Assembly (NCBI GenBank): GCA_949130485.1
Contig: OX422183.1
Coordinates: 20,553,934 to 20,617,933, forward strand
Source: Agelas oroides
Taxonomy: Eukaryota; Porifera; Demospongiae; Agelasida; Agelasidae
Direction of reading: 5' to 3'
DNA length: 64,000 nucleotides
The first letter of the stretch is position 1; each line of letters opens with the position of its first letter. The notes below the pieces were generated by a model. It saw only the letters and a program-made list of their open reading frames with translations, was not told the origin of the DNA and made no database searches. Both the position numbers and the translations under genes were made by a program. Below are positions 1-64,000 of the stretch, in pieces.

Positions 1-1677
1 AATTGTGGGTCTGGTAGACTGCATACATCTTTTCAAAGTTTTGTATCTCCTTTTAAGGCATTGAGTGATGCCTATTTTCTTTGCTAACTTGTGGCAAACA
101 CAGAATATCAGTATCATGTGTGGAACGAGTAACAGCAGTGTTGATCCCAGAATAACGTATGTTAAAAATGGTGATAATGGTAAAGGGCTGCTTGTTACAA
201 ATATTAGTGTCTCAAGCAAAACTAGTATGACGATATCAACATTGTTCATGAAGTTTAACTTGTATGGTCTTGTGATAGCATGGATACAGGTGGCACATGC
301 AAAAAGGACACCTTGCATTTCTAATGTACATGAAATTGAACGATGGTGATTTACAAACAAGGCCAGTATCAATATCCTGAGGATGAGGAATGATGCAGAA
401 ACCATCCTAAAGTCACGAGTACTATTGGTTCCGTCCTTGTACTGTCCCTGAAATGATTCCACAAACATGTGCAGAAAATGCCACCTTCGAAATCCACAAC
501 ATGAGACACACCTTCTGAATAGTCTTGTTGGGTACAGAATGAGAAGAATTGTTGGACAAATGATAAATATTATCAACACACAATAAGCTATAGCTGCAAA
601 TGTGTAATACTCTTGTGTATGACATTCTACTGTTGGGTCATAATACAAAACACACTTATTTGGAGTATCAATATAATTATACTTAAAAGGGAAGGTGTGC
701 AATAGCATGAAAGATACAAATAAGACTTTGGAGAAAGAGAGAAGCAGAAATGCTGTGAAAGCATTGATTATTGATGCTGTGGAGTCCCATCTCCTCCTCA
801 AGTGAACAACATGTCTGTGAAATGGCTTCCATAGCCAAACAACTGGTCTGAAGTTGTTGTCATGAAGTTTTATACATACATAAGTGATCAAAATGAGAAA
901 GCTGGGATAAAATGCTACTACATACTCAAGTGCAAGGGCATGAACAGTCTTGATATGATTGCTTACACAAAATGGTGGAATAACAGCACGAAAAATGTCT
1001 AAGCTCCAAATGCCACACAGTACTAGTAACACTTTCAGTGCAACATATGGAAATCCTGTTACTTCATTCTCAATGTACATGTGCAGGGGTACGTTGAGTC
1101 GCATTGTATACACTACAATCTGACTCATGAATACTAGGGCACTCAGAGGGGAGGAGGTGGCTCTTATGTGGAAGATCACCACCAGAAAGTACAATACGCT
1201 TATTGGAAAAAGTTCCAGGAAATAGTACAAGACCAGTCCATAACCATGTCCCCAGCACTTGCTACATTCCAGAGTGTATGAGTACAGTGCAGTGCCATAG
1301 CCATCTTTACACTTCCCACACAGTTCACCTTCTCGATTTAGTGGCCCACACATGAACTTATTAAGTGAGGACACATTACTCGGCAACTGAATATAGAAGT
1401 CACCAGCAACATAAGTAGTGGTATTGTATTGTGCAATGTACGGACAAGCTCCAAATTCAGTAGCCCCAGTTGTATTGTTGTAAGTCATACAGAAGCCAAA
1501 ATGAAGTAATGGAAAATCTGGACCACACGTGACTTTTGAAGCATCATGGTGGCAAGAGCATCCAGTGATAGATGTGTTGTCAGGGATGAACCAGGGAGGG
1601 CAGACATCTTGTTGGGCAGTAGTTTGCTCTGTGAAACAGAACAGAAGGATCAGCAAGAAGAAGCAATTAGCTTTCAT
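1..1677 (-). CDS. Cys-rich multi-transmembrane protein, copy A (intact frame, C-terminus beyond window)
   Basis: One uninterrupted frame runs from the ATG at 1677 to the window edge (559 codons, no stop). It starts with a hydrophobic signal peptide (MKANCFFLLILLFCF). An ectodomain of about 150 residues follows, with N-glycosylation sites and paired cysteines, ending in a motif of the form CGPLNREGELCGKCKDGYG and CSKCWGHGYG. About eight or nine hydrophobic segments follow (LYYFLELFPISVLYFLVVIF is the first), then a basic start to a cytoplasmic tail. Copy B shows how the tail should end (acidic, finishing YTYGSIS), so the full protein is probably about 640 residues. I do not know a named family. 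It resembles lineage-expanded sponge surface proteins, and a receptor role is only inferred. It is the only one of three local copies with no break, and so the likely functional gene. Confidence 0.8.
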   Translation of the reverse strand, partial: MKANCFFLLILLFCFTEQTTAQQDVCPPWFIPDNTSITGCSCHHDASKVTCGPDFPLLHFGFCMTYNNTTGATEFGACPYIAQYNTTTYVAGDFYIQLPSNVSSLNKFMCGPLNREGELCGKCKDGYGTALYSYTLECSKCWGHGYGLVLYYFLELFPISVLYFLVVIFHIRATSSPLSALVFMSQIVVYTMRLNVPLHMYIENEVTGFPYVALKVLLVLCGIWSLDIFRAVIPPFCVSNHIKTVHALALEYVVAFYPSFLILITYVCIKLHDNNFRPVVWLWKPFHRHVVHLRRRWDSTASIINAFTAFLLLSFSKVLFVSFMLLHTFPFKYNYIDTPNKCVLYYDPTVECHTQEYYTFAAIAYCVLIIFIICPTILLILYPTRLFRRCVSCCGFRRWHFLHMFVESFQGQYKDGTNSTRDFRMVSASFLILRILILALFVNHHRSISCTLEMQGVLFACATCIHAITRPYKLNFMNNVDIVILVLLETLIFVTSSPLPLSPFLTYVILGSTLLLLVPHMILIFCVCHKLAKKIGITQCLKRRYKTLKRCMQSTRPTI

Positions 1678-1827
1678 GATGCAATTCTTATGACCATCAA
1701 GCAACATACACAGTCTAACACACTAACTAGCAATGTTCAACTTTGCAATATCCAAAAGTAGAACAGGCTAGCGCTGCCTCGGCTTCTAATTGAATAACTG
1801 CCTCATGTATAACCTGTTATACACTGC

Positions 1828-1950
1828 ACTAATGTGATAAACGGTTGATGCCCTTATTTGGTTATAGGGAACAATTGTTGAGGCTGTCACTAATGTGATA
1901 AGCAGTTGATGCCCTTATTTGGTTATAGGGAACAATTGTTGAGGCTGTTC
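1828..1950. repeat. 61-bp tandem duplication upstream of copy A
   Basis: Two near-identical units lie head to tail. Each contains GATGCCCTTATTTGGTTATA and GGGAACAATTGTTGAGGCTG. The pair lies about 150-270 bp upstream of the copy A start codon, in its presumed promoter side. No function is visible. Confidence 0.85.
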
Positions 1951-2461
1951 TAACCCAGAAGGGATTGTAGTAATTGGTTACCTAAACTGGTATGCAACCC
2001 GATATATTATTTTTGCTAGGATTGTAAATACTAGCTATGTTTACTAAATGTCATTACAACTGTACATGTTTCCCTTGCAAAGCTCTGTATCATTGGTAAC
2101 TCCCTAGCTGTCACTACACTCTCAGCCAGTATTCATAACAACAAAGTAGCTGGCATGTCCATCGCGCCGCTGTGGGCAGTCCGCATTGTGTGGTAGACAC
2201 TTTCAACTGTAGACAGCCGAGTGGCTTAAATAAAACTTTCATCTCAATATTTCGACTTGGGATGAGTCTTCTTCATAGTTAAACTTCTTCACATTCCAGC
2301 ACTTTGAGCACTACGTCACCAGCCTCGGCCTTTCTAGTTCTGAGCCCTTCGGTCTTTGTTTTTATCTGAAAGCAATACTTTAAATGCTTTGAAACTCTTA
2401 CCTCAGCCACGACATTTTGATGTTATGAGATGAAAATAGAGGACAGTGAAAAAGCCAACAG

Positions 2462-2529
2462 TCACTAGGAATTCAACCCTGGACTCCTGACTTGACCTGC
2501 CAGTGCTCTACTACTGAGCTACATACAAT
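2462..2529 (-). repeat. tRNA-like sequence, probable SINE head
   Basis: On the minus strand an A-box-like TAGCTCAGTAGTAGAGCA is followed by an anticodon-like stem (CTGGC/GTCAG) and a B-box-like GGTTGAATTCC. The anticodon loop lacks the universal U33 and the acceptor ends pair poorly. A tRNA-derived SINE or tRNA pseudogene is therefore more likely than a working tRNA. Confidence 0.5.
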
Positions 2530-3169
2530 AACCTGACAACCACAGCCTCCCCCACAGTCACTGCCGTGATTGAGTCACTACATGTAGTGAAAATGAATGA
2601 CTGAGGTCTGTACTCAGAAACTGAATAATTCAGAAGTAAAGGAAATCATTTGATGCCCCAGTTTACTGCCAAATTGCACCAGTATTAACCTCAGAGCGCC
2701 TGTTTTCTGGAGAAGCATGTCCCCAGCCCCACCCAGGAGGGATAGTAGTAGTTGTGGGAAGTTTTAGGCCCGTTATCCATAGAGAGTACAACAATTGAGA
2801 AATGTGGTCACACAAAGTGCTCACATAGTTTTCATAGTTTATAATATCCTCATAAATGTCCGTTTGCATGGTACGTTTTATGAATATGAAATAGAAACGA
2901 GGCTATATTTCATTTTGGCTTCTGTATACAGAAGCTATATTTCATTTTGTCTTCTGTAATCATACACCAGTACACCTAGGGAATGCCCTGGTTGCATATT
3001 CAAACACTAGTTGACATTGTTTACTGCATCATCCAAATTTTGACATCACCCACAATTGAGATATTCAGTCCCACAAAGTATTTGTACAGTTCCACAATTT
3101 AAGTATAAGGCAAGTTGTTTGCCATGAAGGCCCACTAACTTACTGATTTCTCACTGATTTCATACTGAG

Positions 3170-3699
3170 CATAGGCGTAGGAAGCAAATTTGAAGTGTAG
3201 AGGCCATGTTGTATCGCGCGAAGCGCGGCGGAAAAATGTAAAATAATTTCGCATTTTTTTTCAAAGTGTGCACCTTTAGACTGCAAAATAAAGCCTTTTT
3301 TCAAGGGTATAAGCTTTCAGACCTTCCCAACCGTCCAGTAAAATATTTGGAAAACAGTAAGATTATACATACTGACTTCGTCGTTGTTCCCAGGAGACCG
3401 CCCAGCTTTCGTCGCTTGTAGTAGTCTCTGTGAAAATGTGCACTAGCCTCGTACCAAGCCATCTCACTGCCAAGATTTTGATTGCTTTGTAGTGTACTTT
3501 AAGCGGAAATGTACGCATGTTACTGCAGATGAGACTCATGCAGGTGCAACGAAGAGGCTGCTTGAGCTTAGGCTCGTTCCCAGGGAACGAGGCTAGCTTT
3601 AGCTATTATATTAACTTTAGCAGGTTATGAATATTAATTTGCGGCCTAAAATGTGTAGCGGCCAAAGCTGCTACGGCCGCTACGGTTCCTACGCCACTG
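3170..3699. mobile_element. Non-autonomous TIR element, 5-bp target duplication (CTGAG)
   Basis: The ends are imperfect inverted repeats: CATAGGCGTAGGAAGC on the left, and CAGTGGCGTAGGAACC read inward on the right. CTGAG flanks both ends directly. The homologous block around 8040-8090 lacks this insert, so it marks an empty site. A reverse-strand relative lies at 23094-23664. A GC-rich subterminal hairpin (CGCGCGAAGCGCG) is present. No coding capacity is seen. The ends and 5-bp duplication would fit an hAT-like family, but I cannot assign it firmly. Confidence 0.75.
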
Positions 3700-4720
3700 C
3701 TGAGTAGCTACAACTTGAGGAAACTGACATGAACCATCACATGCTACATATGCACACATGACTGTACAGAGAGGCTCTGCTAGCTAGATCATGCAATATA
3801 CTGGAAAAATCTTAACAATGGGACCATGGGAAGGCCTTGAAACAAAGCATTGTAGCTGCCGCAGTTACGTGTGGAGTCATGATGGGCTGGGATTGTGATA
3901 GTGAAGTTGCAATGAGTGGCAGCTGTATTTTGCCATTGTGTTTACATGTAGCTATGGGATGACGATGGTGATTATATTCCCATGCACTTTATACTGTACA
4001 TGCACTTACACAGTACATGTGTTAACTATGTGATCAGAGTATAACCTTGTACATAGGCCTTCTTGCTCCTAGATGAAATGAGCCTGGGTATGAGGCTAGT
4101 CAGGGTATATGTACATAATGATTTAAATTGACTGAATGAATATGGGCTACTTATAAAGTATCAGGTGTTTCAATTTTGGCACATAAAAATTACGTATGTA
4201 TTCAGAACACTTGCAATGACAGGTGAAAGGGTTTTCTACTGCACTAGTTTCTCACCTGTGCTAGAATGTATATTCTAATGTGGTTAGTGTTTCAGTAACT
4301 GGAGTGTTCACATTTTAACTAGATTACCATCTGTGTGATGTGTGCTCATGAAGGGTACAATTTAAGTACTCCTCTCTCTTGGGTTTTGAATCATGCAAGA
4401 ACGTTTGCTGATGAGCCATGTATTTCTTTGTGACCACAAACAATATATCTAGTGGTATATGGCTAGTACAAACTCATACTGTTTGGAAAACATGTCCATT
4501 TGATAAACAACAGTTATCAGTCATTAGGTACAGCATTAGAAATTTCACTTACAAACAATTGTCACTACAGGCCTTAAATTTAATTCTGTAACTACATGAG
4601 TACAAAAACAATGATCAAAAATAATTATTTATGTTTCAAAACACACAGTATTGTTTCACTGCATTATAGCTAGTCGACTTATAAATTAGCTAATTTACTA
4701 AAAGTTTTGCAACACTCAAA
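3700..4720. repeat. Duplicated flank of the multi-span gene array
   Basis: This stretch aligns by eye, with gaps, to about 8090-9120. Both share blocks such as GGAGGAAACTGACTTGAGTC-like sequence, a GTTTCAGTAA block and CAACAGTTATCAGTCATTAG near the end. It is the region downstream of copy A's duplicate and holds no convincing gene. It shows that the array arose by duplication of whole gene-plus-flank units (about 2.9-6.7 kb against 7.8-10.4 kb). Confidence 0.7.
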
Positions 4721-4723
4721 CAA

Positions 4724-6628
4724 TTAGCTAATGGAACCATAAGTGTACACAGGAGTCAGCCTTCTCAGTTCTTCATTGACTGGCTCTTTGTTTTCTGTTG
4801 GCTCAGCAGCTGTGTGGTCTTCTGTGATGGGTAGGACTGGTTCATACCCTCCTGGGTTGATCAACCGGTCTGGCAGGGAGTCATGATCAGATTCAGCCTC
4901 CACATCTTCTTCACGTTCATTTGTAGATCTGGTAGCCTGCACATATCTTCTGAAAGTTTTGTAAATTCTTTTAAGGCATTGAGTGATGCCTATTTTCTTT
5001 GCTAACTTGTGGCAAACACAGAATATCAGTATCATGTGTGGAACGAGTAACAGCAGTGTTGTTCCCAGAGTAAGGTATGTTCCCAGAATAAGTGGTAATG
5101 GTAAGTGCAGGGCTGCTTGTTAATATTAGTATCTCAAGCAAAACTAGTATGACAATGTCAACATTGTTCATGAAGTTTAACTTGTATGGTCTTGTGATAG
5201 CATGGATACAGGTGGCACATCCAAAAAGGACACCTTGCATTTCTAATGTATGTGAAATTGAACGATGGTGATTTAGGAACAAGGCCAGTATCACCATCCT
5301 GAGGATGAGGAATGATGCAGAAGCCATCCTGAAGTCACGAGTACCATTGGTTCCATCCTTGTACTGTCCCTGAAATGATTCCACAAACATGTGCAGAGCA
5401 TGCCACCTACGAAATCCACAACATGAGACACACCTTCTGAACAGTCTTGTGGGGTACAAAATGAGAAGGATTGTTGGACAGATGATAAGTATTACCAACA
5501 CACAATAAGCTATAGCTGCAAATATGTAATACTCTTGTGTATGACACTCCACTGTTGGGTCATAATACACAACACATGATTTTGGAATATTACCATAATT
5601 ATACTTAAAAGGGAAGGTGTGCAATAGCATGAAAGATACAAATAAGATTTTGGAGAAAGAGAGAAGCAGAAATGCTGTGAAAGCATTGATTATTGATGCT
5701 GTGGAGTCCCATCTCCTCCTCAAGTGAACAAAGTGTCTGTGAAATGGCTTCCATAACCAAACAACTGGTCTGAAGTTGTTGTCATGAAGTCTTATACATA
5801 CATAAGTGAGTAAAATGAGAAAGATGGGATAAAATGCCACTACATACTCAAGTGCAAGGGCATGAACAGCTTTGATGTGGCTGCTTACACAAAATGATGG
5901 AATAACAGAACGAAAAAGTCTAAGCTCCAAATGCTGCACAGTAATAATAACGCTTGCAGTGCCACATATAGGAATCCTGTTACTTCATTTTCAATGTACA
6001 TGTGCAGGGGTACATTCAGTCGTATTGTGTACACTATAACCTGACTCATGAATACCAGGGCACTTAGTGGGGAGGAGGTGGCTCTTATGTGGAAGATCAC
6101 CACCAGAAAGTACATCAAAGTTATTGGGAAAAGTTCCAGGAAATAGTACAAGGCCCATCCATAACCATGTCCCCAGCACTTACTGCATTTCAGAGTGTAT
6201 GAGTATAGTGCAATGCCATAGCCGTCTTTACACTTCCCACACAGTTCACCTTCTCGATTTAGTGGCCCACACATGAACTTATTAAGTAATGACACATTAC
6301 TTGGCATCCGAATGTAGAAGATTCCATCAAAACATGTAGTAGTATTGTAGTGTCCAATATATGGACAAGCTCCATATTCAGTAGCCCCAGTTATATCGTT
6401 GTAGGTCATACAGTAGCCAAAACGAAGGAATGGAAAATCTGGACCACAGTAGACTTTGTCACCACTCTGGAGGCAAGAGCATCCAGTGATAGATGTGTTG
6501 TCAGGGATGAACCAGGGAGGGCAGATATCTTGTTGGGCAGGAGTTTGCTCTGTGAAACAGAACAGAAAGATCAGCAAGAAGAAGCAATTAGCTTTCATGA
6601 TGCAATTCTTATGACCATCAAGAAACAT
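4724..6628 (-). pseudogene. Cys-rich multi-transmembrane protein, copy B (two frameshifts)
   Basis: It aligns along its whole length with copy A: signal peptide, Cys-rich ectodomain (CGPLNREGELCGKCKDGYG conserved), about nine membrane segments and the acidic tail ending YTYGSIS. The frame breaks twice. One break is near 5890-5940, after the IWSLDFF segment. The other is near 5080-5110, in the penultimate membrane segment. The three pieces are 5885-6628, 4971-5939 and 4724-5035. Everything else matches copy A closely, so the breaks look recent, or could be assembly errors. The start could be MFLDGHKNCI or the internal Met that matches copy A; the latter gives the cleaner signal peptide. Confidence 0.8.
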
Positions 6629-7359
6629 ACACAGTCCAACACACTAACTAGCAATGTTCAACTTTGCAATATCCAAAAGTTGAACTGTAACTGCACTGAA
6701 TATCTCCTCCTTTACTGTTAATGTCATTCATAGCTTGGTATTTCAGGCATTTGTATAGAGTACTTTGCTCAGTACTCTGACCAAAATGGGTTGGTGTTTT
6801 GATCAACTGCTTTGTTTTGTTCTACAGTAAGTTCCAGTTCATCATTTGTTATACGTAGCAAGGTGTATTCCCAGGAGGTGTAGCTCTGTGGAGACAAACA
6901 AGATTTAGTGCTACACAGGTAGCTACGTGAAACTCACTTAGACACACACTGTTAGAAGCAGAATTGTTTAGCTGTAGAGCTACTGTGGTCAACAATGCCA
7001 CATGGTTTGTACTTACTTGTTCCAAACTTCTAGGTGTAGACTCTGAATTTCTGATGAATTAATGATAAGATGTAAATGAGGCCATATTGATGGTAAAGGA
7101 CTATTTTGGCCTAGCTGCAGTGTTTACAGTAACATAGTCCAGGATTTTTGAACCAAGGAACATGTTTTTATTTTATACCTGTGGCAACAATCATTCTCAA
7201 TCATATTGTAATTTACACATAATTTGATTTTCAACAACAAATGTCACTACAGATTTGAACCAAGACTGTGCATATACATGCTGCACAAGGACACAAAAAT
7301 AATTTTTCAAATCAGAGACACACAATTCCTTTTACTATGTTGTAACTGGGACACTTTTA
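6629..7359. other. Intergenic, no gene seen
   Basis: This region lies upstream of copy B. AT-rich, with no splice-supported coding segment on either strand. The part next to the gene matches the upstream side of copy A for a short distance and then diverges. Confidence 0.6.
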
Positions 7360-7620
7360 AGTGCAAAAGAAAAAAAGGAATCTCATTTCTTGTTTTGTTT
7401 CTTTCAGAAAAAAAGAAAATGTTTTTTTCCTTCCGAAAAGGGAAAAGGAATGCATTAGTTTTAGTTTGTTTTTTGTTTTCTCTAGAAAAAGGGCAAAAGC
7501 AACATGTTTCCAGAATTCTGTTTTTCTTTTTGCACCTTTTGTTTTTGCCACGGAAAGGAAGAAGGAAAAATGCCACACGGTTTTGATTTTTCATTTCCTG
7601 GTAGGTCAAAGGACGATGAG
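7360..7620. repeat. Low-complexity purine/pyrimidine-switching tract
   Basis: Runs of A-rich purine and T-rich pyrimidine alternate in loosely repeated units of about 30-60 bp (TTTTGTTT...AGAAAAAAAG types). Each strand mirrors the other, so spurious reading frames appear on both strands. No protein family is recognisable. Confidence 0.6.
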
Positions 7621-7621
7621 A

Positions 7622-7745
7622 TCAGCTGACCTCCCTCCCTCTCTTCTCCCTCCCTCTTTCCTCCCTCCCTTCCTCCCTCCCTCCATCCCTCCCTCCCTCC
7701 CTCCCTCCCTCCCTCCCTCCCTCCCTCCCTCCCCCCCTCTCTTTT
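7622..7745. repeat. (CCCT)n polypyrimidine microsatellite
   Basis: The tract is nearly uninterrupted CCCT/CCTC repeats, all pyrimidine on the plus strand. Such tracts can form triplex or, on the G-rich strand, G-quadruplex structures. Nothing here shows a function. Confidence 0.95.
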
Positions 7746-9131
7746 TCTAGAAAATTAATTTTTTTTTGGACAGAAAGTGCACCTTTTATGTATGATACTC
7801 GATGAAGGCCAAGTTGAAACAGAAATGATGTCATGCATTTCTATTTTGGGTTCTGTATACAAACACGTTGCATCTAGGGAATGCCCTGGCTATCAGGCTA
7901 CGATGAATATACTTAGTTTAGTTTGCATATTTAATTGGTCGACTGCTTGTGCGCACTGCCCACTAGCATCCAAATTGTTACAAGATCCACAAGTGAGACA
8001 GTCACACAAAGTACTCAGAGTTTCCACAATTCAAGTCAGCCAGTTGTTTCAGCATGAAGACCCACCAACAGGAATGTTATAACTGGAGGAAACTGACTTG
8101 AGTCATCACATGAGCTACATAATTATATGCACATATGATAGTACAGAGGAGTTCCACTAGCTAGCTAGATCATGCAACATGCTGTGGTGTACACAAATCT
8201 GAACAGTGGGAGTATGGGGAGGCCTTGGAACAAAGCTTAGTGGCTGCCGCAGTTGTGGTGGGACGAGATTGTTATGGTGATGTGGCAATGGGTGGCAGCT
8301 GTATTTACCATCGTGCTTACACAAGTGAGAGAGAGTCGGACAACATGCTCATATACTTTCCGCAATTCAAGTCAGGTGAGCTGTTTCAGCATGAAGTTGT
8401 TAACTGGAGGAAAAGCTACATGTGCACAGCTCTGCTAGCTAGCTAAATCATGCAACAGACTGTAGTGTATAAAACTATGAATGGGACTGTGGATCTGGAG
8501 TCATGATGAGATGGGATTGTGATGATGGTGAAGTTGCAATGAGCGGCAGATGTATTTTACTAGCCCCCGTTGCCAGGCCTTCCCATCATCAAGTGTTTAA
8601 TCGCTTGCACCTATGATTAATGCATGCAGAACACTTGATGGGTAAAAGGTTTTGTGTACTGTACCAGTTTCTCATCTGCGCTAGATTGTTTATTGTTGTT
8701 GTGTTTCAGTAAGCTGGGTGCTTGCATTTCAACTAGAATACCATCCGTGTAATGTGTACTTGCAAAGAGTGCAATTTAAGTGCTTCCCCCACTTGGGTTT
8801 GAAACTGAAAGTTCACTGGTGTATTTCTTTGAGACCACAAACTATACCTATAGTGGTATGTGGCTACTATGAACTCATACTGTTTGGAAAGCATGTCCAT
8901 TTTGTAAACAACAGTTATCAGTCATTAGGTACAGCATTAATATGCTTTGGAATTTCACTCAAAAACAATTGTGACTAGAGACTTGTATTTAATTTTGTAA
9001 CTACACGAGTTCAAAAACAACAATGAAATAATTATATTTCAACAAACACACAACAGTGTTTCACTGCACTATAGTCAACATACAAAATAACATCTTATTA
9101 ATTCAACTACAGTTTTGCAACATTCAAACAA

Positions 9132-10196
9132 TTAGCTAATGGAACCGTAAGTGTACACAGGAATCAGCTTTCTCAGTTCTTCATTGACTTGCTCTTTGTT
9201 TTCTGTTGGCTCAGCAGCTGTGTGTTCTTCTGTGGCGGGTAGGACTGGTTCGTACTCTCCTGGGTTTATCAGCCGGTCTGGTAGGGAGCCAGTATCAGAC
9301 TCAGCCTCCACGTCTGCTTCAGCTTCACCTGCATACACCTTTTCAAAGTTTTGTATCTCCTTTGTGCTTGAAGATGAACGATGGTGATTTATGAACAGGT
9401 ACAGTATCAGTATCCTGAAATTCCTTTATTTCCAGCCTGAGGAAGATGCTCTGAGCATTTAGAGTAAGAAAACCACTCAGCATTGGTTCTTTCCTGAAGG
9501 AGAGAATCTTCCGGTCGACCCCTAACGAAGTTCTGACGGCACATACTGAGTGGCTGCCGGATGTATGACAGAGGCATTCAGTACCACCTGTGCAGTACAT
9601 ATAGAGGATTGGGTGGCTGCCGGCCTTTTTTCACTTTCCTCTATTTTCGCCTCATAACATCTAAAATAACATTTACATCACAGTTATTGGGAAAAGTTCC
9701 AGGAAATAGTACAAGGCCCATCCATAGCCATGTCCCTAGCACTTACTGCATTCCAGAGTGTATGACTATAGTGCATTCCAGAGTGTATGAGTATAGTGCA
9801 ATGCCATAGCCATCTTTACACTTTCCACACAGTTCACCTTCTCGATTTAGTGGCCCACACATGAACTTATTAAGTAGCTAAGGACACATTACTCGGCAAG
9901 TGAATATAGAAATCACCAGCAACATAAGTAGTGGTATTGTAGTGTCCAATGTATGGACAAGGTCCATATTCAGTAGCCCCATTTGTATTGTTGTAGGTCA
10001 TACAGAAGCCAAAATGAAGTAATGTAAAATCTGGACCACAGGAGACTGTATCATACTCGTGACAAGAGCATCCAGTGATAGATGTGTTGTCGGGGATGAA
10101 CCAGGGCGGGCAGACATCTCGTTGGGGAGTAGTCTGCTCTGTGAAACTGATCGAACAAAAATTGAGCACGCCGAAGGGTGATAAATTTGCTCTCAT
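9132..10196 (-). pseudogene. Cys-rich multi-transmembrane protein, copy C (core deleted)
   Basis: The tail exon part (9132-9338, ending YTYGSIS) and the N-terminal ectodomain (about 9870-10196, with CPPWFIPDNTSITGC) are both recognisable. All membrane segments between them are missing. The gap (about 9395-9680) is filled by unrelated sequence, part of which matches 2400-2460 in reverse. The usual signal peptide is replaced by MRANLSPFGVLNFCSIS. A stop follows SNVSLAT where copies A and B continue with NKFMCGPL. About 9700-9870 keeps short remnants of the Cys-rich motif, with an internal duplication of the CATTCCAGAGTGTATGA block. It is clearly non-functional. Confidence 0.85.
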
Positions 10197-10667
10197 TACT
10201 CTATACTATAGCTTGTTGACTCAGTTCCAAACCACAGTTATCTTCCTTTAACATTAGCTAGCTGCTTTTCAACTCAAAATTCGCTATATAGCTACTGCAT
10301 TAGTCCTTCATCTCTATATATAGCTACACTTAGCTAGTTAGCTATATAGTTGCCAAGTTGGCTATGACCATCAAACAGCATAGCTACTTTGCTTGATGAT
10401 GCTGTTAGTACACTGACCAAATATAGATTGGTGTTTTAGAGAATGCTTTGTTTTGTCAAGGCCATAGCCATCAGATTTGGAGCGGCAGGCGTCCCCAGGC
10501 CCCACCCCCGGTCACGTAGTATTTGGACCCTCGTAGTATTTGGACCCCCGTAGTAATTGGATCCCCGGTCCAAATTTTACAGAAGTACCCCTTTGAGGAG
10601 TATTTGGACCCCCCCCTAACAAGCACACGCGCGCAACGCGTTGGTTTGTCAGTTCGCTGTCTTTCTG
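10197..10667. other. Intergenic with short GTAGTATTTGGACCC repeats
   Basis: No gene is seen. Between 10510 and 10620, three or four imperfect copies of GTAGTATTTGGACCCC occur in direct orientation, next to a CG-rich ACGCGCGCAACGCG segment. This may be the end of an older element into which the LTR element at 10673 inserted. Confidence 0.5.
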
Positions 10668-10672
10668 CTGTT

Positions 10673-10871
10673 TGTAAATTCTCACAAGTATCACTCCATC
10701 TATCTGTCGTAGCTTCCGCACTATCCCTTTGCACTCGATTCGACTAGATTCAGTGAGACACATGCACACGCTTCTTTCATCGGAAACTTTCAACATGAGT
10801 CTGATCACGTGATTACAATAACCAATAAGTATTACTAGAATTCATGACAAGTACAAAGTTGCTTCAGCACA
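10673..10871 (-). repeat. 3' LTR of the BEL/Pao element
   Basis: It matches the other LTR over its length apart from small indels around 10795-10835 (this copy has extra GAGTCTGATCACGTGATTAC). Its outer edge abuts the CTGTT duplication. Confidence 0.9.
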
Positions 10872-11026
10872 CACTCCCCCCCGTTGACCAGACGCCAAAT
10901 ATTCTTGTCATCAACAAAGAGATTGAACTGCTTCTGTTGGACCTTGAAGTCAGGCTGACTCACCAAATGTTGTTGAGCACTCCTGATCCACAACATCTCA
11001 GCATGGGCTAGCTCTTCGGAGGTCAA
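10835..11026 (-). pseudogene. BEL/Pao integrase N-terminal stub
   Basis: The frame reads MTSEELAHAEMLWIRSAQ and continues to NIWRLVNGG. This resembles the region between RNase H and the integrase zinc-binding domain of Pao-type polyproteins. It stops at the polypurine tract and LTR, so the HHCC zinc finger and DDE core are absent. It is displaced by one frame from the upstream polymerase frame near 11023. Confidence 0.75.
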
Positions 11027-13259
11027 GCCAGGCGAAACATATCTTCCCTCTTGCCCTTGAAACCCTTGATTGCTCTCACCACGTAAGCAGTCACTCTCAG
11101 TAGCTTGGAAAGAGTACTGAACCTGTCACAGCTCATTAGGTCGCTTATCGAACCTCGAGAGTCAGCGGTCACTAAGTTGAGTGATGGTAAGGGTGTAGCC
11201 TTCAATTCAACAGCACACTCTCCAGGCATACTAGTACAGGGCTCAGGTTCCACCCAAGGTACATCTGCATACAGCCATTCTGGTCCTTGCTGCCAAAGTT
11301 GATTCACTGTGAGCTCCAAAGTGGTGAGACCTCGCGAAGGAAGGTCTGCAGGGTTTGAGATCCCTGGGCAATGGCTCCACAAGCTTGGATGGATGTTCCG
11401 ACGGATTTCGTTTACCCTGTTTCGGACAAAGGGTTTCCATTCTCTGTTTGTTCCACGAATCCAGTACAGAGCAATCTGAGAATCAGCACAGCACTGGACC
11501 TTCAACTGGGATAAGGTCGACTGTAAGCTGTTAGAGACAGAGACAACCAGCCTGGACAGCAGCAAGGCTGAGAGCAGCTCAAGACGGAGAATCATCTGTG
11601 TCTGCAGGGGTGTAACTCGTGTCTTGGACACCACAAACTGAACACTGGTGTTGACATCTGTTTTTGTCATCAGATACACCACTGCTGCATACGCATGCGT
11701 GGATGCATCACAGAATCCACAGAGTGTCACTGAAGTGGCTGGCACACTGGTGAGGTGGAAGTAGCTTCTAGGTATCGAGATCAGACCTCCCTCACCGAGA
11801 TCACTCACTAGCCTGTTCCACTCCCCAATCAACTCTTCTGGTAGGGATTCATCCCACTCCAGCTTGTCTCTGCACAGCTTCTGGAAGAGCACCTTGAACC
11901 TGATCGTCACTGGTGCGAGAAACCCAAGAGGGTCATAGAACCCCCCAATCAGCGAGACCGCATTCCGTTTTGTTGGCTGTAGACTACTGGCGAGTCTTGC
12001 TAGCTCGGTAAGGTTGAAAATGAGATGATCACTAGTGGGATTCCATGAAACTCCCAAGATCTTGTATTCTCCGATGCTCATGTTCGGAGTCGTTCCAAGC
12101 GTGGCCTGTGCGAAGGACTCCTCCAATTCATGGAAGGAATGTGTCACCCCTTCTGCACAGTCGATTCGCTGTTGTAGCTCCTGGGAGTTGGATACAAATT
12201 TCCGGAGATTGAATCCCCCGCGACGGAATATGTCCTTGGACTGAGTGTAGAGCTCAAATGCTGCTTCGTCAGTGTCAGCACCCGTGACTATATCATTGAC
12301 GTAGGTAGAGTTGAGTAGACATCTGACCACTGCTTCATTTGTCCCCAGAAATCTCTCCAGATGGTACTTGATTGTTGCGTTCAGCAAAAATGGGCTCGAT
12401 GACACACCAAAAACAACTCCGGTAAACCTGAATACTCGTATCTCGGGGTCTGCCTTGGATATGTCATCAACCCAGAGGAACCTGAGGACATCACGATCTT
12501 GGTCATCAACGGAGATCATAAGGAATGCCTTTTCTATGTCGGCAGTCAACGCAATTCTGTATGACCGGAATCTCAGCAGCAGATCAAGAATCAGTTGATT
12601 GAACTTGGGCCTCTTGTGAAGGCAATCGTTCAGAGATGGACCAGTAGACCTCGCCGAGGCATCATATACCACGCGCAGCTTCGTGGTTGCCTTGTCGGTG
12701 CGCACCACGGCATGGTGGGGTATAGGTAGTGTACCTTGACGGCGGTTGGCTCAAGCGGATCCACGGTTTCTATGATGCCCTTCTCAAGCTGTTCTTTGAT
12801 GGTGTGATCATACTGCTCCAAAAGAGCTGGTTCTTGCCTAAGCTTGCGCATCAAGCCGTGCAGTCGCTTGCGACTGAGCTGGTAATGATCTGGGAGTGTA
12901 TCATGGAACTCCTTCCAAGGAAGGGCTACTTGGTAGCGGCCTTCGTTAAAAGCAATGCCGCCAGCAAAGTCGTCGTAGAGTGTCTTCTCTACCTCCTGTA
13001 TGCCAAGTGACTTTAATTTCCAGAAGGATCTGAGCTGCTCCTCGAGACCTGCAGACTCTTGCTGCTGCGCATCGGCTCGGAGTACGTGTGTGGTTACTAG
13101 AGTTGCAGTACAACAAGAGCCACCTTCTGCCAGTGTGGGACCTGACAGCACCCAGCCCAACTTAGTGTGAATGGCTGTGGGCCCATGCTCACTTCTACAC
13201 ACATTCCCAGTGACAAGCTCCCAATAATAATCACAGCCTATAAGCACATCCACCTGCAA
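11023..13259 (-). pseudogene. BEL/Pao pol: protease remnant, reverse transcriptase, RNase H (frameshifted)
   Basis: Two overlapping frames make up the gene. The first, 12630-13259, starts inside the aspartic-protease-associated region (VDVLIGCDYYWELVTGNV) and runs into the start of the reverse transcriptase. The second, 11023-12708, carries the rest of the polymerase (RVVYDASARS, ADIEKAFLMI), the Pao-specific A17 region (GFYDPLGFLAPV) and an RNase H-like part. A one-base shift near 12705-12720 separates them. The catalytic box reads YVND (about 12290-12300) where active enzymes have YVDD, so the first metal-binding Asp of the pair is Asn. With the frameshift, this polymerase should be inactive. 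Confidence 0.88.
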
Positions 13260-13261
13260 GG

Positions 13262-13491
13262 TTGATCTCAGTATCCAGCTCTTCGTCGGGGACGAGTACT
13301 ACAATCTCATCGTCAAGCTCCTTCAGTGTCTTCTGCTTCGCTTCGAGCGTCAGTTTCAGCATAGAGAGTCTTTCTACGTTAGGCGGTGTAGCTCCCAAGG
13401 CGGTAGTGATCTGGCCTTGGATCCTCGTGGCTGATGCTCTATGACCAGCACGAACTCTCTTCTTACGTTGTAGTGCTTCGGCTTCGGCCAT
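13262..13491 (-). pseudogene. BEL/Pao gag start (truncated)
   Basis: A charged helical N-terminus starts at MAEAEALQRKKRVRAG. It contains TRIQGQITTAL and LSMLKLTLEAKQKTLKEL and resembles the DUF1759-type gag start of Pao elements. After about 75 codons it joins directly, and out of frame, to the end of the protease region at about 13258. Most of gag and the protease active site are deleted. The frame extends upstream through the leader into the LTR, but the Met at 13491 is the likely start. Confidence 0.75.
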
Positions 13492-13567
13492 GGTGGGTGT
13501 TAATAGGAGAGTGTATGGCTTATAGGCGATCAAAACTTCTGAATCAGCGATCCGGCTCGGAGGACCA

Positions 13568-13755
13568 TGTAAAATTCTCACAAGTATCACTCCATCTATC
13601 TGTCGTAGCTTCCGCACTATCCCTTTGCACTCGATTCGACTAGATTCAGTGAGACACATGCACACGCTTCTTTCATCGGAAACTTTCAACATATAACCAA
13701 TAATAAGAGAGTAATAGACTAGAATTCATGACAAGTACAAAGTTGCTTCAGCACA
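13568..13755 (-). repeat. 5' LTR of the BEL/Pao element
   Basis: It is the partner of 10673-10871 and is followed on the right by the second CTGTT. Its downstream edge on the minus strand abuts the primer-site-like sequence. The LTRs differ by a few indels and substitutions, so the insertion is not brand new. Confidence 0.9.
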
Positions 13756-13760
13756 CTGTT

Positions 13761-14823
13761 ACTTGTCCGCTGTTTGTGTGTTGAGCAGTTCTGCATTCCA
13801 TGTTTTTGTCCATAAAGTACGCTAGTTGTAGCGATGTCAGAGTCTCCAGAAGTATGCCAGTTTTCGTCTACAGAGGCCATATCTACACATTGCTACAACG
13901 CATCTGCATCAAATTGAGTACAGAGGTTTCTTAGATGCTTAGGTACATTTGCACTTACTAATTTTGTGAAAATGTCTGCCTTAGTCAAGAATGCATGCAC
14001 TTTTTTCGTCATATTTCATCCCTTTTCTGTGTATTTTTGAGGTAATAACAGACTTTGTACTCCTGCTCACAATGACTTTCAATATTCAACGATGAACAAC
14101 TGTATTTGTATACCGGACTGGTTGCCCAAGGGGACAGTGCAGGTTTTTGATTGCAACTTTGATCCAACTCCTGCGGAAATGCTACTATTTACAACCGAAA
14201 AACGCCGTTTATTAAGCGTTTATCAAGCCTAGTGCAGGCATTACACTAGGTATTCAAAATGAACAACCTTCACTGGACTGAATAGGTACTGACTAACCTT
14301 CACAGCGAGTTTCATCTCAATTGGACTAGCAGTCGCTTGCGGAACGTGTACCGGACGCATAATCACGCAAAAACAACGTATAAATTTTCTGCAAATCACT
14401 TGAGCTCATACAACCTGCTATATGGACTCAAAGTTAATGATACTGGTACCGTTAGAATCGCCGTTTCATGCTCTTTTCAAAAATCATAGTTGTTGATGCG
14501 ATAAATTAATTTCAATTTTTACTCCGATATCGCTACTAGTTGATTTATGTACAATGTAAATAGGTTCGAAAGATATCGTGCAATATCTCGAGAACTACTC
14601 AACGGACAAACACCGGACAAGTACCAGCATGTAGGCAATGGCCAATATTGTGGACAACACAGCAAGAAACGACAAATTTCACTGGGGCATCGTATCAATA
14701 CTAAAAAATCTCCAAAAGTAGCTTCAGAGAAAGCACAAACAACGGTGTCTAAAAATAGATACAATTATCCGAGGATTGATTTTTTTCAAACGGTCATTTT
14801 ATTGCTTCTAGCGTCAACAGCAA
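13761..14823. other. Intergenic, no gene seen
   Basis: Neither strand has a splice-supported coding segment. The open frame near 14547-14870 has no recognisable motif and runs into the minisatellite. Confidence 0.6.
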
Positions 14824-15746
14824 ACACTACTACCCTTCATCATTCACTTCTACCTTTCATCATTCACTAGTACACTTCACCATTCACTACTACCCTTCAT
14901 TATTAACTGCTTCTCTTCATCTTTCACTACTACCATTTATCATACCCTGCTACACTTCATCATTCACTACTATCCTTCATTATTAACTGCTTCTCTTCAT
15001 CTATCACTATTACCCTTTATCATACCCTACTACCCTTCAACATTCACTACTACACTTCATCTTTCGCTACTACACTTCTTCATTCACTACTACCCTTCAT
15101 CATTCACTACTACCCTTCATCCTTCACTACTACTCTTCATCATTCACTACTACTCTTCATCATTCACTTCTACCTTTCATCATTCACTACTACCTTTCAT
15201 CATTCACTACTACCCTTCATCATTCACTAGTACACTTCATCATTCACTACTATCCTTCATCATTAACTGCTTCTCTTCATCTTTCACTACTACCCTTTAT
15301 CATACCCTACTACCCTTCAACATTCACTACTACACTTCATCATTCACTACCAACCTTCATCATTCAAAACTACACTTCATCATTCACTACTACCCTTCAT
15401 CTTTCACTACTCAACTTCATCATTCACTACTCAACTTCATCATTCACTACTACCCTCCATCTTTCACTACTCAACTTCATCATTCACTGTTACCCTTCAT
15501 CATTTACTACTACCCTTCATTCACTACTACTCTTCATCATTCACTACTACCCTTCGTCATCCACTACTTCCCTTCATCATTCACTACTACCCTTCGTCAT
15601 CCACTACTTTGCTTCATCATTCACTACTGCACAATATGCACATTAGCATTCACTACTACCCTTGATTCACTACTACACTTCATGATTCACTAATACACTT
15701 CAGCAATCACTACTACCCTTCATAATTCACTACTACCCTTCATCAG
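14824..15746. repeat. 20-bp minisatellite, about 45 units
   Basis: The unit is CATTCACTACTACCCTTCAT, with many point variants (ACTTCAT, TCTTCAT, TTAACTGCTTCTCTTCAT) and occasional 17-bp units. A higher-order block of about 400 bp, marked by TTAACTGCTTCTCTTCATCT and CATACCC variants, appears at 14900-15030 and again near 15260-15320. It suggests a segmental duplication inside the array. Confidence 0.95.
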
Positions 15747-15923
15747 TGTGAAAACGATGCAGGGATGAGGCTTTGTATATTTACCATCACTATTATATTA
15801 TCATCCCTACCTTGTTTGCATACTTTTTGGCATGCCATCCCAACATTTTTTACATTTTCAAGTCTTGTACTAAGTATATAATAATTATACATATATACAA
15901 ATAATGTTATTTTCAAAGTTTCG

Positions 15924-16426
15924 ACTAAGCCTTGATGGATTATGCTAGCATAATTTTGAGAATAATAGGTAGCAAAAAGAATCGAGAATTATTTGAGAAT
16001 AATACGTTAAAAAATTCTAATAAAAAAAGAATAATAGGTCCTAGTTTTGTAGACTACACCTAACAGCAATTGGTGTTGAGTCTAGGCGTACATGTAGCCT
16101 CGTCCACAGGCATCATTTGGCAGCTGCCGCCAATGAAACATTGAAGCCTGGGGAGAGGCTAGTGCGCATGCGCATTTCCACTCAAATCATGTGTAGTAAT
16201 GTAGTAGGCATTATTTAAAATGAGTATTTGTACAGTTTTTGTTATTGAGTGGGGCTATCTATATAACAAGACTCTATTTGGTGCATGGTGTATTGTATTA
16301 AGACTGGGAACAATAGGCGTGATGAAAAGAATAATAGGTAGTATGAGAAGAATAATAGGTAAGAATTTTGAGAATACAAGAATAGGATAATAGGGTAAAT
16401 AAAAGAATAATCCATCAAGGCCTAGT
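15924..16426. mobile_element. AT-rich inverted-repeat element
   Basis: The ends match in inverted orientation: ACTAAGCCTTGATGGATTAT on the left, and ACTAGGCCTTGATGGATTAT read inward on the right. Both subterminal parts hold repeated GAATAATAGGT motifs. No target duplication is clear and there is no coding capacity. It is probably a MITE. Confidence 0.6.
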
Positions 16427-16539
16427 TCTGACCACCACATCATGGGTTCCGCCAGGCCACATCTTACTGTAAATGCATAATTGGATGCTAAAGCCGATAG
16501 GAAACTGGGAAAATACGGACAGTGAAATGTTAAAGACTT

Positions 16540-16632
16540 CCAAAACTGACTATTTGCTAACAGATTAAGAAGGCAAAGTAGTCTTAAAAATCTGACTATT
16601 TGCTAACAGATTAAGAAGGCGAAGAAGTCTAT
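16540..16632. repeat. 46-bp tandem duplication
   Basis: GACTATTTGCTAACAGATTAAGAAGGC occurs twice, about 47 bp apart. Only minor differences separate the two units. Confidence 0.85.
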
Positions 16633-16840
16633 CAGCCAGGTTTGTCGACCTTGAAAATACAGGGTTGAGTACCACCTTAATATCACCAAAAAATTATACT
16701 AACAATGAAGAACAGTTACATAAACTAAAACTCATTGATGCTAGCTACATAAGCCTAGTTGTGTATGAAAACAGCAACACGTTTTTTCCTGTGTACACAG
16801 TTTGCTGCATTGGTTTACTTTCCATGAAAGATACTCTTGA

Positions 16841-16846
16841 TTTATT
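16841..16846 (-). terminator. Polyadenylation signal AATAAA (tyrosine-array receptor)
   Basis: AATAAA on the minus strand lies about 37 bp beyond the stop codon at 16883, a usual position for a 3' end signal. Confidence 0.55.
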
Positions 16847-16882
16847 ACACCATGCAAAATTATAGGCCATTTAAAGATACAG

Positions 16883-18118
16883 TCAGTGCTGCACAGGTCC
16901 ATACGCTATGTTCCCCCTCAATTCAATCTTGTGCACAGGTCCATATGCTTCATTCTCCCTCAGTTCTATCTTCTGAACAGGTCCATACGCTTCATTCTCC
17001 CTCAGTTCTATCTTCTGAACAGGTCCATATGCTTCATTCTCCCTCAGTTCGATCTTCTGCACAGGTCCATGTGCTTCATTCTCCCTCGGTTCAATCTTGT
17101 GCTTCCCACTGGTGGTAGGCACCTCCTCATACTCTGTACCTGTCTGCGGCTCTTGGCAGGAAACTAGCATGGGTCCATAAGCTTCATTTGCTTTCACCTT
17201 AAAACCAGTCTGTATGGGTCTATGGGCCTTCTTCGGTCTCAGTTCAGTCACCTCCTCATACTCTGTACCTGTCTGCTGCTCTTGGCAGGAAGCTAGCATT
17301 GGTCCATACGCTTCATTCTCCCTCTGTTCAATCTTCTGAACAGGTCCATACGCTTCATTCTCCCTCAGTTCGATCTTCTGAACAGGTCCATACGCTTCAT
17401 TCTCCCTCAGTTCAATCTTGTGCTTCGCACTGGTGGCAGGCACCTGCACCTCATCATACTCTGTACCTGTCTGCTGCTCTTGGCAGGAAACTAGCATGGG
17501 TCCATAAGCTTCATTTGCTTTCACCTTAAAACCAGTCTGTATGGGTCCATAGGCCTTCTTTGGTCTCAGTTCAGTCACCTCCTCATACTCTGTACCTGTC
17601 TGCTGCTCTTGGCAGGAAGCTAGCATGGGTCCATAAGCTTCATTTGCTTTCACCTTAAAACCAGTCTGTATGGGTCCATAGGCCTTCTTTGGTCTCAGTT
17701 CAGTCACCTCCTCATACTCTGTACCTGTCTGCTGCTCTTGGCAGGAAGCTAGCATGGGTCCATATGCTCTCAGTTCTATCTTCTGAACAGGTCCATACGC
17801 TTCATTCTCCCTCAGTTCTATCTTCTGAACAGGTCCATATGCTTCATTCTCCCTCAATTTAATCTTCTGCACAGGTTGCTGAAGTGCATTGCATGATGGT
17901 ACTGACTGTGGCTGTTGGTGAGAAGCTGATTTTGGCTTGCAACTCTGTGATCGTTGGTTGATGATGCTGTAGAACACTATTACTGTCAGGACTCCAATGA
18001 CCAGTCCAATGATGCCAGTCACAACTACTGCAGTTCCCACTGCAGCACCTCTGCTGAGAGTAGCACCTGTACCAAGGGTAGCACCTGTACCAAGGGTAGT
18101 ACCTTTGCTGAGTGTAGT
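16883..18118 (-). CDS. Receptor transmembrane and tyrosine-array cytoplasmic exon (gene A)
   Basis: This is the last exon of a single-pass membrane protein. After an acceptor at 18119-18120 come a Thr/Gly/Ser-rich stalk, one membrane span (VGTAVVVTGIIGLVIGVLTV), a basic stop-transfer segment and a cytoplasmic tail of about 340 residues. The tail is built of repeats: VQKIELRENEAYGP units of 14 residues, and longer units containing GTEYEEVTELRPKKAYGPI. I count 15 intact AYGP motifs, two decayed ones (AHGP, AHRP) and five YEEV/YDEV motifs. These are YxxV, YxxI and YxxM sites of the kind phosphorylated and bound by SH2 domains. Pairs such as YEEV-8 residues-YGPI have ITAM-like spacing. Exon start, span and tail match receptor gene B (51377-51667), which has only three such tyrosines. 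The ectodomain exons were not located with confidence. Confidence 0.8.
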   Translation of the reverse strand, partial: TTLSKGTTLGTGATLGTGATLSRGAAVGTAVVVTGIIGLVIGVLTVIVFYSIINQRSQSCKPKSASHQQPQSVPSCNALQQPVQKIKLRENEAYGPVQKIELRENEAYGPVQKIELRAYGPMLASCQEQQTGTEYEEVTELRPKKAYGPIQTGFKVKANEAYGPMLASCQEQQTGTEYEEVTELRPKKAYGPIQTGFKVKANEAYGPMLVSCQEQQTGTEYDEVQVPATSAKHKIELRENEAYGPVQKIELRENEAYGPVQKIEQRENEAYGPMLASCQEQQTGTEYEEVTELRPKKAHRPIQTGFKVKANEAYGPMLVSCQEPQTGTEYEEVPTTSGKHKIEPRENEAHGPVQKIELRENEAYGPVQKIELRENEAYGPVQKIELRENEAYGPVHKIELRGNIAYGPVQH

Positions 18119-19433
18119 CTGTGCAATACCTGGCACAAGTAATTCAGATTTGTGGCCAATTGTATATTTTAACCTCTTTTGACACTACATGGCCAGAGGG
18201 GGGGGGGGGTACAAATTTGGTACACACTAGTCATAAGAGATACCCTAAGACAACTTTCAGTAGCTCTTTGTGCCAGAAGATGTAGATTTATCAGTGAGAA
18301 ACAAGAAGAGGTGCAAAACTACGCAATATTGAATTGAGGCCAGAAGCAGCCAGTGTTATAAGGAAGACTTGAGTAAACCCCTTCCCACACTGGAATGGAA
18401 TAATAAACAAGCTGGAAGCCCTAGTATACTATTTTGTTACCACAAGCTGCCTGTGAACTATCTCCTATTTAGGAGTCCTAGGGTTACATGTGAGGTACAA
18501 TATAGGTTGGAACAACTTTGTTAATCTTCTAATAAGAGACAACTGATGCTTACAATGACAGTAACAATATAATGGCAATGATTTCTAAGGCAAACATGGT
18601 GCATGCTACCAAACTTTCCTGTAATGGCATAAATACACCAACCTGTATTGCACCTCATATTTAGTCCTGAGACTCCTATTATCATTGGCTCAGCTCCCAG
18701 TAAGTTGAACAGTAAACTCATACACCTTTCACCGTATTTTGCTTTGCATACATGATATTAGTGCACCTATACATATTTTCCTTCCCATAGCTTGCGTGAT
18801 TGAATGATGCAACAGGTTTGTTGAAATTAGCTGTTTGTTCACTATAGTTGAAAGTTTTCTTGTTCAAACATGGATCCCATGGGTATGCTCTCACATCATT
18901 ACAGGACAGAAACTCAGAGAACAGGGATTTGGACAGGAATGTAAGTAATACAAGCTACCAAAATGGTTCCTAAAAGTGTCAGTCAGCAGAAAAGAAAGAC
19001 AGTTGGCTTGCCATATAGTAGATTTACAACTACCTATAGTTAGCTGGTAAATGTCGAGCTGAGCAGCTAGATTTTCAGCATGCATGACAAAACTATCTGT
19101 GATATGAACTGTGCAAGACATGCAGCCAACCTGCTTTGGCTATATACTACAGAATCATGTTGGCAAAACATGACGTCCTTGCTTGCTCATGACTCATCAT
19201 GATAAATAATCTCCCTAGTTATCAACATATTAAATTAAATAAAGTTTTGCCTATATATTGCCACTAACATCTCATGGTGCAACATGTCCACTTGGCTAGG
19301 CACACACCAAATTGCCATTGACTTGACATCACTTAAAGTCTGTTAAAGTTTTGACCTGAAAAGGGCTGATTTTAACATGTGTGCATTACTAACGAAATGC
19401 TATACATAGCTTACACATAAGACTTCCACTTAC

Positions 19434-19523
19434 TAGGATAAGACACTGCTGTCATAACAATTCCAAGTACAGTAAGAATGGCAGCAGTCACCATCACAAT
19501 ATGCCACCATTTTATCATTGTGT
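19434..19523 (-). CDS. Candidate hydrophobic exon upstream of gene A tail
   Basis: A 90-nt segment is bounded by an acceptor-like TTGCAG and a donor GTAAGT. It encodes MIKWWHIVMVTAAILTVLGI plus a few more hydrophobic residues, which could be a signal anchor or an extra membrane exon. It lies on the same strand 1.3 kb upstream of the tail exon. No Ig or FN3 exon was found between them, so its membership in that gene is uncertain. Confidence 0.35.
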
Positions 19524-20379
19524 CTGCAAGAGGGCAACTCAAGGGAAAATTAACAGTTTTCCTGGTTATATAATGCACCTAAACATAAGTTGTATATTCC
19601 CAAGGCAGAGTACATGCAAAATGTAAATTACACTGTGCATGAAGCACATATATATTTTATATAACAACTAGATGCCACATCCAGAGATCTATGTCATGAT
19701 GTAAACAAAATCAAGGACACTGCAATATAGAGTACTGATTGTAGTGAGGGTGCTATTGAAACGCATTAACCCCTATAGTGCACTTTTGGCTACATCACAC
19801 CTGCAGGGTGCTGTGCACATGGCAGCTCTAGGCTTGGCTGTAAAAGAGCCATGGTTGGTACCTTGGCTGCATGAATGGGCTTAGAAAATGCCACTCTCAC
19901 CATGTAGGGGGTTCATTTCCCAAAATGGGAAATGACAGGACAAACGTGGACATTCGTGGAGCAAGGTCATTTGCTATCTATCCCTGGTAATCCTTTTGAT
20001 GCCGTGAAGTCAAGTCGTACCTAGTCTCGTACCCAGACCAAATGGAACACTTTCACTGGTAAAACTGGGTATTTAGATAGTGCATCGGGATGTTGTTGCA
20101 CCAATCAGATTGCTCAGGGAACTAAATTACGTGTATACATCATCACAGATAGCCAGCTTGCAGATTTTTGGGCGCCAAGACTTATGCGGCTAATAACCGA
20201 TAAAAGCATACAATCATTGAATGCTTTATATCAACTGGCCCATGCTTATAAAGTGGAAATGTCCAGACCCTACTTTTTGACAAGCGCACATTTTTGTCTG
20301 TGGACCGCACATTTATAACTGCATTTGTGCAGTATGACTACAACCACATGCTCACACTTGCTGTGTGTGTTAGTACAAG
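19524..20379. other. Intergenic, no gene seen
   Basis: No supported coding segment. A TAGTCTCGTACCCAGACC sequence near 20030 is a half-site of the hairpin MITE family seen at 39378 and elsewhere. Confidence 0.5.
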
Positions 20380-20681
20380 CATAAGCTGTTGACTTGTGGT
20401 TTCATGGAATATGCGTGGGAGTTGATTCTAGCGACACACCTGATATTTATGAATGCGACGTAAATCTTTCAAAATGCATTCTCTTTCATCATATTGAATG
20501 TCATTGGAAAATTCCTTGTGAATTCCCAATCTCCCTGTCACACACTATGTATGATGGGAGATACAGTGGGGTATTTGTAAGTGATATGTACTTTGTGCCT
20601 CAGCTAGGTATGGGGGCTTGTTCCATTAGGATATGTCCCTCGTATCCTTCATGTAGGTGTTGTAGGTACGGCATACCACTC
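20380..20681 (+). repeat. Dispersed repeat, second copy at about 60170-60450
   Basis: The two stretches share TCTCCCTGTCACACAC, GGGGTATTTGTAAG, GATATGTA, GCTTGTTCCATTAGGA and GGGCATAC-like blocks in the same order. No protein family is recognisable, so the open frame here (20394-20759) is probably repeat sequence. Confidence 0.6.
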
Positions 20682-21144
20682 ACTGCAAAAAATATTGGTT
20701 GTTTTAACCACAGAGTGGTTACCCTGGTTGCAGTCAAGCTGAGGAGACAGTGGTTATGAGAAGCTTATTTTGGTACTAGAGGCTAATTGCATAAGCAACC
20801 TGAGCCCAAATCATACATTACGCCCACAGAACATCTGTGAGGAGTCACTACAACTTAAAGATGATGCTTTTGACAAAAGCTGCATGGTGACTCTCTCACA
20901 GATGTTCAGTGGCTACTATATCTGCAAGATCATGGTTGTTGTTGCATACAAGCAGGTATAACCACAGATGTTCAGTGGTTACTAACTGCAAGATGCTGGT
21001 TGTAAGATAGTCTGGGAAAGCTTTCTCTCCAGTTGTCTTATGTTATCAGCAAAATATATAGTACATAACCACTGTCTCTTTGGCTTGTCTGCAACCAGGG
21101 TAACCCACTCTGTGGTTAAAACAACCAATTTGTTTTTGCAGTGC
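20682..21144. repeat. Foldback element with about 78-bp inverted arms
   Basis: Left arm 20682-20759 and right arm 21062-21144 are inverted copies sharing GGTTGTTTTAACCACAGAGT and GGTTACCCTGGTTGCAG. The loop contains a direct repeat (CACAGATGTTCAGTGGCTAC near 20896, and its variant near 20962) and a complementary CACAGAACATCTGTGAGG near 20825. A strong stem is predicted. There are no coding regions. Confidence 0.75.
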
Positions 21145-22065
21145 TGATAGGCACAATGGAGAGGCTTACATGTACGTGTTTAACATGTGCATGGTGAAGC
21201 CCCCACTGACTCATTAGGGTAGGTATGCCTTTGTATACTGAAGATAAGTACAATGATATCTTTTCTGTATACAAACTCAAATGTGTTGATTAACTGTCTG
21301 TTGAGCCCAGGCACAAATTATAACCTCATCCATTTTGTATGTTCCTATTTGCTATAGGAGATTTCTCCGGCAAAAGCCTGTTGAGATTGGTGGATTTGAA
21401 AACAGGTTAATTGAAATACATGGTACTACAAATTTGGATGAGTTGGTGCACAAGTAGGGTAATGCACCTATCAATGTTATGCCCTGCTACCACACGGGGC
21501 CAAAAAGAAGCTGCCCCTAGAGTCGAGAATTTGATTGGCCCCGAAGTGTCTCAAAGACAGCAGGCAACGTGGTCCATATTCTGCAAAATTACACTATATA
21601 TGTCAAATCCCCAGTTACCCCCCACTTTCTGCAAGGGAATTTGATTGTAGGGTTACCCCATATAATCAGCAAATTGATGGTCCCCACCACCTTGCCTCTC
21701 TATAGCCTGTACTGGAGATAGTGGGGCATATCATGATTTTGATAGGCACATATACGGTTTAGGGGTGACCATTTCTGTTGCCATACATTCCAACTTATCC
21801 ACTAAAACATGGCTATCTGTTCTAACATAGTCTTGTGTACAGACCCCACTACTAGGCAGGGGCTGGGCTACAGCATTTTTCTGAATCTTTGCACCTCTAC
21901 TGCGCTTTGCAGGTAGGTTGTCAGAAGGAAACGGACAGCGTGTATCTGTGGTTGATTCAAGTCCTTTGAAGAAACCATAAAACTTGACTGTCAGTCTTTG
22001 TAGCCTATGAAGCCATTGATTGACCTGGTAAACCACAAGTTTACTTTACTCTTGTAACTGCTGAC

Positions 22066-22483
22066 CAGAGGAGGTCCGACACTTGTGATGTCATATACAT
22101 CAACACGTGATCCTGATTGTCAAGTTAATTACTAACCGCCTGCATTCCATTGCTTCAAGAGCGATTTCTGGGCATCAGAAGCTTCTAGCGTGCTGGGTTC
22201 ACTCAGGTTGGGGGGTATTTTCAACCATACTGAAGCTGTCTATTAGGTCGAGATCGATCACTGCCGCTCATCTAGCTCTCAACAGCCACATAAATGCCGT
22301 TTGAAGGTCACAAAGGTATGCAATGTTACTTCTGACTGGCGAGACACTTTCAGCATCACGAAAACCCCCCTAAACCCATCATGATCTTTGCCGCACAGCG
22401 TTTCCGATTGTTGTATTGGTGGCTTTTAGTCCTTGGAATGTTCATTAATGCATAGCGCATGTGACCGTGTCGGACCTCCTCTG
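22066..22483. mobile_element. MULE-like MITE with perfect 9-bp target duplication
   Basis: The termini are exact inverted repeats, CAGAGGAGGTCCGACAC and its complement. ACTGCTGAC stands directly outside both ends (22057-22065 and 22484-22492). A 9-bp duplication is typical of Mutator-like elements. The element is 418 bp and non-coding. It sits in an older repeat: sequence just right of it (22485-22518) is the inverted copy of 21893-21926. Confidence 0.85.
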
Positions 22484-22492
22484 ACTGCTGAC

Positions 22493-23093
22493 AACCTACC
22501 TGCAAAGCGCAGTAGAAAGCACAGAAAGCACAAAGCGCAGTGCGTTGTGTGCCCTAATGCAATTTGTGGGCAGTTAGTGTGCAACATGGCTTCCTTTATT
22601 ATCCTGCACTGCTTTGATGTTATATAACTACTCAAGATTCTTATCACACGATTACCTCTTGACACTTGCGTGATGCTGAAAACCACCTGTAGTCTTGCAA
22701 GCCGGATCCACTTAGCCAAAAGAGAAGGGTCTCATGAACTGTGTGTACAAGCTGTGTCCTACTGGAATCCATGCAACTACCTGGATGATGTAACCAGATT
22801 TCAAACAATCCTGCTGACTCTTGAAATACTGATTGTGAAGTGCATGTGCATGCTCATTTTCTGACTTTTCACTGCCCCAGTTGAAAGAGCTGTCAAGCTA
22901 TGGGCGAAATGCTAAGCATCACAACTGTTTACATGAGTATTGATATCTAAAGAATGGTGATGACAGCTAGGAGTAATGAGGAACATGCCTACCATAGTGT
23001 GCATGCATCACTTTTGAGTTTGACAATGAGCTTAAAGTCTACCGTCACACATGCCACAGGAATGTGACTACACCCCCATGCAACTGTGTTGAT
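22493..23093. other. Intergenic, no gene seen
   Basis: Short open frames on both strands share a DNLPAKRSR peptide. It comes from the inverted repeat at 21893-21926 and 22485-22518, so they are not taken as genes. Confidence 0.5.
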
Positions 23094-23664
23094 CAGTGGC
23101 ATAGTAACCGTAGCAGCCGTAGCGGCTTTGGCCACTACACTTTTTTAGGCCGCAAATTAAGAATTCATAACCTGCTATAAGTTATAATAGCTCAAGCTAG
23201 CCTTGTTCCCTGGGAGCGAGGCTAAGCTCAAGCAGCCTCTTCATTGCATCAGTCTAATAATTATGCAATTACATGCGTACATTTCAGATTAAAGTACACA
23301 ATAAGGTGATCGAGATCTTGGTAGTGAGATGGCTCGGTACGAAGCTAATGCGTATTTTCAAAGAGACTACTACAAGCGACAAAAGCTAGCCGGGCGGTCT
23401 CCTGGGAACGACGATGAAGTCAGTATAATCTTACTGTTTTGATAAATTGAATAATATATTGTACTGGACGGTTGGTAAGGTCTGATAACGAGGCTAGAAT
23501 ATTATACACAGTTAAAAAAGGCTTCATTTTGTAGTGTAAAGGTGCACACTCTGTAAAAATTCGCCACCGCGCTATGCGCGGCGAATTTATTTTACATTTT
23601 ATTAGCAGCACTTCGACCACCACAGCATGGCCTCTACACTTCAAATTTGCTTCCCACACTTATG
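23094..23664. mobile_element. Second copy of the CAGTGGCGTAGGAA element (reverse), TTGAT duplication
   Basis: This is the reverse-orientation relative of 3170-3699: CCGTAGCGGCTTTGGCC, TTAGGCCGCAAATTAA and TTCAAATTTGCTTCC match its complement. TTGAT flanks both ends (23089-23093 and 23665-23669). The CGCGCTATGCGCGGCG hairpin is conserved in position. Non-coding. Confidence 0.8.
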
Positions 23665-23669
23665 TTGAT

Positions 23670-24974
23670 ATAAAGTTGCACAAGTTGTATATGCTTTTGC
23701 CCAACAGATAAATGGATGTTGGTCCTTGCTTGCCTAAGTAGGTGACCGTGGCCGGTGGTTCGTGTGTTTGGCTGGGCTTTAACTAATATCATTGGTGCTA
23801 GACTCCAGTACACAAGAAAGCTGAACAGTGGTTGGTGTGGAACAGAGCCATGAATTGTTTACCGACATAAGGGGGAGAGTTGGGGATAGCAATGTATGCT
23901 TCTACTTGCCCTAAAACAAACCCTAACCCTGAAACTAAGAGTAACCCTGGTCCTGACTGTAACCCTTGTTTATGTTTATAACCTCCGCCGAGCACCTTGC
24001 GTGCCACCTTAAACAACTGTCCACGAAACTTGTGTAGGGCACGAATAAAACTAAAGTACACAAAATGTTACGAATAATGAGCAGTAGGGGGCCTGCGCAA
24101 GACATGTAGGCGGGGATGAGAAACTAATTATCTAGCGGATCACTTGGTAAGATTCACCAGGCTTCTCCCTCAGTTTTTGCATACTGTAAGGGATCAACAA
24201 CTTGAAGGCCTGGGAATTAATGAGATTGGCCATACTACCACGTAAATGTGATTTGCAGTGACACCTCTCATACTATAGTCTTGTTCCCAGTCCTTCTCCA
24301 TTACAGCAAATAAACTGGAGACAGGGAAGGCTGGGAACGAAGCAAGACCAACTGTTTATTATAATAGAGGTCTTCAGAGAAGACATACACTCAGTATATT
24401 GATGTCAGCAAGCTCATGACTGTTTGTTATCCTGGTGTGTCCATGGAACAATAATGGCACAGTACACAGATTAAAAGACTTGTGGTATACAACGTAGATA
24501 GTATTTGCTAAACTATATAGAGTATGGGGATAGAAGATGATTCTATCTCCACCTGAAGATCTAGTCTTGTGCCCAGCCTTTCATACCCCCTTCTAGTTGT
24601 CAGCATCTTGGAGTGTGGTTTGCTCACCTGTCAAATGGATGCTCTCCTATATTGTGCGCCGATCGTTTCAATGGGTGCTAGACACGGGTCAAAAAGCGTC
24701 AAGCGGAAATTAAAATTCCTAGCTTCTTGTGGTCGGACTACCGCGCTTTCTTGACCAATTTGTGCTGTTTATACAATTATTGCCCACAATTTGGTTTAAT
24801 CGCTTTCCGCCTTAGGAGCACGCGTTGCGTAGATCACTAAAGAGTGTCGAGGTCACATCCTGCGATTAGATTTCGCGCGTCAAATTGGAGTGAGCGCGTG
24901 TTAAATTGGAGTGAACGCGCGCTACTGGCAGAAAATAATGGTAGCCAGTATTTAGCGCGCGATTTTAAAATACA
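23670..24974. other. Intergenic with a hairpin MITE at 24276-24350
   Basis: No gene is seen. At 24276-24350, TAGTCTTGTTCCCAG pairs with CTGGGAACGAAGCAAGACCA, a member of the hairpin family described at 39378. A stretch at 23915-23970 has scattered CCCTAACCCTGA and TAACCCTGG repeats. Confidence 0.6.
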
Positions 24975-25158
24975 GTGTAAAGGATATATCCCGCAGCTCT
25001 TATCAAAGCTCTAATCCTATTGGTCAATATATTATACACATTTATATACGCATATGCACCGTTGTCCTAACAACACCCTAACCCTAACCCTAACCCAACG
25101 GTACAACCAATAAGATTCGAGCTTTGAAACGAGCTGCGGTACTATAGGTGTAAAGACT
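24975..25158. mobile_element. Inverted-repeat MITE with telomere-like centre
   Basis: Arms of about 55 bp are inverted copies: CCCGCAGCTCTTATCAAAGC followed by TCTAATCCTATTGGT on the left, and its diverged complement at about 25092-25156. The unique centre contains CCCTAACCCTAACCCTAACCC (25075-25095), i.e. about three and a half TTAGGG units on the minus strand. It is probably an interstitial telomere-like tract carried by, or captured in, a small element. Confidence 0.65.
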
Positions 25159-27220
25159 AACCAACTTAACCCGCTTGCGCATGCGCGCAGCTACTGGGGT
25201 GTTCTCTGAGCTTCTTCTTTCTTGCCTCCACCTCGGGAGAGTTGTCCTAGAATTAATAGGACCAGGCTTAGGATAGATCTCTGGGAAAAGGAAGGCCGTT
25301 CTGGCTGCCTTGAGCTTGCTCAGAAACTGAATGCAGAATTTTTGGACGTTGATGTCATCAACCCAGCACGTGCCAGTCATCACCTCCAGGAAATCTTGCG
25401 GGTGAACTCTTGCGGGTGAACTCTCGGGTCCGGGATTTGGGAACGTACAGTGTGCGGATGAAAATGGCGGAAATTCGCTGTCTCTTCTAAAGGTGTCTCT
25501 AAATGCCTTAGCTCGTCAATTGACCTCAGTGTATATTCGTCGGTGTTCTGGTTTGTGTTCAGAGGATCGCCGGATGTCATCGGTACCGCTAGATGGTCAT
25601 ACTTGGCTTGTCATTGAACTGAGTCATGGTGGGATGGGTAGCCCCTTCGATGGCTGTTGCCGACGGTGTACTATGGACTGTGACTCTGTGGTGGTCTGCG
25701 CTGCTAGATGGTCACACATGGCATGTGGAGACAGCATGGTGTATGCAAGTGGACTTTATCTTGGCGGCCTCCCTGTCATGGTGGGATGGGAAGCCTCTTT
25801 GGTGGTCATTGCCGACAGTACAACAACTACAAAACACCCTCATCAGTCTTTTCATGCCAGATTGTTTTGTACTATGTGTGTTTAGGTTTTTTTTTTTGTA
25901 TACTAAACATGCCTGACGGTGTAATGATGATTGATTGATTTCTTGCCTGTTTAGTAGCAGTGAGTGTTCGGAATTGCCCGGTAAAGGCAAAAATTTATTC
26001 TCGGATTGATACACTTTCTCGAATCACAGACTTCAAAGTATAACAACAGTGCCAGATCATCAGAGCAACATGACTTGCAGGCGCTGGGATAGTTTTCGAT
26101 ACCCGAGACTATTGCAGTACACGGGGATAGAAAAATCACGTCCGAAAATGCATTGTAAAACTTTTTTCTGCCTCCTCCGGAAAGCAAAGACAATAGTTCT
26201 CGCCCTTTCGTTGGCTTTGCATAAGAGCCCATACCATGCTGCAGCAGTTACAAAATTTGGCTAGTGACGATATAATACATGGTTATCAGACTTGTCCGCT
26301 AGTAGAATTTTTTTTTCAGAGAATAGGTGCTTGAACGATTGTTATGTTTCATTTGCTGAATCCCGGGTAGAAGACTGTTTGGGGTTGAATTTCAGGTATG
26401 TTGATTATCAAACATTAGCGCACCTATCCTACAGTTCTTTTGTCTGCTGGAAATCTGTGCGCGCAACAAGACCGAAACGTTTCTTAAGTGTCCAAGTATC
26501 AATTAACGCCTCTATCGCACCCGAACTTGCTATTTGATCCTTGAGAGCCCAGTCATGTTAGCAACTCTGCAATACTTTTGCAAGGATTCTTTGGAATGAT
26601 GGTGGATAGGCAAGTGGCTTTGTCTGTGAATTTTCAAGGGCACTTTAATTGGCTCTCTTCATTAGGCTTAGAGTGAGAGAAGCAGCGGAAATTACCTGTT
26701 ACAGTAAACTTCTAATAACGGACCCTCGGAAAAGCGGACTACCTCTCTGCAGCGGACAGATCACTTGCCCCCGATTGATTTTACCATAAAACTAATACAT
26801 ATGTACGTATGTATGTATGTGAGGCCTAGTGCGTACAGATGTACATGCATTACAAAACTGAAATGTGTGTGTGCAGCATGAACAGACAATGTGTGCGTAC
26901 AACAAAAGGAGACAAATATACAGGATACATAGGCTATAAATATATGATAAAAATATGTACAGGATGTTTATGCAAACGACCAAACATAAAAAGGGCCTGA
27001 TAGATAGGTAGATAAAGTATATAGGAGGTATGATGCATTACATTTATGTTTGTGTTGTATTATAATACTGTTTAGAGTAGGGTGGAGTAGGCTGCAGGGA
27101 GGTACGATGAGAGTAGATGCTTGTAGTTAGGGATAAGAGTTTGGCGTTTATATCGTCCTTGTGAGTATGATGGCAGTGATTATGCAAATATTGTACAAGT
27201 AGTAGGATGTGGAAAGAGAG
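25159..27220. other. Intergenic: no firm gene; diverged 117-bp duplication; pogo-like end
   Basis: Open frames near 25090-25600 (minus) are charged and could be exons, but show no known domain and are frame-shifted against each other. A diverged duplication lies at 25588-25830 (GCTAGATGGTCA..., TCATGGTGGGATGGG...). At about 26699-26775, CAGTAAACTTCTAATAACGG followed by GCGGACTACCTCTCTGCAGCGGACA resembles the end of a pogo/Tc1-like element. A (TATG)n run is at 26805. Confidence 0.4.
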
Positions 27221-27870
27221 GATGTTGGCTTTGGCAGAGCAATGATGCGAGCAACCCAGATAGTGCTGCACACAATCGTGTGGACCCTCTGGGCTACTCA
27301 CACCAGGATGCGGCAAGGTGAGGGCAGAGCAGTGATGTTGGCTTTGGCAGAGCAATGATGCGAGCAACCCAGATAGTGCTGCACACAATCGTGTGGACCC
27401 TCTGGGCTACTCACACCAGGATGCGGCAAGGTGAGGGCAGAGCAGTGATGTTGGCTTTGGCAGAGCAATGATGCGACCAACCCAGATAGTGCTGCACACA
27501 ATCGTGTGGACCCTCTGGGCTACTCACACCAGGATGCGGCAAGGTGAGGGCAGAGCAGTGATGTTGGCTTTGGCAGAGCAATGATGCGAGCAACCCAGAT
27601 AGTGCTGCACACAATCGTGTGGACCCTCTGGGCTACTCATACCAGGATGCGGCAAGGTGAGGGCAGAGCAGTGATGTTGGCTTTGGCAGAGCAATGATGC
27701 GAGCAACCCAGATAGTGCTGCACACAATCGTGTGGACCCTCTGGGCTACTCACACCAGGATGCAGCAAGGTGAGGGCAGAGCAGTGATGTTGGCTTTGGC
27801 AGAGCAATGATGCGAGCAACCCAGATAGTGTTACACACAATCTTGTGGACCCTCTGGGTTACTCACACCA
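27221..27870. repeat. 113-bp tandem array, about 5.75 units
   Basis: Units begin near 27221, 27334, 27447, 27560, 27673 and 27786, each with GATGTTGGCTTTGGCAGAGC. They are nearly identical, and the last is more diverged. The array lies about 220 bp beyond the 3' end of the nuclease-CXC gene, so it may be part of that gene's host element. Identical short frames read through it are artefacts of the repeat. Confidence 0.95.
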
Positions 27871-28085
27871 CAACTATATGTATATGTAAAGGCCAGAGAA
27901 GATGGGGTGGTTGATGAGTGATAGAGTAGATGTTGGTGGTGTCCAGCGCTGAGGAAATGTCTGTTGGTGGAAATATGGAAGATAGTAGAACAAATATTGT
28001 TAGCACAACAACTCAAGATCATCATCTTCTGCGTCACTGTGTTCAACTACTTCCTCGTCTTCAAGGATTCCGAACACCCACCCCA

Positions 28086-31000
28086 TTATAACACCCACCC
28101 CATTATATGCTCAATATCCTCATCACCCTCAACTGTAAGTGCCTTCGTGTCTGCTTCCCTGCTGCTGGCTGGCAAGTTACAACAATTCAGGCATGTGCAA
28201 CCTGCTCCACAACTATGCCTCTCTCGCTTGCACCCACACTGCATAGTTGTGCATGCAGACCGTCTGCAGCTACACCCTTTTCTCAGAAGTGACACCCTCT
28301 GCCTTACGTCCATCATGTTCTCCCTGCTGTCCCAATCTATACGCAACTCTCTATCTTCCACAATCCACCCATTACCACGCATTGCCTTCATCACCATTAC
28401 ATTTTGGGTTGCCTGTTGCCACATGTCGGCTACCCAGCTGGCTCTTTTCCAATGGCGCTTCAGTGCTTCATCGGATGGCAGCATGTCCTCCTCATATTGT
28501 ATCTTGCCCCAAATCCTATTTCTGATGTCTTGAAGCCAGAGGAGATGTTGGTCGTGGTGATGCTGTCCTTCTTTGCAGAAAGAGTTGAAGTGCTGGTTTG
28601 GAGATGTAAACGCTGGCAAGAAGGCTGATCTGTGTTTGTGAAAGTATACACTTCCCACCAGACGCATAAAGGCCAAAAATCCCAAATCACTAGCACCATC
28701 CACTAGGGATGTGTCTGTGAGTGTGCCAGGTGTGTGCCCTAATCCAGATGTTATAAATTCGGCATACCTCCAAAACGTTTGAATAAATGAGGCTTTACCA
28801 AATCCATGAAAAAAGGACACATAATCACAGCCTGTTGATAAATAAACCATCTGCATTGTGGTTGCTAGTTTGTCATTAGGAATGCTAGCCAGTTCTGGAT
28901 CAGCACTGAATGTATCCAAGAGGGCACCTATGTCGAGCAGACAAAGCTCCTTGGAGTTAAACCTGCTTAGCTGCACTTTCACATCCATTTTATGTTTGGC
29001 GACAATGGGCAAGCCTATATGGTACACATCTGTGTCTGGTGACACAACCAGCTTCTTCTCACCTGCTGAATGTAAAGCATGTAGCCAGATCCTGGTGTCC
29101 GCTTCTTCGGCATTGCAACGTAACTTTGGATCTGGCTGGGGAGGGCTGTGTTGTTGCAATGTGAGGGCTTCATCTTGGAGTGAACCTTCAAAACCTCCAG
29201 CAGTTACAAACAACTGTGTTGTGCGTAAGCTGTTACTGATGTGATTTACAAGGTAGGTGGCAAGGAACGATACCAGTCCTCTCTTGCACCGATGACAAGT
29301 CAGAATACTTTCTTGCCACCTCTTTGGTGTTGCATTGCTTCATTAAAGGTGATGCAAGAATGAGTGGTTTCAGCCTGTGCACTCCTTCTTGCTCTTTCAA
29401 ATGCTTTGGGACTGTTCGTATGCCTTCCTGGGTGATCGAAAAGGAGGTGTACTTCCTTTGATCCTCGAGCAAAGTGTGGTAGGATGTGTTGTTTTGCTAG
29501 GAAGTTGGCATAGTCTGACATGGTCTTGTGGTGTCCCCATGGAGATATGTGTTGCAGAAACATGCCATCAATTAGCACAACATCTGCTACCCATTGAGTG
29601 GGATGGACATTTGATGTGATGTTTCTACAAGCCTTTGAATACCTACTTTCAATTAACCTTGTTATGCTTGACTTCTGTCCCTTCTGTGGTAATCCATCCT
29701 TATCAACAAGGGCACGTGGTAGCTCAACATACTGCTCAAATCTATTCTCTATTACTCTTTTGGTCTTGCAAGCAAAAGCCACCCTCTTCTTCCAACACTC
29801 TATTTGAAGCTTCCTCTCCTTTTCCACATCTGAAACTCTCTTGGCCAATGGTTTACGCTCTGAGAATGTGCGGAGCCTCTTCCGACGCTTAGGAACATGC
29901 ACACTTGGAGCTTGCAGAATGTTGTATTCAACAAATCTTTCAAACTCCTTCTGACCAATGGAACAGAAGGTCATGAGGTCTTCTGCCACATCAGGAGATA
30001 CACCTTTTCCTGAGAATAGGTGTATTATAGGTGATGCTTGGGATTGGGCTGTGAGATGACTTTCAGAGGCAAGTTTTGTTGTTTGTGCTTGGATGTTTGC
30101 TGCCTGTTTGATTGCATCACGTGTAGCACATGTCAGAGTTAGTATATCATCTATGCCATCAGATTGAGCTTCAGGAAAAAGCTGTGTATCTAAGTTTTTC
30201 ATACTCTTGGAAAGAACTGGCAGGAATGTAGCCACACGCTTGATGTAATCAGCACTAGGTTTTGCTATGGCCTCCTTGCAGTCTTTGTTGATAGCCATCT
30301 CGTGGGCTTCGTCAATGTGTGCATGCCTTCCTCTGAAGCTGATGGAGAAACCTCCTTGCTGTAGAGCATTGAGCACTGGTGTTGGACACTTGCAAATGTC
30401 ATCAATGTGCTGTGCAATCAGCTTCTCATAACATGGCCTATCAAAAGCTGTAAACAAAGCAGCCATTTGTTTTATAGAAGCCATCCTCAAATGCCAGTTC
30501 CCTGTTCTTATGGCCAGAAAGAGACCAAGGTATGCCAAGCAGTCTTGAAATACAAATTGCTGCCAGAATCTCCAAGATTGGTCTCTAGATGCCATAGATT
30601 GCATGAATCTGTCAAAGTCTTCAAGAAACATGGGATGTTTTTCCATTACGTCAGACAAAAGCTCTTGTAGGTTTCTGTGACACTGCTGTTCAGTAGTTGC
30701 TGTTGGAAAGGATTGGAGCCACTGGCTAACATGGGCTAGCATATCACTGTGCTCAGTTGTGGAAGTATCTGGGTTGTACATGTTCTGCAGGAACACAGTC
30801 AGAAAATGTTGATACAAGCTCTCCCCTGCTTCCAAGAGGAAGTCATGAGTTCTGCTGAAGATGGTGCAGTTCTTTATTTAGTTGGGTGGACAACCACTGG
30901 CCACTGCTAATTCATGCAGTCCTGCATCGTAATAGATTTTCATGAGCACTTCTTGATAGTTCTTCAGGCAGTGCCAGTCGCCTGGAAATGGTGTTAACCA

Positions 31001-31157
31001 GGACAACTCCTCCCCGTACTCGGTCTTTATGGACTGTATTTTGTGGTATACAGCTCCATCCATTTCTAGAAGCAGCCACTGTTTCTTAAGCTTTATAATA
31101 AAGTCTTCATGAAGACAATTTATGATTTCAAGCAGTGTAAGTTTATCGTCAACTTTT
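28086..31157 (-). pseudogene. FEN1/XPG-like nuclease with C-terminal CXC domain (broken, 5' end cut)
   Basis: It is a single-exon-like frame of about 1,020 codons. The N-terminal part has MDGAVYHKIQSIK and PFPGDWHCLKNYQE, resembling DUF6589-type sequences of sponge and cnidarian repeat proteins. The middle has the acidic landmarks of a PIN/FEN nuclease: LIDGMFL, LLFDHPG, AEEADTR (29097-29108) and SPDTDV (29028-29042). A helix-three-turn-helix-like GCDYVSFFHGFGKASF follows. The end holds a Cys-rich CXC (tesmin/TSO1-like) segment, CSCRRSACTTMQCGCK and CGAGCTCLNCC. Two lesions are visible: an in-frame TAA at 30878-30880 after ASGCPPN, and a one-base shift near 29310-29330. Coding continues upstream to the first base of the element at 31158, where it stops. 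The N-terminus was probably lost to that insertion. It is probably transposon-derived; the naming is by motif only. Confidence 0.72.
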
Positions 31158-31325
31158 TACGGTGGCCCTGGAGGTCGCGCTACGCGACGATGTCTATGCG
31201 ACGATGACGATGCGCCGATAGACGATGACGATGCGACGATAGACGATGACGATGCGACGATAGACGATGGCGATGCGACGATAGACGATGGCGATGCGAC
31301 GATAGACGATGGCGATGCTATAATT
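31158..31325 (+). repeat. Left terminal inverted repeat with 21-bp minisatellite
   Basis: After about 45 bp of unique terminus there are about six copies of GACGATGACGATGCGACGATA, the inner copies with GGC for GAC. Reading frames through it give runs of DDDDATI peptide on one strand and IVYRR on the other. They are not genes. Confidence 0.9.
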
Positions 31326-32572
31326 TACCAGGTAAGTAATACAGTAATAACGCATGCGCGCGCGCCAGACCGGACACCACACCACGCCCTCATATATTCC
31401 ACGTGGCCATGTGTGATTAAGTGTGAAGAGCAACGGAATTGCGAGTTGAAGAGCGGTCGTGAAACTTGTGGAACACTGAGTTGGAGAGGAGAACGAGCGT
31501 CTGGAAGAGAGCACTGACTTGGAGAGCGAAGGTGTGTCCGGGAGCAATTGGTGAACGCGTGGAGGCAGTTCTTGGGAGAGCACCAATACTCGGTGAGGCA
31601 CACATTAAGCTTGTTAGGTATAAGTATTATGGTTTTGAATAGGTAGGAAAGTAGTATGGTGTTGTTAAAAGTGAGGGGAAACACTAGTAATGGACATTAG
31701 TCTCGTTCCCAGACCCTACCAACCCCAGCGGGGATCGCTTTCAGTATCTCGCGCAGGGAGGAGGGTCTGGTGACTTTTGCCATGTTTCCATGTTCTCTGC
31801 AGGAATTCGTGCAGAGCCAATTGTGATTGCAGAAGTGCAACCAGCTGCATAGATGATTTCCAAAGATTATGTTAACGTTCACTATTTTGGAACTTAGCAT
31901 ACCCTATGTTCCTTTATATATTGCGGGCAACAGACACCAAAACGCCATTGTTCTAGCCACTCAAAATGGCTACCTGCATCATATACACAAAGTTTATGAT
32001 GTTATGGTGGCATAAGGGCAGGCTAAGTTGCTGATCATCACAGCAAATAGCTATAGCAGTAACAAAGCTTAGTTTGCTTTGTGCATTCCTGGAATAATAC
32101 TCCCACTGTGAGTTACCATCCTCTCCAGCAGCGATGCAAGGGACCTTTTCATCCAACAATAGAACAAGCAGTTTTCCACACCCGGTTGGCTGACATACCA
32201 TGTGGCTAGCTAGCTCAGTGATCATCATGCCTATTAATCCCACTCTAAAGGTTACGGTAAGTGCCAGAGCATACCCCCAATGTGTGTACCTGTGACTATT
32301 GCCTGATACATACAATAGACTTATTACAACACAGTTGCTAACACCTGTGCTTTGCTTGCACACAAAGACTTACCAGTTAACAACTCTCTTTGATCAGTAT
32401 TGCAGTGTTAATCCATCACCAAAATAAAAGACTACTGATCTTCCTTTCAATGTTTCCAACTTCAAAAAAAAGTGTTTGTTGGATTATCTATAGCAGTGTT
32501 ACCTGTACCTTCCTATGATGGACTGAAGAAGATATCATTTTGTGGTATGGTATACTGCTTAGTATAGGGCGT

Positions 32573-35483
32573 GATGGCAGAACGTCTAGCAAAAGTCCTG
32601 GAGAAGCTAGCTGAGGAAGGGAAACTTCAGAGTACCCTCACTGCTTTGGAAAGCACATCATCTACTCAAAAGGAACCCCAACCCAGCAGCCAGCGTAAGT
32701 TCAATGTGCAATATTGGTGTTCTTTTTTTGTGTGGTGCAGCACACACTGGTGTGAGTTACATAACATGTGAGGCATGTATATTCACTGGTGCAAGCTAGC
32801 TGCTACCCTGCAGAAGTACTGCCAAGTGGACACTGTTCTCACAGTACAAAGAGCATCTAAACTGACTGCTAGCTCAGAACTTTTCACATAAATTTAAAAT
32901 TCAATCGGCAGAATTTTTTGAGGGGGGAATTGGAGTGTTTTGGGGGAATCTTTCCCCCCCCCATTAGATACAACCCTGCGATACACATACTGTAGGTACA
33001 ATTCAACAGTGGTTATATATGTATCTACACAGGTTTCAAGAGTGTGAATGAGCTTGTTAAGCATTATCAACAGAAACAAGCAGAAGATCGCAGACCAAAA
33101 AGCCAACCTAAAGTTGGGACACAGAGCAAGCAAGACAGCTCAGTAAAGGAGATGCCAAACAAGTCATTTTCTGTAAGACTTTATCTTTTGGAAGTCACCT
33201 GCACAAGTAATAACTATAATGGTGCTAAATTCTACCCCACAGCTGAACTTTGCCAAGTATCGAAGGGCTAGAAGGTTCACGTACAAGATGATGCCTCCTG
33301 GAAAAGTTCAAGTCCCAGGCTTTTGCAACACAGACGTGCATAGGGACGTCATCACAAAAGGAGCGAGTGGGCTTGGTATAGACACTTCCCCTGACCAACT
33401 CTCCCTAATCGTTTCAAATGGCTTGATTAGAGATGCTCCGCTTCCCAGTGGTCAGCAATGGACGCTTGGGAATTACGTAGATGACTTTGGTGGGGTTCAA
33501 GCGAGGGGGAAGCGTACATTTGGAATTTTGGTTCCAGTGGATGAAGAGGAGGAGGAGGAGGAAGAACAAAGCAAAAGCAGGGATGGACAGGTAAAAATGG
33601 GAATGAGGCAAATGCAAGGGTATTTTATTGTCATGTGTACATAATTCCCAGCATCAGCAGGGACAAAGTTCTGATCCAGCCCGTCGAAGATCATGCCCAA
33701 CTACCAGAATTTGCACAGTTGCTGCTAGTAAGCACCGATATGTGTGCAGAATGTTGTGTTGTCTGTATTGTGCTTATCATGTGCATTGTGTACATGCAGC
33801 TGAATGCACTCCTAACGTTACAACCTGTTTTTGTCATGCAGAAAGACTCAAAGGATTACAATCTACTTCCACATTGGGGACCATAGCAGAAGATCCTATC
33901 AACCTTGACAGTGACAGTGATGAGCCCCTGGAGTATGAATTTGAGGAGAGCACCACCTTAGGTACGTAGATGTAGTAAAGTCGTAGAAGAAAGTATACTT
34001 TACTCAGGAATGTATACTTAACTCAGGACTGTATAGCCCAGTGTCATCCGGAAAGGTCTTTCCAAGCATCACTGCCAATGGTAGGGAAGGGGTGTGGCGC
34101 CTACTGCGCATTGAGTACTGTACTCCACAGGAAAAGGTTTTGAAGGAAATGGAGGATGACATCTGTAATCTTCAACCGGAATCCGAGGGTTTCATTCTTG
34201 TGGAACTTCGTTCAGGTGCGCATGCCATATAGTCCACGTGGATCACTCCTGGAATGTTTCAATTGTGGTTGTACTCTGCAGGTGGAACAACATACCTTAA
34301 GGCTGAGACAGATGGTACAACTGAGGTCGAGGTCCAACACCTTAAATTCTTTGTGAAAGGTAACCCTTAACTGTGTTGATGTTGTCCAAATCTATAAGTT
34401 GTATGGTAAACGTTATATTCTCAGAGAAGAGGATTGTCCATAGCATAACTTCTCTCCAACTGGGCAAATCACCAGTATCTCTCATTGTTATTTCACCGCA
34501 TCATGGAAGCGTGCCATATAAGTGGGAATGGAAATGCATATATATGGAGGACTGGAAGGTAATAGACGTTCCTTCATGGACATGCCTCCTGCGTGCTGAT
34601 TCTACCGGTCAGTACAGGTGCACTGTTGAAGACTCCACCATTGTGTTTCATGTGCGAGGTTTGTGCAAGTACTGTGACATACTCTTGTTTATTATATAAA
34701 CCAATGTTCACTCTATTCCCTGTAGCACCCCCAAGGCAGCGTAAAGAGAAGGAAACTACCCTTGAGGATGGTAAAGGCAGCAGTAAATGTGCTATAAATT
34801 CCCTTTTTCATTGCAAATCTTTTCTATTATAACAGAGTTATCCACTGACTACAAGGAACGTGGCGTGGCACCTTTGGCATTGTATACAAGGGGGCATGGA
34901 AGGGGCAGACAGTTGCCCTTAAACGCATCCAAATTCCACCATTATGGTAAGTGTTGTAGTTACACAAATAGCGATTTGTTTCTTGGTTGTTCTCATTGTG
35001 GCCCGCCTATCATCAATTTACTTTGCACATTGAGATGTGTACATGCATACTTGCCAGTATTTCAATGTAATGCTACCGGTCAGTGATGATCTCAAGGGTG
35101 TATTTATATGTGACATGGGGATTTCGAAGATCAGACATGCCTCCCACACATCCATGACAACGCTTTCAAATGGCCCCACGGGAACATTTCCCTATATGGC
35201 TCCCGAAATGTTCGGCACAGGACATAGGGGTACAGCTGTGGACATTTACGCGCTGGGCTGTCTATACATTGAACTGTTTGGGAGGAGGAGGGTGTGGCCA
35301 GGGCTGGACAGGATACAAATTATGCAAAAGGTATGTGGGTCCTTCCAAAACCCACCAGTTATGCCTCTCACCAGCCATCTTCGCAGCAAGTTCCGCAAGG
35401 TGTGTTGTGATTGTGTCGAATTAGACAGCAAACGGCGTCTTCAGATAGCAGCTGTTATCAAGCTTCTTGAGAACATTGCATAG
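32573..35483 (+). pseudogene. Multi-exon gene: novel domain, SIM-like motif, Ig-like domain, decayed protein kinase
   Basis: Eleven exons with good splice sites: 32573-32694, 33033-33172, 33243-33590, 33652-33727, 33842-33961, 34042-34215, 34282-34359, 34425-34658, 34726-34770, 34836-34946 and about 35084-35483. Most introns are phase 1. The start is a helical MAERLAKVLEKLAEEG segment. Exon 3 is an unrecognised domain of about 95 residues (KYRRARRFTYK to ARGKRTFGILVP) and an acidic run. Exon 5 has INLDSDSDEP, a SUMO-interaction-like motif. Exon 8 is Ig-like (YKWEWK, TGQYRC). The last two exons are kinase: GTFGIVYKGAWKGQTVALKR, then CDMGISK in place of DFG, and APEM. A one-base shift disrupts the glycine loop, and the alpha-C to HRD region is missing. 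There is no signal peptide. It is decayed or a pseudokinase, and its role in the element is unknown. Confidence 0.65.
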
Positions 35484-35594
35484 TCCAGATTATCACATCA
35501 AACCGTTCATTGCCTTTGCATGTATTGGTTTGGTTCCAAGGCTAGCTCATCACAGTTATATACTCCTATGTGCATTAGCACCCCTCATTTTAAT

Positions 35595-38110
35595 CTATGA
35601 TGACATTGTATTACACAAGTGCCAATAAATTGGTCTTGCATTACTGATGGTGATGTCTTCACGGTTCATGTTTAGTTCTTCCAAAATGGCTGTAGCTGCT
35701 ACTTCAAATTCTTCTGGGTAAAATGGTGGTGCCTTGTATGCTAACTCCAAGTAGCAGTGGGACCACACCAGGAAGTCCAGAGGCTGTTTGTATGACCTAG
35801 TTCCTGGCATGTATTATACAATAAGGTGATAGTAGTTACACTGCAATATCACAGGGTACTTGATTGCAACCCACCAGTTCTCTGTGGAAGATAGTAGAGG
35901 TCATCAGGTGATCCTGGTGGACAGCCAGCTAGTCGGCTTCGTCTGATGCAGTGAGTATTCCACCTCTCCTTGAAAGCTTGTAGTGCATCTTTTAGCAGCA
36001 TTCCATACACATATAACAAACAGTGTCTGTATAGTAATTAAAAATTAAGGTGGTTGTAAACATCCCACTGCTTGACAGCAATGACTTACCTATGAGTTTC
36101 ATTGTGTGGATTGAAACTTCCATCCTGTACAAGATCCTACATTAAACAGCCAGTCTAACTTAATGTGCATACATGATAAACAGCATCTGTTAACCAACTT
36201 TGAACAAGTTAATCCACCAATCTGTCACTGAGTTTCTTAGCTGTGCCCACCAACTTTCAATCCTCTGTACAAGGGAAGTGTTAGATGTGTAATTCAAACA
36301 TAATGTAGCATCAGAAGCAAAAATGTCGGACTTAACTGTGTTTGTGGTCGAAGATCCATACCAAAAACTCTTTTCTCCCCGAAATTCATCCTGATGGTTA
36401 TGTCTAAGAGCCATATGACTGGCAGCAAGTGCCGTATTTTCAGTGCCACGATCTGATATAACAGTACTTGGACAACCTAGGATACAAAATAAATTGTTTT
36501 CATGATCAACAATTCCCTCCGAATTGTACTGTTAGAGTGTTACATGTCCCCCCAGACACCTAGTGTAAGATATCCCAGTGTACAATGTGTCCACCCTACT
36601 TGCTCTCACTCAAACTTTCAGTCTGTATTTAAATAGGAAGGTATTGACACAGTTACAGGATTGTACATCCAGCAGCACTAGTATTTTGAAGGCTTGACAA
36701 CCTGGCTGTGTCGAAAGTGAAATGATCACTTCACATGGTCTCTGGTTGTATTCTAGTTCTAGAAACATTCAGAGGGACAAATTTGGGTAGGGGGGAGGGG
36801 GGCAAATTCAGAGAAGGGCGGAGACCTTTTAACCCTGGAGGTCAGTCTTTAGCTTATAATTGACTTACTGGGATTGGAGGCTATACAAGGTGAGAGGACT
36901 GTTTTCTAGGTCCATTTACACATAAATCGAGAAATGGCCTATACCCGGCTCCCACCAAGAGCTTTTCACGGGCAAGCCCAGACACAGCCATGCTGTTTGC
37001 ACCCTCCGGTGCACTCACCCACCTCCCCCTATCCCGCCCCTTCTGCTGAAGCAGAACCTATCTCCAAAGGACATTGCCGGAAGTGACGTCAGAAGCTGAA
37101 AGTCTCACGTCACTGGTTGGTAAAGGGCTACACTACAACACTGTGTATGCATTTACTTACCATTGTTGATCAGTATAGCTAGTAAGTATGACAGTAACAC
37201 GACATTTGGATCATTGTTTGTTGTGGAAAGCTCTCCAACCAAATAATTCTTCGAGAATAGCTGAAAAAGCAAAGGTAGAAGGCACATAACAAATCCTTGT
37301 GCAGTCTACTTTATTGGAACCATGCGGGAATTAGGGATTCACAGTACACAGTATACCTAAAGGTCCCAACTCACCCATCAATACAGCCATGTATGGCAAA
37401 ACCATAAGGTTTCAACTTGTCATACCCGTCCAGGTGCCAAACAAAGTCTGGGCCCTATGGAAGGCAAGTGAAGCATAGTATTACATTTTCAACAAAACAA
37501 TCATTATCATGAAGCTCACTTTGTTTTGATACACCCTTCTTCTCAGTCTACGACCTCTACGCCTTCTGGCTCCCTCGGGGTCGAGCAGTGACAGTAACAT
37601 TTGCACTGTGCTCCTACACGTAATGTAGTTGCATGCATAATAAGAGACAACCTCTAGGTGTTCAGGCCCTCACAGTACCTTTTCACCACTAGACCATGCT
37701 TTTGTTTCAGTACAACCCACATCTGCCGATAACCGATGTTGTTGCTGCAACCTTGTAGCTCTGCCTGGATTGTCATATAGTGGACAGTTTTGTTCAACTG
37801 CATGCATCAAGTACATAAATAGGAAGTGGGCACACCTCAATAGCCTCTTGCACTTGAGACACAGGAGAATAATGTACCATTGGTCCCCTACGATGCAATC
37901 CTAATGCACTCAGTCGTCTTTTCAACCATGTCAACCTACGTGTAACATAACGTCAATTCACACGACTGACTCTGTGGTCAAGTATTTTGGCAAGCTCACC
38001 CTACTGCAACGTGGTGGACAAGTTGGAGGTATGCAAGTATCACCTCGATCTTGTACTGGAACCAATACCTCCTTATAAGACCTATTCAGCAAATCCATTG
38101 ATTGTATATG
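35595..38110 (-). CDS. DDE integrase-core transposase (multi-exon, one probable frameshift)
   Basis: Exons read by eye: about 37995-38110 (weak), 37836-37935, 37679-37797, 37520-37613, 37375-37454, 37161-37260, 36337-36476, 36199-36264, 36090-36136, 35860-36026 and 35595-35803. Most joins agree in phase. Landmarks in order: LKRRLSALGLHRRG, GYRQMWVVLKQKHGL, LLDPEGARRRR, HLDGYDKLKPYGFAIHGCID (first catalytic Asp), SDRGTENTAL (second Asp), QDEFRGEKSFWYGSS, RIESWWAQLRN (Glu), WNTHCIRRSR and PDDLYYLP. This matches the animal integrase-core transposase family (Pfam-type 'integrase core', RIE-WW signature), possibly the IS3EU group. Exon 37161-37260 needs a one-base shift between YSRRIIWLE and TTNNDPNVV, so this copy may be inactive. 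All three acidic residues are kept. Confidence 0.8.
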
Positions 38111-38459
38111 TCAGTAATGGTTTGTGGCCTGCCTCACTCTCCTTCCAACTATTGAATTTAATAGCCCTTGTGAAAACTTACGGTCTACTTGGGGGTCCGT
38201 CCTTGGGAGGGCAAAGCAAGAAACACACTGCACAGCTATTACCACCACTACAATTAATTCTCTCACAAACAAGTTCATTATGAATTTTCTGAGAACTGAA
38301 TTTGAGCTACAAATTGCCTTCAGTCTTCACGTGGACCACTTGAATGTGTATAGATTTACGTGTGGTGTACGGTTGGGGGCGTGGCGTGGTGTCCTGCATG
38401 GCGGCGCGCGCCCGGCGGGGCGTATTGTCCGGTGCCGCGCGCACTGTGGGCGTTGGCAT

Positions 38460-38635
38460 CGTCGCTCGCATCGCCGTCGTCTATCGTCGCATCGCCATCG
38501 TCTATCGTCTATCGTCGCATCGTCATCGTCTATCGTCGCATCGTCATCGTCTATCGGCGCATCGTCATCGTCTATCGGCGCATCGTCATCGTCGCATAGA
38601 CATCGTCGCGTAGCGCGACCTCCAGGGCCACCGTA
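38460..38635 (-). repeat. Right terminal inverted repeat with 21-bp minisatellite
   Basis: It is the inverted partner of 31158-31325. The outer roughly 80 bp are almost identical, whereas the number and order of inner units differ. That fits replication slippage or unequal exchange after insertion. Confidence 0.9.
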
Positions 38636-41180
38636 ATTTTCTTTTAGAGACTCTTTCAACCCTCCTGTAGTCTGTACAGTATAACAAACAGAAGTGGTTC
38701 ATGCTAATGTTCAATAGTCTTGCCATTTGTGGAAATAGAAGTTCGGTTTGGGGAACTTGAAAGATAACCTTTTTTCGAGGTATTTTACGATAAATTTGAT
38801 TGCTCGGAAATATTATCACTGCCATAAAAAATTTTCGCGAAAATTTTATCACCAAGGAAATATCATTGCAGCTAGGAATTTTGATCACTCATGGAATGCA
38901 AAGCATCTAGTAAGTACTTCCACATTTTCAATGATTTTGTCATTTCTTCCAAATTGTACGTACCCCCTTGCTGCAGTAGGGCCACGTTTCAGCACATCAA
39001 CCTCCAAATAAATTCTGCTACCGAAGCCACAGATTCTTCTTTGAGAGCTTCTGCTTCTGTGGCTATGTATTCATTCCCCAACTCTTTCCCATTTGATAAC
39101 CAGTATTGAGATAGTGATTTACCCTTGTAGTAAGTCAAATATTCAGTGTGAGCAAAGTTAAGCATTCTTGCTGTGTACCAATTCTTTGCATCTACCTGTA
39201 TCTATACACTTTCATACAGTAGGTAAAAGTCACTCACGTATGGAGCCACTGATCCAGGAGAATCAGAGCTCCTAGTAATGAGTGACTGGGGAGTCACTGA
39301 CAAGGGGAGTCATTCACTCCTTGAAACTGTGACCAATCAAATATTCTGGTGGCGATGACATTTTCTACAAAAGAATTTAGCCTCATTCCCAGGCCTCCCC
39401 CGTTTTTTGTTCTTCAGTGTATTATACTGAATGCAAAATGAAGAGCAAAAAACAGGGGAGGCCTGGGAACGAGGCTAAAAAAGGTTATGCTTGGCGATAG
39501 AGTTTCTAGGAAATATTAACATCGCAATAATATTTTCAAGCGATCAACATTAATGTAACAATGGATAATTGAAACATGCAGCTCAACAGTCAGCTCACCA
39601 ATGCTCACAAGTGATATTTCCCAACATTGAATACAGGCCACTGTACCCGACATTTAAAATGAATGCAGCCCTTAGTAGCTTGCTTACCTTATTCTCTTCC
39701 GAATTGGTGCTACACACCTGGACAGAGCTATAGCTTACTGTGTATCAGCCTATATCAGCAAACTTGAAAATAGAGCAAGGTAACATCAAACTGTAGTTCT
39801 CGCTCCAATGCTGGTGAGATGTCTAGTAAGAATGGAATGCGCAAACATTTGTACTTGTATCTACTATAAGTATATAGTATCATTTAAGTTTGATGGCAGT
39901 GATGGAGTACTGTGCCCCTTCTACAGTGCTCTGAGTATAAGCAACACTGCAGAATTTATTAGCATAGTAATCATGGCAATTTGTAACTTATAGTAAGTCT
40001 TGCAGTAGTGTTCTCTAATGAATTTGCAGTTGCCAAGACTACATTGTGATCATGAGTGGAAAACTGTTGATTGAGACGGGGAGGAGTAATTAATAAACAG
40101 GCACTGAAGGACAGTATTGCTGTGTTAAGAGATCCAGCAGGGAGCATGCAACAGTTGTTCACCCTACCAGGGTGCCATCTGCTACTGTTCAAAGTGTGCA
40201 GAGGTGCCCTTCCTTTCTGTCCAAGTCATAGTAGCTTGCGTTTTCCTTGCATATGTGTAGTGTATCTATATCTTGCATGAGCAAGAGAAGATATTTCCAT
40301 ATCACCAGAGAATCATAGGAGTAAAGCATTCACCTTTTACATCACCAGCCCTATCAACTGGGGTATGGGAAGAGCTTCCACATCTTCTACAAGAGACTTG
40401 CTGCAACGTTGAGTGAGAAGAGAGACAGCCATACAGCAAAATGATGGGGTGGATTTGAGCTTTGCCCTGCTAAGGGTCTCTATTATGTCTATTAGGGGCT
40501 AGATCTTCTGCAAACATGCCTGGAAATGCAGCTCTGTGTGAGCCCGTTGATCTCCAGTCAGAACGTCCAAGCATGAACACTGCAACTTTTTATATATTTT
40601 TGTGGCTGGAATGATTCCTGATTGTAAATTTCTTGGCAATGAAACATTCTTTTTTGATGATGGTAACTGCATAGTTAAAAATTTGTAAAATAAAAGTTTC
40701 AGTGGCCACACAGGACTTTTCTTATATACCGCTACTTATTTGCAGCTGCGTAAGTCAGCCACGTTCCCAGGCCCGCCCAGCTTCCTTCGCTTGCAATGCA
40801 GTACAAAAGATCTGCAGTTGCCCAGGGGTTAAAGTCAAGCCTGATAACACGGAAGTATACGTATTTCCGTAAAAACCGCGTCCAAATTCCATTCGAAAAT
40901 CGCTTGCGGGACTAATGTGCTACATGTCTGGATCCAGTACTGTGGCGCTCTGTTTATGACGTCACCACATGGAGTTGGGTGAACTTAGTGAACCCCTGGT
41001 GAGAACTGGGTACGAGGCTAGTCTGCAACCCTATTGTGTAAATGTGTGTTTATGTCAATACTAATGTAAGCAGAAAACTGATTTCTATGTATTTTTCTGC
41101 TCTGAAACTGTCGACTTCGCTATTCTATGTGAGGAGATTTAGGCACATGAAGGCAAGCTAGTGATCACATCTCTACTAAG
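38636..41180. other. Intergenic; hairpin MITE at 39378-39477
   Basis: No gene is supported. Sequence next to 38636 does not visibly continue the nuclease-CXC frame cut at 31157. Just before 41181 the sequence (41030-41180) resembles 52255-52419, so it is probably the shared 5' flank of receptor genes B and C. Confidence 0.5.
39378..39477. repeat. 100-bp perfect-hairpin MITE (TAGCCTCRTTCCCAGGC family)
   Basis: TAGCCTCATTCCCAGGCCTC on the left pairs with GAGGCCTGGGAACGAGGCTA on the right, and the middle is also self-complementary. Relatives or half-sites occur at 3570-3602, 4080, 20030, 23200, 24276, 31699, 40765, 43172, 49764 and 51244. It is an abundant short foldback family with no coding content. 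Confidence 0.85.
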
Positions 41181-44100
41181 ATGAGACTGCTGGTGTCTGG
41201 TAAATATTTTAGTCTACATACTGCTTAAATAGTGGCTGTTTAAGATCAACTGCCCCAGGCGCATTATTTGGGTGAATATTTCCACAGCTGCTGTTTTACT
41301 CTCCTTCACTATTCTGCAATGTGCAGGTGAGATAACCATCATGTGTACAGTACTACAATGTGCCCTGCTTAATAACTTTTCTTCCAGGTTCCTGGTTCAG
41401 AGAACTGGGTAATGTGCAGCCACATACACCCGGCCCAGCTCCCGGTTTTAATGGAAACAAGGAAGTTGGTACCTGGGTATGGGGCTAGGCTGTGTATGTG
41501 GCTACATACATATTAATCCATAGACCTGGGATAATAATAGGCACCAGACCGAAATACTTGTACGTAATAATTATTGTGGGATGCTTGTGCTTCTAAAATA
41601 TGGCAGTGTATAATAGAATGTTCCATTTCATTGTTCTATGGTCTTCACAAACTTCAAATTTTCCATGGAATGTAGTGGCTCTGATACCTTCTAAGAACCC
41701 AAAGAATTGGTGATTGTCACCACAACCACACCTAGTGCCTGGAATGGAATGAATGTTTTTAATTCTAGCCTATTGAGAAGCCTTAGCTACTATGATGGCC
41801 TTAACTTGTGTTGACGGCTGATATATATACATTTCTTAATAAGGTATAAATATTGGTCAAAGTTTGTCATAATGTTTGGGAAAGCTGAATCAGCCATTAT
41901 ATTTTCATGTAGGCAATAACAGGTGCCTTTTTTACTCTTCTTGTAAAGGTGCTTGTATAACAGGTACCTATGTGCATTGTGTCCTTGTTTTTCTGTGGGT
42001 CCCTATTTCTATAGTATAGAGTAATTTTTTAAATTAAGTATGTATACTTTCAAGTCCGATGTCAGGTACTGAATACATATAGAGTAGATCATTTTCAGTG
42101 ATGTGACTTCCATCACACAGTATAGTGTTGTCCTGTCTTCAGTAATTTGTGTGTGTATGAGGGCATGCATGTCCAAGTATTGTCAGTGCAGAAAACCATG
42201 AACATGTGGTGGGAATGAACTAGCACATTTGTGTTCAAGTGGATCAGTTTTATGACATTGTCCATAGTAGTATTAAATATTGCATTGCTGATGGTTAACA
42301 TGCAGAATGTTATTAGCTCTCTTGTGGTATATGATCAACTTTCAGATTATTCATTGTATACAAGTTCACTCCCAGTCTCCTCCCCAGGTTAACAATAAGT
42401 AACAAAGGCTCAATAAGGAAAACGTAGCGTTTACCAAACAGTTCAGAACAGCTGTGTAAACATACTAATGAGGTTTGGAAAGTGCTTTGTGTATAGCACA
42501 CAGGGGACATAAACCACATTTGGTAGCTCAATAGCCCTTGGTAGAGCTCAGCAACATCTCAGTCCAATGTGGATCCTCAGCAGGCTTGAAAAAATCTGTA
42601 AACCATTGTGGATGAACATAGCTATCTGTCTTTCTCCTCTGTCTCAGTTTCCTCGGTGCACACAACTGGTATGTATCCTTTGTTTTCTCTCAGGTGATGT
42701 TACTGCACAGTTCATTGCAGCTCCGCCCACCTGTCATGGTGATACCTTCACTTTCAGATGTACTGTTACTGGGGACATGAGTGGGTACACCGTCTGGAGA
42801 GTGGGTAGGAGCAGTGCATGTATCTTCTCACTTAGCACAGTAGGGGCTGTATCTACATGTGGACCTGGCAGTACCCTCACAGCTAGGTCTGGGACTGGGT
42901 TTGGAACAAGTGCTACTTTCTTCTCATCAACACTGAGTGGCACTGCAACCCCTGAACTGAATGGCACACTGGTTGAGTGCTTTGGACCAGGCCTTGCCAG
43001 AGATGCTGGGAACAGGGCTGGAAGCAGCACTCTCCGGATATTAGGTCAGTGAATTTCAATCCGCTGCATACTCACCATCAGGGTTGAAAGTGGCATGTAC
43101 CAGTACTCCCAACAAAACCTACTTTTCTCTCAACATGTACCCACTGTAAAAATGAGCAGCCAAATCAACAATTAGCCTCGTTCTCAGGCCTTCCAGTTTT
43201 TGATTTCTTACAGTATTTGCCACTTTCAACCAAGCCAACTTTGTCACATGTAGCTATACATGTGGTATACCCAATGGGGAACATGCTGCATGAATAATCA
43301 GTAAACTGGATCTCCTTTTTTATAAATGCAGGTCTAGATATTATGTAAAGTCAACCACTGCGCATGGCGGATGCAAATGTTTTTGACTACACAGATTTGT
43401 ATGTCTTAGTCACAGTGTTCATGGGTTCTGACAGTTGCTTCTGTTATTGCAGTAATGATACATGTACAGCATTGTCTTAAGCAAGCGCCCAAGTGCTCAC
43501 AGCTCAAGCACCCAAAAATTGGGGATGGGCAGTTGCACAGAAGAGGTAATTACTTGAATGGTTCAACTCTTCCTGTGCAAGCACCCACCCAAGATGCAAA
43601 GTTAGCTGCCAGGGGCTACTGATTCGACTTCCATTGTTGCTTTGCCCATGTTTTGTTTTATAGACAAAAAGGCCAGCCCGACGGTGGAGAAAGCTGTATC
43701 ATGCTAGACCCATACCCTTGTTGCCAAGCCTCTGCAGTGTTCGTTGCTTGCAGTACGTAAATTTTATAGTGTAAGTGAAGAACACTGCATCGTGTGTTGC
43801 TGCTGGATGTCGTGGTGCCTGAAGCACATCAGCACATCCAGCACATCAGCATATCCATTCACCACGCAAGTATTTTGCATGATGGTCGAATACACAGAGG
43901 ACCTAGCTCGAAAAATCACAGAACTGTCAAAATTGGTGGGTGGGCATTTGCACAGAAATGTGCACTTTCCTGGGACAATGCAGTACTACCTATACTTTGG
44001 ACAGAATGTAATAAATTCTGGCATGTACATGGCTTCATATCCAGGCTCATTTCCTCCTACTCAGGTAGGAAAAGGGTGTGAGGCATGTACATACATGTAA

Positions 44101-47100
44101 CATTCAACTTTGGCATGTATATGCATGTAAGTTAACTCCTTGCTACTGTAGACTGTCAATTAGTGATTTATGCAATTGATATTAATGTAGTCATTCATTC
44201 CTTCAGGTCCTCCTTTTATCCCCACCCTCTCTTGTGTTGACCTCTCTGGAGATGGCAGTGGAGCTGTGAATGTGACCATGAGCTGGACACTGAGTGGTGG
44301 AGACAGTGCTGATTTCTACCTCATCAACATTGCCACCAACGCTCCACAGACCCCGTATGGAGGACTTCTGAACATCACCACTGCCAGTGTCACACAATAT
44401 GAACTAACTGGTTTCATGACAGGCTATGAGTACAACATCACAGTACGTGGTGTCAACTGTGGGAATCTGGAGGGGAATGAGAGTGAGCCCCTGTCAATTA
44501 CTCCTCAAGGTATGCACAAAGTAAACACCAGGTAGTGAGTTTAACTTATGGACTATGTTGACAGTGCTGAGTGCATTGGAATAGCATGCAATGTTAGTAT
44601 GAATGAATTACTTGTTTGGGAAATGAACATACATTTGTCTCATTCTGTCCTTCTATCTTGGCCAATGTCTATGTCATTTTCCTTCCTGTCTCGTCCCAGC
44701 CAGTTTTGTCTCTGTAAAGTAATCAATTTTTTTTCTAGTTTCTTATTCAACAATCAAGAACACCACTGCGTGTGTCTATAAGAGTGTTGCAGACTTTCAT
44801 TTGGAGATGTTCAAATGAGAATATGGTGTCCTCTTTATGAGAGATGTTTGCTAGAAGTAGATACCACTGGTCATGAAGAGCTCTACAGTCATTTTATCTT
44901 CTTTCTGATGCCCACCTTTAACTTAGTAGTTAGTGTCACTTTCTCTTCAGAGAAAGATTTGCTTGTGCAAAACTCACTTTGCCAACTTGTGGTGGAACAG
45001 ACCTACTTGTGTAAAGTATGTGATGGGTAGCTGAATTGTCCATTACAGCTACTGAACAAGCATCGAGAGTAATAACTAGTGTTAGGCCTTTTCAAAGCTC
45101 ATTGTCCACACCCGAGTAATTAGATTGTGCATGGTACCTTCACCAGAGTAGCTAGGTCTTACATCACTTTCTCTACATTGACTAGCTACTAACATATGAC
45201 ATACTCAGTGGCGGATCTATGAATTTAGAAAGGGGGGTTCAGTCACCGGCGCGCGAAGCGCGCCGGACATTTTTGGGTTGCCACGCCCACTTTCGGTCAC
45301 GTGAAGGCCGAACCGAGGGGTCCGTCACAAAAGAAATCTCGTATATACACTGTCCGACAGTGTTGTTTTAGCTAACTATAACTTTAACTAAATACATTTT
45401 AGTATGGTTAGGGCTCCCAACGAAAAAATCGAAGGTGCTCCGATTTCAAATTTGTTGTACTAGAACTAAGTATCTATCTGAGATATATAAAAACCGGACT
45501 ATAAAAGTTGGTGCTGCAAAGCTATTTTCAGTCAATTCGTCTTGGACTTGAAAGTGTTAAGTGTCAAAAATTGGACGCAATTCGGTTCAAGTGACTTTTG
45601 AAACTTCGCTACGAAACTAGCGGTACTGATGGATTTCACTTGATGTATCTTGTGCAAAAATGCCTGGACCACTCAAGTTTATAGCTGTCAAGAGACTATA
45701 TTAGCTGTTATTTAATGTTGCAATACATTTCTCCCATAGAAGAATAATTGAAGGTTTGAAGTGACTTTTGACAAGTAAATTTAGCAAGCATCAGTGCAAT
45801 TGATTATTTACCATTGGTAGAGTATTAAAATAGCTGGACCACTCGCGTGGATATCTGTTAAAGGTATGTTCATATATAACCCCCCATATAAAATCAAAAT
45901 CCTATAATGGCCATATTTTGGCACATAACCTTCTGTTTGCTTTATTTATTTTCGGAAGAACGAAAGTCATAGAAATTATTATAACTGTAGTTTACCAACA
46001 AGGTCACTTGGTTCTTGGATTTCAGCACACTTGAGTCAAGTTTGTTCGTTCTTGGATTTTTTGTTGGGACCCCTAGTATGGTCTTTTTAAAATTTAGTTA
46101 ACCAAAACTACAACTAACTAAAATTTTTTGCTAAGCTGGGAACTATAACTAAAATATCCAAGAACATACAAGAAGAAACCTGTCGGCAGAAATCCAAACT
46201 GAAATCCAGAAATCCAGAAATCCACTGTGAAATCCAGAAATCCACTCTGAAATCCGAAATCCACGTGAAATCCAGTGGATTTCGAAATCTCGTACGCCGA
46301 GGCACGCCGTGGCGGACCCCTCGGGCCGAACTGAATATCTCGAAGCAACTCTAGGCCTAGTCAAACGTCTGGAGATCAGTAAGGAACTGATACGTGAATG
46401 TGTAACTGTGCCTGGTTGTTGTTGCTGCATGCCACTGCTGCATAATCATTTGATGGACTCGTGCAGTTATGTACGCAAAATACATTACTAGCCACCAAAG
46501 GGGGGTGCATTTGCACCCCCCTTACCCCCCTAAATCCGCCACTGCATACAAGTCTCTGTTTTGTTGGTCAGGGTAAGAATGACACAATAGTAGCTCCAGC
46601 TTAGGCTTGGTCACTAATGCTCCATTCTTGCCTGTGCATTAAACTACACTCTTATATAACCTCAAGTTTCCCTTACAGTCCCTGCAGTTCCCAGCAGTTG
46701 TAACATCACCCTGTCATATGACCAGCTATCAAGGAGACTTCTGTTCATCAACAGTACCTGGCATACTGTATCAGTAAGTCATGATAAATTTCTAAAATAA
46801 CTGCAAATAGCTACCCCAGTCATGATACACTGTGCTGTCCCCCTATATAGCAGTCTTTAACCATCATGGCTAATGGTCAGAGATCATCATTATTTTTGTG
46901 GTTAAGACATTAGAGTGTCTCATGACTGGGGCTTTTAAGGTTGCTTAGTTCTGCCGGGGTTAGGGTTAGTGTCCAAGTGTACACCTGTATACACTGTGGT
47001 AGTATGTCTTTGGATAGCAGATTGGCTTCCTTGGGTGGAAACTTAGTCACTGGTGTTGGGCTTTTCCTGACACCAATGTAAAAGATGAGGAAGGGAATAT

Positions 47101-50100
47101 TACATACAGTGTGTACATGGTCTTAAAATTGTGTGCAGACGAATCAACGAAACACATCTCCCTAAAAAATAGGCATAGATATTATACAAAGTCACCTACT
47201 GCTCAGGACACATTTCAGCCAATACCATGTAAATAAGTATGCCAAGTATGGTAAGTCCAAGAAGAATGATGCACAAAAGTCTTGTAGATACTACAGAATT
47301 TTGGGTATATATGCATATCCTAAGTATACTAATAAAACGCATGATCCAATCTAGCACAAGAAATTCAATTCTGGGAATTTATGGGTGGATCCAACTTAGC
47401 GCAAGCTGCCACTAATTAATTTTGGGTTGATCCAACTCCCAGTCAGTTTATTTGTGGCAACAAAGCTAGGGTGGTCAAGAACAATTTCCAGGAAAAGGAG
47501 CTATCCCATAAATGTTTTACTTTGGCGCTTGTAAGACTTTTTTGTTGCTGCAGCTGCTACTGTCTACCAAGAACCTAATTTCTGGAGAACTGAAGGCCAG
47601 GAACTCTTGGCATCTCTGTGTGACCAAAACTATTTCACGTTTGAATTCATTGCAATGCATGATCTAATGTAATTCAAGAAATTCAATTTCTGGAATTTAT
47701 GGGTGGACTGAACTTAATGCATGCCCACTCAAATTATTTAATTTGCATGCGTTTTATTTGAATAAATACGGTTATTCTATTTGTGAGTAGTATTGATCTG
47801 TAAACAAAATATTAGTAATCTGTGAAATTACCACTCTGTATGCTAACTTTCAGGGTATGTTGTTATCCATGTGTGGAAAGTTGACCATTAAAAAGTATTG
47901 CTACGAAAAGGTTAGTCTGGATCAGGGAATTCATAAGCTCAAATTGATAGGAAAAAAGAATAGATCCACATCTAATGGAGCACAATCAGTACAATGAGTA
48001 TTAGCCACTCTTCGTCACACTAGTTATAGGAGCTAAAATTAATGTTAATATTTTCACGGTTGATTCCACTATAGGTTGGCACTTGTGTTATCATGATATC
48101 AATTTAGTGAAAATAGCCACAAGATATGTACTTGCAATTAAATTTTATGTGAACTCTTTAAAGAGTTGAGACATGTGCTACATTATTCATGTTTATAAGT
48201 AGATACAGTGTAATTTAAACTTTGCTGTGCTTTAGAATTTCCATTTTAAGCATGGTACGTATCGCTCTCCAGGACCAGGTAGACCCAGGGGAGGCATGTC
48301 CAGGCCCACGTGGGAACATCATACAGTACCAAATCAACTTCCAGACTGGGTCTGTTGTGGATACTAACAATGTGAACAGTGACAGGTGCACAACTGGGAG
48401 GTGTAGCCACACCTTTGAGCCACCCTCAAATCCTCCCTCAAGCTATGACAGTGTGTCAGTGGCTGCTGAGAATGTGGTGGGAGTGGGAGCTGCAAGACCT
48501 TGTACAACACAACCCATCAGTGAGTATTGTTACTTTCATCATAACCACATAGCTTTGTTACAAGGCTCCCCTGGTACACTTTATCATGTGAGTGATGTCA
48601 AGTGTATTCTGGGTGGACTAACCCACTAAATTGTGGGTGTCTACATGCAGAGATGAAGTGGTTAGCTTTAGTTCTCACACTGAAGACATCAAACCATGCA
48701 GATACATAACAGTTGACACTACCTATTCAGATGGATGCCATTACTTGAGCTCGAAGATGACAGTATTCTAAAGTCTATTGCTCCTATAATAAAGCTTGAA
48801 GAGTTTTATGGGTGACTGCTATGAAATGTCAAATAGTGAACTTGTTTCTCAGAAGCATACCATACAAATTGCGTACACAGATATGATTCACAGGCTAATT
48901 TTGAGCAAAGTTCCATGAAGATATTTTCTACTACTTATATACCATCAAAACTGTACTGTTGTCAGGCCCATAGCCAGGATTTTCAGAAGGGGGGTTACGT
49001 AGATGTCTGATGTGTATTTATGTATGCACAAGGAGGGGGTCTGGGGGCATGCTTCCCCAGTAAATTTAGAAAATTGGATGCTCTGAGATATTTTCTGAGG
49101 CCATTTTGAAGCAGAGCCATAGTAGCTATGTTGTCTACAGAGTATTGCATCCAGTTTTCACTTGTATCTTATCCATGTGTATCGTTACTAAGCTAGCTGA
49201 CATGAAATTTCTACAAGAAAAAGTAGTTAGAAGAACAGTGGGGTGTTAAATTAATGGACCAGGCTGTTCAGTTGCCGCTTCATTATTGGCAAAAAGAACA
49301 AATTCTTGAGCGCTTGAAACAGCAATTTATTTACACACGCATTCATTAGTATGTGACTTTCATTGCAGCGGTTGCATGAATGCGTACATATTCCGTATTT
49401 ATCAGCCAGTCCTCAGTAACAAACATTTTGCACAGCCAAACGTGTTTGAACGGCAGTGATTCTCAATGGCAGCGAGGCTAGTGGATAAGTTACAAACGGC
49501 AGGGTACGTATTTAAAACGTATAGCTAGGCAGTGTATGAAAATCTTTTGGAGGCCAAAAGGGGGATTTGAGTGAACCCCCTCAAACCCCCCTGCCTACGG
49601 GCCTGGTCGTTATATGAGTGGAGATTGCTTTTGCATGTTCCCCGAGCAGTTTTCACTGACATTTAGTAGGTTACTCAAACTGTTCATTACTTAGTGTCTG
49701 TCCCAGACCCAATACCAACCACAGCACAAATCACTTTCAGTATCGTGCATGGAGTACATGGGATAGCCTCATACCCAGGCTCCTCCCCGTGCAGAAAACT
49801 GGGTATGAGGCTAGTATTGGAAGCATAGGGAACTGGAAGTGATATACACACCGAATAAGGTCTGGGATGAGACGATTCAAGCTGTTACTCAAACTCTGCA
49901 TTTTACTGTTTATCAATCCAGTATTGTTTCTACCACACTTATGCATCCATCAAAACTTTCAGTGTTGTGACAGCTCACTGCAATTGAATAACTCTACTAT
50001 AACCAAAATTTTGCAGTGTTGAAAGTGCTTAAAAGAACGAAATCATCTGCTTTTTTGTGTGTATGTAGCTTTATGTTATATTCCTGCAATAGACTGGTTT

Positions 50101-51667
50101 ATTTCTAGTATGCTTACCTCTAGGGAGTACTGGCATGTGTTCATAGACTGCCAAGAGAGACTGTCTAGAAAAATAATTATGTGTTACTCCTTCATTGGCA
50201 GTCCTTTCTCTTGTGCAGCCATAATCAACAACCTCCTAACTGGAGATGTGGTGGATGTGAGCTCACCCAGTGATGTAACAGTTAACTGCATATTTCTGTC
50301 TGGTTTCACGGGCTCTGCTCACTGTACAGTCCATTATGGGACTGACCCAGCCTACATGAACCTGCCATACTCTGCTGAGTCCACTGAGAATGGTACAGCA
50401 GGGGACACTGTCAGTGTGGTACTGAGGGAGCGACTGAACTCCTCAACTGTGTACTACTACACTGTGTCTGCAGTTAGTGGAGATATCACTGTGACAGTGC
50501 GAGCGACCTTCGCTACACCACAGTACAGTAAGCAATGGAGTAATGTGTCAGTTTGTTGTATAGATGTACTGCATACATATTACAAACCTTTTCTAACCGT
50601 GGGTTGCTCAGGGTATATAACATCCAACAAAATAATATAGGTTGCATTCCCCAGACGGAACATGCGGGAATGCAACTATTATTAATTTTACATGCCAGCA
50701 TCCAGAGGCAGAAGTATGTGCATTTTGTCATGTATTTGTTCTTCAATATGTATTATGTTGGGGGTCTAAAATTGTGCGACTACAAATGCACAATGGTATT
50801 CACGGAGTATCCTCTTTTCACTTGCATGATCACTATACAGGCTGTTCCCTGACAGAGCTTTGGAACCTGACACTTGTTGGTGGTATTTTCCCCTCTGATG
50901 TTAGTTTACTGGATGCTGCTGCTCAGTATCCAAGTTGTGATACTGACAGTGTTGGGAGTGTTGTACTAGTGAACACTACACTCAAAACAGCCACAGTAGC
51001 TTACTACACTGGCACCACACCAGGGTCCAGGGCTTGTTTTGTCTGTGATGAGAGCAGTGGGTATGAGCTAAATACAACCACCACTCTGTCAACGTAATGC
51101 AATGTGGTCTGGAAGTCCCACTGTGTGTGGTATGTCATGGATGTACTAATGCCATAGAAAATTAGCAAGCCCAAACCATGCATGAAACTTTAATAGTTTG
51201 TTGATGTTGCCTAAGACTAGTGCTGAGAGCTTAGCAAACATATTAGCCTTGAACCCAGGTTTTCCGTTCTGAATTTTGTCTTGCTGCTTTGGAGAAAAGG
51301 CTATAAGACAAAATCTGGAATGGAAAGCCTGAGTTCAAGGCTACAAACATAATCAGTTCTCTTTTCAGTTCCACAGACTACCCTCAGCAGAGGTGCCGTT
51401 CTGGGCATTGTAGTTGGTGGCACCATTGCACTTATCATTGGAGTCGTGGCTGGAGCTCTCTTGTTCTACTGCATTGGCAAGCACTGGTGCCAGAGCTCCA
51501 GGGATGAGACTTCCTCCCACCAACAGCAACAGGCAGGTCCATTGTATGAGGATGTTCGTGCCACCAGTGGGGAGGGAAAGATTGATCTGAGGGGAAATGT
51601 AGCCTATGGACCTATGCAGACTATTGAGTTGAAAGCAAATGAAGCCTATGGACATGTGCAGCATTGA
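41181..51667 (+). CDS. Ig/fibronectin-III single-pass receptor, gene B
   Basis: Exons: 41181-41199 and 41288-41326 (signal peptide MRLLVSAAVLLSFTILQCAG); 42694-43044 (Ig-like, CHGDTFTFRCTVTGD to LVECFGPG); 44207-44509 (FN3, VTMSWTLSGGDSADFY to YEYNITVRG); 46679-46773 and 48273-48519 (second FN3 in two halves, NIIQYQINFQTGS); 50219-50527 (SSTVYYYTVSAVSGD); 50655-51093 (one or two exons, LTELWNLTLVGG); 51377-51667 (stalk, membrane span GTIALIIGVVAGALLFYC, tail). Joins up to 50655 agree in phase, mostly phase 1. The donor into the last exon is unresolved, one base out as I read it. The tail has YEDV, YGPM and YGHV, like the repeated tyrosines of gene A. Probably a surface adhesion or recognition receptor; ligand unknown. 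Confidence 0.8.
45206..46544. mobile_element. 1.34-kb TIR element in intron of gene B
   Basis: Both ends begin CAGTGGCGGATYTA read inward, followed by G-rich runs. CATAC lies at both borders (with one extra T on the left). The paralogous intron of gene D near 63520 has a single CATAC and no insert. The left end has the hairpin CGGCGCGCGAAGCGCGCCG, as in the element at 3170. Short GAAATCCAGAAATCCA repeats lie at 46190-46280. No coding frame of note. Confidence 0.75.
48963..49605. mobile_element. 643-bp TIR element in intron of gene B
   Basis: The ends are CAGGCCCATAGCCAGG and, read inward from the right, CAGGCCCGTAGGCAGG. G-rich subterminal runs follow. Flanks read GTTGT and GTCGT, a 5-bp duplication with one mismatch. 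This terminus type is widespread among non-autonomous hAT-like elements. Non-coding. Confidence 0.75.
49764..49813. repeat. 50-bp hairpin MITE
   Basis: TAGCCTCATACCCAG pairs with CTGGGTATGAGGCTA around a short loop. It is a member of the family at 39378. Confidence 0.8.
51244..51343. repeat. 100-bp hairpin MITE just upstream of the last exon of gene B
   Basis: TAGCCTTGAACCCAGG pairs with CCTGAGTTCAAGGCTA, with further pairing inside (TTTTGTCTT/AAGACAAAA). It lies in the last intron, 33 bp before the acceptor, and could affect splicing of the membrane/tail exon. Confidence 0.8.
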
Positions 51668-51681
51668 CTCTGAATCATAGA

Positions 51682-51687
51682 AATAAA
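51682..51687 (+). terminator. Polyadenylation signal AATAAA (gene B)
   Basis: It lies 15 bp beyond the stop codon at 51665-51667, consistent with a very short 3' untranslated region. Confidence 0.6.
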
Positions 51688-52419
51688 GCCATTTTAGTGT
51701 ATGCACTAGCTGTATTAGTAGCCTTGTAGACTGTCACATCCTCTGACGTTTGTACTGTTTTAACAACTACAAGAACATTTCAGTTCATTGCTATTTTTGT
51801 AACTAATACACTCTTCTTTTTCACACCAAAAAAAGGCTCATTTAGGTACCTCACATTTTGTTTCTCCCAATAGTTTTGCCAAGATAAGCTGTTATATCTG
51901 ACAATTACAATTATACCATTAATTTGGAAGACAAAATGAGCACATTTGCCAAACATTTTATCCTACATCCAAGGCTCATCCATCATATGTACTTGTGGTA
52001 TGTTTAGCTACAATACACAAGATTGATAAGTGAACTGCTTTGCAAGCCATCAGTCCGGAACAAGGCAAATTGCCTGAAACTAACAGATAAGCTCAAAGTA
52101 ACACATGACAAGCCAACACACTGTGGGTGCTATCCGTCCATCATGAATGCAGCCAACCACCACACTGCAACCATTCACTGATTCAGAGGGAGACCAGGGG
52201 ATCTGTAGCTACTCGGTGCAAGCTTACTATAAACTATTATTAGGTTTTGTTGATTTTGTTGTAAATGGGTACTTGAGTCAATACTATAAATACAGAAAAC
52301 AGGTTTCTGTGTGATTTCAGCACTGAAAAATAATGTTGACTCCACGCAATTGCGCTTTGCAGGTGAATACCTTTCTTCGTGGGTGGGGTTTACACTGAGT
52401 TCACAGCTAGTTGGTGAGG
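51688..52419. other. Intergenic between genes B and C; duplicated 5' flank
   Basis: No gene is seen. The right part (52255-52419) resembles the flank before gene B exon 1 (GTCAATACTA..., ACAGAAAACAGGTTTCTGTG-like). Confidence 0.5.
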
Positions 52420-54905
52420 ATGAGACTGCTGGTGTCTTTTAAGTATTTAGTCACATAAACAAGTTGCTGTTCAAGATGATTGCCCATGCATGTGGGTGCT
52501 TTCATTATCATTTAAGTGACTAAAGGTGCATCGACCACTTGCATGGATCGCTTACGATACTCTCCAGCAGGAGATCAGTTTTACGATGTAGCTTTGGTAG
52601 CTTGACATGTCCTTGACCTGAGGATCCAACAAACTTTTCATTTATGTTCATCATTGGATCACTACATGATATCTCCCACCCTTACAGTACCTTACCCTCC
52701 TGCCAACTGTGCAACTATTGTCATCTATAGCCACTCAACAGACCTACTGTCCACTCACACCAACTGGAATACAGTGCCAGTAAGTCGTCATTAATATCAA
52801 ATAGACAGTATGATGGTTTCATATATATATATAATAGCGAAAGACTTTAACATCTGCAATAGTCCAGTTCTGGAAACACACCATCTGAGATACATTGCCA
52901 CTAAGTCATCATAAACAGACAGTATGATGGCTTCATATATAATAGCGAAAGACTTCAACTGAACAGGCAGACTCAAGTTTGAAATGTCTGTTGTTAATGG
53001 AGTATTCACCACTCATGGATGTTTCTTTAAGTAAAAACATACACTACTAGCTATAATCTGCTATGAACATCTAACCAGAGTTATTGACCATGACCATGGA
53101 CAATACTGATATAACAATTGTGTTTGTGAGTGGGTCACAAGTTGTTACTGCCTAAGATAAGTAGCTACAGCACTAGTGTACTTATGGGAGTGACCGCCCC
53201 TTGTATTAAATAGGAAAGAGCTGGAAATCTGGAGAATAGAACCATTTTGTTCTCCATTAGGTGCACATAAGTTAGCTACTATCAAGAGTTAATAAACTCT
53301 TGCTGCTATATATAAGAAATGAACAGGATTTCACTGGAAAGCAGACCAATTAACCAGCAAATACAATTGCTTGGCTTCATTTTGTGCACGTTTACATTGG
53401 CTAACAATGATAATCTGATGTATGTATACAGTGTCCAAATCTGATCATTAGCTTACGCTTAGAAGCTGCATCATTTACTGCATCATTCCCTTCATGACCC
53501 AGTGGACCATATCCAGTTGTGGTGGAAACATTACACAGTACCAGATCAGTTTCCAGACTGGGTCTGTTGTGGCTACTGAAAATGTGAACATTGCTGAGTG
53601 TACATCTGGGAGTTTGTACCCAACGACCTCCTAACTGAAGAAATTGTGAACGTGAGTTCTCCTGCTGATGGTCAGCTGCAGTGTGCATTTCTGATTCACT
53701 GGCTCTGCTCACTGTACAGTCCAGTATGGGACTGACCCAACCTACCTGCACCTGCCATACTCTGCTGAGTCCACTGAGACTGGTAGAGCAGGGGACACTG
53801 TCAGTGTGGTACTGAGGGAGCGACTGAACTCCTCAACTGTGTACTACTGTAGCAGGTCACATTGACAACACCATTGAGTATGGTAATGGTGGTCACAGTA
53901 TCCTGGTTTTATCATCTGGAAGGGGCCCTGCCATCAGTAGCTCACTCAGGGGACAGTCTGTTGGGGAGCAAAAATAAGGACAATCAAGGACCCATCATAC
54001 TATCATAAAGAAAATAACAAATGCAGTTTTTCCATGACTGTATCATTGTTTAATCATCTCACTCCCAAGTCACTCCAGTTTATGATTGTTTAGTGGTGAG
54101 ATATGCTAGGAACAAGGTTTGGTTCACAGCATAGCACTTACTATACTGCGGTGTCATGAAGGTCCCTTGCGGTGTCATGAAGGTCCCTTGCACTCTCAAA
54201 GCAACATCTCCACTAACTGCAGACACAGTGTAGTGGAAGGCAGTTGGTGTCTGTGGCCTCCCATGTGTGTGATGAGGGCTACCAACTTTAATGCAACCTA
54301 CATTGTCTGCAAGAATAATACCAAGCACTTAGTAATCACCTGACTCTGATATACACCATGACAGGAACCCCCAAGGGGGCAATGGTGCACAATTTGGCAA
54401 TCTATGTAATCTGCATGTAAAAGTCTAAAATCAATAGCTGGTGCAGATGTGACATCCACATGTATTTTAGTACAAGAAGTGGCACATACAAACATAGCAC
54501 CATGCATTAATCACCAAAATAAGCTACAAATCAACTACTCATGCATGCATGCACTATCCTTACAACATTCAGGATACAGAGGTAAGCTACAAAGTCAACC
54601 ACTCACCACAGGCTATGGTAGTCCCAGACCACACTCCATTGTGCCTGCACACTCGTACATGCACATGTCCTGCTGTGGAGACTACAGCAGTAGTTACTAC
54701 ACTTGTTGCTGGAGTCATGGCTGGTGTCCTGGTTGGAGTTCTTCTGTTCTATTGCATAAGCAAGCACCAATCACAAAGCTCCATGCCTGAGACATCCTCC
54801 CACCAACAGCGGCAGGCAGTAGTAGTACCACTGCAACAAGCTAGTCCAGAGTATGAGGAGGTGGTTGAACTGAAAGAGAACACAGCCTATGGTCCAAGGT
54901 ATTGA
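52420..54905 (+). pseudogene. Ig/FN3 receptor gene C, deleted and rearranged
   Basis: The first exon ATGAGACTGCTGGTGTCT is kept, but its donor GGTAA has become TTTAA. The second signal exon, Ig exon and first FN3 exon are missing. A half-FN3 exon (about 52687-52782) is intact. The next FN3 part (about 53510-53630) survives as ITQYQISFQTGSVVATENVN and is then broken. The SSTVYY exon is split. Its first half lies at 53630-53850 on the plus strand. Its end lies at 54080-54260 on the minus strand (FHYTVSAVSGDVALRVQGTF) with a tandem duplication of GTFMTPQ. The membrane/tail exon (about 54675-54905) is still open, with MAGVLVGVLLFYC, EYEEV and TAYGP. It is not a working gene. Confidence 0.8.
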
Positions 54906-56106
54906 ACTGAAGGCATGTGAAGCTTATGTGCCTGTGCAGCACTGATTGTCACTATAACGTAAGCCTTTTCAGAATCGACAGCAACATGAGTGTTCCAGAG
55001 TTCTTACAGGTTGTGTAGAAGTACTTTGATACATAGCTAGTTTAGTAGCAAGAAGTTTAGATGGGCATAGTCTCACTGTTTTTAGTTTTAAATTTGCAAC
55101 TGCTTCATTTTCAATAGTATCCAAACATCTCAGGCCTCTTTTTTTTTTAAATACATGCATGTACTGAAACTGAGTGACAAGGTTTAGCTTTGGTATACCA
55201 ATTGTCTCCAACTGTTGGAATAGCTTAAAGATTCTTTTCTAGCTAGTCATGGCTAAAGACAGTGCTTATATACCCTACTACAAAACCAATAACCTCAACA
55301 GGTGGCCAAATACTTACTAATTCATAATGTTACAGCATCCAGGAAAACTACCTGAAAATGTTCCACATTCATAACCAGGATACAGAAAGTAATCAAATGT
55401 GCAATGTCCCATGTTCTGATATGTCACTTGTACCCTAGAATGCAGTGTATGAGGTATCACCTGGGTAACTCGAATGTGGTGCAGGACATCTCCAACTGTG
55501 ACCATGCTCCCAAGGCAGTCTAAAATCTAACTCCTAGAACAGAAAAGACATGCACGCAACAAATTAGCACAGAAAGTGACATCATGCAGGAAATGACATG
55601 AATCAATCTAAACTACGAAAGGCTTCAAAATATATGTACCCCTAATTGCCCTATATTGTGATCCCAGATCCATATGCAAAAATTATGGTGTAACTATAGT
55701 ATGAAAAACTGTGCTAATGTAGCTAAATTGCAAAGGAGCTCCACCTTAGCTATCCTCACTCTATCTGTCAACACTCTTGAATGGTAACCGTGTTGAGGAG
55801 CTTAAATGTACCAAGGCTCACTATATACCTTGTACTATAATTCTATATGTGTTTGTGTGCAGTCAGCGGCTGTTGGGACACTGATCCTGTTTCTTGTCCA
55901 ATAGTGTGCGAGTAACTGCAGAAAAGAATTTGCTAAAAGTATTATCATGTGGACGGTGATAATCAGCGCAATGCCCGGCGCGGTGGCGCGCGTCCCAACG
56001 ATCTAGGAACGAACTTTAACTGGTAACATGGGAATGAGACTAGAGGTAGTCAAACAACAAGCCTACCGAGAAGCCCACAGCCACGCTGGACAGCTGGGGC
56101 CACAGT
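54906..56106. other. Intergenic, no gene seen
   Basis: The first 50 bp still resemble the end of the receptor tail (GAACTGAAGGCATGTGAAGC, and a CTGTGCAGCACTGA like the AYGPVQH end). It suggests that gene C lost its original last tail unit by an early stop. Nothing else is recognised. Confidence 0.5.
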
Positions 56107-59100
56107 ATGTTGCTGCTACTACGTCGTATTGGTAAGCAGTAGCTTGCGTCAATAATTTGATGGAAAGACAACATTACCTTGCTTACCACAGCTGCTGCTA
56201 CTGCTCTACTCTCTTTCACTATTCTACAGTATGCAGGTGAGGCTATAGATAGCTATGATGTATACAACATGAATCAGATCATATCACATCATATGTATGG
56301 TGTAGTCTCATATCCCACACTCTAGTTTCTTGGATTAGCGTGCATTCTGGTCAAGGAATGGCAGCAAATTGAGCAGTGCTGTTTGACCTTAGTCTTGCCA
56401 GCCAGACCCTTTCTGCTCCTCAGTGACTGGGCTGCTGACCACTTGCCCCTCTCCTTTGTGTACCAATAATGAAAGCAATAGGCCCTGAGGAACAAAAAGG
56501 GTCTGGCTTGTGAGACTATTTTGACATTGAGTGCTCCTGATTGTAATTGAGGAAATTGGTGAGTTATCCACAAATTCTAGTTGATGGAATTTCTAGCTAA
56601 TGAGTCAGTTCGAATCTGAGAAATTCTAGCAGGCTAATGGTTTTGGGTATCTCTATTCACTGGACTGGACTACTGGACTGACCTTTTTGCCACTAAAAAT
56701 CATACACTCACCTACCAGTAGAGTTGCAAGCTACATTGTACTAGCCTGTAAAACACTGCCTTTTGCTGTCCAATGCCCTTTTGACTACAATTAGTTTCCA
56801 AATGGGCAGGGCCAACTACTTTGGAAAGCAACCATGTAATCGAGAGGTACCAGTACTGTTGACCTTTTGCCTTGATAGATCTTCTACTTGTATACCTCAC
56901 TTGTCACTCATTTTAGGGATTGATGGAATATTTCTTTGCCTGCATTTTCGTGTAGCTACACTGCACGCTAACCCCGCCTAAACCACATACCGTATGCCAT
57001 GAACTGGTCACTTCACTATACTGGCAGATTGATCATGCTCAAGGTTGCTTCTCAACAGTGATCACTCTGGAGTGACAACTGCGGTATAAATGCAAGTTGG
57101 CAGCTTTCCCAAGTCCATGTGTTATTCCTATAGTAATTATAAAACATTTACTAGACTTTTATTTGCCAGGAAACAGCTCCATTTGATTAGTGTAAAGCTG
57201 TCTTTCTAGGCAGTATACAACACTACAAGAAACTGAGACTAATTACAGGGCATAAAAATGATTTTTAGTGACAATAAGGTCAGTCCAGTAGTCCAGTCCA
57301 GTAGTCCAGTTCAGTAGTCCAGTCTAGTAGTCCAGTCCAGTAGTCCAGTCCAGTAGTCCAGTCCAGTTGTCCAGTTCAGTAGTCCAGTCTAGTAGTCCAG
57401 TCCAGTAGTCCAGTCCAGTAGTCCAGTCTAGTAGTCCAGTCTAGTAGTCCAGTCTAGTAGTCCAGTCCAGTAGTCTAGTCCAGTAGTCCAGTCCAGTAGT
57501 CCAGTCCAGTAGTCCAGTCCAGTAGTCCATTTCAGTAGTCCAGTGAATAGAGACACCCAATGGTTTTCCGATATTTTGTGAACATCTATGAAATCACAGA
57601 ATTATTACTGATGTCACAATGGCGTCCAAGTATGGCAAGTATATAGAGATGCTGAAACTCCAAGTGCAGGCTGTTCACATGAAAATAACAGTAGTTTACC
57701 CAAGTAAACAAGGTGACAGAAAGGTTGTACTATAGAATTTGAAGTAAATGTCTTTCAAAGGTTTTGCATTTTGCCTCGGTGCACTGTATGTTTTAGGAGT
57801 TTCACTTTTTAAGGTACCAGAATCAGTGTAGTGAATTGAATGTGAGTGAGCCTCACATCACACAACCCTACTCCCTGTCATTGCTCCTACACTGAAACCA
57901 TGTTACACACATTCTGGCTAGTACAAGAATGGGCACGCCCTACACGGCTGAAAAGTCATCTTTCTACTGTACCTTTGCCAGAGAGAACTGTGTGATGACG
58001 CTCGTCTTCCAGGATGTCTCTCAACCTTTCAAGCATACTCACAAGCAAAATCCCACTCCTTCTAGCTTTTCTCACACAAATAGCAAGCTAAAAGTTAGTG
58101 TCTTTTCTTTTAAGTGTTGGAGGATTTGTTCAAAGTTCCGCCTGACCCATGAAAGTGTAATACCATCATCAACAGTAGCTAGCTACCACATGAGCATGCA
58201 AGGCATGTAATTGTTACATACTGCACTGACTTAATACATACCGGAAATTTACAAGTGTGATCAGGCCCCTTTCCCAATTATTTCGAGCAGTTGGGAAATA
58301 TATAAGAGGAGCCATTTTCTTGATAGCAGCTTCTAATCGGCTGTAGAAATTTGAAATTTGTGGGCATGGTGTGTATTTTACCATGTTTACATGATTATTA
58401 TTGATGAATTTTTAAAGACGACAGACGTTATGCAAAAGTAAAATCTAGGTCTGCACAATAAATTTCGGCCAATACCAGGCCTCATCAGCTGTGCTTGGGT
58501 GAGTGGGAGATGAGGGCTGCTATCTCTTGCACAATTACACACTGATAGTTTGACTGAACAAAGACTTGCATGAGTACATTCAACAAACACTAATGATTCA
58601 TTACATAAATGCATGTTTACTGACAAGCAATAGATACGGCTGGGTGCACAATTCTGGAACAAGGCTAACCTCTTCAACTTCTCTAGAGACTAGTTACGTT
58701 GGGTTGAATATTATAGCCTCAAGTGTGTAATGCATGACCAGCCAATGTGCTGAGGCTGCTTTCTGTCCATCATGCAGTCAACCACACTTCTCAAGTTCTC
58801 ACATAATGCAGCTAGTTGGAGGGAGAAAGGGAGACCATACGATGACACTGTTTTCATGTTTTGTTGACGTATCAACCACTTCTGCATATAAAACTTCTCA
58901 GAAAGGCATTTGTTCTAAATGGTAGGTGTGGTCAATCGATTGATAGGCTGACCATGTTATTGAACAGATATGATACAGAACATGCTACAAAGATTGATAG
59001 GGAGAGAGACTCTAGGCCTATGAAAATTTCGCAGATTGCTCATCGTAGGTGGATAAATACCACATGGAGTCTATGTATCTAGCACCCACCCCCTTTTTGA

Positions 59101-62100
59101 CTACATTATAATGTCCCTAAAACAAGGACAGTTACTTTGTACTTCTCAGTACATGTGCAAACTGACTTTAAGGAGATCCAGGTTAAACCAACAATAGCAG
59201 TTTGGGGAAAACAGACATAAAGGAGACTACACAAAAATTCCAACAGCTCTCATTTAGGAACTCTCCAATATCACTATAACTTTGTGGTGGTGTTTGGTAG
59301 AGAGTCATTCATGGCAAATGTAGACTAGAACTCCAAACAATGCAAAGACACTCACTGCAGTTTGCTGGTGTGTTTTAGGGGGACGTGATGGTGGGACAGC
59401 ATCCTCCTGGTTTGTCTTGGGTGGACATGGTGGAGGAACATCGCTCTCTGTCTGCTGTTGTTCACTGCAGTTTTGGGGAATGGAGGGTATCATCAGCTAA
59501 GAATTGTTGTGGAGGTATTGGAGGAGGAGGGGAGTCTTCAGAGTCAAGTGACTCTGGTGAAGGGATGTTGAATCCACATTAGTTGGGAGAGTGCCTAGAG
59601 GGATGATGACAACGGCCTGGAACGAGCGAATTAGATTAGCGAATCTGATTTCTGGTTATGGGAACGAAAATGAAGCATCCAGTGCTGTAGCAAATTGGTG
59701 CTTTATCCTTTTTTATCCTAGTAGGCCTACAGCAGACAGGTGAGATTTGCTAGTACAATAATAATATGATGACATGGGCACCCGAAAGTTATCACATGTA
59801 ACTTCATACTCAGGGCGTTAAATTGAAACGCGTGAGAACTAGGTAGCAGTCTCGTGTAGCCAGACCCTCGCTGGCGTGAGTCTGGCTACGCGCGACTAAG
59901 TACTAGGCTTTACATACACTACACTTGTAAGCACTGTAGATACAGTGTATGAATAATGTGCCAATCAGTGGTATGCCCCACCTGGCATATCTACCGGATA
60001 GATAGATAGATAGATTGGTAGATAGATCACGGAATCAATGTTTATAAAATGTGTACATAAAATAAATTGAAAATGATATACTAACACAAGCACAAACATG
60101 GACACAAGGATATAAAAATTGGGGCAGATGTTGGAGAAAGGCGGGGGATTTGCTGTCAGAACCTTCACCGAGGGGTTGGTACTTAGTTGGGATTGTCCCA
60201 ATCCACTCAAATTGTATACACATTCTCTTTCGTTGTGTTAAAGATGTCTTTGGAAATTCGAATTCCACAGATACCAATATCTCCCTGTCACACACTGTGC
60301 ACAACAGGGAAGCATGGGGTATTTGTAAGGGATATGTAGGGGGATGGTATGCAGTATTGTGCCCGGCTTGTTCCATTAGGACATCAATTCCCCTCCTTTC
60401 CCCCACCAAGCCCCAGGTATTGGAGGTAGGGCATACTACTGATAGGTGAATAATTGTGCTGCCATGATGATATTTGGCAGTATCATTGTACATATAGCTA
60501 GTAAAGTAATTTCATGAGACTGATTGTTGATACAGTATGATTTTTGTTTATACCTAGAAGGTAACAAAGCATGATTCAAAGGTTTATGTATAGCTCTTGT
60601 GCTGTGTTATTCATACTGTGGCAGTTCTAATTGATAAGTGTGAGCTTAATTTTGAACAGACTGGAAACACTACATGTAGCTTACATCAGTGAAAAATTCC
60701 TCCCCCCACCCCCCAACCTTTTTTCCCCCTTCATTGGTCTATCTCCAGGTGATGTTGCTGGACAGTTCACTGCAGCTCCCCCCACCTGTCCTGGTGATAC
60801 CTTCACCTTCACATGTACTGTTACTGGGGACATGAATGGAATCACCATCTGGAGAGTGGGTGGTGGGAGCAGTGAGTGTCCTCTGACACATCGCTCAACA
60901 TCCTCCTCTAATTGTGGACCAAGTGATGTCCTCACAGCTAGGCCTGGGACTGGGTTTGGAACAAACACTACTTCCTTCTCATCAACAATGAGTGGTACTG
61001 CAACCTCTGCACTGGATAGTACACTGGTTGAGTGCTTTGGACCAGCCAATAACGTAGACCCAGGGAACAGGGTTGGTGGCAGCACCCTCCGGATATTAGG
61101 TCAGTGTGTTTTTGCTCACCAGGAATAGCGATTGGTGTGTAGTAGATGTTTGCCTGTTTTGACAGAACATTGAATTGTACACCATAAGTGCTCACTAATA
61201 CCATTATCTATGCTATACTTCGAGCATAACCACATCCCAAGATGTTCATAAGAAGTTAGGGTTTACCTTGGTTTAGAGTTCAGTGCTATGTAGGAAAAAG
61301 CTTTGTTGGTAGGCTTTAGGAAAACAGAGTTCACTGCTTTTCACTTTGAGTCTCAAGTGGGATGGAGGCATTTACTTTAATCAGTCTGAACTATAATATG
61401 GCCCTGGTTCAATGCAAAGTCAATGGCGACTTTGCCATATTAGCTGTCTGGAAAAACAGAAACATCGATCATTGGCCATGTACCACGGAAAATCCCAGTG
61501 CAGGCTATTGATATACACTTGCATCATCACTGATAATGGGGGACAACACATATTAAGTTCATACTGCAAGTGAAAAGACCTGGGCAGAGACTATAAAGAC
61601 ATCCTGTGTGTACACAGTCAGAATGAAAAGAAAACACTCGATAACTAAGCTCAGTAAAGCAGCCATTACGTGGTATGGGAGAAGATGTTCACCACGTAAA
61701 AAACTGACCTGGATTTTGAACAACTTACACCAGAGACATAGAGAGCTCACTGATGCTTACACTAAAACTTCATCCCCAAGCATTATTGCGTGCGAACTGC
61801 ACCGAAACTGTTTTACGTGGCTAAGGTGTTTAAGTACAGGTGAGTAAGAAATTGGTGAAACCCTGAGAACTAGCATTTATTTCAGATAAGGAGTTAGAAT
61901 GAAGCGATCCCTCCTAGTTCAGTTTTGTGACGCTTGGTCCAAATAAGATATAAAACAACTTTGGTAGTGAACTAGGAGGGACTAATTGCTCACCTGCAAT
62001 GCTCCACTGCCTTTGTACAGCAACCTCTGACACTCAATTTTGATGCGCAAACATCTGGGCATGAGACTACACGTATGACAAAGCAACACTAAGTGGAACA

Positions 62101-64000
62101 TTGAAACTTAGTTTATCATCATTCTGGTTGATTGGGCTAGCTTGCTGTTCATTACAGATGGAGGGTATTGATAAAGTGCAACTTTTGCGTCAACAAATAA
62201 TGAACCGAATGGGTCTAAAAATAGTAGGTCTAGATGTCATACAAGTCACCCACTGTGCATGGTGGATGCAACTCTTCTGACTACACAGATTTGAGTGTAC
62301 GTAGTCACAGTAGTTCTGATACTGTATATATACTAGCTATACATGTAATAATTGTTGGTGGCTTCATACCCAGGCTTGTTTCCTCTTACTGAAAAAAGTG
62401 TGTCATGTACATACATGCAGCATTCAATTTTGGCATGTATTTACATGTAAGCACTAGTGTGTAAGATGTTTCAGTTTAGTATGCTATTGACGGTATTTCT
62501 TCAGGTCGCCCCTCTACCCCCACCCTCTCATGCGTTGACCTCTCTGGAGATGTCAGTGGAACTGTGAGTGTCACTGTGAGCTGGACACTGAGTGGTGGAG
62601 ACAGCGCTGATTTCTACCTCGTCAGCATTACCACCAATGCTCCTCAGACCCCATATGGGGGACTTCTAAACACCACCACTGCCAGTGTCACACAACATGA
62701 ACTAACTGGTTTCATGTCAGGCTATGAGTACAACATCACAGTACGTGGTGTGACAGCAACCTGTGGTGGTCTGGTGGGGGGAGAGAGTGAGCCCCTGTCA
62801 ATCACTCCTCAAGGTATGCACAAAGTAAACACTAGGTAGTGAGTTTAACTTGTGGGCTATGTTGACAGTGCTGAGTGCATGGAAATAGCTACCATGCAGT
62901 AACACTCTCAGTCTAAGTTTAAGGATGTGCAGAACCATCTCTGATCCCAGTACTTATTGCAACCATACAATATTCGTGTGATAATGAACTGCATTATTCA
63001 GCAATGGACATAATTTTGTCTCATGTGTCCTTTTATCATGGTCAATGTCTACGTCTTGACCATCCTTTCTTGTCCCAGCCAGTTTTGTCTCTGTAAACTG
63101 GTCAATCTAGTTTCATCACCATGAATTTCACAATCACTATAGCTAAGAATGCCATTGTGTTTATTATAGAGTTACAAACTTTCATTCGGAGACATTCAAA
63201 TGTTATGAGGAATGTTTTCTAGCAGTACCACTGGCCATGCAGACCTCTACAGTCATTTTATTCTTGTTTCTAATGCCCACTTTGTAGTTAATGTGACTTT
63301 ATGGTTTGCGCATAATTCGTGGTCTTCACCAACTTGTGGTGAAACAGACCTACTTGTGTTTGGCGTGTAGTTGGTAGCTGGATTATCCATACAGCTACTG
63401 AACGAGCAATAACTTGTGTTAGGCTTCGAGCTCACTTTGCCCATCCCTCATCAATTAGTTTGTGCATGGCTACCTCACCAAGTAGGTATTACTTCACTTT
63501 CTCTACATTGACTAGCTACCAGTACCATACAGCAGGTATTATTTGCAGGGTTAAATTTTTGCAGAAAGCAAATTTTCAAAATTGATTTGTTAACATTCAC
63601 CAAGCGCAAAGTAAGGTAGCTATTGTTTACCCCAGAGATGCTCGCAATGGAGACCTTTGTCAAGTTGTGCAGTATTGTGGTTATATGGATGCAGTCGTTA
63701 GCGGCATGTGGACTTGTATCACAAGCGGAAGTGGGCTGGCTCACACAAGACTAGGCACGGCCAGCAGCAGGCTAAACGAAGAGAATGAGCTCTTGGAATT
63801 TGGTAACTGTCTTTGCTCAATGTCTATTGTAACAGTAACATGTTACATGGACACAACTCTCTGCACGCATGTGGATATACAAGTCACAAATTTTCGCGGC
63901 TTAATTTTTTGTGGATCCCACTTGACCATGAAAAATGCAAAAATTACACCTCCGTAAAAAATACCATATATGACACGCAACCTATGCAAGTCTCTATTTT
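56107..64000 (+). CDS. Ig/FN3 receptor gene D (continues beyond window)
   Basis: Exons found: 56107-56131 and 56192-56236 (signal peptide MLLLLRRIAAATALLSFTIL, in phase across the joins); 60749-61099 (Ig-like, CPGDTFTFTCTVTGD to LVECFGPA); 62505-62813 (FN3, VTVSWTLSGGDSADFY to YEYNITVRG). Exon 3 is exactly as long as its gene B counterpart (351 nt), and phases agree throughout (phase 1). The second FN3, membrane and tail exons must lie right of 64000. Introns around exons 3 and 4 are alignable with those of gene B, so B and D are tandem duplicates. The coding parts seen have no lesions. Confidence 0.8.
56645..57558. mobile_element. 914-bp foldback/MULE-like element, 9-bp duplication, minisatellite in one arm
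   Basis: AATGGTTTT stands directly outside both ends (56636-56644 and 57559-57567). The termini match as GGGTATCTCTATTCACTGG and, inward from the right, GGGTGTCTCTATTCACTGG. Both continue through ACTGGACTGACCTT to CACTAAAAATCAT. In the left arm the ACTGGACT motif is short. In the right arm it has expanded to about 20 copies of the 13-bp unit AGTAGTCCAGTCC (57279-57545). It lies in intron 2 of gene D. Non-coding. Confidence 0.88.
57568..59304. other. Intron of gene D, nothing supported
   Basis: No exon fitting the receptor is seen. Scattered short frames lack motifs. Confidence 0.5.
59305..59580 (-). other. Possible proline-rich exon(s), opposite strand
   Basis: Two overlapping minus-strand frames have proline-rich, SH3-ligand-like content: SEDSPPPPIPPQQF in one, DVPPPCPPKT and AVPPSRPPKT in the other. 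They could be one exon with a frameshift, or two exons of a cytoplasmic protein. No domain, start or splice context was established. Confidence 0.3.
59848..59898. repeat. 51-bp hairpin
   Basis: AGTCTCGTGTAGCCAGAC pairs with GTCTGGCTACGCGCGACT, with a short loop. It is a small foldback distinct from the TAGCCTC family, although it begins similarly. Confidence 0.75.
59997..60027. repeat. (GATA)n microsatellite
   Basis: A short run of GATA repeats, the later units with GATTG/GTA variants. Confidence 0.9.
60170..60450 (+). repeat. Dispersed repeat, partner of 20380-20681
   Basis: It shares ordered blocks with 20380-20681, including TCTCCCTGTCACACAC and GCTTGTTCCATTAGGA. It lies in intron 2 of gene D. 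Confidence 0.6.

What the first reader, a model, noticed from the sequence alone, without database searches (positions are those of the whole stretch)
31158..38635. Candidate new DNA transposon: DDE transposase plus a kinase/Ig gene between minisatellite-bearing termini
The sequence shows matching inverted ends enclosing two convergent, intron-rich genes. One is an integrase-core transposase with all three catalytic acids. The other combines an unrecognised domain, a SIM-like motif, an Ig-like domain and a kinase. A kinase companion inside a cut-and-paste transposon is unusual and may be captured host cargo or a functional helper. Single-element status is inferred, since no clean target duplication is visible.
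Basis: partly seen in the sequence, partly recalled or inferred. Interest (0 to 1): 0.85.

Follow-up and report, generated by a model that had tools for sequence, protein, structure and literature searches.

The report
Jumping gene carrying a protein kinase
This is a damaged copy of a cut-and-paste jumping gene of the IS3EU kind that carries a gene for a signalling enzyme (a protein kinase) beside its transposase; related jumping genes in the same genome keep the same pairing, which suggests that the kinase helps the element rather than being stray cargo.

Summary
The element is real: 31158-38635, 133-nt inverted ends (98%) with a 21-bp minisatellite, two convergent intron-rich genes. It is an IS3EU-type DNA transposon: termini TACGG..CCGTA; perfect 6-bp target duplications at 7 of the 10 complete pairs read (13 pairs seen). 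The kinase gene is no one-off. A sister family (65% transposase identity) has the same two genes in two copies 99.6% identical over 5.5 kb at unrelated sites. Five more loci, fetched for their transposase alone, carry a convergent kinase (5 of 5, four families). By coordinates, 11 of 14 multi-exon transposase loci have a convergent kinase-gene hit and 0 of 14 a HECT hit; of 44 single-exon relatives, 0 and 16. Codon positions indicate purifying selection on both genes. The window copy is defective: frameshift between the first two catalytic acids, kinase lacking the alphaC-to-HxD stretch, flanks from two different repeats (hence no clean duplication). Fungal IS3EU with an alpha-kinase in opposite orientation is published (PMC12730594, passages). 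The TKL/IRAK-like kinase with Ig-like domain, its constancy across families, and the HECT alternative were not found in nine literature searches. What the kinase does is inferred.

The parts
31158..38635 (.). whole element (family A), decayed copy
   Evidence: inverted ends; other copies and deletion copies
31158..31318 (+). left terminal inverted repeat with 21-bp minisatellite
38466..38635 (-). right terminal inverted repeat with minisatellite
32574..35483 (+). partner gene (kinase gene), decayed
   Evidence: ORFs; homology to the L052 gene by tblastn; junctions
33243..33590 (+). exon with the unassigned domain
   Evidence: 48% identical to L052 over 100 aa, 9.8e-28; only element loci found in the genome
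33892..33921 (+). SIM-like letters; conservation not seen
34080..34358 (+). middle domain, unassigned
   Evidence: tblastn with L052, 1.75e-11
34406..34657 (+). Ig-like domain (weak assignment)
   Evidence: tblastn with L052, 1.6e-15; Pfam only for family C, below cut-off
34864..34932 (+). kinase G-loop and lysine remnant
   Evidence: 65% identical to L052 over 23 aa
35091..35483 (+). kinase DMG to C-lobe
   Evidence: Pkinase 2.6e-15; tblastn with L052
35592..38278 (-). transposase gene (integrase core); the first exons are uncertain
37374..37454 (-). exon with first catalytic D
37160..37260 (-). exon broken by a small private insertion
   Evidence: the C10 and C17 copies lack it; no in-frame GT..AG solution
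36336..36476 (-). exon with second catalytic D
36198..36264 (-). exon with catalytic E

Best explanation
The window holds a decayed member (family A) of an IS3EU-type DNA transposon lineage. An integrase-core DDE transposase cuts and re-inserts the element at its TACGG..CCGTA ends and makes 6-bp target duplications. The convergent second gene encodes a multidomain protein (unassigned domain, middle domain, Ig-like domain, TKL/IRAK-like kinase) that belongs to the element and has been kept by selection across several families. It most likely acts as a helper: by phosphorylating host proteins (signalling, silencing or repair factors) or the transposase, it makes the cell more permissive for transposition. 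Shown by computation: boundaries, movement of the two-gene unit, linkage across families, purifying selection, complete catalytic letters in the L052 kinase. Inferred: that the kinase is made and active, and what it acts on. The window copy is itself non-functional, and its two ends lie in different repeats. Odds: about 0.93 for an IS3EU-type element whose partner gene is constant in this lineage; about 0.7 for helper rather than passenger; about 0.35 for any one target such as innate-immune signalling.
For: Ends and 6-bp duplications, 7 of 10 read pairs. Transposase rva_4 8e-37 for L052, 65% identical to the window protein. Two copies 99.6% identical over 5.5 kb, at C15 and C2, each with its own duplication, both with both genes. 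Kinase exons convergent with the transposase in 5 of 5 loci fetched on the transposase alone. 11 of 14 against 0 of 44 in the coordinate count; shifted positions give a mean of 0.023, at most 1. Codon-position identity 0.59/0.78/0.35 in the kinase C-lobe and 0.58/0.75/0.32 in the unassigned domain. Termini TAYGG..CCRTA with 6-bp duplications are reported for fungal IS3EU (PMC12730594, passages).
Against: The window copy has no clean duplication and two broken genes. The C18 family C pair has only a 4-bp repeat at its borders, and no ends were found in the fetched stretches of families D-F. Three of 14 multi-exon loci lack a kinase row: the C10 copy still has a kinase C-lobe, C1:20411512 lies in a 2.5-kb pair, C1:2935815 was not read. 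The family A/B kinases are only 20-31% identical to those of C, E and F in the DFG-to-APE exon, and the unassigned domain of C, E and F is only 25-29% identical to the window's, so the partner may not be one gene by descent throughout. No expression or activity data.
Confidence: 0.8

Rival explanations
1. Passenger: a host TKL/IRAK kinase gene was captured in an ancestor and rides along without helping transposition, or serves the host after insertion.
For: Many kinase genes of this type lie elsewhere in the genome (138 matches at E up to 1e-8); deletion copies without an intact kinase gene exist, so the ends can be mobilised in trans.
Against: The pairing holds in six families (A-F) whose transposases are 39-63% identical to one another, with purifying selection between A and B; a neutral passenger should be lost or replaced at random.
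Confidence: 0.25
2. Host gene by chance: an ordinary host kinase gene happens to lie between two unrelated inverted ends.
For: Intron-rich gene with animal-style domains; the two flanks of the window copy come from different repeats.
Against: Both genes lie inside inverted ends with perfect duplications in L052 and L053 and moved as one unit; shifted-position controls give almost no pairs.
Confidence: 0.02
3. Helper with a different mode: the protein matters through its unassigned and Ig-like domains (binding the transposase, the ends or a host factor), and kinase activity is secondary.
For: The unassigned domain was found only at element loci, while the kinase class differs between A/B and C/E/F.
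Against: The catalytic letters of the L052 kinase are complete, and the kinase C-lobe is under purifying selection like the rest.
Confidence: 0.25

Closest known systems
IS3EU superfamily of eukaryotic DNA transposons (PMC10045372 and PMC12730594, passages read)
   Same: TA..TA, here TACGG..CCGTA, termini; long inverted ends; 6-bp duplications; integrase-core DDE transposase without HHCC module seen
   Different: Carries a TKL/IRAK-like kinase gene with unassigned and Ig-like domains; ends contain a minisatellite; no comparison with Repbase members was possible
TET+ IS3EU of fungi with an alpha-kinase gene (PMC12730594, section 4.1 read)
   Same: A kinase gene and the transposase gene in opposite orientations inside one element
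   Different: Alpha-kinase there, Pkinase/TKL-type here; no TET/JBP gene was looked for or seen here
GingerRoot and IS481EU (PMC10045372, passages read)
   Same: Related transposases; GingerRoot has 6-bp duplications and mostly TA..TA ends
   Different: Known there from a clubmoss and from parabasalids respectively; IS481EU encodes a single protein and has duplications of other lengths
CTR1, TAK1, MLK and IRAK4, BIK1 kinases
   Same: Closest solved sequences to the family B kinase (CTR1 3ppz, 1.3e-31) and to the family F kinase (6cth 5.5e-29, BIK1 1.8e-28, IRAK4 7.8e-26)
   Different: Carried by a transposon with other domains; CDMG in place of DFG in families A and B

Membership tests
IS3EU | TA..TA termini (TAYGG..CCRTA in the fungal families) | tested here: met
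   TACGG..CCGTA in families A and B, TATGG..CCATA in family C and L066
IS3EU | 6-bp target duplications (usually) | tested here: met
   Perfect in 7 of 10 read pairs of families A and B and in L066; not met at the window copy, C17, C1:19357076, nor at the C18 family C pair
IS3EU | Terminal inverted repeats longer than 30 bp (stated for fungal TET+ families) | tested here: met
   133 nt at 98% in the window; about 200 nt in L052 and L053
IS3EU | Integrase-core DDE transposase | tested here: met
   rva_4 8e-37 for L052 and 3.7e-80 for L066; that rva_4 is the IS3EU transposase family is my inference
IS3EU | Transposase groups with IS3EU/GingerRoot in a tree | not testable with these tools
   No Repbase sequences at hand
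TET+ IS3EU of fungi | Alpha-kinase gene in opposite orientation to the transposase | tested here: not met
   The kinase is Pkinase/TKL-type, in opposite orientation; the alpha-kinase search of the genome did not complete
immunoglobulin domain | Profile match above the curated cut-off | tested here: inconclusive
   Family C Ig_2 E 0.0014, below cut-off; no hit for window or L052
protein kinase (Pkinase) | Profile match and catalytic letters | tested here: met
   L052: 7.4e-48, profile 3-259 of 263, letters complete; the window copy is incomplete

The most novel reading that the evidence does not exclude
IS3EU transposons are two-gene machines in which the transposase is paired, convergently, with a host-signalling enzyme, and the enzyme class changes between lineages: alpha-kinase in rust and truffle fungi (published), TKL/IRAK-like kinase in the lineage described here, HECT ubiquitin ligase in the single-exon lineage of the same genome. 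The enzyme would be an ancient helper that manipulates a host pathway (silencing, repair or innate signalling) needed for transposition.
Probability: 0.4. Interest if true: 0.82.

Novelty: new variant of a known kind. Interest (0 to 1): 0.62.

Why it matters
Cut-and-paste transposons are usually thought of as a transposase with at most a DNA-binding companion (general knowledge). Here a signalling enzyme has been kept under selection while third codon positions diverged to 26-59% identity, and in a sister lineage of the same genome a ubiquitin ligase stands in the same place. If true, some eukaryotic transposons act on host signalling to move, and near-identical sister copies with both genes make that testable.

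Tried and rejected
Rejected: (1) that the flanks join in frame into one uninterrupted gene with a slightly damaged duplication. A search with that junction and the fetched matches showed that the right flank continues otherwise in L058-L060 and that the left flank has other sequence before it in L057, so the open frame was a coincidence. (2) That the unassigned domain is shared with the HECT partner gene: hhalign probability 0.1. (3) A ubiquitin-like fold for that domain: a designed ubiquitin variant at E 1.3 is not significant, and the single-sequence model was useless (pLDDT 34.5). (4) Relatives in viral contigs: 26 pattern matches, none a relative. (5) PMC4255032, raised by a literature search, was irrelevant (passages). 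(6) PMC9587614 only lists IS3EU as a superfamily (passages).

Not completed: alpha-kinase family search in the genome. Literature searches: IS3EU, IS3EU with kinase, DNA transposon with alpha-kinase and transposase, GingerRoot, four of five terms on transposon, HECT, integrase core and kinase, phrases such as transposon-encoded kinase, IS3EU with sponge, IS3EU with HECT, a six-term combination. Of the papers I looked into (PMC12730594, PMC10045372, PMC4255032, PMC9587614), only PMC12730594 describes a kinase beside an IS3EU transposase; the other papers of these listings were not opened.

Limits of the counts: for I picked by eye, from the 139 rows, 44 single-exon loci and 14 multi-exon loci (three or more exon hits); loci with one or two exon hits were left out. 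The kinase queries came from elements themselves (families B, C, F), so some loci match their own query; the unbiased count is the 5 of 5 loci fetched on the transposase alone, of which L061 and L062 are one family. The HECT list is incomplete: the HECT exon of L066 is not in it, so 16 of 44 is a lower bound. A looser set of 28 transposase clusters, fragments included, had a kinase-gene row in convergent position at 12 and in another arrangement at 1.
Full report
What is there. The window lies in an unnamed 259-Mb genome of 141 contigs. Introns and domain types suggest an animal, possibly a sponge, but I did not establish this. The claimed ends are exact: 2 matches, 0 in 100 shuffles. The inverted arms are 133 nt long and 98% complementary and include 21-bp minisatellite units. 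Between them lie a + strand gene (32574-35483) and a convergent - strand gene (35592-38278), both split by short introns.

The transposase. One exon of the - strand gene matches Pfam rva_4, integrase core, at 0.00066, below the curated cut-off; the joined exons of its homologue in L052 give 8e-37, with sub-threshold HTH_21 and rve matches. The two proteins are 65% identical and share the D, D, E residues. In the window copy the exon between the first two acids carries a small insertion that breaks the frame; the C10 and C17 copies lack it, and no in-frame GT..AG solution was found there. All nine transposase junctions modelled in L052 have in-frame GT..AG solutions.

The kinase gene. Its parts are a short N-terminal exon, an unassigned domain, a middle domain, an Ig-like domain and a kinase. 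In L052 the kinase is complete (Pkinase 7.4e-48, profile 3-259 of 263), with G-loop, lysine, alphaC glutamate, HQD, CDMG and APE as letters (my reading). In the window the stretch equivalent to L052 residues 38-103 is absent, and the stretch aligned to the HxD region contains a stop and no HxD. The window kinase can hardly be active as encoded.

Copies of the same element. The 20-nt end occurs 11 times exactly and 59 times with up to 3 mismatches, against 14 matches of the reversed pattern. DNA searches found a C17 copy (3162062-3166148) that keeps window 31320-33045 and 36534-38460 at 98-99%, the outer parts of both genes with the middle deleted; C2 copies with the kinase-side part; and a C10 copy with window 35221-38162, which includes the kinase C-lobe. 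The kinase side and the transposase side therefore belong to one element.

Sister family. Ends differing at one or two of the 20 places bound a 6.4-kb element at C15 (L052) and a 6.5-kb one at C2 (L053). These are 99.6% identical over 5.55 kb (97.8% over a further 0.83 kb) and carry different perfect 6-bp duplications, so the whole unit moved recently. It shares only two short DNA stretches with the window element (251 nt at 64%, 79 nt at 81%), but L052 has both genes in the same order and orientation. Codon-position identity between the window and L052 is low at third and high at second positions in both genes (kinase C-lobe 0.59/0.78/0.35, 129 codons; unassigned domain 0.58/0.75/0.32, 100 codons; Ig-like 0.58/0.66/0.47, 73 codons; transposase second-D exon 0.72/0.85/0.26, 47 codons), the signature of purifying selection.

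Target duplications. One search shows 13 inverted pairs of these or sister ends. For the ten whose two flanks I could read, seven have a perfect 6-bp duplication and three (window, C17, C1:19357076) match at 4 of 6 positions. At the window each flank matches a different repeat that continues differently elsewhere: the right flank in L058-L060, the left flank in L057 only. This copy was re-joined by recombination or rearrangement, or is an assembly error; I cannot tell which.

Wider survey. The L052 transposase gave 139 matches. The unassigned domain of L052 gave 5 matches at three places: window, C15 and C2. Five intron-rich loci fetched on the transposase alone (L061-L065, four families) all show kinase exons convergent with the transposase. 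The unassigned domain was found in L061, L062 and L065 by alignment and in L064 by eye, and was not clear in L063. Family C ends (TATGGTGGCCCAGTAGTGCA, up to 2 mismatches) occur 163 times against 0 for the reversed pattern; one pair, C18:4477919-4483290, encloses both genes in 5,372 bp, with only a 4-bp direct repeat at its borders. No ends were found in the fetched stretches of families D-F.

Counts. By coordinates, 11 of 14 multi-exon loci have a convergent kinase-gene hit within 6 kb and 0 a HECT hit; of 44 single-exon loci 0 have a kinase hit and 16 a convergent HECT hit; 1,000 position shifts give means of 0.023 (multi-exon with kinase) and 0.029 (single-exon with HECT), at most 1. The one single-exon locus read, L066, is a 6.4-kb element with TATGG ends and a perfect CAGAAC duplication, rva_4 3.7e-80 and a HECT C-terminal exon at 1.4e-6, and no kinase hit of note. 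The closest pairs agree between transposase and kinase (A with B, E with F); 5 of 120 label permutations reach the observed correlation. The kinase of family B is closest to CTR1, TAK1 and MLK, that of family F to plant receptor-like kinases such as BIK1 and to IRAK4.

Against the reading. The A/B kinases are only 20-31% identical to those of C, E and F in the exon compared, and the unassigned domain only 25-29% to the window's, so replacement of the kinase part cannot be excluded. Nothing here shows expression or activity.

Comparison with what is known. PMC10045372 (passages) gives IS3EU as TA..TA termini with usually 6-bp duplications. PMC12730594 (passages; section 4.1) describes fungal TET+ families with TAYGG..CCRTA ends and states that all of them have transposase and alpha-kinase genes in opposite orientations. 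The window element fits IS3EU on the features tested, except that its own copy lacks a duplication; a tree with Repbase members could not be made. It differs in kinase class and in its other domains. No other report of a kinase or HECT gene in IS3EU turned up in the nine literature searches, of which I opened four papers.

How it works. Shown: a mobile two-gene unit, conserved pairing, selection on both genes. Inferred: the kinase acts on host proteins or on the transposase to favour transposition. Passenger cargo is less likely because the pairing persists through deep divergence, but it is not excluded.

Noticed in passing
L066 (C6:3587500-3594500) and 16 single-exon transposase loci in G000: A sister IS3EU-like lineage carries a convergent HECT ubiquitin-ligase gene in the place of the kinase gene.
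   Followed up: partly
28086-31156 and 38636 onward: The left flank is a large open gene (weak DUF6589 match, E 0.17) ending in a cysteine-rich tail; the right flank is a high-copy repeat. They do not belong to one target site.
   Followed up: partly
36875-37068: A repeat, about 74% identical to most of the 43 places, sits in a transposase intron.
   Followed up: no
31709-31829: Part of a short repeat family, 74-86% identical at most of the 77 places, many of them in inverted pairs about 300 bp apart.
   Followed up: no
16883-18184 (-): Open frame of 433 aa with a hydrophobic stretch and many repeats of EAYGP and GTEYEEV type, like a receptor tail with repeated tyrosine motifs.
   Followed up: no
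L042 and L044 (C10:4563762-4566959 and C10:4615655-4616177): A family A copy on C10 is split into two pieces about 49 kb apart.
   Followed up: no
G000 C2:12061017-12065699: A family C kinase gene with a right end downstream but no transposase row: perhaps a copy that kept only its kinase gene.
   Followed up: no
14825-15745, 27221-27870, 57281-57544: Tandem arrays of 20-bp (46 copies), 113-bp (5.8 copies) and 13-bp (20 copies) units.
   Followed up: no
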